From: Chloracidobacterium validum
GTDB lineage: Bacteria > Acidobacteriota > Blastocatellia > Chloracidobacteriales > Chloracidobacteriaceae
Reading direction: 5' to 3'
DNA: 64,000 bases
Assembly: GCF_018304825.1 (NCBI RefSeq)
Contig: NZ_CP072649.1
Span: forward strand, 372,001 to 436,000
The position numbers and the translations under genes were made by a program. Positions 1-64,000 of the stretch are shown piece by piece; positions within the stretch are counted from its first letter, which is position 1; each line of letters opens with the position of its first letter. The notes under the pieces were generated by a model that saw only the letters and a list, made by a program, of their open reading frames with translations, made no database searches and had not been told where the DNA came from.

Positions 1-14
1 GGGAAGCATCGGTC

Positions 15-1205
15 ATGAAAAAAATTGCCCTCGCCTACAGTGGTGGCCTCGATACGAGCGTTATTTTGACTTGGCTGAAGGAGACCTACGGCGTTCCGGT
101 TGTGGCATTTGTCGCCGATGTCGGACAGAACGAAGACCTAGCTGCGGTGCACGAAAAAGCCCTGGCGACGGGCGCGACCGAAGTTGTCATTGCTGATGTT
201 CGGGAAGCGTTTGTGCGCGATTATGTGTTTCCGGCGTTGAGCGCGCATGCCGTCTATGAAGGCGCGTACTTGCTCGGCACATCACTGGCGCGTCCGGTCA
301 TCGCCAAAGCCCTGGTGGCAGCCGCGCGGTCAACTGGCTGTGACGCCGTGGCTCATGGCGCGACCGGAAAGGGCAACGACCAAGTGCGCTTTGAACTGAC
401 CGTCGCGGCGCTCGCTCCTGACCTGCGGGTCATCGCTCCGTGGCGCGAGTGGTCCTTCGTGGGACGGAGCGATCTGCTGGCCTATGCCGAACGGCATGGC
501 ATTCCGGTGCCGGTGACGGCGGAAAAGCCCTACTCGATGGACGCCAACGCCATGCACATCAGCTACGAGGGCGGCGTGCTCGAAGACCCCTGGCAGCCGC
601 CACCGGCAGGCATGTTTCTCTGGACAACCGATCCCGAACAAGCCCCCGATGAACCCGCGTTGGTTGACATCACCTTTGAAGCCGGGGTGCCGGTGGCCAT
701 TGATGGAGAAGCCCTATCACCTTTTCGGTTGCTGGAACGCGCCAACGCCCTGGGCGCACGACATGGCATCGGCCGCGTGGACATCGTGGAGAATCGCTTC
801 ATCGGGCTGAAGTCGCGCGGTGTGTACGAAACACCGGGCGCGACCATCCTGATGCTGGCCCATCGCGCCGTCGAGTCACTGACGCTTGACCGCGAGGTGG
901 CGCATTTCAAGGAGACGCTCGCGCCGAAATTTGCCGAACTCGTTTACAACGGCTTCTGGTTTGCTCCCGAAATGGAGCTACTGCGCGCGACCCTGGCCCA
1001 CACTCAACGGAACGTGACGGGAACGGCGCGTTTAAAGCTTTACAAAGGTGCGGCCCAGGTCGTCGGTCGTAAATCTCCGGTCGGACTTTACGATGCTGAA
1101 GCTGTGAGTTTTGAGACGCGCACGCAAGTTGCGCCCTCAGATGCCGGTGGGTTCATTGCTGTGCAGGCCTTGCGCCTGCGACAGGCGGGACGGTTGTCGG
1201 CATAG
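15..1205 (+). CDS. argG: argininosuccinate synthase
   Basis: Joins citrulline and aspartate, using ATP, to make argininosuccinate in the cytoplasm; the penultimate step of arginine synthesis. The 396-residue protein has the usual family length. The PP-loop AYSGGLDTS lies at residues 7-15 and the conserved [13 protein letters not shown] block at about 115-127. A GGAAG ribosome site lies just upstream of the ATG, and only 14 bases of upstream sequence are in the window, so a promoter or earlier operon genes cannot be judged. It is the first visible gene of an arg operon that continues with argH, argC, argF' and argB. Assignment is secure. Confidence 0.97.
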
Positions 1206-1328
1206 CCCGCCTGGTCGGTTGGTTCACGTCGGTGATTCGGTTTTGAAAGGCCGAATTTACAACTCGCTCCCATCGTATCGCGCGCGTATGCAGGCGCGGC
1301 CGAGTCTTTCTCAATGGAGGTGACTGCC

Positions 1329-1592
1329 ATGTTGTTCCCCTTTGGCGCGTCTGCGCGGGTTGCTGTTGGAAACGTCCATCACGTCAGGCTTTTCTGGGAA
1401 GAAGTCTTGGCCACGGTGGGCTTCATGGTCGCGATCACCACGGCGCTCGTCGTCGTTTTTGGAACCTTGCCGGCGGCGCGTATCAACCTGTTGACGCATG
1501 CGTCATTCGCGTTGCTGACCATTGCCCTCTTCGGCCTGGAAGTGACGGTGTACCAGCACCTGAACGCCAGGCAGACATCGAGCGAATCATGA
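1329..1592 (+). CDS. small two-helix membrane protein in arg operon
   Basis: I do not recognise this 87-residue protein. It has two hydrophobic stretches (roughly residues 24-46 and 54-72) joined by a short polar loop with Arg, and a charged, Glu/Ser-rich tail, so it is probably a small inner-membrane protein. The start at 1329 is chosen because GGAGGTGACT lies just before it; an in-frame ATG at 1314 overlaps that ribosome site and is less likely. The stop overlaps the argH start as ATGA, so it is translationally coupled to argH. Nothing in the sequence gives a function. Confidence 0.75.
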   Translation: MLFPFGASARVAVGNVHHVRLFWEEVLATVGFMVAITTALVVVFGTLPAARINLLTHASFALLTIALFGLEVTVYQHLNARQTSSES

Positions 1593-2962
1593 CCGCTGAT
1601 CCGCGTTTGCCTCAGTCATCCGACGCGCCCGGACTCCGTGCCGCCTTTAGCGCGCCGATGGCAGATGATATTGCGAAATTCGTCGCTTCGGTCGAGACCG
1701 ACCGCCACCTGCTTGAGGCTGACCTGCGCGGTTCACTGGCGCATGTCGCCATGCTTGAAGCCGTCGGCGTGTTGACGGCCGAGCAGGCGACCCGCTTGCG
1801 CCACGGACTCGAGCGCATCCGTGCCGAAGGGCTTGACCTCGATCCGGCGTACGAAGACGTGCACATGAACGTTGAGCGGCGGCTGGAAGACCTCATCGGC
1901 GCGGATGCGCGGCTGCTGCATACGGCGCGCAGCCGCAACGACCAAGTGGCGCTTGACTTGCGCCTGTACGTGCGCGATTGCGAAGCCCGGTTGCGACTGG
2001 CGCTGGCCGAACTGACGACGGCGCTCGTTGACCAAGCTGAAGCGTATGCCGATGTCGTTTTGCCCGGCTACACGCACGTCCAACGCGCCCAGCCAGTTTC
2101 ACTGGCGCATGTCTTGCTAGCCTATCACGCGGCATTGACGCGCGACCTCGAACGGTTGCGTCAGCCGTTCATCTCACCGCTTGGCGCAGGCGCATTGGCC
2201 GGAACCGCCGTGCCGATCGATCCGCGCCGGACGGCCCAGGAACTCGGCGCGGATGGGGTCTTCAGCAATGCGCTGGATGCCGTCACCGACCGCGACTTTG
2301 CCGTGAACTTCGTCTTTGCCGGTGCGCTCCTGGCGGTTCATCTCTCACAGTTGGCGGAAACGCTCATTCTGTGGTGTTCGCAGGAATTCAACTTCATTCA
2401 CCTGCCTGACGAACTCACCACCGGTTCAAGCCTGATGCCGCAGAAGAAAAATCCCGACTGTCTGGAATTGGTCCGTGGACGCGCCGGCCAGTGCATTGGC
2501 GAGTTGGTCAACCTCTTGACGACGCTCAAGGGTTTGCCAGTTGGTTACAACCGCGACTTGCAAGAAACCAAGCCGCCGGTTGTGCGGGTCGGTGAAACGG
2601 TTCTGGCTTCTGTGAACGTCTGCGCACTGGCGATTCGGCAGATGACGGTTCACCGTGAGGTGATGCGTCAAGCTGCGTCAGACGAGAAACTTTACGCGAC
2701 CGATCTGGTTGAGCGATTGGTTGCCCAGGGGGTGCCGTTTCGGACGGCCTACACAATAATTGGCAATTTGGTACGCCGCGGCGTACCCTTCTCACAAGTG
2801 CCTGCTGATGAATGGGCGACGCTCGGTCTGCGCGTCATGCCTGAAACCTTCACCCCGGAACAATCTATCGCGGGACGAACCTCCCACGGGGGCACGTCAC
2901 CGGCTCGCATTACTGACCAGATTGCTGCTGCGCGCGCTGCGCGCCGGGAGGACTTGTCATGA
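1589..2962 (+). CDS. argH: argininosuccinate lyase
   Basis: Splits argininosuccinate into arginine and fumarate, the last step of arginine synthesis. The 457-residue protein has the normal length for the fumarase/aspartase superfamily and carries the signature GSSLMPQKKNPD at about residues 279-290, which holds the catalytic serine loop. The TARSRNDQV block near residue 110 and HVQRAQPVSLAHVL near 165 are also typical of ArgH. Its start overlaps the preceding small membrane gene by four bases, and its stop overlaps the next gene's ATG in the same way, so it sits within a tightly coupled operon. Confidence 0.97.
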   Translation: MTADPRLPQSSDAPGLRAAFSAPMADDIAKFVASVETDRHLLEADLRGSLAHVAMLEAVGVLTAEQATRLRHGLERIRAEGLDLDPAYEDVHMNVERRLEDLIGADARLLHTARSRNDQVALDLRLYVRDCEARLRLALAELTTALVDQAEAYADVVLPGYTHVQRAQPVSLAHVLLAYHAALTRDLERLRQPFISPLGAGALAGTAVPIDPRRTAQELGADGVFSNALDAVTDRDFAVNFVFAGALLAVHLSQLAETLILWCSQEFNFIHLPDELTTGSSLMPQKKNPDCLELVRGRAGQCIGELVNLLTTLKGLPVGYNRDLQETKPPVVRVGETVLASVNVCALAIRQMTVHREVMRQAASDEKLYATDLVERLVAQGVPFRTAYTIIGNLVRRGVPFSQVPADEWATLGLRVMPETFTPEQSIAGRTSHGGTSPARITDQIAAARAARREDLS

Positions 2963-4005
2963 AACGAGGTTCTTCGACGCTCCGGGCCATGATTGGCGAA
3001 GGTGCACGTATTCAGCCGCAAACGACCGCCTGCCTTGGCGATGTCATCGCGGTGGAAGTGCTCAAGGTCAATCAAAGCTATGCCAACCTTGAACTGACCG
3101 ACGGCAGCACCGTTCCGCTGACCCCAGGTGAACGCATCATTGGCGTGCTGGGATCGCGCCAGGCGCTACGTGGTTTTGTCGGTCGCGTGCCGGCCACGCT
3201 TGCCGAGCACGATCATCTTTCAGTGCTCAATGTGGGTGGCGTGATCGGTGAGTTTCTCGATGCCACCACGGCCCTTGGCGAAGCCACGCGGGTTCAATAC
3301 TTGGGCACCCTGCATGACGAGCGCGGGCTGATCAACTTGCGGCGTGACGCGCTTCCGTTGGCGACACATCTCCTGCGTCGGCGTCCGATTGTGCTGGTGG
3401 TCGGAACCTGTATGAATGTTGGGAAGACGGTCACCGCGTCTGAACTCATCCGGGTCGCGACCACGCAGGGCTTCCGCGTTGGCGCTGCCAAGTTGTCCGG
3501 GGTCGGGGCGATTCGTGACCTCAAGAAATTTGAGTCGGCCGGGGCCGTGGATGTGAAAAGCTTTCTGGATTGTGGATTGCCTTCGACGGTTGATGCCGAT
3601 GACCTTGCGCCGATTGTCAAGACAATCGCCAATGCGCTGGATGGCGACTTGCTGATTTTTGAGCTAGGCGACGGTATTTTTGGTCATTACCGGGTAGATT
3701 CGGTCATTGCTGACGCCGACATCATGGCTTCGGTTGCGGCGGTTGTCGTGTGTGCCGGTGACCTGATGGGCGCTTATGGCGCGCGCTTGTACCTCAACCA
3801 GCTTGGTGTTCGAATTGACGCCTTCAGTGGGTTGGCCACCGAAAACATCTCCGGCTCAGATTACCTGGAACAACAGCTCGGAATCCCGGCCGTCAATGCG
3901 CTGAAGTACCCTGAAAAACTCTTTGCCACACTCAACCTGACCGGCGATGTGTTGCGTTTGACCGCGCCCTCGGTTTGCTACGCGCCGGATATTGCTGTGG
4001 CCTGA
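2959..4005 (+). CDS. P-loop protein of unknown role (DUF1611/BioD-like fold)
   Basis: A 348-residue protein that I cannot name securely. Residues 1-135 look like an N-terminal beta-rich domain. From about 140 a P-loop domain begins with VGTCMNVGKT (Walker A, ending near 157), and a hydrophobic strand ending FELGDG near 235 resembles a Walker B strand. The layout of a small N-terminal domain followed by a BioD/CobB-like P-loop resembles DUF1611 (COG3367) proteins, some of which (DgcN) are reported to act as D-glutamate N-acetyltransferases, but the motif match is partial. It overlaps argH by four bases and precedes argC by nine, so it is co-transcribed with arginine genes. A role in supplying or regulating acyl-glutamate is speculation. 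Confidence 0.7.
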   Translation: MKRGSSTLRAMIGEGARIQPQTTACLGDVIAVEVLKVNQSYANLELTDGSTVPLTPGERIIGVLGSRQALRGFVGRVPATLAEHDHLSVLNVGGVIGEFLDATTALGEATRVQYLGTLHDERGLINLRRDALPLATHLLRRRPIVLVVGTCMNVGKTVTASELIRVATTQGFRVGAAKLSGVGAIRDLKKFESAGAVDVKSFLDCGLPSTVDADDLAPIVKTIANALDGDLLIFELGDGIFGHYRVDSVIADADIMASVAAVVVCAGDLMGAYGARLYLNQLGVRIDAFSGLATENISGSDYLEQQLGIPAVNALKYPEKLFATLNLTGDVLRLTAPSVCYAPDIAVA

Positions 4006-4014
4006 TAGGAAGGC

Positions 4015-5052
4015 ATGGCTGAAGTCACATCATTGACGGCGGCGCGACGGCGCGTCGCCGTTGTGGGCGCGTCCGGCTATATTGGTGGCGAGATGACGCG
4101 CTTGTTGCTTGCTCACCCAAACGTCGAAGTGGTTGCGGTGACGGGCCGCGAATCGGCCGGTAAACCGCTAACCACGGTTCACCCTAATCTGCTTGGGACA
4201 GACTTGGTATTGAGGCCGCTAAACGAGATTGGCGAGGCTGATGTCGTGTTCCTGGCGCTCCCAAACGGGGAAGCCATGACGCAAATTGATGCGTTACCCA
4301 AGTCGGCCGCGGTCATTGACGCTTCAGCCGATTTTAGGCTACGCGATCCGGCGGTCTATGCTGCAACCTATCGTCGCCCCCATACGGCCGTGGCGTGGCT
4401 TGAGCGGTTTGTTTATGGCTTGCCGGAACTGTTCCGGGCTGACATCCGCGCAGCGCGTTACGTTGCCGCGCCGGGATGCTTTGCCACGGCCGCGGCGCTT
4501 GCGCTCTATCCGTTGGCGGCGGCCGGACTGATTGAGCGGGCCTTTATCAATGGCGTTACCGGTTCATCGGGAGCAGGTGTGGTGGCGCGCGCCACCACGC
4601 ATCACCCCTTTCGGGCGGATGCGCTTTTTGCTTACGAACCCTTTACGCACCGCCACGTCCCGGAAATTGCGCAAACGCTCAAGTTCAGCACCGGCGGTGA
4701 GACCGCATTCGTTTTTCAGCCGCACTCTGGTCCATTTGTGCGAGGCATTCTTGTAACGGCCTATGTCCAGTTAGGAACGTCCTTGACGCAGGAAGACGGG
4801 TGGCTTCTCTACGCAAAGCGTTATGCCGATGCCCCATTCGTACGCCTGCGCGCTGAACCACCTGACATCAAATGGGTGCGCGGGACGAACTACTGTGACC
4901 TTGGGGTTGCCGTCCGTGACCGAATTGCCATTGTGTGGGCGGCACTGGATAACGTCATCAAGGGTGGCGCCGGACAAGCTATCCAGTGTTTCAATCTAAT
5001 GTGCAGCCTGCCTGAAACGACCGGGCTGACGATGCTTGCGTTACATCCATGA
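4015..5052 (+). CDS. argC: N-acetyl-gamma-glutamyl-phosphate reductase
   Basis: Reduces N-acetyl-glutamyl phosphate to the semialdehyde with NADPH, the third step of arginine synthesis. The 345-residue protein begins, after a short leader, with the Rossmann motif GASGYIGGE at about residues 18-26. The catalytic cysteine is Cys155 in the motif APGCFATA, and HRHVPEI near 220 is the conserved substrate-side histidine region. An AGGAAGG ribosome site precedes the ATG. The stop overlaps the start of the following carbamoyltransferase gene (ATGA), so the two are coupled. Confidence 0.96.
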   Translation: MAEVTSLTAARRRVAVVGASGYIGGEMTRLLLAHPNVEVVAVTGRESAGKPLTTVHPNLLGTDLVLRPLNEIGEADVVFLALPNGEAMTQIDALPKSAAVIDASADFRLRDPAVYAATYRRPHTAVAWLERFVYGLPELFRADIRAARYVAAPGCFATAAALALYPLAAAGLIERAFINGVTGSSGAGVVARATTHHPFRADALFAYEPFTHRHVPEIAQTLKFSTGGETAFVFQPHSGPFVRGILVTAYVQLGTSLTQEDGWLLYAKRYADAPFVRLRAEPPDIKWVRGTNYCDLGVAVRDRIAIVWAALDNVIKGGAGQAIQCFNLMCSLPETTGLTMLALHP

Positions 5053-5996
5053 GACATTTCATTGACACTAGTGAGTATGACCGCGCTACGCTTGAGCATA
5101 TTTTGACGCATGCCTTGGCGCACCGGGGGGTGCGTTCACAGGCCCTGGCCAGGCGGGCGGTGGCGCTGATTTTTTTCGATAGCTCACTCCGCACCCGGAC
5201 GAGCTTTGCCGTTGGCATTGCCCAGCTTGGTGGGACGTGTGTCACCCTGGAGGTTGGGCGTGGCGCCTGGAATCTCGAATATCTCGAAGGCGTCGTCATG
5301 GACGGCGACAAGCCGGAGCATGTCGCCGACGCGGCCCGGGTGTTGTCGCGGTATTTCGATGTGCTGGCCATTCGCTGTTTCCCATCGCTCAAGCGGGCTG
5401 ACGAAGACCATGCCGATCCGGTCATCGAAGCCTTTCGCCGTTATGCCACCGTTCCGGTCATCAACCTGGAGTCGGCGCTTTACCATCCCTGTCAGGCAAT
5501 GGCCGATATGTTGACCATCCGCGAGCGGTTCGGGCGAACGGACGGCCTCCGGGTCGCGTTAGCCTGGACGCCCCATGTCAAGGCGCTGCCAACGGCCGTG
5601 CCAAACTCGTTTGCGCTCGCGGCCACCCAGCTTGGTTGTCGGCTGACGATTGTCGCCCCGCCGGGCTTTCTGCTCCCAGACAAGGTCATGGCGCGTTTGC
5701 CGGGGGTTGATGTGATCCACGACCAAGCGGTGTTGGCTGACCAGGATGTGGTGTATGCCAAGTCCTGGACATCGCTCGAGGACTATGGCGCGTCGCCGCC
5801 GGCCTGCTACCGCGACTGGATACTCACGCCGGAAAAGCTTGGTCGGGCGCGTTTTTTGCACTGTTTGCCGGTGCGTCGCAACGTGGAAGTCACAGATGCT
5901 GTGTTGGAATCAATTCAAAACGATGCTTACGACGAGGCTGAACATCGTCTGCACGTTCAAAAATCCATTCTGCTGCACTGCTTGAACATTATCTGA
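5049..5996 (+). CDS. argF': N-acetyl- or N-succinyl-ornithine carbamoyltransferase
   Basis: Carbamoylates an N-acylated ornithine, the route used by Xanthomonas (N-acetyl) and Bacteroides (N-succinyl) instead of the usual ornithine carbamoyltransferase. The carbamoyl-phosphate motif reads SSLRTRTS (residues 45-52) rather than the STRTR of ordinary OTCase, and the later blocks ESALYHPCQAMAD, HCLPVRRNVEVTD (from about 271) and DEAEHRLHVQKSI match the acylornithine branch as I remember it. FPSL and ESALYHP look more like the succinyl type, but I cannot decide the acyl group by eye. Product is acyl-citrulline, so a deacylase must act before argG; none is in the window. Confidence 0.88.
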   Translation: MRHFIDTSEYDRATLEHILTHALAHRGVRSQALARRAVALIFFDSSLRTRTSFAVGIAQLGGTCVTLEVGRGAWNLEYLEGVVMDGDKPEHVADAARVLSRYFDVLAIRCFPSLKRADEDHADPVIEAFRRYATVPVINLESALYHPCQAMADMLTIRERFGRTDGLRVALAWTPHVKALPTAVPNSFALAATQLGCRLTIVAPPGFLLPDKVMARLPGVDVIHDQAVLADQDVVYAKSWTSLEDYGASPPACYRDWILTPEKLGRARFLHCLPVRRNVEVTDAVLESIQNDAYDEAEHRLHVQKSILLHCLNII

Positions 5997-6002
5997 TTGC
6001 CT

Positions 6003-6911
6003 ATGGGATTTGACGCCAATGTACTTCGGGAAGCTCTCCCTTACATCAACCGTTTCAAAGGTAAGACGTTCGTCGTGAAGTTTGGCGGCAAGGTCGCCGC
6101 CGAGGAAGCTACGCTGGATTCGTTTTGTGAAGAACTGGCGCTCTGTGCCCAGGTTGGCATTCGCGTGGTGGCTGTCCATGGCGGCGGGATGCAAGCCAAC
6201 GAACTGAGCCAGCAGCTCGGCATCAAGCCAAAAACCATCAACGGCCGCCGGGTGACGGATGAGCGCGCGCTCGACGTGGTCAAAATGGTCTTCGGCGGCA
6301 AGGTCAACGTCGAAATCCTGGGTGCACTGCGCCAGGCAGGGGTTCCGGCTGTGGGCCTGAGCGGTGTTGACGGCAACATCCTGACAGCGCGCAAGCGCCC
6401 ACCCCAGGTGGTGGTCAATCTGGAAACCGGCAAGCCACAGACGGTGGACTACGGTTATGTCGGTGAAATTTTTGATGTGGATACCCGCTTGCTGGATACG
6501 CTCATCGAAAAGGACTTTGTCCCGGTGATGGCTTCCCTGGCGGCGGATGAGGATGGCGACATTTACAACGTCAATGCCGATACGGTCGCTTCCTCGATTG
6601 CCGCTGAAATGCAAGCCGAGAAGCTGGTGTTGGCAACCAATGTGGATGGCGTGCTGGATGATCGCGGGCAGCTCATCAGCCGCCTGACGCTTCAGCAAGT
6701 TGCGGCCATGATCGTATCTGGGCAGGTCGCCGGTGGCATGCTTCCAAAACTGGAAGCCGCGGCGCGGGCGCTGCGCTCCGGTGTGCGCTCGGTCCACATC
6801 ATCAATGGTATGAAAGCCGGGGCTTTGCTGCGGGAAGTGTTTACGGAGGAAGGCGATGGGACGATGATCACCATCAATGGCCACCTTGACGCTGTGGTTC
6901 GCCGAACATGA
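6003..6911 (+). CDS. argB: N-acetylglutamate kinase
   Basis: Phosphorylates N-acetyl-glutamate (or N-succinyl-glutamate if the pathway is of the succinyl type) at the gamma-carboxylate. The 302-residue amino acid kinase has VKFGGK near residue 25, the nucleotide-binding HGGGMQANE near 60, and the C-terminal GGMLPKLEAA block. Start chosen at ATG 6003; a TTG at 5997, immediately after the previous stop, is an alternative and would add two residues. The stop overlaps the next gene, an FkbM methyltransferase, as ATGA, so the arginine genes run directly into the polysaccharide genes. Confidence 0.95.
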   Translation: MGFDANVLREALPYINRFKGKTFVVKFGGKVAAEEATLDSFCEELALCAQVGIRVVAVHGGGMQANELSQQLGIKPKTINGRRVTDERALDVVKMVFGGKVNVEILGALRQAGVPAVGLSGVDGNILTARKRPPQVVVNLETGKPQTVDYGYVGEIFDVDTRLLDTLIEKDFVPVMASLAADEDGDIYNVNADTVASSIAAEMQAEKLVLATNVDGVLDDRGQLISRLTLQQVAAMIVSGQVAGGMLPKLEAAARALRSGVRSVHIINGMKAGALLREVFTEEGDGTMITINGHLDAVVRRT

Positions 6912-7609
6912 CCCTGCTTGCCCTGTTGACCAAGCGCGTGCCGACGCCGGTAACGATTTTGGCCGGCCCCTTTCGGGGGGCGCGCCTCATTCTCAATCCT
7001 GCTCACTCGAAGCGAAAAATCCTGGGGGCTTACGAGCATGTGCTCAACCCGTGGCTCAGGGCGACGCTCAAGCGCGTGGACGTCGTCTGGGATGTCGGCG
7101 CCAACGACGGTTACTTTACCTATGGTTGCGCGGCGGCCATCCTGGCCCAGGGGCGGCAGCCGCATGTTGTCGCCTTTGAGCCGGGCCTGGACGATGACGC
7201 CCTCCTCGAGCAACAACTGACCGCTCCGGCCAGGGCCTGGGTGAAAGCCTATGCCGGCGCGACCTTTGAGTTCATCCCAGCCTATGTTGGCGCGAACACC
7301 GACACGCGCGCCGTGGCGCTGGACGTGGCGGCGGCTGACCGTCCGGCGCTGGCCGGTCGTCCGGCGCTCGTCAAGGTGGACGTCGAAGGGTCCGAAGTGG
7401 ACGTCCTCGACGGGGCGACGCAGCTTTTGCGCGCGCCGACGCAGTGGTTGGTCGAAGTCCATGGCGATCACTTGCTGGAACCCGTTGTGAGTCGGTTTCA
7501 AGCGGCTCAGCGGCTGGTTGACATTCATCGGCTCAAACCACACTGGCTTTTTGGCCCGGAAGCGCGCGCGATTCCGACCTGCTGGGTGACGACCCGTGTC
7601 GAGCTGTAA
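6908..7609 (+). CDS. FkbM-family SAM-dependent methyltransferase
   Basis: Probable O-methyltransferase acting on a sugar or glycan. The SAM-binding motif I reads VWDVGANDGYFT at about residues 60-71, and the FkbM hallmark VKVDVEGSEVDVLDGA lies at about 155-170. At 233 residues it is of normal length for this family. It is coupled to argB by a four-base overlap but functionally belongs with the glycosyltransferases that follow. Substrate cannot be deduced. Confidence 0.85.
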   Translation: MTLLALLTKRVPTPVTILAGPFRGARLILNPAHSKRKILGAYEHVLNPWLRATLKRVDVVWDVGANDGYFTYGCAAAILAQGRQPHVVAFEPGLDDDALLEQQLTAPARAWVKAYAGATFEFIPAYVGANTDTRAVALDVAAADRPALAGRPALVKVDVEGSEVDVLDGATQLLRAPTQWLVEVHGDHLLEPVVSRFQAAQRLVDIHRLKPHWLFGPEARAIPTCWVTTRVEL

Positions 7610-7636
7610 CGTGGTTGACGCCATCTGGGTTGTGGC

Positions 7637-8836
7637 ATGAAGGTTTTGCTCGCGCACCCTGGAACCCAACACGCCTTCCAGCTCGCCCGGCAGTTGGCGC
7701 GGCAGGGCGTTTTGAGCAGTTTCTGGACCGGCTTGGCGCTGCGGGAGGAAGCTTGGTGGGTTCGCTGGCTGACGGCCTCGGTGATGATTCGTGAGCGACT
7801 GGGGAATCGGCTTCTGTCGGGTGTGCCGGGGCATCTTCTCCGGTTGCGTCCGTGGCGGGAATTATCCGCGCTGTGGGCGCTGCGCCAGGGGGGAGCGGCA
7901 TTAGAGGTCTTTCTCAGGCGGAATCAGGCCTTTCAGGCGAGCATTCCATCGTCAGCGTTGCGGGCCGTGGATGTCGTGATTGGATTTGATACGTCCTCGT
8001 GGATTCTGGCGGAGCGTTGCCGCGACCTAGGCAAGCGCTTCATCCTCGACCAAAGCATTGCGCATCCGCTGTGGAAAAAACAGGTCTTTGAGGCTGTCGC
8101 CGCGCGTTACCCGGACTGGCGGGAAAGTCTCACGCCGCCGCTGCCGGAAATGCTGGCCCACGAAGCCAAGGAGCATGACTTGGCGGCATCCATTGTCGTG
8201 GCGAGCCAATTCACCCAACGGTCACTGGTCGCCCATGGCGTGCCGCCGGAGCGGGTTGTTTGTAATCCGTATGGCGTTGATCTCGCTGCTTTTTACCCGC
8301 GCGCCCAGCCGGAAGGTGAGCGCCCCTTCCGCTTTCTCTTTCTGGGAACGTTAACTGCCCGCAAGGGCGTGCCGCTCTTGCTCGATGTGTGGCGGCGGCT
8401 GGCAACCCGCCGTGCCGAGCTGTGGTTGGTCGGCCCGGCCAGTCCGGCCGTGCGGCGGCTCGTGCCTGATTTGCCCGGACTCAAGGTACTGGGCAAGCGC
8501 CCCCACCGTGATTTGCCGGAACTCATCCGGGCCTGCGACGTTCTGGTGTTTCCAAGCTACTTTGAGGGCTTCGGTCTGGTGGTGTTGGAGGCGATGGCCT
8601 GCGGCGTGCCGGTCATTGCTTCCGACGCCACCGTTGGGCCAGACATCATCACGGATGGCTGCGACGGCTGGCTGATGACGGCGGGCGATGCCACCCGGCT
8701 CCAGTCGGCCATGGAAGACGCCATGTCAAACCCGGTAAAAACCTTTGAGATGGGACGACTGGCGCGACAGCGCGCCACGGCGTACACTTGGGAAGCTTAC
8801 GGCGCGCGTTGGCAGACCCTGCTAGAAACGACCTAG
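7637..8836 (+). CDS. GT4-family glycosyltransferase
   Basis: Retaining, GT-B fold glycosyltransferase that probably adds a sugar to a lipid-linked surface glycan. The 399-residue protein has the C-terminal nucleotide-sugar domain with FLGTLTARKGVPLLL near residue 238 and the family 4 EX7E motif EGFGLVVLEAMACGVPVIAS near 310. The N-terminal domain is variable, as usual. It lies 27 bases after the FkbM gene in the same direction. Donor and acceptor sugars are unknown. Confidence 0.9.
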   Translation: MKVLLAHPGTQHAFQLARQLARQGVLSSFWTGLALREEAWWVRWLTASVMIRERLGNRLLSGVPGHLLRLRPWRELSALWALRQGGAALEVFLRRNQAFQASIPSSALRAVDVVIGFDTSSWILAERCRDLGKRFILDQSIAHPLWKKQVFEAVAARYPDWRESLTPPLPEMLAHEAKEHDLAASIVVASQFTQRSLVAHGVPPERVVCNPYGVDLAAFYPRAQPEGERPFRFLFLGTLTARKGVPLLLDVWRRLATRRAELWLVGPASPAVRRLVPDLPGLKVLGKRPHRDLPELIRACDVLVFPSYFEGFGLVVLEAMACGVPVIASDATVGPDIITDGCDGWLMTAGDATRLQSAMEDAMSNPVKTFEMGRLARQRATAYTWEAYGARWQTLLETT

Positions 8837-8898
8837 TGGCGCGGAGACTCCACCTGCAAAGGGCCAGTTTGGAAAGAAGACCGCTTGGAAACCATCGC

Positions 8899-10209
8899 AT
8901 GGATACACTTTTCCCACTGATTGTCCTGATCCAATCCAGCTTGCTGATCTTTGCCATCGTCTGGTTTTTCCGGCGGAATGATGAACTCCCCTTGATGATG
9001 GCCGGGTTGACGATGTTCTTCAGCTCATATCGGTATTTCGCCGTCACCAATGGCTGGGGTGAATGGGTTGAAACGGTCTATACGTTTGGCTTGCCCCCCA
9101 TCACCGACGAGGATGCGCTGGAAGTGCTGCCGCTCATCGCCTTCGGTGAATTCGTGCTCATGGCGACCTACTGCGCCCGGATGCGCCAACGGCTGCCGGT
9201 CATCAGGGCCGAGGGGTTGCGTCGTCTTCCGGCGCGCACGGTTTCTTCGCTGCTTGGGCTTGGCATCCTGTTTTTCTTCCTGAGTGAGTATGCGCGCAGC
9301 GCAGCGTTCGTGCTCACCAATAGCAGCTACGTCTATTTGTTTCCACTGACGCTGGTTGGCGTGGCGACGCTGCTGGTCGCGGCCTGGCGGTTTGGCGCGC
9401 TGGAAACCCCATTTCAAAAAGCAGTGTGTGTGGTGATCGTGGCGGCGGCTGCCTATAACAACTTTGGCGCGTTTCTCCGGTTTCAGTTTGTTGGCTTGGT
9501 GGTCGGCATCGCCGTGGCGCTTTCCGTCTTTTACGCTCCGCGCCGCCGCGCTGTTGCCTTGCTGTTGGGCGCAGTGGTGGCGGTCTTTGCGTTCAGCTTG
9601 GGAGGCGCAGTTCGGCAAGCTGATGATGTGAACAACAAGGCGGCAGCCTTCCAGCGGACGGATACCTCCTGGGAACGCCTCATCGCCGGCGAGGACGCCA
9701 ACATGCTGGACGGGTTTGTCATCGTCCGGTTTGTCTATCCTGAGTTGATGGACTTTACGCTGGGCGTCGAGCACTTTGAAATCTTGACGCGCCCAATACC
9801 CCGCGCGCTGTGGCCGGATAAGCCGGTTGGCGGCTACGTCAACAAGTTGGGTCTCCGGGACGAGTCGCAGGGCATGCTGGGTATTTCTCAGTCCATTTAC
9901 GGTTCGTTTTACGGCGAGGGTGGGGTCGTTGGGATTGCCGTGTTGGCCGTCATTTATGGAATGGCCTTTGCCGCCATCACGGAGTGGATGGCACGGCTGC
10001 ATCCGTTCGTTTACACCGTGCTGCGGGGGCTGTTCGTGGCCTGGATGATTCCGCTTCTGCGGGGTGGTGATTTGCCGGGAATCTATGCCTGGCTGGGGAT
10101 GTCGTCGCTGACCGTGCTTGTCTTTGCCTGGTCAAACCGGCGCTTGCTGAAGCAGTCCGGCCAGCCTTCGTCCTGGTCGCCGCCGAAACCACTTCCCGCG
10201 CGAGCTTGA
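8899..10209 (+). CDS. Wzy-like polysaccharide polymerase / O-antigen ligase-type membrane protein
   Basis: A 436-residue integral membrane protein with about ten or more hydrophobic segments and a large extracytoplasmic loop (about residues 240-330). Topology and context within glycosyltransferases suggest an oligosaccharide repeat-unit polymerase (Wzy/EpsG-like). The loop contains RPIPRALWPDKP, similar to the PRxxWPDKP stretch seen in oligosaccharide repeat unit polymerases, followed by a glycine-rich run GSFYGEGGVVG. The start at ATG 8899 is chosen because the protein then opens directly with a hydrophobic helix and a GGAAAGAAG stretch lies upstream; the reading frame is open back to 8788, inside the preceding gene. 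Family assignment is by topology and context. Confidence 0.75.
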   Translation: MDTLFPLIVLIQSSLLIFAIVWFFRRNDELPLMMAGLTMFFSSYRYFAVTNGWGEWVETVYTFGLPPITDEDALEVLPLIAFGEFVLMATYCARMRQRLPVIRAEGLRRLPARTVSSLLGLGILFFFLSEYARSAAFVLTNSSYVYLFPLTLVGVATLLVAAWRFGALETPFQKAVCVVIVAAAAYNNFGAFLRFQFVGLVVGIAVALSVFYAPRRRAVALLLGAVVAVFAFSLGGAVRQADDVNNKAAAFQRTDTSWERLIAGEDANMLDGFVIVRFVYPELMDFTLGVEHFEILTRPIPRALWPDKPVGGYVNKLGLRDESQGMLGISQSIYGSFYGEGGVVGIAVLAVIYGMAFAAITEWMARLHPFVYTVLRGLFVAWMIPLLRGGDLPGIYAWLGMSSLTVLVFAWSNRRLLKQSGQPSSWSPPKPLPARA

Positions 10210-10228
10210 AACGGTGTTGAGCTATGCC

Positions 10229-11164
10229 ATGGCAACCTGTTTGGTGACCGGAGGGAACGGATTCATTGGTTCGCACCTAGTTGACCAACTGGTTGCGCGC
10301 GCCCCGGTGATTGTCTTTGACCGCCGTGAGCGGCGCTATGACACCCCACCGGCCGGCGTGCGCGTGGTGCTCGGCAGCTTGTCCGACCGCGACTTGGTGC
10401 GGAATGTGCTCACCGAGTTTGGTGTCGAGACGGTCTATCACCTGGCCTGGAGTTCGATTCATGAAAGCGCGACGCGCCATCCGGTCGCCGACATCGAGTC
10501 AAACCTCGTCCCGACGGTCAACCTGCTCGAGGCCTGCCGTGAAAGTGGCGTTCGGCGGGTGGTCTATCTCTCATCTGGTGGAACGGTCTATGGCGTGCCG
10601 CAAACCAATGCCCTGACCGAAGCCCACCCGACCGAGCCGATCAATGCCTATGGAGTGACGAAGTTGACCGTCGAGAAGTACCTTGGCGCGTATCACCATC
10701 TCTACGGCCTCGAGTATGTCGTCTTTCGTCCTTCGGTTCCCTACGGTCCGCGTCAGAACCCGCTCGGTCGTCAGGGAGCCATTGCCGTTTTTCTTTACCG
10801 TGCCCTGCGTGGCGAACCAATCGTTCTGTTCGGTGATGGGCAAACCAGCCGGGATTTTTTCTTCATCACGGATATGGTCGAGCCGCTCACGCAGGCCGGA
10901 CTGAGCAACCTGGGAACCAACCAGGTCTTCAACTTGGGTGGCGGGCAGAGCTACAGCCTGAACGAGGTTGTCGCCATGATTGAGCAGGTCATCGGGCGCA
11001 CGGTGCCGGTACGGCATGAGCCGGCGCGGCGGATTGATGTGCCGCGGGTTTGTCTTGACTCGACGGCCGCCGCGCGGGTCTTCGGCTGGCAGCCGACGAC
11101 TTCATTGCGTGAGGGGCTTGAGCGGACTGTTGCCTGGATGCGGACGGCACGGCTACTGTCCTGA
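10229..11164 (+). CDS. NAD-dependent sugar epimerase/dehydratase (GalE-like extended SDR)
   Basis: Extended short-chain dehydrogenase that probably epimerises or otherwise modifies an NDP-sugar for the surrounding polysaccharide pathway. The Rossmann motif TGGNGFIGSH is at residues 7-16, the active-site serine region is YLSSGGTVYG, and the YxxxK pair is in AYGVTK near residue 142. C-terminal RPSVPYGPRQ and the RDFFFITDMVE block match UDP-glucose 4-epimerase-type enzymes. ATG 10229 places the Rossmann motif at the expected distance; upstream GTG 10214 or TTG 10217 are in frame. Substrate specificity is not readable. Confidence 0.88.
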   Translation: MATCLVTGGNGFIGSHLVDQLVARAPVIVFDRRERRYDTPPAGVRVVLGSLSDRDLVRNVLTEFGVETVYHLAWSSIHESATRHPVADIESNLVPTVNLLEACRESGVRRVVYLSSGGTVYGVPQTNALTEAHPTEPINAYGVTKLTVEKYLGAYHHLYGLEYVVFRPSVPYGPRQNPLGRQGAIAVFLYRALRGEPIVLFGDGQTSRDFFFITDMVEPLTQAGLSNLGTNQVFNLGGGQSYSLNEVVAMIEQVIGRTVPVRHEPARRIDVPRVCLDSTAAARVFGWQPTTSLREGLERTVAWMRTARLLS

Positions 11165-11181
11165 AAATTTGGAACTCTCCA

Positions 11182-12345
11182 ATGCGGGTATTGTTTGTTG
11201 TCCCTTATTTGGGCGCGAAATATGGTGGCATCGCCAAAGTCGTGCAGGAACTTTCCCAGGCGGCCGGAGGGGCCGGCGCAGCCGTGGACATCATCACCAC
11301 CGATGCCGATGGTGAGCAGCGTCGCCAAGTTGCGCACTGCACCTGGAACGAGGCGGACCGCTATCGGGTCATGTACTTCCCATGCTGGCATCGGAAAGAT
11401 TTCATTCTCAGCCGGTCGCTGGTACGGTGGTTCGCGCAGCATGGCGCGACTTATGACGTGATTCATACCCATTCGATCTTCGCGCCGCTCATTGCGGCCG
11501 TACAGTGGCATTGTCGTCGGCAAGGGCTGCCGTATGTCACGACGCCGCACGGCATGCTGGAACCCTGGGCCCTGGCCTACAAGGCTTGGAAGAAGCGGGC
11601 CTACTATAAGCTGATCGAGCAGCCGGCCTTGCGTGGCGCGCGGTTGATTCAGGCGACCGCCTCACAAGAGGCCAAGCACATTGCATCCCTTGACCTTGAC
11701 ACGCCGGTTGAACTCATTCCCAATGGCTTGCGCCGACAAGAATTTGAGTCGTTGCCAGCCTCCGATGTCTTTTACGCGGCCTATCCGGCGCTGCGTCACA
11801 AGCGCCTCATCCTGTTCTTCGGACGCATTGACCCGAAAAAGGGACTTGACTTACTCGCGCCGGCCTTTGCCCGGATTCACGAGAAACATCCAACGGCGCA
11901 CCTGCTGGTCGTCGGACAGGACAACGTCGGGTTTCTGCCGCGGGCGAAGCAGTTTTTCGTTGACGCCAAGTGCATGAACGCCGTGACCTTTGCCGACTGG
12001 ATGAGCGGAGCGCTGCTTTATGCCATGCTGCGCTCGGTTGAACTCCATATCGCGCCTTCCTATTCGGAGGGCTTCAGTATGGGGATTTTGATGTGCATTG
12101 CTGCCGGCGCACCGACCATCATGACGACCGGCTGCAACTTCCCCGAGGCTGGCGTCGCCGGTGGAGCGCGCATCGTGGACAGCACGGTGGATGCCCTGGC
12201 CGAGGCACTGGATGACCTGTTGTCCAACCCGGCCGCAGCACGGGCCATGGGAGAACGGGGCCGGGCGTTTGTCTTGGCCAACTACACTTGGGATCGCATC
12301 GCGCAACAATTGCTTGCAACCTATGAGCGCATCCTCACCACATGA
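11182..12345 (+). CDS. GT4-family glycosyltransferase
   Basis: Second GT4 enzyme of the polysaccharide cluster, 387 residues. The N-terminal acceptor domain opens with a strand and the glycine-rich loop YLGAKYGGIAKVVQEL; the C-terminal domain has FFGRIDPKKGLDLLAPAF near residue 215 and SYSEGFSMGILMCIAAG near 294 in place of the canonical EX7E block (the second Glu is not obvious here: SMGILMCIA). DVIHTHSIFAPL near residue 95 is typical of this family. Its stop overlaps the following acetyltransferase start (ATGA). Likely cytoplasmic face of the inner membrane. Confidence 0.88.
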   Translation: MRVLFVVPYLGAKYGGIAKVVQELSQAAGGAGAAVDIITTDADGEQRRQVAHCTWNEADRYRVMYFPCWHRKDFILSRSLVRWFAQHGATYDVIHTHSIFAPLIAAVQWHCRRQGLPYVTTPHGMLEPWALAYKAWKKRAYYKLIEQPALRGARLIQATASQEAKHIASLDLDTPVELIPNGLRRQEFESLPASDVFYAAYPALRHKRLILFFGRIDPKKGLDLLAPAFARIHEKHPTAHLLVVGQDNVGFLPRAKQFFVDAKCMNAVTFADWMSGALLYAMLRSVELHIAPSYSEGFSMGILMCIAAGAPTIMTTGCNFPEAGVAGGARIVDSTVDALAEALDDLLSNPAAARAMGERGRAFVLANYTWDRIAQQLLATYERILTT

Positions 12346-12914
12346 CAACTGTTGACTTATCCCGTTTCAACAATGCGTGGTATCGTCCAGGCCCGCCACT
12401 CAAGCGCGCCCTGTGGCTACTCATCAACGCCTGGATTTTCAAGTCTGACCTACCGTACCCATCGGCGCTCAAGGCCAGGTTGCTGCGCCTGTTTGGCGCG
12501 CGCATTGGCCGGGGTGTCGTGATCAAGCCGAATGTCAACATCAAATATCCCTGGTTGCTTGCCATCGGCGACTTTAGTTGGATCGGTGAAGGCGCGTGGA
12601 TTGACAACCTCGCAGACGTTGCCATCGGCGCACACGCTTGCATTTCACAAGGCGCATACTTGCTGACGGGTAATCATGACTATACGGCCCAGCACTTCGA
12701 CCTGATGATCGCGCCCATCACGATCGGCGATGGCGCATGGGTTGGCGCCAAGAGCATCGTGCTTCCGGGAACGCGCCTGGAAAGCCATGTCGTCGTGGCG
12801 GCCGGGAGTGTCATCGGCGGCAGCACCGAGCCATACGGCATCTACCGTGGCGCTCCAGCACAGTGGGTTCGCCAGCGGGTGATCCGCTCGGTTGCCATGG
12901 CGAATGTTTCCTGA
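12342..12914 (+). CDS. WcaF-like hexapeptide-repeat acetyltransferase
   Basis: Left-handed beta-helix O-acetyltransferase, probably decorating the sugar repeat unit. The 190-residue protein carries imperfect hexapeptide repeats from about residue 55 (for example IGRGVVIKPNVNI, then IGDFSWIGEGAWI), with the family loop LLTGNHDYTAQHFDLMIAPI near 107-126, typical of colanic-acid WcaF relatives. Coupled to the GT4 gene before it by a four-base overlap and to the GT4 gene after it by a TGATG junction. Confidence 0.88.
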   Translation: MTTVDLSRFNNAWYRPGPPLKRALWLLINAWIFKSDLPYPSALKARLLRLFGARIGRGVVIKPNVNIKYPWLLAIGDFSWIGEGAWIDNLADVAIGAHACISQGAYLLTGNHDYTAQHFDLMIAPITIGDGAWVGAKSIVLPGTRLESHVVVAAGSVIGGSTEPYGIYRGAPAQWVRQRVIRSVAMANVS

Positions 12915-14200
12915 TGGTCATGCCGAACCACGACCCGAATGCCGCCAACCCATCCGCTGCCAAGCGACCGCGAATCCTCATCCTGACCCATTACTTTCAC
13001 CCGGAGACGGCGGCGGTCGCGCAGTTCACGACAGAAATCGCCCAGGACTTTGCCGCTCGCGGAAGTGATGTCGCTGTCGTGACGAGTCGCGCCCCCTACC
13101 AGCGGGATGCCCTGCCACTGCCGGCCGATGATCGGCTTGGTGCCATCCGCATCCGTCGTGCCTTTGGAACCCGCTTTGACAAGCGTCGCCTCTGGGGACG
13201 GGCGCTCAACCTGGCAACCTTCCTCAGCGGCGCGACACTGGAGACAACGCTCGGCTTTTGTGGCTACGATGTCCTGATGGTTTGCAATGCGCCGTTGCTT
13301 GGCATCGTCGGTTGGTTGGGTTGGCTCATCCGGCGACGGCCGTACGTCTGCGTCGTGGAAGACATTTACCCCGACCTTGCCGTGAAATTCGGCATTCTCG
13401 GCGAGCGGTCAGTCATCCGGCGGCTCTGGGATGCCGTCAACGCGCTGGTCTATAGCCGAGCCGTAACCGTGATTACCCTCGGAGGTCGCATGCGCGCTAC
13501 GCTTGAAACCAATCATGCACGTCACCGGCGCGCACCTCTGAACCTGCGCGTCATCCCAAGCTGGGCCGACGGCGACACCATCCGCCCGCTGCCGAAGCCT
13601 GAAAACCCTTTTGCGCGGGAACACGGAACGCATGATCGGTTGACAGTTCTCTATTCCGGCAACATGGGTTTAGCCCACGATCTGGAAACACTCATCCAGG
13701 CAGCCGAAGCGTTGCGGGATGACCCCCGCTTTTTCTTTCTGTTCATCGGGGATGGTGGCAAGCGTCCGCGACTGGCGGCCATGGTCGGTGAAAAGCGATT
13801 GGAAAACGTCAAGTTCCTACCATACCAACCGTTGGAACAGTTGCCCTGGTCACTGACCTGCGGTGATGTCTCGGTTGTGACGATGGAAGCTGTAGCGGAG
13901 GGGTTGATCATTCCCAGCAAAATCTACGGTTCGCTGGCTGCCGGACAGGCCATTCTGGGGCTTGTCGGCGAGCAGACTGAGGTTGCCGACATCATTCACG
14001 CCCATGCCTGTGGGGTTCAAGTCACGCCGGGTGATACGACAGCACTGGTTGCCGTCCTCCGGCGGCTAGCCGATGAACCGGATTGGCTGTCCGCCATGCA
14101 ACGTCGGGCGCGGCAGTGTTTCGAGGAGCACTTTCGGCGCGAATCGGCCCTGGCCGCCTATTGGGACGTTGTCTCGGCAGCCGCGGCCCGGCGAAGTTGA
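12914..14200 (+). CDS. GT4-family glycosyltransferase, WbuB-like
   Basis: Third GT4 enzyme of the cluster, 428 residues. The N-terminus has ILILTHYFHPETAAVAQFT, matching the opening of WbuB/WcaI-type transferases; VLYSGNMGLAHDLETLIQA near residue 240 and the late block IIPSKIYGSLAAGQAIL near 334 are also typical. The start is ATG 12914, which overlaps the previous stop (TGATG); ATG 12920 is possible. The same frame is open upstream to 12737 but that part lies over the acetyltransferase gene. Last gene of the 14 kb plus-strand run. Confidence 0.9.
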   Translation: MVMPNHDPNAANPSAAKRPRILILTHYFHPETAAVAQFTTEIAQDFAARGSDVAVVTSRAPYQRDALPLPADDRLGAIRIRRAFGTRFDKRRLWGRALNLATFLSGATLETTLGFCGYDVLMVCNAPLLGIVGWLGWLIRRRPYVCVVEDIYPDLAVKFGILGERSVIRRLWDAVNALVYSRAVTVITLGGRMRATLETNHARHRRAPLNLRVIPSWADGDTIRPLPKPENPFAREHGTHDRLTVLYSGNMGLAHDLETLIQAAEALRDDPRFFFLFIGDGGKRPRLAAMVGEKRLENVKFLPYQPLEQLPWSLTCGDVSVVTMEAVAEGLIIPSKIYGSLAAGQAILGLVGEQTEVADIIHAHACGVQVTPGDTTALVAVLRRLADEPDWLSAMQRRARQCFEEHFRRESALAAYWDVVSAAAARRS

Positions 14201-14215
14201 CGGATGAACCTCAAG

Positions 14216-14243
14216 CAAAAAAGCGGCGACGCCGAAGCGCCGC
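14216..14243 (-). terminator. intrinsic terminator for the TonB-dependent receptor gene
   Basis: On the minus strand a GC-only stem (GCGGCG pairing with CGCCGC, plus positions 14223-14228 and 14238-14243) is followed directly by a run of six T (plus-strand A at 14217-14222). It lies about 30 bases after the receptor stop codon, so it ends that transcript. It sits between two convergent genes and may also slow the plus-strand run, though it lacks a T run in that direction. Confidence 0.75.
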
Positions 14244-14273
14244 CGCCATGTAAGGGGTGTGAGCGAGGCAGGA

Positions 14274-17200
14274 TTAGAACTGGTACCGCACGCCCACCTG
14301 GAACTGGAACACCGAATTGCCCAGTGTGTTGTTGAGCAGGAGCTGACCAAGTCGCGCACTGTTCGGGTTTCGGTCCCGAAGCGAGAGGAAGTTGGGGTTG
14401 ACTGGCACGTTGGCCTGGGGAATGCCGCAGTTGCGTTGCGCGGCAATCAGGGCATTGCCCGTCAACCCGGCAAAGTTGCAGAGGCTCGTTACGGCCGCGC
14501 CGCTGTACTGCAAGCTCATCGTGTTGAAAAGATTGAAGAACTCGCCGGAAATGGTGACATCCTGCGATTCGGTAATCTTGAACCGCTTCTGGATGCGCAA
14601 GTCAACGTTGTAAATCGGGCGGTTGCGGAAGGCGTTCCGCGGGAATGGATCGCCGGGCGCGCGGAATGGCCGGTCAAGCTGACCACCAGCGCCGGCGCCA
14701 AGCGTGCCATCGCGGTTGACGTCGGCCGAACCGCCACCGATGTTCCCAACGATGGCATCAATCGGGAACGCCGACTGGAGACGAACCACACTCGACACTT
14801 CAAACCCGTAGGGCAGGAAGATGACCGGGTTGACCACGAAGAGGTGCCGCCGGTCAATGTTTGAAAAGCCCCGCTCCGCGCGCAGGTCAAACGAGTTGGA
14901 CGGGAACGAACCACCGGCTTCGCGTTCATTGTCGTCGTCTGACCGGTTGTCAGACAGCGTGTAGAAGGCCGAAAACTGTCCCCACCGCCGCTCAAACTTT
15001 GCCCGCAGCACCATCGCACGATAGAGCGACCGGGCCGTGGACTCACGCACCGTAAGCTGCCCAACGCCTAGATTGGGGCGGGTTGCAAATGGCGCGACCG
15101 TGGGATTGAAGATCGGGCGCAGTGAAATGTCACCAGGAATGTTGTCTGGGTTGATACGCGGCGCCGGCAAGTTAAGCTGGCGGTTTCGTTGCAGATACAC
15201 CGTGTTGATGAGCGAGAAGTCCACGCCCAGGGTTAGCCCACGCGCCACCTGGTACTCGTAGCCAAAGTTGGCCTGGAGGGAGCGTGGGTTGCGGAAATCA
15301 CCATCAATAAACAGTGGCGTTGCTGCCGCTGACAGTGAAAATGGCGTCGCGCCGGTCGGCAGGAACTGGTTCAGCACGTTGGCGATCTGGGTGAGCTGGG
15401 CCGGCGTCACGGTTGGCAGCGCCCCAAGCTGGAAGTTGTTGAGGTTGATGCCGGCCAACAGGAACTGACGGAAAACCGTGTTGGGCGCTGCACCCGTGCC
15501 CATGATCGCCCGGTATCCGGCCGTCGCCGGTGAAGCATCAAATGCCGCCTGGTTGAAGCCCGCCGGCAGCGCAAACGGAATCTGCGCGGACAAGTTGCCC
15601 GGAGGCGTGCGGAAGTTGTTCGTCGCGTCGGCGAAGAGCAGGAGCGGCGTCGTCGCGTAGTAGATACCGCCATTGGCGCGGAACACTGACTTGCCGTTGT
15701 TGAACGGGTCCCACGCCACCCCAACCCGGGGCGCATACTGGTTTGTCACGTCGGGAATGCGCGTCGGGTCACGGCGCACACCCGGCGCGTCAATTGGGTA
15801 CTGGACGCTGTTGACGATGTTGACCAGCGCCGTGTTGTTGGCTTCCGGCGTCGGGTTGTATTGCCCTTCCCAGCGCAAGCCGTAGTTCAACGTGAAGTTC
15901 GGGCGAATGCGCCACGAATCCTGACCAAAGAAAGCCAACTGGTGAACGGTGTACTCCGTGAACCGGTTCCCAATCTGCACCGTGTAGTTAGCCGGAACGT
16001 CGAACCGTCCGCGTTGCGCCGTAGGCGGCGCGTTTGAAGGAACAACCGGAACTTGGACGCCGTTGATGACGGCCAGCGTCGTGTTGGCGCCGATCAACGA
16101 GTATGAGCCAAACTGGTTGAAACCAAACAACTGGTTGGCGAAGACCCGGCTGTATTCAAAGCCAAACTTCATCGTGTGGTTGCCGGCAATCACCGTCAGG
16201 TTATTGACGAACTGCGTCCGGGTATCGAACTGCGTGGTCGGCAGAAAGGCTACTGCACCAACGTTGCCGATGAAGCTGTTGAACGTCGGGCGGTCGGAGT
16301 TTGAGCCACGTGGGCGGTCTTCGCGCGCGAACTGGAAGCGAAACTCATTGAAGAGGCTGGAGGTCAGCGTCGTGTTGAGCGAGACCACGCCGATGTTGTT
16401 TCGGTTGCGCTCCGCGCCGTTGTTGGCAAGGGAGCTGTTCGTGGTCGGGAAAATCTGCGGGCCATTGGAGTTGGCATTGAGCGCGCGGTTGAAGCTGAAG
16501 TTGTAGCGCACGGTCAACAAGTTCTTGCTGTTGATTTGCCAGTCAAGCCGCAGGAGGGGAGCCCAGGCGTCGTTGGTTTGGTTGAAGTTCCCCTGTTCAT
16601 TGGAATAAAAGTTGAACACAGCCTGTTGCGAGGGGGTCAACGATCCGGGGTTGACCAGCGCCAAGTTCGGGAACACGGTGCTCCGGGTTTGGCGCAGCCG
16701 CTGCTGCTCATAAGCAAAGAAGAAGAAAAGCTTGTTCTTGAAAATCGGTCCGCCGACTGAGCCGCCAAACTGCTGCTGCGTGGGCGCGGCGTTGATCCGT
16801 CCCGTGATGCCTTGCTGGGCAAACTGGGCTTCTTGCGCGCGGAAGAAATCGTTGGTGCGAGCGGCTTCCTGCGGGCGAATGAGGTAAAACGCCGTGCCGT
16901 GGAATTCGTTCGTCCCACTCTTGGTCACGGCGTTGACCGTGCCGCCCGTGGAACGCCCGAACTCAGCCGAATAACCTGCCGACACGACCTGGAACTCACG
17001 AATGGATTCCTGCGGAATCGTAAACGCGGAGTTTGAGCGTTCACCGCCACGGATACCGCCAAAGAACGGTTGGTTGTAGTCCATCCCGTCCACGTTCACG
17101 TTCGCGCCGTAGATACCACGCTGGCCAGACAGTGAAATCTGCTGGCGGCGCGGTTCAACTTGGGCGTTTGGAGACAGCGTAACGAAGTCCTGAAAGCGCC

Positions 17201-17672
17201 GCCCGTTGATCGGAAGGTTCTGGATGGCCGTCGAGTTTTGAATGGCGTCCGCTTCGCTGCGGGTCGTCTGAATACTGACCCCGCTCGCCGTCACCTCAAT
17301 CACTTCCCCAGTGACGGCCCCAACGCCAAGATTCAAGTTCAGGTTGAACGTCCGGCCAACAATGACGGTGATGTTTTCCACCGTGGTTGCCGTGAAGTTT
17401 GACGCTTCGGCTGTGACGTTGTAATTCCCCACCGGCAACTGGACAAGCACATACTCGCCATTCGCTCTCGATGTAGTGGTCTGCTTGAAACCCGTTTGAA
17501 CGTTCTCCGCCGTCACGGTTGCATTGGCGATTGAGGCGCCGGTTTGGTCAAGCACCACCCCGGCAATTTGTCCGGTCGTCGCTTGCGCTTGCGCCCAGGC
17601 TTGCCCTGGTATCCCCAAACAAATCGCCACCGTAAGCAGCCAGAGCCACTTCAGTCGCAAAACATCTCGCAT
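14274..17672 (-). CDS. TonB-dependent receptor, Oar/CarboxypepD_reg type
   Basis: A 1132-residue outer-membrane beta-barrel. A signal peptide covers residues 1-28 (cleavage near AWAQA). Residues about 33-115 form a carboxypeptidase regulatory-like domain (IAGVVLDQTGASIANATV), followed by a plug-like region with NLPINGRRFQDFVTLSP and GRSTGGTVNAVTKSGTNEFHG. The rest is barrel, ending in VGVRYQF with the terminal Phe expected for BAM-dependent assembly. AAGGGAGAA lies seven bases before the ATG. This architecture is abundant in Acidobacteriota and is thought to import large or sugar-derived ligands; the ligand here is unknown. It is a single-gene unit with no TonB or ExbB beside it. Confidence 0.92.
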   Translation of the reverse strand: MRDVLRLKWLWLLTVAICLGIPGQAWAQAQATTGQIAGVVLDQTGASIANATVTAENVQTGFKQTTTSRANGEYVLVQLPVGNYNVTAEASNFTATTVENITVIVGRTFNLNLNLGVGAVTGEVIEVTASGVSIQTTRSEADAIQNSTAIQNLPINGRRFQDFVTLSPNAQVEPRRQQISLSGQRGIYGANVNVDGMDYNQPFFGGIRGGERSNSAFTIPQESIREFQVVSAGYSAEFGRSTGGTVNAVTKSGTNEFHGTAFYLIRPQEAARTNDFFRAQEAQFAQQGITGRINAAPTQQQFGGSVGGPIFKNKLFFFFAYEQQRLRQTRSTVFPNLALVNPGSLTPSQQAVFNFYSNEQGNFNQTNDAWAPLLRLDWQINSKNLLTVRYNFSFNRALNANSNGPQIFPTTNSSLANNGAERNRNNIGVVSLNTTLTSSLFNEFRFQFAREDRPRGSNSDRPTFNSFIGNVGAVAFLPTTQFDTRTQFVNNLTVIAGNHTMKFGFEYSRVFANQLFGFNQFGSYSLIGANTTLAVINGVQVPVVPSNAPPTAQRGRFDVPANYTVQIGNRFTEYTVHQLAFFGQDSWRIRPNFTLNYGLRWEGQYNPTPEANNTALVNIVNSVQYPIDAPGVRRDPTRIPDVTNQYAPRVGVAWDPFNNGKSVFRANGGIYYATTPLLLFADATNNFRTPPGNLSAQIPFALPAGFNQAAFDASPATAGYRAIMGTGAAPNTVFRQFLLAGINLNNFQLGALPTVTPAQLTQIANVLNQFLPTGATPFSLSAAATPLFIDGDFRNPRSLQANFGYEYQVARGLTLGVDFSLINTVYLQRNRQLNLPAPRINPDNIPGDISLRPIFNPTVAPFATRPNLGVGQLTVRESTARSLYRAMVLRAKFERRWGQFSAFYTLSDNRSDDDNEREAGGSFPSNSFDLRAERGFSNIDRRHLFVVNPVIFLPYGFEVSSVVRLQSAFPIDAIVGNIGGGSADVNRDGTLGAGAGGQLDRPFRAPGDPFPRNAFRNRPIYNVDLRIQKRFKITESQDVTISGEFFNLFNTMSLQYSGAAVTSLCNFAGLTGNALIAAQRNCGIPQANVPVNPNFLSLRDRNPNSARLGQLLLNNTLGNSVFQFQVGVRYQF

Positions 17673-18113
17673 GATGATTCTCCCTTAAATACAGAGGACG
17701 GAACGGAACTCCAGACGGAGAGAACGCACCTTGGCAAGACGCCAGCCTAGTTCAGACCACCGTTGCCCGAAACGCCTTCCGCCACGGAACCTCTTCAAAA
17801 GTTCGTTTGGCGTCGTAAGCCACACGTAACGTCATTATTCGCAGCCATGTGAACACAATGTGAACAAGCAGGAAAGTGTTTTCCGCTGGTTGCCGGGCAT
17901 AAAATGGTAGGCGTGGGTCTTACGCCGGTTATTTGACCAAAACTTGGGCGCAAGCAAGCTACCCTTGACAAGCTGTCCGCCATCACCGGTCGGCACAAGC
18001 GGCTACCTTGGTGCTCGGAAACGCGGAACACACCCGCAAGACAGGCCAAGGTTGTCCACAGGTCTGCCTGTGCCACGTTTTTGTGTCGCCTTCAGGATTT
18101 TTTAGACATGCTC
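17673..18113. other. intergenic region upstream of TonB-dependent receptor
   Basis: A 441-base gap between the phzF stop and the receptor start, both on the minus strand. It must hold the receptor promoter and the end of the long respiratory transcript. An open frame at 17795-18076 on the minus strand (93 codons, cysteine-rich, low complexity) has no ribosome site and no family resemblance, so I treat it as non-coding. I see no clear sigma-70 boxes or strong hairpin. Confidence 0.5.
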
Positions 18114-18923
18114 CTAGATTAGAAGTGCGCCGTGCATGACCGTCACCGCGCGTCCGCCAAGTGTGACGCGGCTGCCCCGGTCTTCAACCCGGACGATGCC
18201 ACCGCGCTTGGACGCCTGAAAGCCAACCAGTTTGGTTTTGCCAAGCTTGGCGCTCCAGTAGGGACCTAACGAACAATGGGCCGACCCCGTCACCGGGTCT
18301 TCGCCAACGCCTTTGGCCGGCGCAAAAAAGCGTGAAACAAAATCGTGGTCGGGTTCGCCCTCGTGGGCACCCGCCCGACAGGTCACTATCGTCCCCCACT
18401 TGGGTAAGGTCGCCAGCAGTCGCAGGTCGGGTTGAATCACGCGAAGGGTCGCTTCATCCTGGACCTCAACCAAATAGTTCGATTCACTGGCTCCGACATA
18501 CGCCAGGGGAGCGCGTAACGCTGCAAACAACTCGACTGGGGCGGCTGTTGGTGTGACCGGAAGTGCCGGAAAATCCATTTCAATGTCGCCGTCTTCCTGG
18601 CGGACACAAGAGAGTGGCCCACTCGCCGTATGGAAAACAACCACCCCGTCCGTCGGCACATCGCCTTGCTCATAAAGCACATGCGCGGCTGCCAACGTAG
18701 CATGCCCGCAGAGTTGCACCTCCGCTTCTGGCGTAAACCAGCGCAGTCGCCATCCCCCATCCGGCTCCGGCCAAACAAAGGCCGTTTCAGACAGGTTCAT
18801 TTCCAGGGCGATGGACTGCATGAGGTGCCGGTCAAGTGCAGCTTCAAGGCGGCAAACGGCCGCCGGGTTGCCCTGAAAGGGCTTGTCTGTAAAAGCATCG
18901 ACGGTAACAAGCTTGATTGGCAT
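18114..18923 (-). CDS. PhzF-family isomerase-like protein
   Basis: Member of the PhzF/diaminopimelate-epimerase fold family; true substrates are unknown for most members. The 269-residue protein opens with LVTVDAFTDKPFQGNPAAV, has the conserved Glu in MNLSETAFV near residue 47 (catalytic Glu45 in PhzF), WFTPEAEVQLCGHATLA near 70, and GEDPVTGSAHCSLGPYW near 210. The start at 18923 has a GGGAGTGG ribosome site; an upstream in-frame codon at 18959 lacks one. It lies 46 bases after ctaB and is probably the last gene of the respiratory operon. No phenazine genes are near, so a phenazine role is unlikely. Confidence 0.88.
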   Translation of the reverse strand: MPIKLVTVDAFTDKPFQGNPAAVCRLEAALDRHLMQSIALEMNLSETAFVWPEPDGGWRLRWFTPEAEVQLCGHATLAAAHVLYEQGDVPTDGVVVFHTASGPLSCVRQEDGDIEMDFPALPVTPTAAPVELFAALRAPLAYVGASESNYLVEVQDEATLRVIQPDLRLLATLPKWGTIVTCRAGAHEGEPDHDFVSRFFAPAKGVGEDPVTGSAHCSLGPYWSAKLGKTKLVGFQASKRGGIVRVEDRGSRVTLGGRAVTVMHGALLI

Positions 18924-18969
18924 GGTTCCACTCCCAATGTTGAAACTTGTGGCGCTCAACTGATGGCGC

Positions 18970-19878
18970 TCAGAGGCGGTTGAGCGTCATCAGCAGAAAC
19001 AACATGGGAAGATAAACCACCGATGCGCGCAAAACACGCTTGGCTGCCAGATTGGTTCGGGTTCGGGCCAGCGTGAGGCAAGACTGCAAAAATAGCCCGC
19101 CCAGCAGGAGTGCTCCAACCAAATACACCCAACCCGAAAGACCAAGCCAGAAGGGAAGGAGACTCAGCCCAACCGTGACCACGCCGGTCAGGAGCGTTTG
19201 GCGGATGGTACGCCGTCCATCCGCTTCAATGACCGGGAGCATGCCGATGCCGGCCCGGCGGTAGTCTTCGCGATACATCCAGGCAATGGCGTAAAAATGT
19301 GGGAACTGCCAGAAAAACATGATGGCAAACAGTACCCACGCCTCAACGGAGAGTGTCCCGGCTGCCGCCGCCCAGCCTACCAGTGGCGGCATTGCGCCCG
19401 GAAACGAGCCGATGGCGGTTGAAAGCCACGTGCGTGTTTTGAGCGGCGTGTAAATCCAGACGTAGCCAATGGCCGTGATGAGGCCAAGGATCGCTGTCAG
19501 TGGGTTGACCGTCGGACAAAGGTAGGCCTCGGCCGCTACCGTGAGCGTGATGCCGAAAAGCAGCGCCTGAAAAGGTGTTACCTGTCCGCTTGGAATGGGG
19601 CGCGTCGCCGTGCGCCGCATCTTTCCATCGGCTGCATGTTCCATCCACTGATTGAGAGCAGCAATGCCCCCCGACAACAGCCCCACGCCGACCATGGCGT
19701 GGAAAAAGCGCAGCCAGTCAATAGCTCCCGGTGTGCCAAGGATGAAACCAAACGCGGCGATAAGTACCACCTCGAAGGTAATGCGCGGTTTCGTCAATGC
19801 CCAGTAAGCCGCTAGCCGGCCACGGAAACCAGGAGCCAGTGTCAGCGTTGGGGCAGCAAATGCAACAGATTTTGGCAT
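18970..19878 (-). CDS. ctaB: protoheme IX farnesyltransferase (heme O synthase)
   Basis: Adds a farnesyl chain to heme B to make heme O, the precursor of heme A for the oxidase encoded just upstream. The 302-residue UbiA-family membrane protein has about eight to nine helices, the substrate/Mg motif NQWMEHAADGKMRRTATRP near residue 82-100, and the second loop YREDYRRAGIGMLPV near 212. It is the downstream neighbour of the cta genes. A heme A synthase (ctaA) is not in the window. Confidence 0.95.
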   Translation of the reverse strand: MPKSVAFAAPTLTLAPGFRGRLAAYWALTKPRITFEVVLIAAFGFILGTPGAIDWLRFFHAMVGVGLLSGGIAALNQWMEHAADGKMRRTATRPIPSGQVTPFQALLFGITLTVAAEAYLCPTVNPLTAILGLITAIGYVWIYTPLKTRTWLSTAIGSFPGAMPPLVGWAAAAGTLSVEAWVLFAIMFFWQFPHFYAIAWMYREDYRRAGIGMLPVIEADGRRTIRQTLLTGVVTVGLSLLPFWLGLSGWVYLVGALLLGGLFLQSCLTLARTRTNLAAKRVLRASVVYLPMLFLLMTLNRL

Positions 19879-19927
19879 GGTGACCTAATGTAACTTGATG
19901 ACCCGGGGCCGGAATCCGAAAAGCAAC

Positions 19928-20314
19928 CTATTGCTGCTTCAAAATCGGGTCAGATGAATACAGCGATGGGATGTCATGCGTTTTTTCGCGGGTGAAATAG
20001 TCCGCAAAGGTCAATCCGAACATCACGATCAGAAAGAAAAACGAGCCAACCACGACGGTTCTCGTCAGCCAGGTGCTGTAGCGGATGTGCATGAAATACA
20101 GAATGATGAGCGCGGCTTTCCCAATGGCAATCGCCAGGGCGACCGGGGTGTTGAAAACGCCCAAGTCCATGCTGGCCGTCCAAACTGTTACGACCGTGCC
20201 GATCACCAGCGCTGCCAGCACGGCCAAGTAGGTTGCTGGAGAAATGGTGGGATGGGCATGCCCATTGCCATGCGATTCTGCATGCGATTCTTTGGGATGT
20301 TTATCGTGCGCCAT
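19928..20314 (-). CDS. ctaF: cytochrome c oxidase subunit IV (prokaryotic type)
   Basis: Small accessory subunit of the heme-copper oxidase. The 128-residue protein has a His-rich N-terminus (HPKESHAESHGNGHAH) and three transmembrane helices, with LALAIAIGKAALIILYFMHIRYS, the pattern KA.L...YFMH being typical of prokaryotic COX4. The start at 20314 (MAHDKHPK) follows the ctaE stop by 13 bases; the frame is open further upstream over ctaE but without support. Residue stretch split here: the middle helix runs from about residue 62 to 84. Confidence 0.88.
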   Translation of the reverse strand: MAHDKHPKESHAESHGNGHAHPTISPATYLAVLAALVIGTVVTVWTASMDLGVFNTPVALAIAIGKAALIILYFMHIRYSTWLTRTVVVGSFFFLIVMFGLTFADYFTREKTHDIPSLYSSDPILKQQ

Positions 20315-20327
20315 AACGCCTGCCTCG

Positions 20328-21005
20328 TCAGTGATGTCCGCCGCCGCCGGGCGGGAGGTGCGCGCCGAGCAAATAAAGCAGCGGGAAAAGGAAAATCCAG
20401 ACCAAGTCAACGAAGTGCCAGTACAGACCGAACATTTCCACCGGATTGTAGTACTCTGGCGAGTACTTGCCCTGATAGGCCGTAATAAAAATCCAGACGA
20501 GCAAGCCTAACCCGACGATCATGTGGAGCGCGTGCAGGCCAGTCATGAAGAAGTACAAAAAGAAGAACATCTGCGCTCCGTTGGCGAGTTCGGGCGCCCC
20601 CGTCCACTGAAAGTTCAGGCCCGGCACATCGTGGTCGTGGTAGTGGTGCATGTACTCAAAGTATTTCACGACCAAAAACAGCGTGCCAAAGAAGCCAGTT
20701 GCGGCCAGGAAGCCAAGCAACCCGCCTCGCCGTCCCTTTTCAGCCGATGACACGGCAAAGACCATGGTGACGCTGCTGATGATCAGAAAGAGCGTGTTGA
20801 GACCACCCATTTTCCAGTCCATGCGGGCGCTGGCCACCATGAAGGCGTCTGGAAACTTGTGCCGATACACGGCATAGGCAGTAAACAACGCGCCAAACAG
20901 CAGGATTTCCGTGGCCAGAAAGAGCCACATGCCAATCGTGGCCGACTCTTTCTGCTGTTCAATGGTGTAAAAGTGATGGGCAACAGGGCTGTGTGCGTTA
21001 GACAA
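20328..21005 (-). CDS. ctaE: cytochrome c oxidase subunit III
   Basis: Core membrane subunit III of the caa3-type oxidase, 225 residues, about five helices. [20 protein letters not shown] near residue 26-45 and the C-terminal [18 protein letters not shown] near 196-213 are family hallmarks; WHFVD is nearly invariant. The start is TTG 21005, overlapping the ctaD stop; a GGGAGG ribosome site lies six bases upstream of it, so the non-ATG start with translational coupling is well supported. Confidence 0.95.
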
Positions 21006-22695
21006 CTTCGGCCTCCCTTCCGGTTCCGGTCGTGGTGGACGATGGCGGCGTAAGCCCGCCGGTCAACTTGCCGGTCTGCTTGGTTGGCTGTGCGGGACGG
21101 GTCGGGTAGTTGTAGGCCTCTTCCGTCACGATGGGCTGTTCGAGGAAGTTTTCTGGGGGCGGCGGCGAGGCCGTTTCCCACTCGAGCCCCTTCGCCCGCC
21201 AGGGGTTCGCGGCCACCTTCCCATAGCGCAGCGACCAGATGAGGTACACCAGCGGCAGCAGGTAGCCCACGCCCAGAATGGATGATCCGGCCGTGGACAT
21301 CACGTTCAAGACCTGAAACTCCGGCGCATAGACGTGATAGCGGCGCGGCATCCCTAGGTAGCCAATGATGAATTGCGGAAAGAACGACAAATTGAATCCG
21401 ACAAACACAATCAGCGCGCTCAACCGCCCCCACCATTCGGGATACATGCGTCCAAACATTTTGGGCCACCAGTAGTGCAGCCCGCCAAAGTAACCCATGA
21501 CCGCGCCTCCCACCATAATGAGGTGGAAGTGGGCAATGACAAAGTAGGTGTCGTGCAGGTGACGGTCCAACCCCATCGAAGCCAAGAACAGTCCCGTCAG
21601 CCCCCCAATGGTGAACAGCCCGATGAAGCCCAGGGCATAGAGCATCGGCGTGTCATAGGAAACTGAGCCTTTGTAGAGCGTCGCCGTCCAGTTGAAGACT
21701 TTCACGGCCGAGGGAACCGCTACCAAGTAACTGAGAATCGAAAACAGCATGCCGGCGTAGATGGACATGCTGGAGACGTACATGTGGTGTCCCCATACGA
21801 TGAAGCTGAAGATCGCAATGAGCAGGGACGAGATGGCGACAAACTTGTAACCAAACACACGTTTCCAGGTGAAGGCCGAAATCAGCTCACTCACCACCCC
21901 CAGGCTCGGCAAGATCATGATGTACACAGCCGGGTGTGAGTAAAACCAGAACATGTGCTGGAATAGAACCGGATCGCCACCCAGCGCCGGATCGAAAATG
22001 CCAACCCTGGCAAAGCGCTCGACGGCCAGGAGCACCATGGTGATACCGAGCACCGGCGTCGCCAGGACCTGGATGATGCTCGTCGCGTAGAGCGACCAGA
22101 TAAACAATGGCAGCCGAAACCAAGTCAGCCCCGGCGCACGCATCTTGTGAATGGTGACGATGAAGTTCAGCCCCGTCAGAATCGAGGAAAACCCAGTAAA
22201 GAACACCCCAAGCGTCGCGGCAATGACGTGAGTGTTGGCAAAGGTCGTGCTGTAGGGCGTATAAAACGTCCAGCCCGTGTCAATCCCGCCAACGGCGACC
22301 ACCCACAACGTGAACAGCGAGCCAATGACGAAAATGTACCAGCTCAGCAAGTTCAACTTGGGGAAGGCTACGTCCTTGGCCCCGATCATCAACGGAATCA
22401 GGAAGTTTCCAAGGGTCCCCGGGATCGAGGGCACGAGAAAGAAGAAAATGAGAATCACCCCGTGCAGCGTGAAGAACTTGTTGTACGTATCCGCCGTGAA
22501 CATGTCCGCCTGTGGCGTGAGCAGTTCGAGTCGAATGAGCAGCGCGAAGAAGCCGCCGAGGAAAAACATCAGCGTGATGGAAATCATGTAAAGCAGACCA
22601 ATCCGCTTGTGGTCGGTCGTAAAGAGCCACGATTTCCACCCGTAGTGAGAGTTCAGATAGTGAATACGCGGTAAGGAGACGTTTTCTTCGATCAT
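20998..22695 (-). CDS. ctaD: cytochrome c oxidase subunit I (A2-subtype heme-copper oxidase)
   Basis: Catalytic subunit that reduces oxygen at the heme a3-CuB centre and pumps protons. The 565-residue protein has about 12 helices. [13 protein letters not shown] near residue 240 contains a CuB histidine, HHMY near 290 the other two, and [15 protein letters not shown] near 375 the heme ligands. The motif YSHPAVY replaces the HPEVY of A1 enzymes: the proton-path glutamate is absent and a Tyr-Ser pair is present, which defines the A2 subtype. The gene is followed by an overlapping ctaE. Confidence 0.97.
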
Positions 22696-22736
22696 GGCAT
22701 CACTCGATAGAGGTCACAGCCTGCTGACTGGCGGAA

Positions 22737-23903
22737 TCAGTTGGAGGTTGGACGAGCCGCATCTGGCGCAGGGCGCGTGGTTGGCGGTGGCGTCATGGGC
22801 GCGGCCGGCGCCGGGAGTGGCGGCGCTTGGCTTGGCTTGACGTTTCCGGTTGGCAAGGTCTGGTCAGGGTTCTGCCCAGCCGGCCGTGGCGCGGGCGCGG
22901 TGGGCGGTGCCACCGGCTCGAACTGCTCATACTTTCTGCCGAGATTCTTGATGTAGGCCACCAACTCGATGATTTGCTCTTCGGTCAGTTGCCCATCGTA
23001 ACCCGGCATGATGTTGTCGTAACCGGCGGCAATCTTGACCCCCGGCTTGATGATGGATTCCCGAATGTAGTTTTCATCGGCGACAATGACCTCGCCGGTC
23101 GTGAGTTGGACGTTCCGTCCATAGAGACCGGGCAAGTAGGGTCCCCGGGCCTCGGCATCGCCAGTGTGGCAGCCATTGCAAGCCAGCTTGTTGAACAGCG
23201 CCTCGCCGCGCAGGGCCAACGAACCGGTTGCCGCGCCATTGAGCCAGGCCTGGTACTCATGTGGCTCGAGCGCCACGACGGAACCGATCATGTTGGCGTG
23301 CTCCGTGCCGCAGTACTGTGAGCAAAACATGTGGTACGTCCCCGGTTTGGTGGCTTCGAACCAGACTTCCGTGTAGCGCTTCGGAATCACGTCCATGTGA
23401 ATCCGAAACGCCGGAACGAACATGCTGTGAATGACGTCTTCTGACACCATCACCAGCTTGACAGGTTTGCCAACTGGGATGTGCAGCGTGTTGATTTCGC
23501 GTTGTCCGTCAGGATGCTGGAACTTCCACATCCACTGCCGCCCGGTACAGGCGATCTCAAGCGCATCCTTGGGGGCTTTAGCGTCCTCAAAGTAAAGGAA
23601 GGCTCCCCAACCAAAAAACGACATGAAGAACAGCGAGGGAATGATAATCCAGGCCCATTCCAGGGCGACCGGGACGTGGGCTTCTTCAGCCAGTTGGTCG
23701 GGTGTCCGCCGGCGGTACTTGACGGCAAAGTAAAAAATCAGCAGGACGATGGCAATCGAGACGCCACCGCATACTGCCAGCATGAAGAAATACAGGGCAT
23801 CCACGTTGGGCGCGTTGGTCGAAGCCTGTTCGGGGAACAACGGCAGGCGCAGGGCCCGTGCTGCCCAGTCGGAATACGTCGTGAGTAAGGTCAATGGCAT
23901 CAT
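22737..23903 (-). CDS. ctaC: cytochrome c oxidase subunit II fused to cytochrome c (caa3 type)
   Basis: Carries electrons into subunit I through the CuA centre. Two N-terminal helices (about residues 35-60 and 78-100) are followed by a cupredoxin domain with the CuA motif CSQYCGTEHANM near 205-216. A C-terminal cytochrome c domain has CNGCH near 245 and a distal NIMPGYDG methionine near 300, making this a caa3-type subunit II. The tail after about residue 340 is Pro/Ala-rich. Start at ATG 23903, or the adjacent ATG 23900, both preceded by GGATAGG; the frame continues upstream across the SCO gene but has no support there. Confidence 0.95.
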   Translation of the reverse strand: MMPLTLLTTYSDWAARALRLPLFPEQASTNAPNVDALYFFMLAVCGGVSIAIVLLIFYFAVKYRRRTPDQLAEEAHVPVALEWAWIIIPSLFFMSFFGWGAFLYFEDAKAPKDALEIACTGRQWMWKFQHPDGQREINTLHIPVGKPVKLVMVSEDVIHSMFVPAFRIHMDVIPKRYTEVWFEATKPGTYHMFCSQYCGTEHANMIGSVVALEPHEYQAWLNGAATGSLALRGEALFNKLACNGCHTGDAEARGPYLPGLYGRNVQLTTGEVIVADENYIRESIIKPGVKIAAGYDNIMPGYDGQLTEEQIIELVAYIKNLGRKYEQFEPVAPPTAPAPRPAGQNPDQTLPTGNVKPSQAPPLPAPAAPMTPPPTTRPAPDAARPTSN

Positions 23904-23913
23904 GACGAAATAC

Positions 23914-24816
23914 CTATCCAGCGTTGGCGGCCGCATTGGAAGAAGCTGCCAACGCCTGCCGTTCTTTGCGTTCTTGCCAGAGGAAGTAACCAATCAAGCT
24001 CCCCAGTAGCAGCACTGTCAGTACGGCAAAAATCTTGACGGCCGTCAAAATCATGGGGGTGTAGCGGCCGGTTACCGGGTCATAGTGAAAGCAATAGAGC
24101 AGGACTTGTTCGACCGGGCTGCCGATCTTGCCCTGCGATGACTGAATGAGCGCAAAGCGGAGGTCGTTTGGGCGATATTCAACACCGTAGAAGTAGTGTG
24201 AAAGTTGTCCCTGTGGCGTGGCCACCATGATGGCGCTGGCGTGGGCATACTGTTGCGTGGCTTCGTCCCAGGCGTAGCGGAAGCCGAGCGCTGCCGCGAG
24301 GCGCGAGACTTCTTCTTCCCGTCCGGTCAGGAAGTGCCAGCCACCTTCTGTTCCGGGTCGCCCATAACGCTTGAGGTAACTTTGCTTCTTGCCGGCGGCA
24401 AGTTCGGAAGTTTCACGCGGATCAATACTGACCAGCACAACTTCAAAATCTTGTCCAGGCGTGTAGTGAACTTCCCGCAAGCCTTTGATGATGCCGTTGA
24501 TGATCTGGGTGCAGAGCATCGGGCAGGTGAAATACACCGGCGCAAGAATCACCGGCTTGTCGGTGAAATAGGTCTGGAGTGGTCGTTCGACGCCGGTCTC
24601 ATCCCGCAGTTGAACATCGAGCGGAAGCTGCGCCCCTAGGTTTTGGGTGACCCCGATTTGCTTGAGCAGCTCCGGCGAGCCGGTCGGCGTGCGGTTCGGG
24701 GCTGGCATTTCGACCTGTTGACCGGCGCCATACTGAGCCAACCCAACACTGCTGCTCAACCACAAACTGAGGCCCAAACTGAAAACAAGTCGGGCGGTAT
24801 CGAGGACGTATTTCAT
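23914..24816 (-). CDS. SCO1/SenC-family copper chaperone
   Basis: Membrane-anchored, periplasmic thioredoxin-fold protein that helps load copper into the CuA site of the following ctaC product. The copper motif is CPMLC (CxxxC) near residue 96-100, with the conserved distal His in the AHASAIMV block near 196-203. A signal peptide covers residues 1-27, and, less usual, a C-terminal transmembrane helix lies near 262-285, followed by a Lys/Arg-rich then Ala-rich tail. This C-terminal anchor is common for SCO proteins in alternative complex III operons. Start at 24816 (MKYVLD). Confidence 0.92.
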   Translation of the reverse strand: MKYVLDTARLVFSLGLSLWLSSSVGLAQYGAGQQVEMPAPNRTPTGSPELLKQIGVTQNLGAQLPLDVQLRDETGVERPLQTYFTDKPVILAPVYFTCPMLCTQIINGIIKGLREVHYTPGQDFEVVLVSIDPRETSELAAGKKQSYLKRYGRPGTEGGWHFLTGREEEVSRLAAALGFRYAWDEATQQYAHASAIMVATPQGQLSHYFYGVEYRPNDLRFALIQSSQGKIGSPVEQVLLYCFHYDPVTGRYTPMILTAVKIFAVLTVLLLGSLIGYFLWQERKERQALAASSNAAANAG

Positions 24817-24874
24817 AGCTATTCTACCTACGCACATAAGACCGTGCTCTCAAGCCAGATACCCAGTGGGGCAC

Positions 24875-25516
24875 CTAGTGCGCGCCCGGCGCGGACTGGT
24901 GTCCGCCTTGCGCCGGGGGGGTTGGAGCTGAACCCGCCATTGACGGCTTTTGTCCTCCATCCGGTGGCGCGGTCGCCGGACGCGGCAGCGGCCGCCCTGA
25001 GTTGGAATCGCCCGAATGCCGCAGGACTTCTTCTTTATCGAGAAGTGGCAGTCCGGTCCCGGCTGGGCGGTGGGTGCCTGTGGGGGCATTGAAAGCCTGG
25101 ACGCGATTGCTGCTTGGCAGGAGTTTGCGTTCGAGGGTGAGCTTCATGGCGCGTTCGATCGGGATGCGCACGACGTTCTTTTCCTTCGAGACCCAGCCGT
25201 AACTATGCAGGTGCGCGTCTTCCTTGGCGCGCCACTCACGCATATCGGCTTCAGGTGATTCCTGGAGCGGCGGCTCATGGTCGTTGATGACCCGTGGCTC
25301 ATCCTTGGCGCGCTCGGTTTTGGGTTGAACGACGCGGCTGCCGCGTTCATCCAGGTAACTGTAGAGAACGTTGATCACCACGGCGCAGCACAGGGTAAAA
25401 ATCAGGACGGCAATCCCAACGCCAAACACGGCTTTGATGTTGGCGTCGCTTTGCTCAAAGCCTTCGCCGTTTGGCAGCTCATGGTGGTCAGATTTATCGG
25501 GCTTAGTGTCCGCCAT
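24875..25516 (-). CDS. single-helix membrane protein of the alternative complex III operon
   Basis: A 213-residue protein with one transmembrane helix (about residues 30-54), a charged linker, then WVSKEKNVVRIPIERAM near 108-124 and a Pro/Gly-rich tail. Small proteins with a W..KE..V.RIPI.RAM motif recur between actF and sco genes in alternative complex III clusters, which fits this position. Probably a structural or assembly partner of complex III or the oxidase; the exact role is unknown. Its start at 25516 overlaps the end of actF by 14 bases. Confidence 0.75.
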   Translation of the reverse strand: MADTKPDKSDHHELPNGEGFEQSDANIKAVFGVGIAVLIFTLCCAVVINVLYSYLDERGSRVVQPKTERAKDEPRVINDHEPPLQESPEADMREWRAKEDAHLHSYGWVSKEKNVVRIPIERAMKLTLERKLLPSSNRVQAFNAPTGTHRPAGTGLPLLDKEEVLRHSGDSNSGRPLPRPATAPPDGGQKPSMAGSAPTPPAQGGHQSAPGAH

Positions 25517-26738
25517 GGGCAAACGCCTCCTTCAGGTTTGGGTCGTGGCGGGGGAGGAGCGGCCGTTGCTGCAAGTTGCGCAGGTAAAACCACACCCAAA
25601 TGCCGCCAATCGCCAGCGGCGTCACGACATCCATCCAGGTAATGTTGAAGTGCGAAAGGTGTTCGGCGGCGTGCAGTCCGTGTCCGGCGTCATAGGTCGG
25701 CTTGATCCACCAGAACAAGTCCACCATTCGCATGAAGATAATGAATGCGCCAACGTAAATGAGTGGCTTACCGGGGTCTTTGACTTGGCGTTGCAGCAGC
25801 ACCGCGAACGGCAGCATGAAGTGTCCGACCAGCAGACTGGCGGCAACATAACCCCAACCACCGTTAAGCCGGTTCAGATACCACGGCGTTTCTTCCGGCA
25901 GGTTGCCGGAATAGGTGATGAGAAACTGGGACAGCGAGGTGTAGGTCCACAGCATGGTGAACGCCAGCATCAAGTTGCCAAAGTCGCGGAAGTGCTTGGA
26001 GCGAATGAGGCCCTTGAACGGAGCGGCATCCGACATCAGCGCCACGCAGGCGACGGTGAAGCAGATGGCCGACAGCAGGTTGCCCACCATGTTGATGAGC
26101 GGGTACATCGAGGAGAACCAGTACGGCTCCAGCGACATCAGCCAGTCAATGTTGGAAAACGTCATGGTGATGGCCATGACGAGCAGCCCCGGACCGCTCA
26201 GGTTGCGGAGCTTCTGGGCCAGCTTCTTGTCGCCGCTTTGATCCTGCTGGAGCGACCACCGATTGAGAAAGTGTGCCCACACCAACCAGACCGTGAAATA
26301 AAACACGAGTCGCCCCAGGAAGAAGGGCACATTGAGGTAGGTTTCTTTCTGGTGCAAATGGTGGTCGGCATGAACCCGCGCCGTGTCCGTCCAGATGTAC
26401 AGCTTGTTGAGCAGGACGCCAGCCAAAATGGGCAGGAAGAAAATGGCCATCAGCCAGATGTTGCGGGTCGCGGCTTCCATCGCGCGTCGTCCCAGAATGC
26501 CCCAGCCGCCGCCGGTCAGGTACTGGATCATCAGCAAGACCATGGCGCCCAGCGTCACGCCATTCCAGAACGTAAAGGCAAACAGATAGGCATGCAGGAA
26601 CTGCCGAAAGTCAAGAACGGCAGCGACGATGGCCAGGATTGCGCCAATCCCGCCGATGACCAGCGCCGGCGTCTGAAACTGCTTGACAACCGACGGCACG
26701 GGGGCGTCCCACTGCACTTGTGTCGCGTCGTAGCTCAT
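25503..26738 (-). CDS. actF: alternative complex III subunit ActF (NrfD-like membrane subunit)
   Basis: Second NrfD/PsrC-like integral membrane subunit of alternative complex III, thought to bind quinol and form a proton path. The 411-residue protein has about ten helices, with SMYPLINMVGNLLSAICFTV and DFGNLMLAFTMLWTYTSLSQ typical of the ActF branch. The ATG overlaps the actE stop by one base (TGATG). It is shorter than ActC, as expected. Confidence 0.92.
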   Translation of the reverse strand: MSYDATQVQWDAPVPSVVKQFQTPALVIGGIGAILAIVAAVLDFRQFLHAYLFAFTFWNGVTLGAMVLLMIQYLTGGGWGILGRRAMEAATRNIWLMAIFFLPILAGVLLNKLYIWTDTARVHADHHLHQKETYLNVPFFLGRLVFYFTVWLVWAHFLNRWSLQQDQSGDKKLAQKLRNLSGPGLLVMAITMTFSNIDWLMSLEPYWFSSMYPLINMVGNLLSAICFTVACVALMSDAAPFKGLIRSKHFRDFGNLMLAFTMLWTYTSLSQFLITYSGNLPEETPWYLNRLNGGWGYVAASLLVGHFMLPFAVLLQRQVKDPGKPLIYVGAFIIFMRMVDLFWWIKPTYDAGHGLHAAEHLSHFNITWMDVVTPLAIGGIWVWFYLRNLQQRPLLPRHDPNLKEAFAHGGH

Positions 26739-27406
26739 CAGTGCGCTCCTCCCGAATGTGGGGCCGAAGGTGAAGCGGCTGGTTTTGCCGCCGCGGGGGG
26801 CGGGGCATCAAGCGCCGACCGATGCTCGGTGGGCACGTCCTCCAGTGTGGCGTTTTGGCTCAACTGGAGCGCCCGCACATAGGCCACAATCGCCCAGCGG
26901 TCAGACACCGGAATCTGGTGCGCGTGACCCGGCATCGCACCGTACCCATTCGTGATGACGGCGAAGTAATAGCCCACGGATTTATTGCGGGTTTCTGGGT
27001 CGTGAAACGATGGCGGCGGGGAAAACCCACGCTGCACGATCATGCCGTTGCCATACCCAGAAAACCCGTGGCACATCGTGCAGTAAATCGTGAACCGTTC
27101 CTGCCCCCGCTTCATGACTTCCTCGGTGACAGGGAAGGGAAATTCGGTCACGTAATCACCGTTTTCCTTGCGTCCAAGAAAAACTTCTGGATCGTCGCGG
27201 AGAAAACCACGCGCCACCGTGCCGGCCACCAGCGGACGGGCCGAGGAGCGGTCATTGAAGGTTTCACTGCGCTCAAGTGGATCGTAGCGCGGCTGGTAGC
27301 TCATTTTCTGCTTACAGCCGGTGCTGCCGGCCAGAAGCGCCGCCACGACGCCAGCCCACACAAGCGGCTTCAAGCGGGCCGAACCCCTACTCATTCTCAA
27401 CATCAT
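26738..27406 (-). CDS. actE: alternative complex III subunit ActE (monoheme cytochrome c lipoprotein)
   Basis: Periplasmic, lipid-anchored cytochrome c that probably passes electrons from alternative complex III towards the oxidase. The 222-residue protein has an N-terminal signal ending LLAGSTGC, a lipobox-like cleavage site, and one heme motif CTMCHGFSGYGNG near residue 129. YGAMPGHAHQIP near 172 supplies the distal Met. The start at 27406 has GGAG five bases before it and overlaps the actD end by 20 bases; ATG 27403 or 27394 are alternatives. The Ala/Pro-rich tail is linker-like. Confidence 0.9.
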   Translation of the reverse strand: MMLRMSRGSARLKPLVWAGVVAALLAGSTGCKQKMSYQPRYDPLERSETFNDRSSARPLVAGTVARGFLRDDPEVFLGRKENGDYVTEFPFPVTEEVMKRGQERFTIYCTMCHGFSGYGNGMIVQRGFSPPPSFHDPETRNKSVGYYFAVITNGYGAMPGHAHQIPVSDRWAIVAYVRALQLSQNATLEDVPTEHRSALDAPPPAAAKPAASPSAPHSGGAH

Positions 27407-27935
27407 GAATCTCCATTGGCCCGAGGCCTTCGAGAAACTTATGAACCGCCTCAAGCTCAAACTTGGGGTCATCTGACTCGATACAGAGAAAAAAGCGACT
27501 CTGGGTGGCCTGCGAAAAACTCGGCACGCTGAACAGCGGATGGTGTGGCCGCGGGAGTCCATTCAGGGCCAGCATGGCCAGCACGCCCGTAAAGGCCGCA
27601 AAGGCCACCGTGCACTCGAACGTAATCGGAATGAACATCGGCCAGGCGTAAAGCGGCCGCCCGGCAATGTTCATCGGATAGTGAACCAAGTTGGCATAGA
27701 CCTGCATTCCGAACCCAACGCAGGCCCCCGTCAGTCCCGCAAAGAACACGATGCGCGAAATGGGGTTTTTGTGGTCGTGCATGGCGTCGGCGAGTTCTTC
27801 GATGGGAAAGGGCGAATAGGCGTCATACTTGCGATAGCCCGCGTCATGGGTTGCCCGTGCCGCCGCGACCAGTGCTGCCGGCGACGGAAACTCGGCTAAT
27901 ACCCCGTAGTAGCGAGGTCGGGTACTTGGCTTCAT
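27387..27935 (-). CDS. actD: alternative complex III subunit ActD (DUF3341)
   Basis: Membrane subunit of alternative complex III with two helices (about residues 58-82 and 97-122) and cytoplasmic ends. The opening YYGVLAEFPSPAALVAAARA and YDAYSPFPIEEL near 38-49 are the DUF3341 signature. The 182-residue length is normal. The start overlaps the actC stop by four bases (ATGA), so the two are coupled. Confidence 0.92.
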   Translation of the reverse strand: MKPSTRPRYYGVLAEFPSPAALVAAARATHDAGYRKYDAYSPFPIEELADAMHDHKNPISRIVFFAGLTGACVGFGMQVYANLVHYPMNIAGRPLYAWPMFIPITFECTVAFAAFTGVLAMLALNGLPRPHHPLFSVPSFSQATQSRFFLCIESDDPKFELEAVHKFLEGLGPMEIHDVENE

Positions 27936-29338
27936 GGTTTCGCCGCTCCTTTCTCCGGAGCGCCGCTCGCGCCCGGTAGCAGCATTTGCATTTCAGACAT
28001 CGAAATCACCGGCAAGAGTCGAATGAACAGGAACAAAAGCGTCAGGAAGAAGCCCATCGTGCCGATGTACAGGGTCCAGTCCCAGAACGTCCCGGCGTAG
28101 GTCCCCCAGCTCGACGGTAGGAACGTGCGGTGCAAGCTGACGACGATGATGACGTAGCGCTCCAGCCACATGCCGACGCTGACGAACATGGAAATCGTGA
28201 ACAGCCACCAACTGTTGCGCCGAATGCGTTTCGACCAAAGGAATTGCGGCGCGATGATGTTGCACACAATGAGTGCCACGTAGAGCGCCCAGTAGGGACC
28301 GAGAACGCGGTTGTGCACCATGAACTGCTCGTACTCGTTGGCGCTATACCAGCCGTAGAACAGCTCCATGATGTAGGCGTACCCGACCATGTTCCCCGTC
28401 ACGAGGGTAATGAGGCCCATGTTTTCGAGGTGCTTGTCGGTGATGAAGTCTTCCAGTCCGTAAACCCACCGCACGGGAATGGCCAGCGTGAGCACCATGG
28501 CGAACCCGGCATAGATGGCCCCGGCGACGAAGTACGGTGGGAAAAACGTGGCGTGCCAGCCCGGAATGATGGACACCGCGAAGTCAAAACTGACGATGGT
28601 GTGCACAGAAAGCACGAGCGGCGTCGAAAGACCAGCCAGCAACAGGTAAATGGACTCATACCGGTGCCAGTGCCGCGCTGAACCGCGCCATCCCAGCGAG
28701 AAAAACCCATAGACTGTTTTGGTGAACCAACCCCGGGCCCGGTCGCGCAGGGTCGCCAAGTCGGGGATCAACCCGACGTACCAGAACACCAACGACACAC
28801 TGGCGTAGGTCGAGACCGCGAACACGTCCCATTCGAGTGGACTGCGGAACTGGGGGAAATACATCCCCATCGTGTTTGGATAGGGAAACAGGAAGTAGGC
28901 ATACCACGGACGCCCCAGGTGCAGCACTGGAAACAGGCCGGCGCAGGCCACGGCGAAGAGCGTCATCGCTTCGGCAAACCGGTTGATCGAGGTCCGCCAC
29001 TTCTGGTGGAGCAGCAGTAGGATGGCCGAGATGAGCGTCCCGGCGTGACCGATGCCAATCCACCAGACGAAGTTGATGATGTCGAAGCCCCAGCCGACCC
29101 GGTTGTTGATGCCCCAGACCCCGACGCCCTTGTAAAGCAAGTAGCTAATCGAGCCGAGCATCATCATGAAAATCATGAAGGCGATGCCAAAGCCGACCAA
29201 CCAGCCAAAGGTCGTTCCACGAAACAGAACAATGGCGCTGATTTTTTCATTGATGCTGGCGTAGGTGTGCCCAGGGCCAATCACGGGCAACCGGCTGGTC
29301 GGCGACTGCGATGGTTCAAATGCGTTCGACTCAGGCAT
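27932..29338 (-). CDS. actC: alternative complex III subunit ActC (NrfD/PsrC-like)
   Basis: Large quinol-binding membrane subunit, about ten helices, 468 residues. Hallmarks include NNRVGWGFDIINFVWWIGIGH near the first third, SVHTIVSFDFAVSIIPGWH and FFPPYFVAGAIYAGFAM in the middle, and WLERYVIIVVSLHR near 395-408. The start at ATG 29338 is chosen; a TTG two codons upstream (29344) lies nearer to an AGGAG sequence and could be used instead. Located directly after actB, whose Fe-S domain faces it in known structures. Confidence 0.94.
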   Translation of the reverse strand: MPESNAFEPSQSPTSRLPVIGPGHTYASINEKISAIVLFRGTTFGWLVGFGIAFMIFMMMLGSISYLLYKGVGVWGINNRVGWGFDIINFVWWIGIGHAGTLISAILLLLHQKWRTSINRFAEAMTLFAVACAGLFPVLHLGRPWYAYFLFPYPNTMGMYFPQFRSPLEWDVFAVSTYASVSLVFWYVGLIPDLATLRDRARGWFTKTVYGFFSLGWRGSARHWHRYESIYLLLAGLSTPLVLSVHTIVSFDFAVSIIPGWHATFFPPYFVAGAIYAGFAMVLTLAIPVRWVYGLEDFITDKHLENMGLITLVTGNMVGYAYIMELFYGWYSANEYEQFMVHNRVLGPYWALYVALIVCNIIAPQFLWSKRIRRNSWWLFTISMFVSVGMWLERYVIIVVSLHRTFLPSSWGTYAGTFWDWTLYIGTMGFFLTLLFLFIRLLPVISMSEMQMLLPGASGAPEKGAAKP

Positions 29339-29362
29339 AGTCAAGCTCGCTCCTGTCGTTCA

Positions 29363-32300
29363 TCAGTGGCCTGGCGCATGTTCCCCACCTGGGGCCGCAG
29401 GCGTGCTGTCGCCATGTGGTTTCGTATCGTGTCCACCGTGTCCGCTCCCGTGACCGGCCGATTTCTTCCGCGCCGGCGCTAAATCGGGATGGACGTTGCG
29501 CACTTTGGCCAAGTAAGACGTGCGCGGGCGAACGTTGAGTTCAGCCAGCAACCCGTAGTTGGTTGGTTCTTTGCGCAACTGGGCAATCTGGCTGGTCGGG
29601 TCGTTGATGTCGCCAAAGATGATGGCCTGGGTCGGACACACTGCCTGGCAAGCCGTAATCACCTCGCCGTCGCGAATGCGCCGGTCTTCCTTTTCGGCTT
29701 CGATGCGCGCCGCGTTGATGCGCTGAATGCAGTAGGTGCACTTTTCCATGACACCACGGGTCCGCACGGTCACGTCTGGATTGCGTCCCAGCTTCAGCAC
29801 CGGCGTGTCGTAGTCGGAGTAGTGAAGGAAGTTGAACCGCCGCACTTTGTAAGGACAGTTGTTGGCGCAGTACTTCGTCCCAACGCACCGGTTGTAGGTC
29901 ATTTCGTTGATGCCTTCGGGGCTGTGCGTTGTCGCGGCCACCGGACACACCAACTCACAGGGCGCCATCTCGCAGTGCTGGCACATCACCGGCTGCAAGT
30001 GCAGCGCGAGGTTGGGATCGGTGGGGTCGCCGGCGTAGTACTGGTCAATCCGAATCCAGTGCATTTCACGCTCGCGCAGCACTTCGGCCTTGCCGACGAT
30101 GGGGATGTTGTTTTCCGCCGTGCAGGCAACCACGCAGGCCTGGCAGCCAGTGCACACATTCATGTCCACGACCATGCCCCAGGCGTAACCTTGGCTGTAG
30201 TCGTCCGGCGGCTCGAACAAGGTCAGCTTGCGGGCCTTCGGGTCATCGAACTCAGTGCGCGCAAACTGCGGGTCGGACAGGTATTCCGCCAGCGTGGCTT
30301 CCCGGACGAGCTGCCGCCGCTCGAACGCGCCGGCCGCTTCGATTTCCCAGTGCATCTGGGTGCAGGCCAACCGCGCCGTTTCAGTGGTCTTGGTGACGGT
30401 GGCTCCGCTGGCCATCCAAAGCGTGTCGGCGGCCCGGAGCAGGTTGGCGTTGAAGCCAGCGCCGTTGCCGACGCTGCCGGCGCGTTCACGTCCATAGCCT
30501 AGGTGAAGCGTCACCGTGTCGTCCGGGTGCCCGGGAATGATGAGCGCCGCGCCGCGCACCTTGCGCCCACCAATGGCGACTTCAACGACTGCGTAAGGGT
30601 CAGTGTCATGCGTGCGAACCACACCGAGCTGCGCACCCGTGCGCGGTGACATAATCACCGCGTTGTCCCAGGTCAGCTTCGTCCGTGGCTTGGGCGTTTC
30701 CTGAAGCCAACCGTTGTTGGCAAAACGACCATCGTAAATTGTCGGGTCGGGTCGGAACACGACTTCAAGGCCGCTGCCGGTGGGCGCTGGCAGGGTCGCC
30801 AGCGCCTGGGCGACATTGCTGGTGAGCGTGACCTCGACCGGTTTGAATGCCGAATCGGCGAGATGTCCATCGTGGAGGGTGCGCCGCCAGGTCTTGTCAA
30901 AATCGGTTTGTAACCCGACAGCGTTGCGTCCCACACGGACCGCACCGCTGACATTCGGCTCGAAAGACCGCCCGGACTTCAGTTGGGCCAAATTTCGCTG
31001 CCAGAAGTCGCGGACGATTTCATCACTGTTTTGGTTGAACTCGTCCAGAAAGGCCGCCAGGAGTTCGAGCGGCGATTTGGTTTCCTTGTAAAGCGGTGCG
31101 ATGAGCGGCTGCTGAACGGAAACCGTGCCGTCGTGGGCGCGCGCGTCACCCCAGGTCTCAAGGAAGTGCGACGCAGGAATGTGCCAGTGGCAGCGCGCTG
31201 AAGTCTCATCGAAATACAGGCTGAGATGAGCTGAAAACTTGACTTTCTGAAGTCCGCCGGCAAAGTCAACGTCGGCGGCCGCGGTGTACGCTGGATTGCC
31301 GTCGAGGATGATCAGTGTGTCCACCGCTCCGGCATGCATCTCGGCCGTGAGTTGGCGAAACTCGGCTTCCTGGTCGGTTGGTCTGGCTTCCGGCGAATCC
31401 GTGTACTCCAGCGTCTTGCCGACGTTGCCGAGCTTGGCATTGATGGCATGGGCCAGGCAGTGAAGTGCGGCCGGCTGGTAATCGCCAACGAGGAACAGGC
31501 TCTTTCCGGCGTGTTCCTGAAGGTCTTTGACCAGTGTCGCCACAAACTTGGCATGGGCCGCGGGCGCCTCTGCCGGCCGTCCGGTTTCAATCCCAAGCCC
31601 GACGGCCACGGCGTTGGCGATGGCAATCAGTTCACTCGGCCGCACCGCGATGCGGTGGTCGGCAACGGTGCCGGAGGCTGTCGGCGTGCATTCGACCATG
31701 TACAGCCGCGCCATCTGCTTCGTTGCGGCTTGCCCAAGGCGGGCGCGACGACGGCGGCTGAAATCGTGGGCGTGGCGAACGTTGCCCGGCCCGGCGGCGA
31801 GAAAATCCGCGTCAAAGGCCGCCACGACATCGGCGGCTTCAAACCGATACTGGGTGGCCACGGCGCGCCCAAAGGCCAGTTTGGCACCGGCGCGGGCGTG
31901 GTCACGACCGCATGGTTCGTACTGTATCCACTTGGCCTTTGGAAAGGCGGCCAGAATGCGCTGAAGTTGCGCGCCCAACGTCGGCGATGTAACGGTTTCC
32001 GTCAATATCCGCAGCCCGGCGCCCTGATTGGCGCGGTGCTGGTCAAGCGTCTTGCGCAAGTCGCGCAGAAATGTGTCATAGGGGCGAGCGTCGCCATAGT
32101 AGCGCGTCGTTTGCGAGCGTTCGGGGTCGTAGAGCGTCAGAATGGCAGCCTGGGCAAAGAGGTCAGTCGCTCCCAAACTGGCCGGGTGATCGGGGTTGCC
32201 CTCGATTTTGGTGGGCCGCCCCATGTGGCTTTCAACCAGAACCCCAGTCGTCATGCCGCTCATGCTAAAGCTCGAAGCGTAGAACAGCGGCTTGCCGGGC

Positions 32301-32587
32301 ACGATTTCCTCCGGCGCTTTGACATACGGCACAATCTTGCCGTCGTCTGGGTAAGCGCTGCAGGCCGTCAATCCGGCCAGACCGAATGACGCTCCCATGA
32401 TTTTGAGGAAGTGTCGCCGGTCGAGCGCATCGCCGAGCAGGGATGCTTGGCGCGGGAAAGTTTCTGCCAGCGCGGCCTGCGCGGCTGGGTCGGCGAGCAG
32501 GCGCTCGATGCCGCGCCAGTGCGCTGGCTCTGGAACGTCGGCGGCCGGTGGCATGGGGACGGATGAACGTGTCGAATGGTCGGTCAT
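29363..32587 (-). CDS. actB: alternative complex III subunit ActB (iron-sulfur protein)
   Basis: Large peripheral subunit, 1074 residues. The N-terminal two thirds resemble molybdopterin oxidoreductases but in this family bind no molybdopterin; the C-terminal third is a multi-cluster ferredoxin domain with [11 protein letters not shown] near 805, [14 protein letters not shown] near 870, [12 protein letters not shown] near 900, and CTYC plus CQAVCP near 950-985. A twin-arginine-like segment [20 protein letters not shown] near residue 56-75 suggests Tat export. Start at ATG 32587 (MTDHS); the open frame continues upstream over actA but that part is a shadow. The His/Gly-rich C-terminus is typical. 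Confidence 0.94.
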
Positions 32588-32598
32588 GGCGTCGCGCT

Positions 32599-33267
32599 TT
32601 AGTGGTGACAAGTCGAGCAACTCGTGAGTTTGCGAGCTGGTTCGATGTTGTATTCCCGGACGAGACGCGCACCCAGACTGGCTTGCGTTTCGCCTATATC
32701 TTCTGGCTTCCACGTCATGTTGAAGACCTGATCGCGCGGGCGGATGTGTTGCGCCGGGTTGCGGTGGCAGCTCAGGCACCACTCCATCGTGTGCGGCTGG
32801 TCTTTGTAGATGAGCTGCATCTGATCCACTCGCCCGTGGCACGACACGCACCCAATGCCCTTTTGCACGTGAACGCCGTGATTGAAATAGACGTAGTCGC
32901 CAAGGTTGTGAACGCGATTCCACTCCAGTGCCTGCCCGGACTTCCAACTGGCGCGCACCGGTTCGAGCATCGGCGCGCCGAACCAAATTTGCTGGTGACA
33001 GTTCATGCAGGTCGAAATCGGAGGCACGTTGGCGAATGCGGAATGCTCAACCGAGGTGTGGCAGTAACGGCATTCGATGCCAAGCCCGGCCACATGGTGC
33101 TGATGGCTGAACTGCACGGGCTGGGGCAGGGCGATACCGACATTGGTCACATTCGATGAGCGGTTGATTTCAAGGAGCAGCCACGCACCGAACCCGATGA
33201 TGAACACGGCGCCGAAGATCGAAACCTTCGCAATGGTGTTCATACTGCGGTGGAAATGTTGAGCCAT
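32599..33267 (-). CDS. actA: alternative complex III subunit ActA (pentaheme cytochrome c)
   Basis: Membrane-anchored periplasmic cytochrome with five CXXCH motifs (CRYCH, CMNCH, CVSCH, CLSCH, CSTCH) in 222 residues. A single N-terminal helix lies at about residues 14-34. It is the first gene of the respiratory operon. The start at 33267 has a GAGGGG ribosome site six bases upstream, which decides it against an open frame running back to 33330. Five hemes match characterised ActA proteins. Confidence 0.94.
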   Translation of the reverse strand: MAQHFHRSMNTIAKVSIFGAVFIIGFGAWLLLEINRSSNVTNVGIALPQPVQFSHQHHVAGLGIECRYCHTSVEHSAFANVPPISTCMNCHQQIWFGAPMLEPVRASWKSGQALEWNRVHNLGDYVYFNHGVHVQKGIGCVSCHGRVDQMQLIYKDQPHTMEWCLSCHRNPAQHIRPRDQVFNMTWKPEDIGETQASLGARLVREYNIEPARKLTSCSTCHH

Positions 33268-33742
33268 ATCAAACCCCTCTATCGCGCGCTGCCACGCTCC
33301 CTGGTCGTCGCCAAAACCTTCCCCATCCACCGAACCGGAGACAGGCGCGATGGGTGGTCATGGGGCACGGCTTTCCGATCTGGGGCGTGGTCACTTCGGT
33401 CAGGGTGGCAATCGAGTCGTCTGCTCCCGCTATCGCACTGCGCGATGGCAATTCGGGGGGAATCACAAACGGGGCGGACGCTCGAAACGTCATTCACATA
33501 AGATAAACGTACTGTTTCGCACGCTCAGCGGTTACAGCAGGATGGCGGGGAGTTCGCTCAGGCTACCGACGAAGCATTGACTTCGTGCGCTGTCATACGA
33601 AGTGTCGCTAATCTAGCGTGTTCTTTCGAACATTCCAAGCCCTTTTTGTACGTTTTCTCCCAAAATGACCCGCCCACCGGGCCGGCGGGTCAGTCGCCAT
33701 TGCCCCGGCGCGTTCTGCGTCGAGAGCTAACTTCCCGTCGAA
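33268..33742. promoter_or_regulatory. intergenic region upstream of the act/cta operon
   Basis: A 475-base gap between the actA start and the bshA stop, both genes on the minus strand. It must contain the promoter for the 15 kb respiratory operon and the end of the bshA transcript. The stretch around 33490-33530 is locally AT-richer than its surroundings and is the most likely promoter zone, but I cannot point to convincing -35 and -10 boxes. Short open frames here (33269-33497 on the minus strand, 33350-33580 on the plus strand) look non-coding. Confidence 0.5.
33662..33692 (-). terminator. hairpin after bshA
   Basis: A perfect nine-base stem, TGACCCGCC (33666-33674) pairing with GGCGGGTCA (33684-33692), with a nine-base loop. 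Read on the minus strand it is followed by TTTTG, a short T run. It lies 50 bases after the bshA stop and probably ends the bshA-rsmB transcript before the act promoter. Confidence 0.6.
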
Positions 33743-34894
33743 CTAACGCTTACGGTCAGCCCGGAACCGCTCCAGGATTCGCCCGTAGTAGGCTTCGTAA
33801 CGGGAAATGATGTCATTGGCATTGAAGGTTTCCACCGCAACCCGCCGGCAGGCGCGGCGCATGTGGGCGCGCAGGGCATCGTCGGTCAGGATGCGCTGGG
33901 CGTGGTCAGCCATGGCTTGGATGTCGCCGACCTCAGCCAAAAAACCGGTTTCGCCTGGCGTGACGAGTTCGGGCAGTCCGCCGGTACAACTGGCAATCAC
34001 CGGAACTTCACATGCCATGGCTTCAAGCGCGGCCAGTCCAAAGGATTCCGACTCGCTGGGCAGCAGCAGGGCGTCGGCAATCGAAAGGTAAGCTGGAATA
34101 TCCGGTTGCTTGCCGACGAAATGAACGCGGTTGGCAACGCCCTTCTGCCGCGCCAGCCACTGCGCTTGAGCGCGCTCTGGGCCGTCGCCCACCATGACCA
34201 AGTGTGCCGGGAGTTGGCGACTGAGTCGTGCCAGGATGCGAATGCAGTCCGTTGTGCGTTTGACAGCGCGGAAGTTAGACACGTGAACGAGCAGGGGTTC
34301 TTCAGGCTTGGCGAAGGTAGCGCGAAGGGCCGGGTTCTCAACCCGCCGGTACGTCTGGCTGTTGATGAAGTTGGGAATGACCTCGATCGGTGTGTCTGCG
34401 CAAATATCAAACTCGCGGCAGGTTTCGGCGCGCAGGTACTCCGAGACCGACGTCACCCCGTCGCTTTGTCGGATGGCAAACCGCGTGATGGGCAAGTAAG
34501 ACCGATCCGTGCCAACCAGGGTGATGTCCGTGCCATGTAGGGTGGTGATGAACGGCACGGGGCGGCTGTCCTTGAGCATTTCCCGCGCCAGAAAAGCACT
34601 GACCGAATGGGGAATCGCGTAATGGACGTGCAGCAGGTCCAGCTCGTATTCCAGCGCCACCTCGGCCATGCGCACCGCCAGCGCCAAGGCATAGGGGGCG
34701 GTGTCAAACAGCGCGTAGTTGGTAGCCTCGACTTCGTGAAAGCGCATGAGGTCGGGCATGCGGGTGAGGCGCAGCGGCAGTGTCGCGCAGATAAAGTGGA
34801 CTTCGTGGCCCCGTGCGGCAAGTTCCAGTCCAAGTTCAGACGCAACGACACCACTTCCGCCATAGGACGAATAACAGGTAATGCCAATCTTCAA
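33743..34894 (-). CDS. bshA: N-acetyl-alpha-D-glucosaminyl L-malate synthase
   Basis: GT4 enzyme that joins UDP-GlcNAc and L-malate, the first step of bacillithiol synthesis. The 383-residue protein opens with GITCYSSYGGSGVVASELG, and has HVHYAIPHSVSAFLA near 95-109 and TTLHGTDITLVG near 127-138, all close to Bacillus-type BshA as I recall it, plus SESESFGLAALEAMACEVPV near 280. The start is TTG 34894, supported by GGAGGA about nine bases upstream. BshB and BshC are not in the window. It lies 32 bases after rsmB on the same strand. Confidence 0.85.
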   Translation of the reverse strand: MKIGITCYSSYGGSGVVASELGLELAARGHEVHFICATLPLRLTRMPDLMRFHEVEATNYALFDTAPYALALAVRMAEVALEYELDLLHVHYAIPHSVSAFLAREMLKDSRPVPFITTLHGTDITLVGTDRSYLPITRFAIRQSDGVTSVSEYLRAETCREFDICADTPIEVIPNFINSQTYRRVENPALRATFAKPEEPLLVHVSNFRAVKRTTDCIRILARLSRQLPAHLVMVGDGPERAQAQWLARQKGVANRVHFVGKQPDIPAYLSIADALLLPSESESFGLAALEAMACEVPVIASCTGGLPELVTPGETGFLAEVGDIQAMADHAQRILTDDALRAHMRRACRRVAVETFNANDIISRYEAYYGRILERFRADRKR

Positions 34895-34926
34895 AGCGAC
34901 TGTTCCTCCGCAGAGACGCCGAGGGG

Positions 34927-36504
34927 CTACTGGGCACGGCGCAGGCGGGCGGCAAAAAAGCCATCCGTGTTGTCCTGGTCGGGCCAGAGCCGCAGAAAGC
35001 CTTCACCGGTCAAGGCGCTACCGGCGTCGGATGGGGGGGCGACTTCAAAGTGCCGGTGGTGTTTGAGAAAGGTTCGCAAGACTTCTTCACCTTCACGAGC
35101 TTCGAGCGAGCACACGGCGTAGAGGAGTGTGCCACCTGGTTTGACAACCTGAGCGGCGTTCCAGAGCAGCTTGGTTTGAAGCCCCGCAAATTCAGCGAGC
35201 TTGCGCAAGGTGAGCCGCCACTTGATTTCTGGATGCCGGCGAAGCGTGCCGGTGCCAGAGCAGGGCGCGTCGAGTAGCACCGCATCAAAAGAATCAGGGA
35301 ACAGCGAAAACGGCAGTTTTTTGCGGGAGCGACGGTGGTCGGCTGTTGAAATCAGTTGGCTTGACGTGGCATCGGCGACATAGCACCGGGCGATTTTGAC
35401 ACCCAGCCGGGCCAGGTTTTGCTCCATGGCGGCTACTCGGTGGGGGTGTACGTCAAGCGCCGTAATCCCGCCTTGGTTCTGCATGAGGGCGGCGAGTTGG
35501 GCGGTTTTACCACCCGGCGCGGCGCACATGTCGAGCACCCGTTGCCCCGGTTGGACGCCGAGCCAGCGGGTGACGTGTTGTGAGCCGGCATCCTGGACAT
35601 ACACCGTCCCATTGGTAATGAAAGGACCGAGTGCGGCTAGGTTCCCGCCAGTCACTTCGTAGCTGGTGGCCAGGCCGGCGACCGGCTGGAGGGTGAGTCC
35701 GGCGGCTTCGAGTGCCATCCGCGTTGCCGTGGGCGACTCCCGAAGCGGATTGAGCCAGATGAAGGTTGGCGGCGGCGCGTTGTTGGCCAGTGCAATGCAG
35801 GTGGCGCGCGTCTCGCCTAGCGCCCGTGCCCAGTGATGAAGCAGCCAGGCTGGGTGGGATAGTTCCGTCTCCCGGTCGGCGATGGTGGCGGCTTCGGCCC
35901 GCGGGGGCAGTGACGGTGTGACCGATTTGCGGCGTACCCGTTTGGACGGCACCGGCGGTGGCGTCGGTTTTTTGAGAATACGCCGGACAGGTGCCAGTTT
36001 CTCCTCGTTGACGCCACGTTGCCGCAGGATTTCGCGCAAGATGGCATTGACGAATCCGGCAGCATGCGTTGTTTCTGATGACTGCTTGACGAGCTCGACC
36101 GCGTCATGGACGACCGCAAAAGGTGGTGTCCGGGTCAGAAATGTAACTTGATACAACCCCATGCGGAGTGAGGTGCGCACGGCCGGATCCAAACTGGCAA
36201 GGTCGCGGCCCGTGTGTTCGCTGATTTGGGCATCCAGCTTGGCGCGCCACCGGAGTACGCCCATTACAATCTCGGTGGCAAGGCGGCGGTCGGCATCCCG
36301 CTGGTCTGGGGCGCTGGATGGTGGCAGGCGGGCAAATGCTGCATCGAGGGCTTCGTTTGACCAGGCATCGTCAGTTTCAACACGCAGTAGGGCCATAAAT
36401 GCCGCGCGCCGGGCCTGGCTGACTTCCCGCCGTGGCTCGCCCATTGCGGTGGTAGCCGGCTGCCGTGTGTCAGCTACTTCTGGCGTGGGAACCCGAACAC
36501 TCAT
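34927..36504 (-). CDS. rsmB: 16S rRNA (cytosine-967-C5)-methyltransferase
   Basis: Methylates C967 of 16S rRNA. The 525-residue protein has an N-terminal NusB-like RNA-binding domain (about residues 35-165) and a C-terminal Rossmann methyltransferase with CAAPGGKTAQLAAL near 335, LLDAPCSGTGTLRRHPEIKW near 435 and a second cysteine motif YAVCSLEAREGEEV near 475. Compared with E. coli RsmB it has an added low-complexity linker between the domains (about 175-225). Start at 36504 has AAGG six bases upstream; ATG 36510 is an alternative. Confidence 0.93.
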   Translation of the reverse strand: MSVRVPTPEVADTRQPATTAMGEPRREVSQARRAAFMALLRVETDDAWSNEALDAAFARLPPSSAPDQRDADRRLATEIVMGVLRWRAKLDAQISEHTGRDLASLDPAVRTSLRMGLYQVTFLTRTPPFAVVHDAVELVKQSSETTHAAGFVNAILREILRQRGVNEEKLAPVRRILKKPTPPPVPSKRVRRKSVTPSLPPRAEAATIADRETELSHPAWLLHHWARALGETRATCIALANNAPPPTFIWLNPLRESPTATRMALEAAGLTLQPVAGLATSYEVTGGNLAALGPFITNGTVYVQDAGSQHVTRWLGVQPGQRVLDMCAAPGGKTAQLAALMQNQGGITALDVHPHRVAAMEQNLARLGVKIARCYVADATSSQLISTADHRRSRKKLPFSLFPDSFDAVLLDAPCSGTGTLRRHPEIKWRLTLRKLAEFAGLQTKLLWNAAQVVKPGGTLLYAVCSLEAREGEEVLRTFLKHHRHFEVAPPSDAGSALTGEGFLRLWPDQDNTDGFFAARLRRAQ

Positions 36505-36532
36505 GTGCATCCTTGCGATCTCGAAAAAAACC

Positions 36533-37924
36533 TTACTTACCACCTGCGGCGGCCACCGGACGGCGTAGTTTGTGGCTTTCAGGTTTCGTCTTGCTCACGG
36601 TTGGTGGGTGGCAGCTATCACAACTCCCAACATTGAAAACTGGAATGAATCCGTGCTGCGCGGGCGCGAAACCAGGCAATGGTGATAGGCGTTGGGTACG
36701 TTCCTTGGTGTCTTTTTCATTCACCTTTTCAATGCGCTCAAAACCGTGGCAGCCAGCGCAGGCCAGGTTGGTTGGGTAGGTTGGGTTACGGCGAAAGGTC
36801 GTCTGCACTAGCCAGTCCCACTCGAGTTTTTCTTTCTCAAACTCTTCTTTGCTCTTCTTGCCGCGCTTTGGACGCGCATCGCGGAGCTCTTTGGTGAGCG
36901 TCAGCAGGTTGCCGTGGCAGCTCTTGCAGGAAAGCGCCGTCTGTTTGCTCGCGGCGTCTGGGTGCGTCATGGCGGTCAGGGGCGCAACCTTGCCCAATCC
37001 GTTGAGAAACTCGATGGTCTCGAATGGCTTGCCGGGATTCCACTGGCGATTGAAGACGGCATGGTGGGTTCCGTGCTGAAACTCGGAAGTCATGGCCGTG
37101 TAGCGCGGCGCACGCAGGAGACGGCGGTCAGGGTTGCGCTCCATTGGGTGACAGCCGGCGCAATCCGTGGCGTAGGGGGGCGCCGCATCGCGCCCGGTCA
37201 GTTCCTTGGCGTTCTCGATGTGGCACGCAAAGCATTCCCGATGCTCAGGGCGTGAAACATAGACGTTGTGAATCGGGTTTTCACCGTTGCCCACCAGCGT
37301 CGGCCGGGCTTGCACTTGATGGCAGCTTTCACAGCTTTCCTTGGCATGAGCTGAGATGGCGTGTGAATACAGTGCACCAAACTGCGTCAGCCGGGCCGGA
37401 TTTGGAAAGGGATGAATGTCTTTTGCCGTTTGCCCAATGGGCGCCCCATTGTGACAAACGGCGCACATGGTCTGGAGCTTGGCCATGCGCGCCCGATTGC
37501 CGGGCGTCACCATGAAGCTGTGGCAGGCCGTGCAGGCTGAGTGTTTGACCGGTGCTGTCCGTCCGGCAAATTGCTTGAGGTAGTCAGGCGTCTCGAAGGG
37601 ATACTTCCCAAACCCCTCCCGGCGCACTTCTTCCGGGCTGACCAAGTGGCAGTAGTTACAGTCGAGCTTGATGGTGGATTTGCCCCCATTGAAGCGAACC
37701 AGCTCTTTGTCCACGATGGCAACCTCGCCGGTTGGATGCTGGGCATGAAGGAAAGCCCCCTCCGGGAGGCGGTCTTCCGGCGTTGGCAAATAAATCGGCC
37801 CAGACGCCGGAGCTTCAGACTCCGCTGGTGGCTTGGGTGGAGTTTGCTGCGCCAAGCCAAACCAGCCGCCGCCAATGAACGCCAGTGCCAGTAGGGCCAT
37901 TTTGAGTCGTGTCGTCGTCACCAC
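36533..37924 (-). CDS. nonaheme cytochrome c, periplasmic
   Basis: A secreted multiheme cytochrome with nine CXXCH motifs, in order CNYCH, CTACH, CAVCH, CESCH, CFACH, CAGCH, CKSCH, CAGCH and CDSCH, in about 463 residues. The N-terminus has a signal peptide (LLALAFIGGGWFGLAQ). Hemes are grouped as six in the first half, then three after a His-rich segment (HGTHHAVF). I do not recognise a named family; it may move electrons to or from an outer-membrane partner. GTG 37924 is chosen since GAGGTG lies just upstream; ATG 37900 and TTG 37972 are alternatives. Downstream of, and 44 bases from, the HbpS-like lipoprotein gene, so probably one operon. Confidence 0.85.
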   Translation of the reverse strand: MVTTTRLKMALLALAFIGGGWFGLAQQTPPKPPAESEAPASGPIYLPTPEDRLPEGAFLHAQHPTGEVAIVDKELVRFNGGKSTIKLDCNYCHLVSPEEVRREGFGKYPFETPDYLKQFAGRTAPVKHSACTACHSFMVTPGNRARMAKLQTMCAVCHNGAPIGQTAKDIHPFPNPARLTQFGALYSHAISAHAKESCESCHQVQARPTLVGNGENPIHNVYVSRPEHRECFACHIENAKELTGRDAAPPYATDCAGCHPMERNPDRRLLRAPRYTAMTSEFQHGTHHAVFNRQWNPGKPFETIEFLNGLGKVAPLTAMTHPDAASKQTALSCKSCHGNLLTLTKELRDARPKRGKKSKEEFEKEKLEWDWLVQTTFRRNPTYPTNLACAGCHGFERIEKVNEKDTKERTQRLSPLPGFAPAQHGFIPVFNVGSCDSCHPPTVSKTKPESHKLRRPVAAAGGK

Positions 37925-37968
37925 AGATGCCACACCTCGTCTGGGTTTACGCCTCAGCCGCTGATGAA

Positions 37969-39762
37969 TCAAAGGTTTGGGTTGGCTGGGAACTTGACAA
38001 ACGCTAGTCGGACTCCGCGTACAATGACTTGGTCACTGCGGATATTGGCCGGCGATTCAAACCCGGCCGAACCAAAGGACGCAATGATGTCATCCTGGTC
38101 AATGCCATCACCGCTAATCCCAACGGCTCCGACCAGGACCCCGTTTTTGTAGATTGGCACGCCGCCGGCGAAGATTTGAAGACCATTGCGAACGTTATTG
38201 GGCGGACGCCGAATGACCGGCACGCTGCCTGGATTGGAATAGTTGGTCAGAATGTCGGCCAGCGTGCCGGCAATCAGGTCGAGTTGAAGACCGGTGTTGA
38301 ACGGACTCCACACGTTGGTGCTAGTAAACAAACGGCTGGCATTCGAGAATGGCCCCGGCGCATTCGGCGCACAGGGGTTAGAGCCGGTACAGTCAATGCC
38401 ATCCGGGAAAAACGGGCGATGAAGATCACCCAATCCACGACAACTAAAGGCAATCGAGCCGTTGAGTTGAACCCCATCGGCCGCAGCGCGGTTGACATAG
38501 CTGCCAAAGCCGGCCGCCGTCAGGATTGCCCCGGCGTTCGGATTGCTCAGAAAGGCCGCTGAACGGGCTTTTTGCACGCAGACATCAAGACCAAACACTG
38601 GCGCGTCTGGTGTGCCACGCAGCCCCAGCAAGTTGCCATTCGCATCTACGACAGCCACGTTGACTTCGGCAAAGTTATTGAGTGGCAGGCGAATGCCGGC
38701 GCGGGTGGAATAAGCCTGCTGAATCGCTTGGGACAGCAGCCGCTCGACTTCGGCAACGGAGAGTTGGGCGCTCGGCGTGATGTTGGCCAGTGGGGTGAAG
38801 ATGCGTACTGGACGGCCGCCAAGTGTTCCACAGGTGAATTGGCTCCCCGCGCCAAGAAACGGCACGCCGGCTTTGGGCGTGGCCTGTGTCCCGAACGCCG
38901 GAATGACCATAAAACTGCCCTGCGTTGCAAGGTTGACCAGCGGTTCGGCGGTGGGGGGCGGCGCATTGACGAACCGCAGCGCCACGCCGTCCACCAGGAT
39001 GAGATTCCCGCGGATGCCGGCCGGCGCTTCAAAGCCCCGCGCGCCGGCCACCGCGATGATTTCTTCAGGGGACTGGTCGTTGTCCGTCGGGTCGGGATCG
39101 AGCGAATAGTTGCCGTCGAGTTCAACGCCAATGCCGCCCACCGGCGAATCACCGATGTAGAGCGGAACGCCGCCGGCATCGGCGGAAAGTCCGAGCGGCA
39201 GGCGGGGGTTGATGTCGCTGAAAAGCAGGCTCGAGAACTGTACGCCAAACAGCGGCCCCCCACGGGTGAACGAGACGCCCGGTGGAAAATGTTCCTGCAC
39301 GATAAAGCTTGCCGTGCGTGGCGTGAAGGCGTTGCCCGTTGTACCAAAAAACGAACAGGTGCCGGCCTTGGAAATCGCCGCTAGCTCGCTTGGGATAGCG
39401 CGTCCGCCAAGCGGACCACCGGGGATGAAAGTATTGGGATTGGCCCCGGTCATGCGGAAAACCGCTAGGACATTCGCTTCACGATCCGTCACCGCAATCG
39501 TGGCGCGGAGGTTCAGGGCAGCGGCGCGGGTGACTGCCTGGGTGATGATCTGGGTTACGTCGCTGGTTGAAAGGGCTCTCTCATTTGGCGTTGGACATAA
39601 CGGCTTGTTGAGGGCTTGGGTTTGCGGTGGTGGGGCAATCACGACCCCGCTTCCGGCAATGTTGCGACCGCCACAGGCGGAGAGCAGCGGCAGGACAGTT
39701 GCCAGCAATGCTACAGCCAAACTCGGCAATGAATGCAGGCGACGAAACAACGAACGACACAT
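37969..39762 (-). CDS. lipoprotein with two HbpS/GlcG-like (heme-binding) modules
   Basis: A 597-residue exported lipoprotein: signal peptide with lipobox LLSAC at about residues 27-31. Two related halves follow, each with the GlcG/HbpS pattern: AV.D..AN.L.VFR near 95 and AVVDANGNLLGL near 400, then PLYIGDSPVGGIGV near 217 and PIYKNGVLVGAVGISGDGIDQDD near 555-577 (split by residues), and an ADAGG-type segment. This domain binds heme in HbpS, but the ligand here is unproven. AAGGAGA six bases before ATG 39762 fixes the start. The partner gene downstream encodes a nine-heme cytochrome, which makes a redox or heme role plausible. Confidence 0.82.
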   Translation of the reverse strand: MCRSLFRRLHSLPSLAVALLATVLPLLSACGGRNIAGSGVVIAPPPQTQALNKPLCPTPNERALSTSDVTQIITQAVTRAAALNLRATIAVTDREANVLAVFRMTGANPNTFIPGGPLGGRAIPSELAAISKAGTCSFFGTTGNAFTPRTASFIVQEHFPPGVSFTRGGPLFGVQFSSLLFSDINPRLPLGLSADAGGVPLYIGDSPVGGIGVELDGNYSLDPDPTDNDQSPEEIIAVAGARGFEAPAGIRGNLILVDGVALRFVNAPPPTAEPLVNLATQGSFMVIPAFGTQATPKAGVPFLGAGSQFTCGTLGGRPVRIFTPLANITPSAQLSVAEVERLLSQAIQQAYSTRAGIRLPLNNFAEVNVAVVDANGNLLGLRGTPDAPVFGLDVCVQKARSAAFLSNPNAGAILTAAGFGSYVNRAAADGVQLNGSIAFSCRGLGDLHRPFFPDGIDCTGSNPCAPNAPGPFSNASRLFTSTNVWSPFNTGLQLDLIAGTLADILTNYSNPGSVPVIRRPPNNVRNGLQIFAGGVPIYKNGVLVGAVGISGDGIDQDDIIASFGSAGFESPANIRSDQVIVRGVRLAFVKFPANPNL

Positions 39763-39994
39763 TGAAGTCTCCTTATGAAACCCATCTAGCTGAAACTTGC
39801 TCGTTTGACTGAATGTTACTTGGCAAGGCAGGTCAGCCGGGTCAACTGAGCACGTGGCGAGTGTGGAGCAAGTAGAACGGCTCAAAAGTGTCTGGAAACA
39901 TACCAAAACGCTTTCAGATTACAACCTGAAATACGGCGGCAACGCCTGTTTTCTGATGGTTCCAAGGTGGGTCGTCGTAAGTGGCTCCAGGCAC

Positions 39995-41164
39995 TTACCG
40001 GTGTTCGGGAAGCGGTTCAGGCAACAGTCTTCCATCGCCGGCCAGGCGATAGATTTGTCCCCGCCAAGTAATGGTGCGTCCCCAGAACCCGCCGATCCAG
40101 ACCACAAAGTGCAGGAGGTCACGCAACGGAAGCCATCCCAAGCGACGTATCTGGTTGTTACCGAGTGCGCTTGCCGTCTGCCAGGCGGCTAAAAAGCGCA
40201 GTGCGACACCCGTCAGCATCAGATACCAGGCTAGGGCAACGCCAGGAAAGGCGGTCACCAGCAGTAAGCCTAGCGTGAGGGTGTGGGTGACAAACAGTCC
40301 GGTGTAGCCACCAAAGCGGGCCGTCCGAATGGTGCGCGCCCACCGGAGTTGGTGACTCAAAAAATCGCGCCACGTCATCTCCGGGACGACGGTTTCGACG
40401 ACACAGGACGACAACTGCACTCGGTAGCCGGCCTGGTAGGCGAGGTTGCCGATCAGGTAGTCGTCCGCCAGGTGATTCGCCAGGCGCGCCAGCCCGCCGA
40501 AGCCCGCAATGACCGACTTCCGGGTAGCAACCGTCGAGCCAAAGGCATAGCTCAGACCCTCCACGAGGCAAGCTACCAGGACGCTCGACATGAAGTCAGT
40601 CTCAATGCCCAGGCATTCAAAGCGGGATGGCAAGCCCGACTTCGAGACGCCGCGATATAGACAGGTGACGACCCCCACCTGCCGGTCATGCAGCGGGTGA
40701 ATGACGGTCCGCACATAGTCGCGTGACACCCGAATATCGGCGTCGCTGAGGATCACCAAGTCGTGCTTTGCAGCCGACAGGGCATTGGCCAGGTTGGCGA
40801 CTTTGGGATTGACGCCCAGTGGCGGCGGTTGAAATACGCAGGTCGTCGGCACATTTGGGTAGGCACGGCGTAGGCGTTCGATAACAGCGACGGCGGCATC
40901 ATCGGCGTCGTGTAGCGCAAAGACAATTTCGTAGTCGGGGTAATCCTGCTGGAAAAACGTTTCCAGGCACGCTTTGGTCTCGCCGTCCGCGCCACGAATC
41001 GGTTTCAGCAGGCTCACCGGAGGGGTGAAGCCGGCCGAGGCGAAGGTTGATTGATGGCGGAGCCGCCGCAGCCAAAGCGTGCCAAGGATGACGACAAGCT
41101 GATAGGCGCACGAAGCGACAACCATCAGCGCCAAGAACGTAAAGAGCCACGGCGCAAAACGCAT
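39995..41164 (-). CDS. hpnI: HpnI-type glycosyltransferase (GT21-like)
   Basis: Ceramide-glucosyltransferase-like enzyme; HpnI transfers GlcNAc to bacteriohopanetetrol. The 389-residue membrane protein has an N-terminal helix, a GT-A domain with VSLLKPIRGADGETKACLET near 50, the DxD-like LSDADIRV near 137, DDYLIG near 240, and the processive-type SHQLRWARTIR near 276 (Q..RW), then three or four C-terminal helices. It is the last gene of a minus-strand set with hpnK and hpnJ, which supports HpnI over a general GT2. Confidence 0.88.
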   Translation of the reverse strand: MRFAPWLFTFLALMVVASCAYQLVVILGTLWLRRLRHQSTFASAGFTPPVSLLKPIRGADGETKACLETFFQQDYPDYEIVFALHDADDAAVAVIERLRRAYPNVPTTCVFQPPPLGVNPKVANLANALSAAKHDLVILSDADIRVSRDYVRTVIHPLHDRQVGVVTCLYRGVSKSGLPSRFECLGIETDFMSSVLVACLVEGLSYAFGSTVATRKSVIAGFGGLARLANHLADDYLIGNLAYQAGYRVQLSSCVVETVVPEMTWRDFLSHQLRWARTIRTARFGGYTGLFVTHTLTLGLLLVTAFPGVALAWYLMLTGVALRFLAAWQTASALGNNQIRRLGWLPLRDLLHFVVWIGGFWGRTITWRGQIYRLAGDGRLLPEPLPEHR

Positions 41165-41248
41165 GGCCTAATCTCCAATCTGTGAAGCGGTCAGCCGAAG
41201 TGGGGAGGTATCAGTCGCCATGCGCGGAAGATGTTGGTTTTGAACGTG

Positions 41249-41629
41249 TCAGAAAAATAAAAGGTATGCTCCGCCGGTGACAAGCAGCGTGCCTACCCAA
41301 CGGGTACGGTTCACTCGTTCTTTGAGGATGAACCGCGCGCCAAGTGTGTTGAGCACGAAGCTTACGGAAGTGGCCGGCTCAACCAAGCTCACCGGCGCTA
41401 TGGAGAGGGCGGCCAGCAACGCGACGAACGCGCCGGCCATGCAGCCCCCCCCAACATAGAAACCTGGCGCGCGGAGTGTCCGCCAGGCCAGGCCCAGCGC
41501 ATCGCGCCAGGTTTGGAGGCGAGCCTGGCCAACCTGTTTCATGGTGCGGCTCAGGGTGAGATCGCCCAGGGTGCCGCACACGACGATGCCGGCGATCAAC
41601 GCCACGACGGTCGGGAGTGAAGCGGTCAT
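41249..41629 (-). CDS. half-size DMT/EamA-like membrane protein 1
   Basis: A 126-residue protein with four predicted helices, resembling one half of an EamA transporter or a small multidrug resistance protein. The ending SVSFVLNTLGARFILKERVNRTRWVG, here given only as a pattern F.LN.L.AR..LKE...R.RW.G, is typical of the last helices of DMT proteins. It overlaps the next upstream gene by four bases (ATGA), and both are of similar length, which suggests a heterodimer. Located between hpnI and hpnK. Function as a lipid or lipid-sugar flippase is inference only. Confidence 0.75.
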   Translation of the reverse strand: MTASLPTVVALIAGIVVCGTLGDLTLSRTMKQVGQARLQTWRDALGLAWRTLRAPGFYVGGGCMAGAFVALLAALSIAPVSLVEPATSVSFVLNTLGARFILKERVNRTRWVGTLLVTGGAYLLFF

Positions 41630-42042
41630 GATGCGGATTCCGGCCGTGCGGTCAGGCGGTCGGCTTCGGCGCTACGTGTGACGAGGTAAACACCGGCCGC
41701 AATGGCTACAATGCCGAGCCAGCGCGTAGATGAAACGGCTTCGCCAAGCAGGAACGCGCCGAGCAGGGCGGTGATGATATACCCAAGGGAAGTCACCGGG
41801 AGCACATAGCTGAGGTCGAGTTTGGAAAGCAGCGTCAGAAACAGGATGAAAAATGTCACGAGCAGCGCCAACCCGCTCAGGAAGGTGACATCGGTCATGA
41901 TCGTCAGCAACAGCGCCCTGACCTCCCACGCGGCCAGTTGCGCTTCCAAGGTTGGCGACAATCGCTTCATGGCGAGCGTCAAGAGGACATTCCCCATCGA
42001 GTTGACAATGACGGAAGCGGTGACGAGTGGATGCAGTTTCAT
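41626..42042 (-). CDS. half-size DMT/EamA-like membrane protein 2
   Basis: A 138-residue, four-helix partner of the protein that follows it. It has SYVLPVTSLGYIITALLGAF near 85 and the family motif LGEAVSSTRWLGIVAIAAGV near 105-124, where GE......W.G and a terminal helix are DMT hallmarks; this resembles ArnE/ArnF-type paired flippase halves. Start at ATG 42042 (MKLHPL), just after the hpnK stop; an in-frame codon at 42087 lies inside hpnK. Role in the hopanoid cluster is unproven. Confidence 0.75.
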   Translation of the reverse strand: MKLHPLVTASVIVNSMGNVLLTLAMKRLSPTLEAQLAAWEVRALLLTIMTDVTFLSGLALLVTFFILFLTLLSKLDLSYVLPVTSLGYIITALLGAFLLGEAVSSTRWLGIVAIAAGVYLVTRSAEADRLTARPESAS

Positions 42043-42052
42043 GGCACAAGGT

Positions 42053-42904
42053 TTAGGGCAAGTCAGCATAGGTTGCCAGCCGAACATTCGTCTGCTGGAG
42101 GCGCGCTTTCACCGCCGGGCTAAGCAGCGCCGCAAGCTCTTTGGAACCATGGGCGTTATACGTTGGCAAAGTAGGCGATGGCGCTTCTGGGTGGCAATAG
42201 ATTTCGTGCGTGACGTCACTCAACCGATCCAGAAGCGCAAGCCAGTAGTCCTCGGTGAACCGTCCGGTTTCATAGAGTCCATGGATTTCATCCGCCGAAC
42301 GCAGGCCGTGATGCGCCAGTCGGCGCGCCGCCCCACGCGAAAGCCACCCGAAGATCAACCGATACACGGTTTTGGTGGGCCACCCCTGCCATCGAATCGT
42401 CAGGTTGCGCCAGAGCCGTTCGCGGGGCAGGCGAACGAAGCGAACGCCAAACTCGACGGCGCAGGCAACCAGCATCGGAAACACGACGGGATGCAAATGA
42501 AAGTGCAAGTGGCCGTCCACATGGGAGCAGGGCAGTCCCGTCTCAAAGAACCGCTCGAATTGGGCGCGAATTTCCCGCTGTAACTCAGCCCGGCACTGCG
42601 GATCAAAAAAGTAGCGCAGTCCGGCGGCGACTGGATTTGACGAAAACCGCCGCTGGCTGTCCACGAGGTGTGAAAGGTCATCGGCGGGTAGCACCGACTT
42701 GCCGCAGACCAGTGTCAAATGCAGTCCGACCGCCAACCTTGGGCGCGCCCTGGCCAGCATCACCGCTTCCTGGAAGGCATCGCCACCAACCATGAGGCTA
42801 CAACTGGTCAAAACGCCTTCGTCATAAGCTCGAACCACGGCCTGGTTGACCGTGGTGGAAGCGCCAAAATCATCGGCATTGATGATGACCACTGGAGCAG
42901 ACAT
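42053..42904 (-). CDS. hpnK: hopanoid-associated deacetylase HpnK (YdjC family)
   Basis: Removes the acetyl group from the GlcNAc-hopanoid made by HpnI. The 283-residue YdjC-like carbohydrate deacetylase has IINADDFGAS at residues 7-16 (metal Asp), LAVGLHLTLVCGKSVLP near 57-73, and SHVDGHLHFHLHPVVFPML near 126-144 with the metal histidines. Lies 21 bases downstream of hpnJ and 10 bases upstream of the DMT pair, as part of one minus-strand operon. Confidence 0.92.
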   Translation of the reverse strand: MSAPVVIINADDFGASTTVNQAVVRAYDEGVLTSCSLMVGGDAFQEAVMLARARPRLAVGLHLTLVCGKSVLPADDLSHLVDSQRRFSSNPVAAGLRYFFDPQCRAELQREIRAQFERFFETGLPCSHVDGHLHFHLHPVVFPMLVACAVEFGVRFVRLPRERLWRNLTIRWQGWPTKTVYRLIFGWLSRGAARRLAHHGLRSADEIHGLYETGRFTEDYWLALLDRLSDVTHEIYCHPEAPSPTLPTYNAHGSKELAALLSPAVKARLQQTNVRLATYADLP

Positions 42905-42925
42905 GGGGAGCTTCAGATCAGGTCT

Positions 42926-44392
42926 CTAGACACCCTTGTGCGTGCCGGCCGTTTCAACTTGGCTGCGGTAGTATGCTTGCCGTTTCGAGCGGAGCCGCAG
43001 AAAATCGCGGGCTTCCTTGTAGAGCCGCTTTCGTTCCTGGTGGTCGAAAATTGCTTTGCCGACAATGCGGGCGACGATTTTCGGCCGGAAGTAGTAGCCG
43101 TCATAAAAATCCTCAACGGCCTTCATAATCTGTCCCTTGGTCAGCCCTGGATATTCGATATGCGGAATCTGATGGCCTTCCTCATCGGTCATCGCGCCTT
43201 CCGTGAGCCAGCCCTGTTCAACCAGGTAATCGTAGAGTTCCGTTCCCGGATAAGCATGCGCAATCGAAACCTGAATGGTTTCGCAGTCGAGTTCTTTGGC
43301 AAAGCGGATGGTCTTCTCGATCGTCTGTGATGTTTCGCCGGGCAGGCCCAGGATGAAGTCGCCGTGGACGACCAGCCCAAGCTTTTTGCAGTTTTTCATG
43401 AACTGCCGTGCCATGTCGGTCGTCGCGCCCTTTTTGATGTTTTTCAGGATTTGGTCGTCGCCGGACTCAAACCCGACGATGAGCAAACGGCAGCCGGCTT
43501 CCTTCATGGCCTTGAGGGCCTCATAGGTCGTTGTCACGCGGGCCGTGCAGGACCAGGTTTTCTTGAGCGGCTTGAGCTGTTCGCACACTTCAATTGTGCG
43601 CGAGGCCTGATAGGAAAACGTATCGTCGTCGAAGAAAATTTCCTTGAGTTTGGGAAACAGTTCCCAGGCGCGGGCAAACTCGGCGGCGACGTCCTTGGCC
43701 GACCGCTTGCGCCAGGGGTGTCCCGAAATGGTCTGCGGCCACATGCAAAACGTGCAGAGCGCCGGACAACCGCGTGTCGAGTAAAACGCCACGTAAGGGT
43801 GTAGAAGAAACGGGACGTTATACTTCGTGTAGTCGAGGTCGCGCGCATAGACTTCGGTGGCCCACGGAAGCGAATCCAAGTCATGAATTGGCGGCCGGTC
43901 GGGCGTGTTGACTAGTTGCCCCCGCGCGTCGAGGTAGGAAATGCCGTCAATCTCGGCGAGCGGCTTGCCCATCGCAAACTCGGTCACACTGTGGTCGAAT
44001 TCCTTGCGGGTGACGAAATCAATCGCCCCATTGGCAAGTCGGAGGGTTTCCTCCGCGCGGACGGTGACATGGGGACCCACGAAGGCAATCTTGACGCGCG
44101 GGTCTTGCTCCTTGAACATCCGCGCCAACTTGAGGTCGTTATGCAGTCCCGGCGCACTCGTAAACAGCACAATGAACTCATAATCCTTGGCAATCTGGAG
44201 TGTTTCGGGCAGTCCGATGCCGTGGGGGGGCGCATCCAGCAACCGTGCGCCGGGAATCATCCCCGCCGGGTAAGCCAACCACACCGGATACCAATAGGAG
44301 GCAATTTCGCGCGTTGCCGGCCAGCGGGAACTCGCGCCGCCATCAAAGCCTTCAAAGGAGGGCGGATTGAGAAGCAACGTTTTCAACGGCAT
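42926..44392 (-). CDS. hpnJ: hopanoid-associated radical SAM protein HpnJ
   Basis: B12-binding radical SAM enzyme that converts the ring of bacteriohopanetetrol glucosamine to the cyclitol ether. A cobalamin-binding-like domain covers about residues 1-165 and the radical SAM domain begins with YSTRGCPALCTFCMWPQTIS near 200, containing CxxxCxxC. FDDDTFSYQ near 250 and HGDFILGLPGETSQTIEKT near 345 follow the family. Start at ATG 44392 (MPLKTLLLNPPS) is chosen because the radical SAM family usually opens in this way; the frame is open upstream to 44527 over the divergent gene. Confidence 0.92.
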   Translation of the reverse strand: MPLKTLLLNPPSFEGFDGGASSRWPATREIASYWYPVWLAYPAGMIPGARLLDAPPHGIGLPETLQIAKDYEFIVLFTSAPGLHNDLKLARMFKEQDPRVKIAFVGPHVTVRAEETLRLANGAIDFVTRKEFDHSVTEFAMGKPLAEIDGISYLDARGQLVNTPDRPPIHDLDSLPWATEVYARDLDYTKYNVPFLLHPYVAFYSTRGCPALCTFCMWPQTISGHPWRKRSAKDVAAEFARAWELFPKLKEIFFDDDTFSYQASRTIEVCEQLKPLKKTWSCTARVTTTYEALKAMKEAGCRLLIVGFESGDDQILKNIKKGATTDMARQFMKNCKKLGLVVHGDFILGLPGETSQTIEKTIRFAKELDCETIQVSIAHAYPGTELYDYLVEQGWLTEGAMTDEEGHQIPHIEYPGLTKGQIMKAVEDFYDGYYFRPKIVARIVGKAIFDHQERKRLYKEARDFLRLRSKRQAYYRSQVETAGTHKGV

Positions 44393-44466
44393 AAGATTCC
44401 AGCTCTCTCTGTAACCGCCTGGATGTTGGCTTGCCTGCTGCGCATCCACGCGGAAAGTGATGTCAA

Positions 44467-45183
44467 ATGTACGGGAAACCCATGGGCATGAACGTGACGA
44501 ACCCCGACGCAAGCCAGGGCTGCCCAAGTCTGAGCAACTTGGCGCGGGCCTTCAGGCGTTTGCAGACGGTGGTCTTGTGGCTGGTGACGCTTGGTGTGTT
44601 GACGCTGCCATCGCGCGCGCCGGCGCAGAGCACGATGGTGGCTGACCTGCCCTCGCCACAGGCGCTTGTGCTGCGCATGCGCGAGTCGTTCGCCCAAGTG
44701 GACGACTACACCTGCCGGTTGGTTGAACGCAACTTCAAGCGCACCGGTGACTTCTCCGAGAGCGCGTATGCCTTCAAAAAGCCGCGCCTCATCAAGCTGG
44801 TTGGCCAGGCCGGTCGGTCGAAAGGGGCCGTCGTCATCCTGGGAAAGGACGGGAAGCCCAGCTTGCGTAAAAACGGGTTTCCCGTGCCGGCATTTCTGGT
44901 GCGCGATGAGCTGCGGGATTTTGCCCACAGCGACTTTGGCAGTCTGGTGGATGAAATCGCGCGCCTGATGCTGGCCGGCGAGGAAGCCACGGTTGGGTGG
45001 CACGCTACGGACTATGCCCTGCGCCTGGCGCGCGGCAACCGCGCGCGAACCTATGTCATTGACGCCAAAACCTGCCTGCCGGTGACGTTGGTCGAGGCGG
45101 TGGACGGCGTCCGCGTGAGCCTGACCGAATGGCGCGACCTGCGGCTGAATGTCGGCTTGACGGAGACCGATTTTCGTCCGTAG
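44467..45183 (+). CDS. exported LolA-like protein (DUF1571-like)
   Basis: A 238-residue secreted protein, divergent from hpnJ and convergent with hpnH. An N-terminal signal segment (about residues 32-54, ending SRAPAQS) precedes a beta-rich region with FAQVDDYTCRLVERNFKRTG near 76-95 and FKKPRLIKLVG near 104, the pattern of outer-membrane lipoprotein-sorting/DUF1571 proteins. These bind hydrophobic ligands in a half-barrel. Its position in the hopanoid cluster suggests a lipid carrier, but this is inference. Start at 44467 with GGAAAGTGA upstream; ATG 44482 or 44488 would shorten the leader. Confidence 0.75.
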   Translation: MYGKPMGMNVTNPDASQGCPSLSNLARAFRRLQTVVLWLVTLGVLTLPSRAPAQSTMVADLPSPQALVLRMRESFAQVDDYTCRLVERNFKRTGDFSESAYAFKKPRLIKLVGQAGRSKGAVVILGKDGKPSLRKNGFPVPAFLVRDELRDFAHSDFGSLVDEIARLMLAGEEATVGWHATDYALRLARGNRARTYVIDAKTCLPVTLVEAVDGVRVSLTEWRDLRLNVGLTETDFRP

Positions 45184-45218
45184 GCGGCCGGTGCGCGCGG
45201 CTTGGATGTGTGCTTGAT

Positions 45219-46229
45219 TCATACCCCGACGCCCAACGACCAGGCCGCAAGCTGGAGCTTACCGCTCAGCGTTTTCATGGCTTCCTCGACGGCGCTGTGC
45301 TCCGAGCCGCTGTGCATCTTGCAGTTGACGCAGCGCGTGTCCTGGCGGCTCTCCCAGTAGTTCCAGTCAACCGTGTTCCAAAAGGTGTCGAAGTCCTGGA
45401 AGTAGCCTTCGCCTTCGATCAGGTAGCAAGGAGCTTTCCAGCCTTTCGGCGTGTAGTTCACCGTGGACCACGGGGCGCAGGGGAGTTCGATGAATCCAGC
45501 CGCGAAGTCGAGAAACTTTGGCGTGGCATTGATTTTGTACTTTTTGGCAAAGGCCCGAATCGCGCGAAACTTCTCGTGGGTTTGCTCGCGGTTGAGGAAG
45601 ATGTCGTTTTTGACGCTTTGGTATTCATAGCCCGGCGAGACCAAAATCCCGTTCGCGCCGAGTTCATCCACGAGTCGGCACAGTTGCTCGACTTCCTCGA
45701 TCTTGGTTTCCCGGAAAACGGTGGTGTTGAGATAGACATGGTAGCCGAGCTTTTTGGCTTTTTTGATGGCGTCAATCGCTTTGTCGAACACGCCGGCGCG
45801 GTTCGTGACGTAGTCGTGCGTTTCGCGCATGCCGTCCAGGTGGATCATCAGCAGCAGCCGGTGGGTCGGCGGCACGACGCCAAACAGTTTTTCTTCGAGC
45901 TTGAGCGCGTTCGTGCAGAAGATGACGTGCTTGTCGCGGGCAAACAGCCCTTCGAGCAGTTCCTTGAGTTCGGGGTACAGGCAGGGTTCGCCGCCACAGA
46001 TGTTGACGATGGGCGCGCCGCAGGCATCTACGGCTTCAAAGCACTTTTCCGGTGGCAGGCGGTCCGCCAACTTGCCGGTGTACCGCTCGGTCGAGCAGCC
46101 CAGGCACGCCAGGTTGCAGGTGTAAAGTGGCTCCAGCATAAGGACGGTCGGGTAACGCTTCCGACCAAGGCGCTCCATCTTGGCGCGGTGCCGGGCCTGG
46201 GCAATTGTGAACTTGAGGGGGAAACGCAT
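45219..46229 (-). CDS. hpnH: adenosylhopane synthase HpnH (radical SAM)
   Basis: Adds the 5'-deoxyadenosyl group to diploptene, the first step of extended hopanoid side chains. The 336-residue protein opens with MRFPLKFTIAQARHRAK, has the radical SAM motif CNLACLGCS near 38-46, ICGGEPCLYPEL near 77-88, and further cysteines in CVNCKMHSGSE near 298, all typical of HpnH. Convergent with the LolA-like gene, 35 bases away. No squalene-hopene cyclase is in the window. Confidence 0.95.
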   Translation of the reverse strand: MRFPLKFTIAQARHRAKMERLGRKRYPTVLMLEPLYTCNLACLGCSTERYTGKLADRLPPEKCFEAVDACGAPIVNICGGEPCLYPELKELLEGLFARDKHVIFCTNALKLEEKLFGVVPPTHRLLLMIHLDGMRETHDYVTNRAGVFDKAIDAIKKAKKLGYHVYLNTTVFRETKIEEVEQLCRLVDELGANGILVSPGYEYQSVKNDIFLNREQTHEKFRAIRAFAKKYKINATPKFLDFAAGFIELPCAPWSTVNYTPKGWKAPCYLIEGEGYFQDFDTFWNTVDWNYWESRQDTRCVNCKMHSGSEHSAVEEAMKTLSGKLQLAAWSLGVGV

Positions 46230-46439
46230 GGGGTTGGGTCTCGCTGTGTGGATGACTTCGGGAAAGTTCGCGTCTACCGGTCTGTGTCTTGAGAAATCAG
46301 TTCAAAAGCGTCGTTGGTATCACAGATGACATGCGACCGACAATGACGGTTGCCGTTGACTTCTGTGTGCGCGGCGCTTGTCTCGATGGCGCCGGATACC
46401 TAACGTGTCAGCTAAACTTTGGTGAAAGGATTGCAATGT

Positions 46440-47951
46440 ATGTCTTCTCCACACCTGTCCGCTCCGTCACCGGCGGCTGACGCTATCCCAACCTACCGGA
46501 TGTTGATTGATGGGCAACTCGTCGCGGCAGAAGGTGAGCGCGTGTTCCACACCGTGTCACCGGCCGATGGGCAGCCGCTGGCCGCCGTTCCACATGCTTC
46601 GGTCGCCGATGCCGAGCGCGCGGTGCAAGCCGCCCGCTCCGCGTTTGAACTCGGCATCTGGCGCAACGCCGATGGCTTGCTGCGTGCCAAGGTACTCAAC
46701 CGGATTGCCGATTTGCTCGAAGCGAACCTGGAAACCTTTGCCCGGCTCGAAGCCTTAGATCAGGGCAAACCAGCGGGATATGCGCGCGCGTTGGAAATTC
46801 CGGCCGTCATTGACACCTTCCGGCACTTTGCTGGCTGGGCGGACAAAATCTACGGCGAGACGATCCCCGTCCCGGCGGCCGGCTTGGACTTCACCTTGCG
46901 CGAGCCGGTTGGCGTGTGTGTGGGGCTTGCGCCGAACAACTATCCGCTGGCGCTGGCGGCGTTCAAAATCGCGCCGGCGCTGGCCGCGGGCAACAGCCTG
47001 GTGCTCAAGCCATCCCCCGCAACGCCGTTGACGGCCCTCAAGCTTGGCGAACTATGCGTTGAAGCTGGGCTTCCAGACGGCGTGCTCAACATCATCACCG
47101 AACCGGGCCACGAAGCAGCGGCGTACCTGCTGGAGCATCCCGAAGTGGATTTGATCTCGCTCACTGGCGGGACGGAAACCGGCAAGCTGGTGAGCCGGGC
47201 GGCGGCAAGCACGCTCAAGCGTGTCTTGCTTGAACTGGGTGGCAAGTCGCCGTTCATCATCTGCCCGGACGCCGACCTCGAGCTGGCTGTGACCGGGGCG
47301 GTGATGGGAACGTTTTACAACTCCGGGCAGACCTGCACGGCTAGCACCCGGCTGTTCGTTCACCGTGCCGTCTATGACGAGTTTCTGGAACGCTTCTCGT
47401 CTGCGGCCGATCGGCTCGTGGTTGGGCATCCGCTTGACGAAGCAACCAACAATGGGCCGCTGGTCACGCGCGCCCAATATGAGAAAGTGCTTGGCTACGT
47501 CGCGCTTGGGCAGGATGAAGGCGCGCGCCTGGTGACCGGCGGGGTCCGCCCGACGGATTTGCCGGAAACCGGGAACTACCTGCGCCCCACGATTTTTGCC
47601 GACGCGCGCAACGCCATGCGGTTTGTCCGTGAGGAGATTTTTGGTCCGGTGGCGGCGGTGATTCCCTTCGAGGATGAAGACGATGCCATCGCGCAGGCGA
47701 ACGACTCGGTGTACGGCTTGGCGGCCTCGGTGTGGACCCGCGACATCAAGCGCGGACTGAATCTGACGAAGGCGTTGCGCGTCGGGCAAGTCTGGCTCAA
47801 CAATCACAACATCTTCTTTCCGCATGCCCCATTTGGTGGATACAAGCAAAGCGGCAATGCCCGCGAAGGCGGCGCAGAGGCGCTCCGGTACTACACGCAG
47901 GTCAAGAATGTGTACGTCGAGTTGGGCGATGTGTTGATGAGTCCCTTTTAG
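46440..47951 (+). CDS. aldehyde dehydrogenase family protein
   Basis: NAD(P)-dependent oxidation of an aldehyde to the acid; about 503 residues. The motif LELGGKSP near 268 holds the general-base Glu and NSGQTCTASTRLFV near 296-309 the catalytic Cys. NNYPLALAAFKIAPALAAGN near 165-184 is the conserved cofactor region. Resembles betaine-aldehyde or 4-aminobutyraldehyde dehydrogenases, but the substrate cannot be read. Start at ATG 46440 is chosen; an AAAGGA stretch lies upstream, slightly far. It is divergent from hpnH. Confidence 0.92.
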   Translation: MSSPHLSAPSPAADAIPTYRMLIDGQLVAAEGERVFHTVSPADGQPLAAVPHASVADAERAVQAARSAFELGIWRNADGLLRAKVLNRIADLLEANLETFARLEALDQGKPAGYARALEIPAVIDTFRHFAGWADKIYGETIPVPAAGLDFTLREPVGVCVGLAPNNYPLALAAFKIAPALAAGNSLVLKPSPATPLTALKLGELCVEAGLPDGVLNIITEPGHEAAAYLLEHPEVDLISLTGGTETGKLVSRAAASTLKRVLLELGGKSPFIICPDADLELAVTGAVMGTFYNSGQTCTASTRLFVHRAVYDEFLERFSSAADRLVVGHPLDEATNNGPLVTRAQYEKVLGYVALGQDEGARLVTGGVRPTDLPETGNYLRPTIFADARNAMRFVREEIFGPVAAVIPFEDEDDAIAQANDSVYGLAASVWTRDIKRGLNLTKALRVGQVWLNNHNIFFPHAPFGGYKQSGNAREGGAEALRYYTQVKNVYVELGDVLMSPF

Positions 47952-47977
47952 GGGGCGGTGGTGACAGGGAGGGAGCT

Positions 47978-48021
47978 GGCGGTTCAGGCGTGGCCGGTCA
48001 GTCCGGGGACGGTGAACCGCC
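47978..48021. terminator. possible bidirectional terminator between convergent genes
   Basis: A perfect nine-base inverted repeat GGCGGTTCA (47978-47986) and TGAACCGCC (48013-48021) with a 26-base, GC-rich loop. It lies between the convergent aldehyde dehydrogenase and DUF2237 genes. T runs on either side are weak, so its strength as an intrinsic terminator is uncertain. Confidence 0.4.
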
Positions 48022-48040
48022 TTGTTCGGTGCTACTTTGC

Positions 48041-48472
48041 CTACGTGGTTTTCTCGTCGTCAGGAATGGCGATTTCGTCCACATCGCTGAAGGGATCAGG
48101 TAGGGCATGGCGCTTGAGGTCTTCAAGGGAAACGACTTCGAGCGCCTTTTCGTGCGTGGCTTCAAGGATGACGGGCGGCGCGACACCGGCCGCGAGGGCT
48201 TCTTTCCAACGGGAGACGCACAGGCACCACTGATCCCCCGGCTTGAGTCCGGGGAAGCGATACCAGGGTGCCGGCGTGGACAAGTCATTGCCCCGGGACT
48301 TGGTGAAGGCCAAAAACTCAGCAGTCATTTGGGCGCAGACGACGTGAGTGCCGATGTCATCGGGGCCGGTTTCGCACTTGCCGGTTCGATAAAAGCCCGT
48401 CATCGGCGAGGTGCAGCAAGTTTCGAGCGGCCCGCCAAGGACATTGCGGGGTGTTTTCTCAGGTTGGGGCAT
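48041..48472 (-). CDS. DUF2237 family protein
   Basis: A 143-residue cytoplasmic protein of unknown function. It has the family pattern NVLGGPLETCCTSPMTGFYR at residues 10-29, VCAQMTAEFLAF near 44, GNDLSTPAPWYRFPGLKPGD near 61-80, WCLCVSRWKEA near 82 and ATHEKALEVVSLEDLKRHA near 104-122. Several Cys residues (CC, C, CLC) may bind metal, which is untested. GAGGTCA lies upstream of the ATG. It stands alone between convergent and divergent neighbours. Confidence 0.85.
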   Translation of the reverse strand: MPQPEKTPRNVLGGPLETCCTSPMTGFYRTGKCETGPDDIGTHVVCAQMTAEFLAFTKSRGNDLSTPAPWYRFPGLKPGDQWCLCVSRWKEALAAGVAPPVILEATHEKALEVVSLEDLKRHALPDPFSDVDEIAIPDDEKTT

Positions 48473-48606
48473 GCGCGTGACCTCGGAAGGTAAATCTGAA
48501 ATGATGCGTGTCGAGGCGATGGATTGTTGGGCGCGGGGCGCGCTCCCGTCAAGCTGCCCATTCCGCTGGCTTGCCTTGCCAATCTGCTCTGTTGTGAGAC
48601 TGTGGT

Positions 48607-48966
48607 ATGTCAGATTCGATTTTCGAGTACACGGCGTCAGTGTCGCCCATCCTGCCGAATGAGGGGGCGCAGCTTGCCAAAAACTTTGCCTGTGCCGATC
48701 CCGGCCAGAAAACGTTCATTGGGTTGCCGCCTTCGATCAAGGACGCGCATGGGCTGCCGTCGGCGACCTGTGTCGTCGTTCAATTTGAGGTCAACACGGT
48801 CGCTCGGCAGTTGACGGCTTACATTGCTGGTGGGCGCGGTGGGCTGCTCCGACTCTCCACCGATCTAATGGAGGCGCTCCGGTTGGCGCCGAACGCAACA
48901 GCTACGATTCGGTTACTTTCCCGCGAGGGCGAGCTGCCGCGGATGGAACTCAGCGCCGTGAGCTGA
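48607..48966 (+). CDS. hypothetical protein
   Basis: A 119-residue protein that I do not recognise. It is soluble, with no helix long enough for a membrane. The sequence FEVNTVARQLTAYIAGGRGG in the middle and a beta-strand-rich end (ATIRLLSREGELPRMEL) suggest a small beta-sandwich. No clear ribosome site precedes ATG 48607. The end overlaps the tail of a GT39 pseudogene on the opposite strand by about 17 bases. It is kept because codon use looks normal and the gene fills the gap exactly. Confidence 0.55.
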   Translation: MSDSIFEYTASVSPILPNEGAQLAKNFACADPGQKTFIGLPPSIKDAHGLPSATCVVVQFEVNTVARQLTAYIAGGRGGLLRLSTDLMEALRLAPNATATIRLLSREGELPRMELSAVS

Positions 48967-49236
48967 CGCCGGGGGATGGCGGCCGCCGCCACTCGTAGAC
49001 GAGGTCGTCTCGTACGAATCGAAGCGAGTCCCAAATACCGGCCCAGGTGGGCATGGTCACGATGTGGTACGTAACAACTCATCTGGCCAGAACGCGCGCG
49101 AGACGGCGCTGTGAGCCACTGGAATGGCGTAAAGCAGGGTAAAGAGAGCAATGGTGAGGGTGTCTTCACGGTTCAGACCCGGCCGCCCGGTGGTTTCAAT
49201 TTGGCGTGACGGAGGGGGCAGAGTCGTCAAAGTCAT
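48950..49236 (-). pseudogene. collapsed copy of the GT39-type gene
   Basis: Remnant of a third member of the tandem GT39 set. The first part, from 49236, matches the N-terminus of the next gene almost residue for residue (TLPPPS, then EDTLTIALFTLLYAIPVAHS, then VSRAFW), then loses frame near 49077 where one A is missing relative to the intact copy. In the restored frame it reads TWAGIWDSLR and jumps at once to DDLVYEWRR, which looks like the C-terminal end (YLVYDFRW in the intact copies). So about 1.2 kb of the middle is deleted. A stop lies at 48950-48952. Its start region overlaps the end of the intact gene in the same way the two intact genes overlap each other. Confidence 0.8.
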
Positions 49237-50786
49237 TCTATGTCTGACCATCTGAAGTCATAGACGAGATATTCATCTGTTACCTTCACAACCGGGGTTC
49301 CGAGACGTTCGAGGTACTGGATGAGTCCTCTGGCTTCGTGAACTTTGTGACAAACGATGTAGTACCTGTCATGCGCCGTGCGGAAGGCCTCGGGGGCTTC
49401 AAAACGTGGGGCGCGGGGATTGCCCAGTATCGCCCGCAACCCACGGCTGGGGTCTTCCGGCTGCGGATAGGTCAGGACTCCAAAAACATGCACAACCCGT
49501 GGCAGTTGGTCACCAAAGTAGTGCTTGAGCTGGAGGTACATCACACAGTCCACAAGCACCGGCTGGTTTGGGTCAGGCAGGTTGGAGACCGCTTCGGTCC
49601 TTGGCAAGACCAGTTGCCACGGCTGAAGACCCGTCCAAAGCGCCACTGCGGCTAGAATCGTCCAGATGCCCCGAGCGACCCACCGAGCATGGTGCGCCGT
49701 CAGTTGGCCCACGACATACATCACCAGAAGGGTCAATCCAACCACTGCCGGAAGCAGGTAGCGGGGCGTGAACATCGTCCGACCGGTGACTTTCATCAGA
49801 ACCATCCATCCGACGGGCAAGCCGATCAGAAGCACAAACCCAAGCCAGAGCCACTCGGAAGGAAGTTTGGCAGAAGGCTGCGCCTCCTCCTGGCTTGGGT
49901 GGTGTCGAGAACGACGACCGAGCCGGTCAATGACTGCAACGACCGCCACAAGGGTCAAGAAAGCCAGACCGGTCAATGGACTGACCATCCACCAGTAAAA
50001 CTCAGACAGCTCAGACCAGCGCAGCGACATCTTCCAGTAAGGCAGTTTTGATTGTTCGGTCAGGAGCGGCCAGTTGTAAGCCAACACTGCCAAGGGGGCG
50101 GCCAGCGCTCCCCAGACCCTCCACCGGACCTGTCGTGTGCGCCAAGTGCGGTAGCCCTCCACCAGCCACAAACATCCAATTGGGAGCAGCACGAGGTAAT
50201 GAAAAGCCATTGCTAGGGCCAGCGTGCTGCCCAATCCGAGAACGGCGCGCCGTTGCCAAGTCGGCGGTTCAGCCGGGTCTATGAAGGCGTATGAGACCAG
50301 ACCGACACCCAGACAACCCAACATCAAGCCGTAGGGACGGGCTTCGCTGGCATAGTAGCCGGTGCCGGTGACCAGTGGTGTAACCAAAGCGATGAGACCG
50401 GTGGTCGAGGTTTGTCCGATGCGGCGTCCCAAGGTGTAGAGGGACAGGCACAGAAGCCAGTAGCCGATCATCGCCGGCAAGCGGAAGGCCCACTCGCTTT
50501 CACCGAAGACGCCGACCACCAGGCGCGTGAGCGCGTAGAACAGGGGAGGGTTTTGGTCGGGTCCGTTTCGGAGCAAGTCCCAGGTGCCGGCCCAGGTGGG
50601 CATGGTCACGATGTAGTACGTAAACAACTCATCCAGCCAAAACGCGCGCGAGACGGCGCTGTGAGCCACCGGAATGGCGTAAAGCAGGGTAAACAGAGCA
50701 ATGGTGAGGGTGTCTTCACGATTCAGACCCAGCCGCCCGGTGGTTTCGATGTGGGGTGACGGAGGGGGCAGAGCCGTCAAAGTCAT
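49233..50786 (-). CDS. GT39-type membrane glycosyltransferase, copy 2
   Basis: A 517-residue integral membrane protein of the ArnT/PMT kind, which transfers sugars from polyprenyl-phosphate donors on the periplasmic side. SRAFWLDELFTYY near residue 44-56 holds the acidic Asp-Glu pair expected in the first loop, followed by NGPDQNPPLFYAL near 73-85, then about ten to twelve helices and a small soluble C-terminal domain ending YDFRWSDIE. ATG 50786 overlaps the stop of the preceding gene (ATGA); ATG 50801 is also in frame. The central 1.2 kb is nearly identical to the adjacent copy, while the two ends differ. Confidence 0.88.
   Translation of the reverse strand: MTLTALPPPSPHIETTGRLGLNREDTLTIALFTLLYAIPVAHSAVSRAFWLDELFTYYIVTMPTWAGTWDLLRNGPDQNPPLFYALTRLVVGVFGESEWAFRLPAMIGYWLLCLSLYTLGRRIGQTSTTGLIALVTPLVTGTGYYASEARPYGLMLGCLGVGLVSYAFIDPAEPPTWQRRAVLGLGSTLALAMAFHYLVLLPIGCLWLVEGYRTWRTRQVRWRVWGALAAPLAVLAYNWPLLTEQSKLPYWKMSLRWSELSEFYWWMVSPLTGLAFLTLVAVVAVIDRLGRRSRHHPSQEEAQPSAKLPSEWLWLGFVLLIGLPVGWMVLMKVTGRTMFTPRYLLPAVVGLTLLVMYVVGQLTAHHARWVARGIWTILAAVALWTGLQPWQLVLPRTEAVSNLPDPNQPVLVDCVMYLQLKHYFGDQLPRVVHVFGVLTYPQPEDPSRGLRAILGNPRAPRFEAPEAFRTAHDRYYIVCHKVHEARGLIQYLERLGTPVVKVTDEYLVYDFRWSDIE
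49397..50609. repeat. tandem repeat block, unit B (paired with 50947-52159)
   Basis: This 1213-base block recurs at a constant offset of 1550 bases as 50947-52159. By eye I count about six mismatches, one near 49934 and five clustered at 50468-50484. Homology ends sharply on both sides, inside the coding sequences, where the flanking parts of the two genes are clearly diverged. Confidence 0.85.
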
Positions 50787-52330
50787 TCTATGTCTGACCA
50801 TCTGAAGTCATAGATGAGATATTCAGATGTTTGCCGAACTACCGGTACCTGATGTTTCTCAAGTCGTAACTTGAGATTTTCATCCCTAAAATCCTTGCAA
50901 TAGACGATGTAAAACCTTTCGTTGGCTTCAAAGAAAGCGTTTGGGTCTTCAAAACGTGGGGCGCGGGGATTGCCCAGTATCGCCCGCAACCCACGGCTGG
51001 GGTCTTCCGGCTGCGGATAGGTCAGGACTCCAAAAACATGCACAACCCGTGGCAGTTGGTCACCAAAGTAGTGCTTGAGCTGGAGGTACATCACACAGTC
51101 CACAAGCACCGGCTGGTTTGGGTCAGGCAGGTTGGAGACCGCTTCGGTCCTTGGCAAGACCAGTTGCCACGGCTGAAGACCCGTCCAAAGCGCCACTGCG
51201 GCTAGAATCGTCCAGATGCCCCGAGCGACCCACCGAGCATGGTGCGCCGTCAGTTGGCCCACGACATACATCACCAGAAGGGTCAATCCAACCACTGCCG
51301 GAAGCAGGTAGCGGGGCGTGAACATCGTCCGACCGGTGACTTTCATCAGAACCATCCATCCGACGGGCAAGCCGATCAGAAGCACAAACCCAAGCCAGAG
51401 CCACTCGGAAGGAAGTTTGGCAGAAGGCTGCGCCTCCTCCTGGCTTGGGTGGTGTCGAGAACGACGACCGAGCCGGTCAATGACCGCAACGACCGCCACA
51501 AGGGTCAAGAAAGCCAGACCGGTCAATGGACTGACCATCCACCAGTAAAACTCAGACAGCTCAGACCAGCGCAGCGACATCTTCCAGTAAGGCAGTTTTG
51601 ATTGTTCGGTCAGGAGCGGCCAGTTGTAAGCCAACACTGCCAAGGGGGCGGCCAGCGCTCCCCAGACCCTCCACCGGACCTGTCGTGTGCGCCAAGTGCG
51701 GTAGCCCTCCACCAGCCACAAACATCCAATTGGGAGCAGCACGAGGTAATGAAAAGCCATTGCTAGGGCCAGCGTGCTGCCCAATCCGAGAACGGCGCGC
51801 CGTTGCCAAGTCGGCGGTTCAGCCGGGTCTATGAAGGCGTATGAGACCAGACCGACACCCAGACAACCCAACATCAAGCCGTAGGGACGGGCTTCGCTGG
51901 CATAGTAGCCGGTGCCGGTGACCAGTGGTGTAACCAAAGCGATGAGACCGGTGGTCGAGGTTTGTCCGATGCGGCGTCCCAAGGTGTAGAGGGACAGGCA
52001 CAGAAGCCAGTAGCCGACCACAGCCGGCAGGCGAAAGGCCCACTCGCTTTCACCGAAGACGCCGACCACCAGGCGCGTGAGCGCGTAGAACAGGGGAGGG
52101 TTTTGGTCGGGTCCGTTTCGGAGCAAGTCCCAGGTGCCGGCCCAGGTGGGCATGGTCACAACATAGTAGGTGAACAGCTCATCTATCCAGAACGCCCGGG
52201 TCACCGCTTCATGCCCAACATAGAGAATATAAAGTGCAGTGAAGAGGACGACGGTCAGCCAGTCAGTGCGCGTGATGCCAAGGCGCGGCGTCCTGCCTGG
52301 CGTTGGTTCGGCACAGCCAAGAAATGGCAT
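50783..52330 (-). CDS. GT39-type membrane glycosyltransferase, copy 1
   Basis: A 515-residue paralogue of the following gene and the first of the tandem set in reading direction. Its N-terminus (GITRTDWLTVVLFTALYILY, then TRAFWIDELFTYY) and the last 50 residues (EANERFYIVYCKDF onward) differ from copy 2, but the middle from MPTWAGTW to the block ending RFE is almost the same. The Asp-Glu pair in IDEL is kept. Start at ATG 52330; no good ribosome site is visible. No polyprenyl-phosphate sugar synthase is adjacent, so donor is unknown. Confidence 0.88.
   Translation of the reverse strand: MPFLGCAEPTPGRTPRLGITRTDWLTVVLFTALYILYVGHEAVTRAFWIDELFTYYVVTMPTWAGTWDLLRNGPDQNPPLFYALTRLVVGVFGESEWAFRLPAVVGYWLLCLSLYTLGRRIGQTSTTGLIALVTPLVTGTGYYASEARPYGLMLGCLGVGLVSYAFIDPAEPPTWQRRAVLGLGSTLALAMAFHYLVLLPIGCLWLVEGYRTWRTRQVRWRVWGALAAPLAVLAYNWPLLTEQSKLPYWKMSLRWSELSEFYWWMVSPLTGLAFLTLVAVVAVIDRLGRRSRHHPSQEEAQPSAKLPSEWLWLGFVLLIGLPVGWMVLMKVTGRTMFTPRYLLPAVVGLTLLVMYVVGQLTAHHARWVARGIWTILAAVALWTGLQPWQLVLPRTEAVSNLPDPNQPVLVDCVMYLQLKHYFGDQLPRVVHVFGVLTYPQPEDPSRGLRAILGNPRAPRFEDPNAFFEANERFYIVYCKDFRDENLKLRLEKHQVPVVRQTSEYLIYDFRWSDIE
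50947..52159. repeat. tandem repeat block, unit C (paired with 49397-50609)
   Basis: Second copy of the near-identical core of the GT39-type genes, offset by 1550 bases. The junction sequence around the stop/start overlap (50774-50813 against 49224-49263) is also the same, so the duplication period is preserved through the intergenic joint. Confidence 0.85.
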
Positions 52331-52724
52331 AGGTCAAGAAGGTTGCCACCGGCAACCGAGTGCGTCATAGCATATTTTGCCGTGCGGTTTGCTGAGTGGT
52401 GTTGATTTTGCTGGAGTAAGGCTACCAACGCAACTGTAATCATCAGTTCAGGTACGGCAAAGCGTGAACAAGCTTTTACTGGCCGGCGCAGCCCGCTTGG
52501 CGCGACCCGAAACGTTGACCGAGCGCATCCGGCAAGGTCGCTGTCCGAACTTCGAGACTGGCGGAGACTTTCAGTCACCGGCTTGAGCTGGCGCTTACAG
52601 ACGGCTGTCCACGGTGATTTCCAGTTGGTGTCTCCAGGCAGCTCCCTATCCGTGGTTGTGTTCGTCCGGTCGGTTGGGCTATGTAGGCCAGACGCAACTT
52701 TTCACAGCAAGGGGGACGCACGGC
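52331..52724. other. divergent intergenic region
   Basis: A 394-base gap between the divergent GT39-type gene set (minus) and the enoyl-CoA hydratase gene (plus). It should contain promoters for both directions. The plus-strand frame of the hydratase is open through 52614-52724, but no ribosome site or family similarity supports a longer protein. I see no RNA gene or strong hairpin. Confidence 0.5.
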
Positions 52725-53516
52725 ATGGCTTATGAAACCATCATCGTTGACACCAAGGACGCTATCGCGCGGGTGACGCTCAATCGCCCCGACACGCTCA
52801 ACGCCATGAACCAAACCATGGTTGGCGAGTTGACGTCCGCTTTCACCGCGCTCGCCGAACAGTCCGATGTTCGCGCCGTGGTCCTGACCGGGGCAGGGCG
52901 GGCATTCTCGTCTGGCGGCGACATCCGGGGCATGCTGGCCGCCGCGCCAGAATCCACAGCCGAGACGGTGCGAACCATGATCGAGCGCGTCAATCGGATG
53001 GTGTTGGCGCTGTACGACTTGCCCCAGCCGGTGCTTGCCGCCATCAATGGCCCGGCGCACGGCTTGGGGATGAGCCTGACGCTTGCGGCCGATTACCGCA
53101 TTGCCGCCATGAGCGCCAGTTTTTCCCAGGCTTTCATCAAAATCGGACTCATTCCAGATGGCGGCGGAACATTCTTGTTGCCGCGAATTGTGGGTTGGGC
53201 CTGCGCCACCGACCTGATGCTGACCGGAAGAACTGTCCCGGCCGGAGAAGCCAAAACCATCGGACTCGTTCACCAGACCATTGCTGACGCCGAGTTTGCC
53301 AAAACCGTCCAGCTTTGCGCCCAGCAGTTTGCCAGCGCGCCGACCCAGGCCATTGCGCGAACCAAAGCCCTGCTCAGAAGCAGTCGCCGGGCAGACTTCG
53401 CCGCGCAGCTCGATCTCGAACTCAATCACCAGGCCGGCTGCGCCGTGACTGCCGACTTCCGGGAAGGCGTCACCGCGTTTTTGGAAAAGCGCGCGCCGGT
53501 CTTCACCGGGCGGTGA
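52725..53516 (+). CDS. enoyl-CoA hydratase/isomerase family protein
   Basis: Crotonase-fold enzyme, probably hydrating a trans-2-enoyl-CoA, 263 residues. LNRPDTLNAMNQTMVGELTS near 20-39 is the CoA-binding entry, AFSSGGDIRGML near 61-72 the first oxyanion-hole segment, and AAINGPAHGLGMSLTLAADY near 104-123 the second. The usual catalytic glutamates (Glu144/Glu164 in rat hydratase) are not clear: GLGMSLTLA has Met-Ser where a Glu is often found, and IGLIPDGGGTFLLPR near 140-154 has Asp in the second position (PDGGGT), as in isomerases. So isomerase-type chemistry (PaaG-like) is as likely as hydration. AGGGGG lies ten bases upstream of the ATG. Confidence 0.88.
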   Translation: MAYETIIVDTKDAIARVTLNRPDTLNAMNQTMVGELTSAFTALAEQSDVRAVVLTGAGRAFSSGGDIRGMLAAAPESTAETVRTMIERVNRMVLALYDLPQPVLAAINGPAHGLGMSLTLAADYRIAAMSASFSQAFIKIGLIPDGGGTFLLPRIVGWACATDLMLTGRTVPAGEAKTIGLVHQTIADAEFAKTVQLCAQQFASAPTQAIARTKALLRSSRRADFAAQLDLELNHQAGCAVTADFREGVTAFLEKRAPVFTGR

Positions 53517-53558
53517 GCTACGCCGAAGCGACATCGTCTCTGAAAGGCAACCCGGATT

Positions 53559-54167
53559 ATGGCTTCCGTGCCACTGCCGAATGGTCGCTCAACCGTTGCG
53601 CTGCATGAGCGCGCCGAGGCTAACCTGCGCTTCATCCGGGAGACGATGGAGCGCGCGGCCCTGTTTACGGCCGTTCCTGGGTGGGGCATGGTCGCCGTTG
53701 GGCTGACGGCGACCGTCGCCGCTATCCTGTCCGCGGCGCAACCTTCCCTCTGGCGATGGCTACTGGTGTGGCTTGGCGAAGCCGGCCTGGCGCTGACGAT
53801 TGGCGCTTCCGCCATGTGGCACAAAGCCCGGCGGCAAGATCATTCGTTGGCGTCGGCTGCCGCGCGGCGGTTCTTTTTGGCCTTTGTCCCGCCACTCGTG
53901 GTGGGCGGTTTGCTCTCTATCGTTCTCGTCGGTCACGGTGTCTATGATTTGCTGCCTGGCACCTGGCTGTTACTCTACGGAACCGGCGTCATGGCCAGCG
54001 GCGCGTTTTCAGTCCGCGTCATCCCATTGCTCGGACTGGTGTTTCTGCTGCTCGGCGGCATCACGCTGTTTCTCCCATTTCAAGTTGCGAACTGGGCCAT
54101 GGGGCTTGGGTTCGGCGTCTTTCACATTGGTTTTGGACTCGTCATTGCCCGTAAGTATGGCGGCTAA
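53559..54167 (+). CDS. membrane protein paired with a winged-helix regulator
   Basis: A 202-residue protein of unknown function with a cytoplasmic N-terminus (ALHERAEANLRFIRETMERA) and about six hydrophobic helices, ending FHIGFGLVIARKYGG. It overlaps the next gene, a winged-helix regulator, by 11 bases, so the two are translationally coupled. Such membrane/regulator pairs recur in Acidobacteriota genomes as far as I recall. The repeated combination suggests that the membrane protein senses or is controlled by the regulator; this is inference. Confidence 0.75.
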   Translation: MASVPLPNGRSTVALHERAEANLRFIRETMERAALFTAVPGWGMVAVGLTATVAAILSAAQPSLWRWLLVWLGEAGLALTIGASAMWHKARRQDHSLASAAARRFFLAFVPPLVVGGLLSIVLVGHGVYDLLPGTWLLLYGTGVMASGAFSVRVIPLLGLVFLLLGGITLFLPFQVANWAMGLGFGVFHIGFGLVIARKYGG

Positions 54168-54543
54168 ACACAAGGCAAACAAATCAGAGGCTTCTCCGGC
54201 GACGCCGAAAGCCGTCGTCTCGGCCACGAAAGTTGCCTCCGAAAGCGTTGACAAGCTCATTCACGAGCCGGTCCGCCTCGGCCTGTTGTGCGCGCTGGCC
54301 GGCGTCGAGCGCCTGTCATTCGTCGAACTCAAGCGGCTGCTGTCCACGACGGATGGCAACTTGAGCGTGCACCTGCGCCGCCTGGAAGAAGCTGCCTACA
54401 TTGATTGTGAAAAGGGCTTTCGCGGCCGGATACCACATACGACCTACCGGCTGACCGACGCGGGACGGGCGGCGCTGATGACTTACGTCAATCACATGGA
54501 AGCGCTCGTCCGCCATGCCAACCGCGTCGTCAGAGCGCGCTAG
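54157..54543 (+). CDS. winged-helix DNA-binding protein (HTH_27/ArsR-like)
   Basis: A 128-residue transcriptional regulator. After a Lys/Ser-rich N-terminal tail, residues about 34-115 form a winged helix: HEPVRLGLLCALAGVERLSF, then LKRLLSTTDGNLSVHLRRLE as the recognition helix region and GRIPHTTYRLTDAGRAAL as the wing, the usual pattern of PF13601 proteins. No metal-binding cysteines for an ArsR sensor are seen. The end of the gene overlaps the convergent galT by 14 bases. Target genes are unknown. Confidence 0.85.
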   Translation: MAAKHKANKSEASPATPKAVVSATKVASESVDKLIHEPVRLGLLCALAGVERLSFVELKRLLSTTDGNLSVHLRRLEEAAYIDCEKGFRGRIPHTTYRLTDAGRAALMTYVNHMEALVRHANRVVRAR

Positions 54544-55510
54544 GACAGGCGGCACGCAGGCGTGGCGCGGTTTCCTCTGGAACCGTGTCGTTGATGAACG
54601 CGCCGGCCCCGCTTTCGCTTCCTGCCAGATACTTGAGCTTGGTGGCCGTGCGGTGGGGCGGCAACAACTCGATGTGAAAGCGCGCGTATGGATACTCGCC
54701 GCCGTCGGTCGGCCGTTGGTGCAGCGCCATGATGTAGGGTAGAGAAAAGCCAAACAGCCGATCATAGCCGACCAGAAGCGTTTTCAGCATTTCCGCCAAC
54801 CGCCACCGTTCGACGGCATCGAAGTCCACGATGGCGGCAACGCCGCGCCGGGGGACAATAAGCGTTTCATACGGATAGCGCGCAAAGAAGGGAATGAAGG
54901 CGACGAAGGCCTCGTTCTCGCAAACGATGCGCCGTCCGTCGCGCAGCTCTTCGGCGAGCAAGTCACCCAGGAGGTCACGTCCAGTTCGTTGCCAGTGCGC
55001 CTCGGCCTGGGCAAGTTTGCGGGCAACGCGCGGCGGAACGAAGGGATAGGCGTAAATCTGCCCGTGCGGGTGGTGCAGCGTGACGCCGATGGCCTCGCCT
55101 TTGTTCTCGAAGATATAGACGTAAGCCACGTCCTCCCGCGCGCTGAGTTCGGCAAACCGGTCGCGCCAGACGAGAATGAGCCGCCGAATGCGCTCGACGC
55201 TTTCCTCGGCCAACGTCGTCGCATGCCGGTCGGTATAGACGACGACTTCGCAAACCCCCTGCGCCGGACGCACTGGGCAAAGGCGGCTGCCGGTGACGGT
55301 CGGCGCGGGGGGCGCTGCCTGCAAGCTCGGAAAGCGGTTTTCAAACACCACAATGTCGAACGCCGCCGCCGGGATTTCCGTCTCAAACGCCCCCGGCTGC
55401 GTGGGACACAGGGGACAGTAATCCGCCGGCGGCAAAAACGTGCGTTCCTGCCGGTGCGTCGCGGTGATGGTCCACTCACCCAGCAGGGGATTCCAGCGAA
55501 GTTCCGACAT
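54530..55510 (-). CDS. galT: galactose-1-phosphate uridylyltransferase
   Basis: Transfers UMP from UDP-glucose to galactose-1-phosphate (Leloir pathway). The 326-residue protein has CPLC near residue 32-35 (zinc ligands), HHPHGQIYAYPF near 145-156 with the nucleophilic HPH motif, and the second half HQRPTDGGEYPYARFHIELL near 264-283 (zinc/iron-like histidines). Start at ATG 55510 (MSELRWNPLLGEW). It forms a minus-strand module with a sodium:solute symporter and two tiny genes, so sugar uptake and use are probably linked. A GalK is not visible. Confidence 0.92.
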   Translation of the reverse strand: MSELRWNPLLGEWTITATHRQERTFLPPADYCPLCPTQPGAFETEIPAAAFDIVVFENRFPSLQAAPPAPTVTGSRLCPVRPAQGVCEVVVYTDRHATTLAEESVERIRRLILVWRDRFAELSAREDVAYVYIFENKGEAIGVTLHHPHGQIYAYPFVPPRVARKLAQAEAHWQRTGRDLLGDLLAEELRDGRRIVCENEAFVAFIPFFARYPYETLIVPRRGVAAIVDFDAVERWRLAEMLKTLLVGYDRLFGFSLPYIMALHQRPTDGGEYPYARFHIELLPPHRTATKLKYLAGSESGAGAFINDTVPEETAPRLRAACPSAL

Positions 55511-55655
55511 GGCGCACAGATTCGGCGGGCGGCGCATCGGCCGCATCGGGAGTGGCAGGAACAAACACGTACAACACCAGTCGCCGGCCGTCAGCTTTGA
55601 TCGTTTCCTCCCGAACCAGCGTTGGTTCGGGAGGAATGGGGGCTGTGGCGGTCAT
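55476..55655 (-). CDS. 59-residue conserved-looking small protein
   Basis: A small protein (MTATAPIPPEPTLVREETIK at the start) with the core ADGRRLVLYVFVPA and a polar tail. It starts at ATG 55655, overlapping the stop of the 70-residue membrane gene by four bases (ATGA), and its end overlaps the galT start by 35 bases. The coupling on both sides, and codon use like its neighbours, argue that it is real. No function is suggested by the sequence. Confidence 0.6.
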   Translation of the reverse strand: MTATAPIPPEPTLVREETIKADGRRLVLYVFVPATPDAADAPPAESVRHVGTSLESPAG

Positions 55656-55864
55656 GGCGACTTCGTCCACCGTGGGACGAGCAACGCGCCACCAAAGAGC
55701 GTCATTGCCAGTCCCCACCAGAGATTGATGTTGATGCCCAACGACTTGTCATAAAAACCGGGAATGCCGTTGGTCAGCCAGCCATAGCCGGCCAGGATCA
55801 AGCCCATCGAAACAAACATTGCGCCGATTGGAATGCGGATGTCGAGTCCGATGCCGCCGCTCAT
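55652..55864 (-). CDS. 70-residue two-helix membrane protein
   Basis: A very small integral membrane protein with two helices (about residues 10-31 and 46-63) separated by GIPGFYDKSLGIN. It lies 14 bases after the symporter stop and overlaps the next small gene by four bases. It may be an accessory subunit of the symporter, which is inference from position. I do not recognise a named family. Confidence 0.7.
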   Translation of the reverse strand: MSGGIGLDIRIPIGAMFVSMGLILAGYGWLTNGIPGFYDKSLGININLWWGLAMTLFGGALLVPRWTKSP

Positions 55865-55878
55865 CCAAGATTCGCCTT

Positions 55879-57651
55879 TCAGAAGAAAATGAGATTGAGC
55901 AGGAGTGTCGCCGTCAGCACCACCACCGCCAGCACGCCCGGCCGTTGCCAGAAGGTCGCCTCTTCGGTCGGTTTCGGGGTCAGGGCATAGACCAGTCCGG
56001 TGAGTTCTTCGTCCGGGCGTGGCCGGGTGACGAGGCTGATGGCGATGGTGACGATGAAGCAGACCGTCCAGGCCACGATGGCCGTCCAGAAGGTTTGTGC
56101 CAGTTCACTCCGGTACAGTGGCAGGACGACGCCGAAAAAACCACCCTTGATGCCGACCGTCGCGCCTTCCGGGAGCGAAAGGCCATGGTGGAGGGCCGCC
56201 GCCAACGTGCCGGCAACCAGTCCCCAGAAGGCGCCGTGGCCGGTGGCGCGCTTCCAGAACATGCCTAGCAGGAATGTGGCGAAGAGCGGCGCGTTGACAA
56301 AGGCAAACACAAGTTGGAGCACATCCATGATGTTGTTGAACGCCGCTGCAACGTAGGCCGTCGCCACCGAAAGCGCGATCCCGCCGACTGTTGCCGCACG
56401 GCCCATCCACAGGTAATGGGCGTCGCTGGCATCGCGCTTGAAATAGCTCTGGTAAATGTCGTAGGTCCACACCGTATTGAACGCCGTGACATTCCCGGCC
56501 ATGCCCGACATAAACGAGGCCAGCAGCGCCGTGAGTCCAAGGCCGAGCAGTCCGGCGGGCAAGTAGTGGGCGAGCATCGTGGGCGTGGCCAGGTCGTAGT
56601 CAATGACCGGACGCCCTGTCGTGTCGCGGATGACCGCGCCGGCCTCGGTGGTTTTGGCCGGAATGATCCCGACGCCGGCCGTCGCCATAGCCGGTGGCAT
56701 CGCCATCGGGCGTGGCTCAACCGTGAGCGCAATCATGCCGGGCAGGATGACCAAAAACGGAAAGAGCATTTTGGGAATGGCGGCAATGAGTGGTGTCCGC
56801 CGGGCGGCAGTCATCGAATCCGCTGCCATTGCGCGCTGGACGACGAGGAAATCCGTGCACCAATAGCCAAACGACAGGACGAATCCCAACCCCATGGCCA
56901 GCCCGAACCACTCGACGCCAACCGGATTGCGTGTGGCGTCGCCCATAAAGGCCCACGACTGGGTATAGGCCGTTGGCGCATAGCCCTGGGCCACCGAGTG
57001 CGTCATCAGTCGCGCCTGAAGCCCGTCCCAGCCGCCAACGTCTTTCAAGCCGAGCAGAACCAGTGGCAAAAAGCCGAAGACGATGAGAAAAAACTGCAAA
57101 ACCTCGTTGTAAATGGCGCTCGTCAGCCCGCCCAAGAAAATGTAGGCCAGCACGATCCCGGCGGCGGCCAGCATGCTGGCGTCTTCATTCCAGCCGAGCA
57201 GGAGTTTGAAGAGCTTCCCCATGGCGTAGAGCGAGACGCCGGACGAGAACACCGTCATCACGGCGAAGGAAACGGCATTGAGCGCGCGCGTTTTTTCATC
57301 GAACCGCAGCTTGAGGTATTCCGGCACGGAGCGTGCCCGCGAGCCGTAGTAGAACGGCATCATGAAAACGCCCACAAACACCATGGCCGGAATCGCGCCA
57401 ACCCAGTAAAAGTGGCTGGTGGCGATGCCGTATTTTGCTCCCGACGCGCCCATGCCAATGACTTCCTGCGCGCCCAAGTTGGCGGAGATGAACGCCAGCC
57501 CGGCGACCCAGGCCGGAATGGCGCGCCCGGAGAGAAAGTAGTCGGTGCTCGAACGCATGAAGCGCTTGAGCGCGACGCCGATGCCAATGACAAAGGCGAA
57601 GTAAATCGCCATCAAGACATAGTCAATCCACGCCAGTCGAACGTCGGTCAT
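55879..57651 (-). CDS. sodium:solute symporter (SSS family, sugar-type)
   Basis: Sodium-coupled importer, 590 residues and about 14 helices, LeuT fold. YFLSGRAIPAWVAGLAFISA near 38-57 and the following NLGAQEVIGMGASGAKYG near 58-75 match the SglT (sodium/galactose or glucose) branch, as does RSVPEYLKLRFDEKTR near 105-120. In a module with galT, so galactose or a related sugar is a reasonable substrate, not proven. The C-terminal part (GHGAFWGLVAGTLAAALHHG) is also typical. It is divergent from the SDR gene. Confidence 0.9.
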   Translation of the reverse strand: MTDVRLAWIDYVLMAIYFAFVIGIGVALKRFMRSSTDYFLSGRAIPAWVAGLAFISANLGAQEVIGMGASGAKYGIATSHFYWVGAIPAMVFVGVFMMPFYYGSRARSVPEYLKLRFDEKTRALNAVSFAVMTVFSSGVSLYAMGKLFKLLLGWNEDASMLAAAGIVLAYIFLGGLTSAIYNEVLQFFLIVFGFLPLVLLGLKDVGGWDGLQARLMTHSVAQGYAPTAYTQSWAFMGDATRNPVGVEWFGLAMGLGFVLSFGYWCTDFLVVQRAMAADSMTAARRTPLIAAIPKMLFPFLVILPGMIALTVEPRPMAMPPAMATAGVGIIPAKTTEAGAVIRDTTGRPVIDYDLATPTMLAHYLPAGLLGLGLTALLASFMSGMAGNVTAFNTVWTYDIYQSYFKRDASDAHYLWMGRAATVGGIALSVATAYVAAAFNNIMDVLQLVFAFVNAPLFATFLLGMFWKRATGHGAFWGLVAGTLAAALHHGLSLPEGATVGIKGGFFGVVLPLYRSELAQTFWTAIVAWTVCFIVTIAISLVTRPRPDEELTGLVYALTPKPTEEATFWQRPGVLAVVVLTATLLLNLIFF

Positions 57652-57844
57652 GGGTTGGTTGCGGCTGCGTCGAGCATACTCTGCCGCGCGCCATTGCGTT
57701 GAACATGGGAGTGAGCTTGCTTAAGCCGCACGTTAGCCGATTCATTCCCGGCGGCCAATGTCATTTTCGTTGTTGTGAGAGCTGGGGACGCGATAAGCTG
57801 GGCGACCGGCATGACATCTTCCGGCAACAGGGACGGTTCAGGAC
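57652..57844. promoter_or_regulatory. divergent intergenic region between symporter and SDR
   Basis: A 193-base gap with promoters expected in both directions. It is AT-richer near 57715-57790. No convincing promoter boxes or operator repeat could be picked out by eye. Confidence 0.4.
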
Positions 57845-58606
57845 GTGGTATTGGATTTGTTTCGTCTGGATGGAAAAGTGGCGCTCGTGACCGGCGCGCT
57901 TTCCGAGATCGGCGCTGCCATCGCCTTGGCCTTGGCCGAAGCGGGCGCCGATGTCGCCTGCCATGGGTCGGCGCGCGCGCCGGAAGCCCTCTGCGAGCAA
58001 ATCCGGGCGTTGGGTCGCCGGGCGTTGGCCGTGACGGGCGACCTCTACGACCGGGCGTTTCACGGCCACATCGTGGCGACGACCATGGCGCACTTCGGGC
58101 AGATTGATATTTTGGTCAACAACGCCAGCACGATCCGGCGCGGGGCGGCGGTGGAACTCAGTGACGAAGACTGGGATTTCATTCTTGGCATCAACCTGAC
58201 GACGGTGTTTCGGCTGTCGCAGCTCGTGGCCAAGGACATGCTGGAACGCCGGTCGGGCAAGATCATCAACATTGCCTCGCTGCTGGCGTTTCAAGGCGGT
58301 TGGCAAGCCCCAGCGTTTGCCGCATCGAAAGGCGGCGTCGTCCAGTTGACCAAGTCGCTGGCGAATGAGTGGGCCGCGCGTGGTGTCAATGTCAACGCCA
58401 TTTCGCCCGGTTATCTCGAAGTTGACAGCACGCGCCCCCTGCGGGAGGACCCGGTCCGGTTTCGCCAGATCACGGAGCGCATTCCGGCCGACCGCTGGGG
58501 CAGCCCGGCCGACCTGGCCGGCGCGGCGGTGTTTTTGGCCTCGGCGGCGAGCGATTACGTCCACGGGCACGTCCTGGTCGTGGATGGCGGTTGGATGGGA
58601 CGTTAG
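57845..58606 (+). CDS. short-chain dehydrogenase-like protein with altered catalytic motifs
   Basis: A 253-residue classical SDR by overall sequence, closest to KduD (2-deoxy-gluconate 3-dehydrogenase) in the LFRLDGKVALVTGA start, ILVNNAST (cofactor NNAG position) and the NVNAISPGYLEVDSTRPL region. Two motifs are unusual: the glycine-rich loop reads TGALSEIG, with Glu at the second conserved Gly, and the catalytic YxxxK reads FAASK, with Phe in place of Tyr (residue about 160). Ser in NIASLL is kept. The enzyme may be inactive or have a different role. Start is GTG 57845. The stop overlaps the convergent proB stop by four bases. Confidence 0.88.
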   Translation: MVLDLFRLDGKVALVTGALSEIGAAIALALAEAGADVACHGSARAPEALCEQIRALGRRALAVTGDLYDRAFHGHIVATTMAHFGQIDILVNNASTIRRGAAVELSDEDWDFILGINLTTVFRLSQLVAKDMLERRSGKIINIASLLAFQGGWQAPAFAASKGGVVQLTKSLANEWAARGVNVNAISPGYLEVDSTRPLREDPVRFRQITERIPADRWGSPADLAGAAVFLASAASDYVHGHVLVVDGGWMGR

Positions 58607-59793
58607 CGGTCGCCGGTGAGCGCGAGGTCGTCCCGGTGGATGACCTCGTCATGCGCGCGAAAGCCGAGCCGTTCGGCGATTTCAGCCGACCGCAAGCCAC
58701 GAATGTCCGTGATTTCATCGGCGCTGTAGCTGGTCAGCCCCCGCGCGACTTCACGTCCTTGTTCATCGCGGCAGGCAATGACATCCCCGGCCGCAAAGCG
58801 TCCCTCGACGCGAACGATGCCAGAGGGCAGAACGCTTTTGCCCTGCGTCGCCACGGCGCGCACCGCGCCGGCATCCAGAGTGATGGCCCCCTTCGGACGC
58901 AGGTTGGCAATCCAGCGTTTGCGTCCACCAAGCGCGGTGGTCATGGGTGGAAAAAGCGTCCCAAGGTCTTCTCCGGCGACGACGCGCGGAAGGATGTCTG
59001 GTGTCCGGCCGTTGACGATGACTGTCGTGACGCCAAAGCGCGCGGCGGTTTGCGCGGCGGTCAGTTTGGATGACATGCCGCCTGTCCCAAGGCTGCTCGT
59101 GCTGCCGGAGGCCAGGGCCAGGGTTGCGGCATCCACTTCCGGGACGAAACTCAAGCGTCGTGCCGTGGCATGCCGTTTCGGGTCGCGGTCAAACAGGCCG
59201 TCCACATCGGAGAGCAACACGAGCAGGTCGGCGTCCAGGATGTTGGCCACGAGGGCGCTGAGAAAATCGTTGTCCCCGAACTTGATTTCGGCCGTGGCGA
59301 CCGTGTCATTTTCGTTGATGATGGGAACGACGCCCAGGGTCAGCAGCGTCCGCAGCGTATGCCGGGCGTTGAGGAACCGTTCGCGGTCGCGGGCGTCGTC
59401 GTAGGTCAGCAACACCTGGGCGACGGGCGTGGGCGCAAAAGCCTGTTCGTAGTAGCGCATGAGCAAGGGTTGCCCAATTGCCGCCGCGGCTTGCTTGAAG
59501 GACAAGTCCTTGCCGAGTGGCAGGCGGTGCGCGCGGAGTTGCGTCATCCCGCAGGCCACCGCGCCGGACGACACGATGACGACCGTTCGCCCGGCCTCCC
59601 GCAAGGCGCGGCACTGCGCAACCAAGTGATGAAGCGCGGCTTCGACCAGTCCGGTTTTGGGTTCGACGAGCACGTTGCTGCCGATTTTGACGACCAAGCG
59701 TTGGGCCGAAGCCAGTTGGGCGCGCGTGGCGCGAGCCTGGTGATCACCGGTCGGTGGGGAATGGGTGTCGAGCGTCACGTTCCGATCCGTCAT
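58603..59793 (-). CDS. proB: glutamate 5-kinase
   Basis: Phosphorylates glutamate for proline synthesis. The 396-residue protein has an amino acid kinase domain (VVKIGSNVLV near 34, IVSSGAVACGM near 73, INENDTVATAEIKFGDND near 162, LGTGGMSSKLTAAQ near 240) and a C-terminal PUA domain (about 305-385), the full-length form. The N-terminal 30 residues are extra and low in complexity. Start at ATG 59793. No proA is in the window. Confidence 0.95.
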   Translation of the reverse strand: MTDRNVTLDTHSPPTGDHQARATRAQLASAQRLVVKIGSNVLVEPKTGLVEAALHHLVAQCRALREAGRTVVIVSSGAVACGMTQLRAHRLPLGKDLSFKQAAAAIGQPLLMRYYEQAFAPTPVAQVLLTYDDARDRERFLNARHTLRTLLTLGVVPIINENDTVATAEIKFGDNDFLSALVANILDADLLVLLSDVDGLFDRDPKRHATARRLSFVPEVDAATLALASGSTSSLGTGGMSSKLTAAQTAARFGVTTVIVNGRTPDILPRVVAGEDLGTLFPPMTTALGGRKRWIANLRPKGAITLDAGAVRAVATQGKSVLPSGIVRVEGRFAAGDVIACRDEQGREVARGLTSYSADEITDIRGLRSAEIAERLGFRAHDEVIHRDDLALTGDR

Positions 59794-59880
59794 TGGAAAG
59801 CCATCGCGCGGCAAAGCCGACCTACCAAATCCGCCTGGTGCTGGACTGGCAAGGCATCAGTTGGCAACTTACGACAAGGC

Positions 59881-60771
59881 TTAGGCAACGCCATGCGCCT
59901 TGAACCAGGCAAGCATTTCCTGCCAGGCGGCTTGCGCCTCGTCTTTCCGATAGGATGGGCGATAGTCGGCATGAAAGCCGTGCGGCGCGTCGGGATAGAC
60001 GATGATTTTCGAGCCGGACTTGCCCTTGGCCAGCGCCTCCCGCATGTGTTCGACCGTTTCCAGGGGAATGCCCTGGTCTTTTCCGCCGTAGAGTCCCAGC
60101 ACGGGGGTTGCGAGGGTCGGAGCGAAATCGATTGGAAACTTCGGCCGGAGTGGGTCGGGCTTGAAATCGGGGTTGTTGCGCGGGTTGGCCACCAGCGAGC
60201 CGTACCAGGCGGCCGCCGCCTTGACCCGCGGTTCATGGGCTGCGAAAAGCCAGGTCATCCGCCCGCCCCAGCAAAAACCGGTGACGGCAACCCGCTTGAG
60301 GTCCCCTCTCCCGGTGGCCGCGGCATAGTCCACGCACCTTGTCAAATCCGACAGGGCCTGCGCATCTGGGACTTTCGACACCACCTTTGAAATGACCTCT
60401 CCAATGTTTTCCAGCTTCGATACATCGCCCTGGCGGGCGAAGAGTTCCGGCGCGATGGCCATGTACCCGACCTTGGCCAGTCGTCGGCAAACATCCTTGA
60501 TGTGCTCATGGACGCCAAAAATCTCTGGAATGACAATGACGACCGGGAAGCGTTTGCCCTGTTCCGGCATGGTTCGGTAAGCCGGAAATTCGATGTCGGC
60601 CGCGGGAACCTTGACCTCATCGGCCGTGATGCCCTTGGTATCCGTCGAAATGGTCTGGGCGCTGATGGGTTGGACGGCCAGGGCGAAGCCGGCCGCTAGC
60701 GACGTGAGAACGAACTCGCGGCGGGAGCGTTCGGTATCGGGAAGAAGGCTGGTCAGGTGGTGGTCAAACAT
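59881..60771 (-). CDS. exported dienelactone hydrolase family protein
   Basis: Alpha/beta hydrolase of the carboxymethylenebutenolidase family, 296 residues. The nucleophile motif GFCWGG (Cys) is near residue 161, with DAPHGFHADYRPSYRKDEA near 263 holding the catalytic His. The N-terminus SRREFVLTSLAAGFALAV matches a Tat signal, so the enzyme probably acts in the periplasm. ATG 60771 is chosen; a TTG at 60798 is the only other option. Divergent from the crotonase/reductase gene. Substrate unknown; a specific catechol pathway is not supported by the neighbours. Confidence 0.9.
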   Translation of the reverse strand: MFDHHLTSLLPDTERSRREFVLTSLAAGFALAVQPISAQTISTDTKGITADEVKVPAADIEFPAYRTMPEQGKRFPVVIVIPEIFGVHEHIKDVCRRLAKVGYMAIAPELFARQGDVSKLENIGEVISKVVSKVPDAQALSDLTRCVDYAAATGRGDLKRVAVTGFCWGGRMTWLFAAHEPRVKAAAAWYGSLVANPRNNPDFKPDPLRPKFPIDFAPTLATPVLGLYGGKDQGIPLETVEHMREALAKGKSGSKIIVYPDAPHGFHADYRPSYRKDEAQAAWQEMLAWFKAHGVA

Positions 60772-60905
60772 ACGGCGTGTCAGTTGAAACGTAGGCAAGG
60801 AACAAAGCTGTCAGCTTTCACGGTAGGACGAACATAGCGCAGTCGCCGTCACTCATGCGATACTCAATGTCAGTCGTATGTTCCTCGAAAGGTCTGCCTT
60901 CAACC

Positions 60906-63362
60906 ATGTCGAATGCTTCCGCCTCCGGCGCGGCTGCCGCCACGACCGCCGTGCCCGATACCTTGCTCGATGCCATCGAAATCATCGTTGGCGGCCGCAA
61001 CCTCGATGCTCAAACCGCTCACGCCTTGGGGTTGGTGGATGAACTCGCGGCCGATGCCCAGGCTGCCATCGAAGTTGCCGCGCATCTGGCGCGCGAGTAT
61101 GTCCTGACCGGAACCGGTCGGCTGGCCGAGGCCTTTGCGCGGCGGCAAGCGGCCCTTCAGCGTTGGGCGTCACCCCAGAGCGGGCTTTCCCGCGCCGAGG
61201 TCGAGGCTCACCCGCGGGTGGCGCGCCTCCTTGCGCAGGCGCGCGCCGTCGGTCGGGAAAAAGCCGTGCAGCGCGCCCTGGATTGCATCTTTTTCGGACT
61301 GGAGCAGGGCTACGCTGCCGGGTTGAAGCGCGAAGCCAAGGTCTTTGCGGAAGCCGTCGCCGATCCAGAAGGCGGTCAGTTCGGCATTCAGGCGTTTCTC
61401 GACAAGAAAAGCGCGCCGCTGCCGCCCCGCCCGCTCATCATGGCGGGGTCACCCGAGGAACAAGCCCTCCTTGAACGTGGCGACTTGCTGCCGGTCGGAA
61501 CACCGTTTTATCCGGGGCTGACGCCATTGCCCAAGTATCAGTACGCGCAGGGCGTCATCAAAGACCCAACGACCGGGGCGGCGCTGCACGGCGACCCAAA
61601 GGAAGTGGAAAAGCACTTCATCGTACCGGTTCCAGAACCGAGTCCGGCCGGCGTTCTCGTGTATGTCCTGGTCAGCGAAGTCAACTTCAACGATATTTGG
61701 GCGCTCACCGGCATTCCCATCTCCGTGATGGATGACCATGACCAGGATTTTCACATTACGGGTTCGGGCGGCATTGGGCTGGTCGTTGCTTTGGGCAGCG
61801 AGGTCAAGCGGGAGGGCCGCCTGCAAGTGGGAGATTTGGTTTCCATCTATTCCGGTCAGAATAACTTGTTTTCGCCCCTGGTCGGCCTCGATCCGATGTT
61901 TGCCGACTTCGGCATTCAGGGGTATCAGGAGCCGAACGGTTCGCACGGACAGTTTCTGCTGGTTCAGCCGCCCCAGCTTCATGCCAAGCTGGAAGACCTG
62001 ACCATCGAGGCCGCCGGAAGCTACATGCTCAACCTGGGAACGATTTACCGGGCGCTCTTCACGACGCTCAAGGTCACACCGGGCAAGCGTCTGTTCGTGG
62101 AGGGAGCTGCGACGGGAACTGGGTTTGAGGCGGTCAAGGTTGGTGTCCGCAACAACGTCAAGGTGACGGGCTTGGTGTCGAACGCTGAGCGCGCCGAGTT
62201 TGTCAGGTGTCACGGAGCCACCGGCGTCATCAACCGTCGCGCGCCGGAACTCGCGGGGTGCTTTACGAAAGTGCCCGAGGATGCCGCCCAGTGGGCAGCG
62301 TGGGAGTCGGCCGGCGAGCCTTTGCTGGCGACGTTTCGCGCCCAGAACAACGGTCACCTAGCGGATTACGCCATCTCCCACGCCGGCGAACTTTCGTTCC
62401 CGCGCAGCTTTCAACTGCTGGCGCCGGGCGGCACGCTGACCTTTTATGGCGCGTCATCGGGCTATCATTTCACCTTCATGGGCAAGCCCGGCGCGGCCGC
62501 GCCGGCCGACATGCTCCAGCGGGTCGGCCTGCGGGCCGGCCAGTCGGTTTTGGTCTATTACGGCCTGGGCGAAGACCTGGTGGATGAAACCGGCATCGAA
62601 ATCATCGAAGCCGTCCGTGAAGCCCACGCCCGCATTGTGGTGGCAACGCGGACCGATGGACAAAAGGAGTTTGTCGCCAGTTTGGGCTTCGGCGATGCCG
62701 TCCGGGGCATCGTCAGCATTGAAGACCTCCAGCGGCGTTACGGTGCCGACTTTGCGTGGCCATCCACCATGCCGGCGTTTCCCGATCCGAAGGCTGATAC
62801 CGAAGCCTTCAAAGAGGCCGTCCGTTTGTTCAACGAGATCAATTTCAAGCCCTTCGCCTCAGCCGTCGGCCGCTTGCTGGCCGGGCCGGACAACCCCCGT
62901 GGCTACCCGGATATGATCTTTGAACGCGCCGGACAGGATACCCTGGGCATCAGCACGACGCTCGTCAAGCCCTACACCGGGCGCGTGGTGTATGCTGAGG
63001 ACATGTCCGGGCGGCGGTACAGTTTCTATGCGCCCCAAGTCTGGATGCGTCAGCGCCGGATTGACATGCCGACGGCCAACATCTGGGGGACGCACCTCAA
63101 CAACGCCTACGAGATTGTTGCCATGAACGATGCCGTTGCCGCCGGGCTGCTGGATGTCACCCCGCCGGTGGTCGTCGAGTGGGCGGACTTGCCGGAAGCG
63201 CACCAGGCGATGTGGGACAATCGCCATGCCGGAGCGACCTATGTTGTCAATCACGCGCTGCCGCGACTGGGGCTGAAGACCAAAAGTGAGCTGTTTGAAG
63301 CCTGGGCGGCGCAGTCGGCGGAAGCGGCCGATGCGGACGACGCGGCAACCATCTTCCAGTGA
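60906..63362 (+). CDS. crotonase-fragment/enoyl-CoA reductase fusion, like the C-terminus of propionyl-CoA synthase
   Basis: An 818-residue protein. Residues about 15-175 look like the C-terminal end of a crotonase domain (GRNLDAQTAHALGLVDELAA, then FLDKK.APLPPRP), without the oxyanion-hole half. From about 195 a medium-chain reductase of the crotonyl-CoA reductase/carboxylase kind follows (NFNDIWALTGIPISV, GIGLVVALGSEV, GTIYRALFTTLKVTPGKRL, GATGVINR). The last 150 residues are an extra region. This order is that of the second half of propionyl-CoA synthase, the 1800-residue enzyme of the 3-hydroxypropionate bicycle; the CoA-ligase part and the hydratase active site are absent. ATG 60906 is used; ATG 60855 is in frame but poorer. 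Confidence 0.75.
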   Translation: MSNASASGAAAATTAVPDTLLDAIEIIVGGRNLDAQTAHALGLVDELAADAQAAIEVAAHLAREYVLTGTGRLAEAFARRQAALQRWASPQSGLSRAEVEAHPRVARLLAQARAVGREKAVQRALDCIFFGLEQGYAAGLKREAKVFAEAVADPEGGQFGIQAFLDKKSAPLPPRPLIMAGSPEEQALLERGDLLPVGTPFYPGLTPLPKYQYAQGVIKDPTTGAALHGDPKEVEKHFIVPVPEPSPAGVLVYVLVSEVNFNDIWALTGIPISVMDDHDQDFHITGSGGIGLVVALGSEVKREGRLQVGDLVSIYSGQNNLFSPLVGLDPMFADFGIQGYQEPNGSHGQFLLVQPPQLHAKLEDLTIEAAGSYMLNLGTIYRALFTTLKVTPGKRLFVEGAATGTGFEAVKVGVRNNVKVTGLVSNAERAEFVRCHGATGVINRRAPELAGCFTKVPEDAAQWAAWESAGEPLLATFRAQNNGHLADYAISHAGELSFPRSFQLLAPGGTLTFYGASSGYHFTFMGKPGAAAPADMLQRVGLRAGQSVLVYYGLGEDLVDETGIEIIEAVREAHARIVVATRTDGQKEFVASLGFGDAVRGIVSIEDLQRRYGADFAWPSTMPAFPDPKADTEAFKEAVRLFNEINFKPFASAVGRLLAGPDNPRGYPDMIFERAGQDTLGISTTLVKPYTGRVVYAEDMSGRRYSFYAPQVWMRQRRIDMPTANIWGTHLNNAYEIVAMNDAVAAGLLDVTPPVVVEWADLPEAHQAMWDNRHAGATYVVNHALPRLGLKTKSELFEAWAAQSAEAADADDAATIFQ

Positions 63363-63561
63363 CGCTTTCAGCCGTGACGCTTGCAGCCACGCCTTGGGGG
63401 CATCTGTCGGTCCGCCGATGGCGTTTGCGGCGGGTGGCGCGGCGCGCGTTGTGTTGGCGGTCTCACGTGAAGTGCTTGGCGCGTGGCGTGGCGCGGCGTA
63501 TAGTCGGTTGGCTTGCCCCCGCTTACTTTTTCACAGCCTGCGCTGAATTGACCACCAAGCA

Positions 63562-64000
63562 ATGAGTATTCGAGCTTTCAAGCGTCCCCAACCACCCCGT
63601 TTTGGCGTTCTCCTCCTCAATCTGGGCGGCCCAGAAAAGTTGGCCGATGTCGAGCCGTTCCTGCGCAATCTTTTTTCCGACCCCTCCATCATTCGGTTGC
63701 CGATTCGGGCGCTGCAACGTCCGGTTGGGTGGCTGATCGCCCGCTTGCGGCGGCGCAAATCCATGCGGCTTTATGAAAAGATCGGCGGCGGCTCGCCGCA
63801 GCGGCGCATCACGACCGAGCAAGCGGCGGCCTTGCAGTCCGAACTCGCCCGGCAGGGGATCGCGGCGCGGGTGTATGTGGGGATGGTGTGTTGGCATCCA
63901 CTGATTGAAAGCACGTTTCAGCAGATTCTCCAGGACCACATCACGCACTTGGTGGTGCTGCCGTTGTTTCCGCATTTTTCGGTGACGACCACGGGCGCGG
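63562..64000 (+). CDS. hemH: ferrochelatase, partial (runs off the window)
   Basis: Start of the heme-forming enzyme that inserts iron into protoporphyrin IX. The first 146 residues are visible and reach the end of the window in frame. FGVLLLNLGGPEKLADVEPF near residues 14-33 and LFSDPSIIRLP near 37-47 are the family opening, followed by YEKIGGGSPQRRITTEQAAAL near 71-91 (split by position) and the GIAARVYVGMVCWHPLIEST region. The last visible block VVLPLFPHFSVTTTGA matches the expected continuation. Likely serves the many cytochromes encoded in this window. Confidence 0.93.
   Translation, partial: MSIRAFKRPQPPRFGVLLLNLGGPEKLADVEPFLRNLFSDPSIIRLPIRALQRPVGWLIARLRRRKSMRLYEKIGGGSPQRRITTEQAAALQSELARQGIAARVYVGMVCWHPLIESTFQQILQDHITHLVVLPLFPHFSVTTTGA

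Follow-up and report, generated by a model that had tools for sequence, protein, structure and literature searches.

Background

Tandem gene families that evolve by birth and death form a known class, and the array of predicted membrane glycosyltransferase genes described here resembles them in its copy number, which is four, two or one, or has been reduced to remnants. Gene conversion as the cause of concerted evolution among paralogues in prokaryotes was described by Wang and Chen 2018 (PMC6053082), a paper which, in the sections drawn on here, treats full-length cases and leaves partial ones to future work. The array shares with the cases in those sections that the copies within a species are alike at silent sites, a likeness that is not confined to a single species; it differs from them in that only a part of each gene is homogenised, and the limits of this part are different, yet overlapping, in two species. 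On the side of the encoded proteins, the closest described system is ArnT of the GT-C/PMT clan, in which, according to the section of PMC7801869 used here, an Asp-Glu pair (D55/E56) lies at the active site.

The window, i.e. the whole stretch of 64,000 nucleotides that was analysed, corresponds to positions 372001-436000 of the contig C2 (1,000,103 bases) in the Chloracidobacterium validum genome (G000), which comprises 3,659,143 bases in two contigs. The host is a heat-loving phototroph. A description of the array was not found in the literature searched on this topic: the main text of PMC8245765 contains neither 'glycosyl' nor 'gene conversion', and that of PMC12816986 does not contain 'glycosyltransferase'. 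The process is known and the instance is new; the event is clear but ordinary in kind.

Results

Two genes with a shared core and diverged ends

Two genes, B and A, follow each other in this order on the minus strand with an overlap of 19 bp, and a third, decayed copy, C, lies downstream of A. The features are as follows (window positions):

50783-52330, minus strand: gene B (515 aa), which opens the array, predicted PMT_2-like membrane glycosyltransferase
49233-50801, minus strand: gene A, second gene, 522 aa, with a C-like N-terminal end and a B-like core
48984-49251 (limits approximate), minus strand: copy C, third member of the array, decayed
50947-52159, minus strand: homogenised core, B copy (B residues ~58-462)
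49397-50609, minus strand: homogenised core, A copy (A residues ~65-469)
50468-50484, minus strand: cluster of five mismatches inside the core, of mixed origin
50815-50946, minus strand: diverged C-terminal patch of B
49265-49396, minus strand: C-terminal patch of A (132 bp), diverged from B to 50% identity
50623-50814, minus strand: junction tract B/A, from the final codons of B into the start of A
49073-49264, minus strand: junction tract A/C, from the final codons of A into the start of C
50587-50609, minus strand: 23-bp block (encoded peptide VTMPTWAG) that A shares without mismatch with B (52137-52159) and C (49038-49060)

The sequence-only reading had described a tandem array in which two genes share a block of 1213 bases at an offset of 1550 bases, with about six clustered mismatches and clearly diverged ends. 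All of this was borne out by our analysis: the core extends over 1213 bp at offset 1550 with six mismatches (49935, 50468, 50471, 50472, 50480 and 50484), five of which fall within 17 bp, and the DNA identity between A and B is 56% in A residues 28-64 (111 nt) and 50% in the C-terminal patch (132 nt). Within the 17-bp cluster, the first changed residue is Met in A, which is the commoner state, and Val in B; at the second it is B that has the commoner residue, Val, and A has Ile. Three families of direct repeats, all of them inside the array, were found in the 64-kb window, and no inverted repeats (seed 20, minimum length 60).

Copy C and the second near-repeat at 49073-49264 are both absent from the sequence-only reading. 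The start of C (49251) overlaps the stop of A, in the same arrangement in which the start of A lies on the stop of B. The first 59 codons of C are 91.5% identical to A at the protein level; a deletion of one base near 49072 is followed by a large internal deletion, beyond which the copy ends in a type II-like stretch. This last piece reads LVYEWRR and resembles the ends of the final array genes in the related genomes G005 and G006, the 3' match being short (31 bp at 77% to the second G005 copy, G005_2, and 19 bp at 89% to the fourth G006 copy, G006_4). The two junction tracts are likewise exactly 1550 bp apart and differ at 11 of 192 positions. Upstream of the 23-bp block A resembles C, and beyond it B. 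To judge from this pattern, A looks chimeric, with the switch inside the block, and the switch fits either a conversion tract that ends there or an unequal crossover at this site.

Age of the core and of the ends

In the core of A and B, dN is 0.002 and dS 0.013, whereas dN is 0.37 at the N-terminal end, where dS could not be computed, and 0.52 at the C-terminal end, where dS is 2.5. For those pairs from different species that were computed, dS of the core region is ~1 to 4. With the ends diverged and the core at a dS of 0.013, it follows that a recently copied core sits between old ends; silent sites are far more alike inside the tract than in its flanks, as is expected of gene conversion. 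The sequence-only reading had offered, besides conversion, a fresh duplication followed by replacement of the ends. Ordinary divergence of the ends after such a duplication is ruled out, given that the ends are saturated or near saturation at a core dS of 0.013, but a duplication whose parts were later swapped with those of older paralogues stands as a competing account.

The comparison of the ends with other paralogues, which had been proposed as a check, gave a clear outcome for one end only. In residues 28-64, A is 58-72% and B 59-72% identical to seven copies from other species, and the A/B value (56%) lies below all 14 of these, which argues clearly that the N-terminal ends would date back to about the time when the species split. 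For the C-terminal patch the same would hold weakly, since the A/B value of 50% is within the cross-species range (A 41-60%, B 41-56%): it exceeds both type II values (41-44%) and falls among the rest (49-60%). A donor of the C-terminal patch was not found among the copies compared, the best identity of either gene being to G006_2 (60% for A, 56% for B). Over columns 484-547, in which the shared last codons are included, A and B are 55% identical as proteins, the best value for either gene.

In the tree of the core, the type II pair G005_2/G006_4 is set apart at 100/100, bootstrap values which the program itself calls rough, and this separation indicates that the array contains paralogues predating the species. 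The trees of the two ends are built on short segments and place neither A nor B in a supported group: the N-terminal tree has no starred branch, and the only one in the C-terminal tree is that of the type II pair.

Homogenised segments in two species

The alignment of copies across relatives with a test for conversion tracts, suggested earlier, was carried out on nine copies (36 pairs) with 10,000 permutations, once on all polymorphic sites and once on third positions. Among the best 16 of the 36 pairs listed for each site set, seven pairs, each within one genome, reached 0/10,000 on both sets: A/B, with a segment spanning columns 82-487, and all six pairs of the four G006 copies, with segments between columns 54 and 160. 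The claim that exchange has kept the core alike is supported by this result as well as by the core dS, which differs so strongly from the ends. The G006 segment is common to all four copies, is shorter than the A/B core and overlaps it partly; dS in the G006 tracts is 0.03-0.16, compared with 1.4-2.3 in the longer remainder. Two more pairs, with p = 0.0003 on all sites and 0.113 and 0.067 on third positions, were not counted. The latter of them, G005_1/G006_4, joins copies from different species, so the test can return small values without conversion being expected. The two copies of G005 have no accepted tract among the best 16 of the 36 pairs listed.

Distribution of the array and its neighbours

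Seven Chloracidobacterium genomes were searched, the genome of C. validum included, i.e. six congeners. G006 has four copies in a row, G005 two and G004 one, N-terminal remnants are present in G001 and G003, and in G002 (a draft, 85% complete) nothing was found but a C-terminal fragment at the edge of a contig. In a search of 58 genomes, close relatives of the array were found in Chloracidobacterium genomes only, the best match among the 51 genomes outside the genus having an E value of 1.8e-12. A contig search with B returned one close relative, which is the G004 genome, and three weak matches of 28-36% identity. The G001 remnant (L029 6847-7365, minus strand) has the 5' end of G005 copy 1, continues as copy-2-like sequence and then passes through a deletion into the downstream region; going by these sequence matches, it is a chimera. 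G006 copy 2 (L026 8312-9811, minus strand) contains one in-frame TGA, either a draft error or the mark of a pseudogene.

Neighbouring genes were compared by blastp between the fetched loci and named from Pfam. On the 3' side of the array there is an aldehyde dehydrogenase in G001, G002, G003 and G005 and a DUF2237 gene in G001, G003 and G005; on the 5' side there is a GT87 gene in G001, G003, G004, G005 and G006. Metal-resistance-like and HtrA-like genes are present at the loci of G001, G002, G003, G005 and G006, and in four relatives these genes and GT87 adjoin the array or what remains of it. In G002 (L031 1-3347) the metal-resistance-like gene adjoins a small 119-codon-type gene with neither array nor GT87 in between, and the C-terminal glycosyltransferase piece lies beyond the protease.

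C. validum has its GT87, metal-resistance-like and HtrA-like genes ~190 kb away from the array (C2 ~611-615 kb, L039), and a synteny break lies directly upstream of B (window 52330-52614). Extensive rearrangement of this genome is described in the section of PMC8245765 drawn on here. The displaced GT87 has two TGA codons in the stretch aligned by the search, yet a long open frame is present. An open frame of 319 aa at 52575-53534 (minus strand), antisense to an enoyl-CoA hydratase gene (52614-53516, plus strand), has no Pfam match at E 0.01 and is probably not a gene.

Predicted function

The two proteins match Pfam PMT_2 with 27.1 and 26.4 bits, marginally above the cut-off of 26.1. Like ArnT, for which the comparison rests on part of PMC7801869, they have an invariant Asp-Glu pair after the first hydrophobic stretch: in A this stretch comprises residues 32-50 and the pair is D57/E58, present in all eight aligned copies. 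They depart from ArnT and other GT-C enzymes in that a sequence search of solved structures (PDB) gave no match at E up to 1, and an AlphaFold2 model from three sequences has a mean pLDDT of 38.4, too low for the model to be of use. NCBIfam matches of A and B are all far below the cut-off, and G005_2 has none. The earlier label 'GT39-type' thus receives marginal support from the PMT_2 match and none from the PDB search. On the strength of this match and the invariant pair, A and B are likely GT-C/PMT-like sugar transferases, which would take a sugar from a lipid-phosphate donor and attach it to an acceptor in the envelope; together with the GT87 neighbour in relatives, the same evidence suggests that the array may serve an envelope glycan.

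Discussion

The mosaic identity of A and B, with diverged ends around a young core, the homogenised segment in a second species, the differences in copy number and the remnants are directly observed; conversion as the molecular event, and the recombination machinery behind it, we infer. The explanation that we prefer, with a probability of roughly 0.65, is that old tandem paralogues in a birth-and-death array undergo repeated partial gene conversion, along with some unequal exchange. A and B would be such paralogues, and homologous exchange between neighbours, by gene conversion and occasionally by unequal crossing-over, would have copied ~1.2 kb between them in recent time and left the ends untouched. 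One edge of the A/B tract and the N-side edges of the G006 tracts lie within or close to a conserved stretch of DNA around the first extracytoplasmic loop. Exchange of this kind may also yield chimeras and deletions, through which copies multiply, fuse and decay.

Alternatively, a single unequal crossing-over in the 23-bp block might have duplicated the 1550-bp unit and thereby produced B, a hybrid with a C-type N-terminal end and a B core, and C; the C-terminal patch and the 17-bp cluster would then stem from later, short exchanges, and conversion of the long core would not be needed. The two accounts are mutually exclusive. Crossing-over agrees with the C-like sequence of A before the block and its identity to B after it, and with the spacing of both junction tracts at exactly 1550 bp; moreover, C. 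validum is represented by one strain, and single genomes fit conversion and unequal crossing-over equally. However, one crossing-over predicts one age for the entire unit, and the core (6/1213) is more alike than the junction tract (11/192; Fisher p = 1.4e-6), which favours a later conversion of the core. The 132-bp C-terminal patch would also still require a separate event. Since C is a pseudogene that perhaps drifts faster, part of the difference between junction and core could be due to C itself, and crossing-over accordingly retains an appreciable share of the probability, although we consider it rather unlikely.

The sequence-only reading had also envisaged a reservoir-like exchange of C-terminal domains, in which a diversity-generating system would alter acceptor specificity. 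The C-terminal patches of A and B do differ, and chimeric copies exist, but a store of alternative ends was not found: searches of the own genome return only A, B, pieces of the remnant and one distant relative of 29% identity. The latter, a relative of B, lies elsewhere on the chromosome (L004, C2:915624-917006). In addition, the most recent movement is that of the core, and such a reservoir appears improbable to us.

An assembly artefact, by which a single core was duplicated or collapsed, had been named as what would refute the array. The near-identity of the core, judged from assembled sequence, might suggest it, but we regard it as very improbable: the flanks of the two core copies are distinct, mismatches are present inside the core, tandem copies occur at the corresponding locus in G005 (a two-contig genome) and G006, and the BV2-C assembly was built, according to the section of PMC8245765 used here, from PacBio Sequel reads with Canu 1.8 and Circlator and was circularised. 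Selection on the protein without any exchange, for which the many core columns invariant among eight aligned copies might speak, is rejected as practically without probability on the identity of A and B at silent sites (dS 0.013 against the cross-species values of ~1 to 4).

Conclusions

A further and rather doubtful possibility is that the conserved DNA encoding the first-loop motif serves as an inherent seam: the membrane core would be kept uniform by exchange, and selection would keep the old, differing N- and C-terminal ends, recombined as modules, so that each lineage would have a changing set of envelope glycosyltransferases. The locus is a compact and readable example of probable partial gene conversion among the tandem genes of a bacterial family; the extent of the homogenised segments differs between two species, and the remnants illustrate a route of copy loss. 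Whole-gene trees of the glycosyltransferase family of this array can mislead. If selection keeps the ends different, the locus would indicate which parts of such enzymes bear their specificity.
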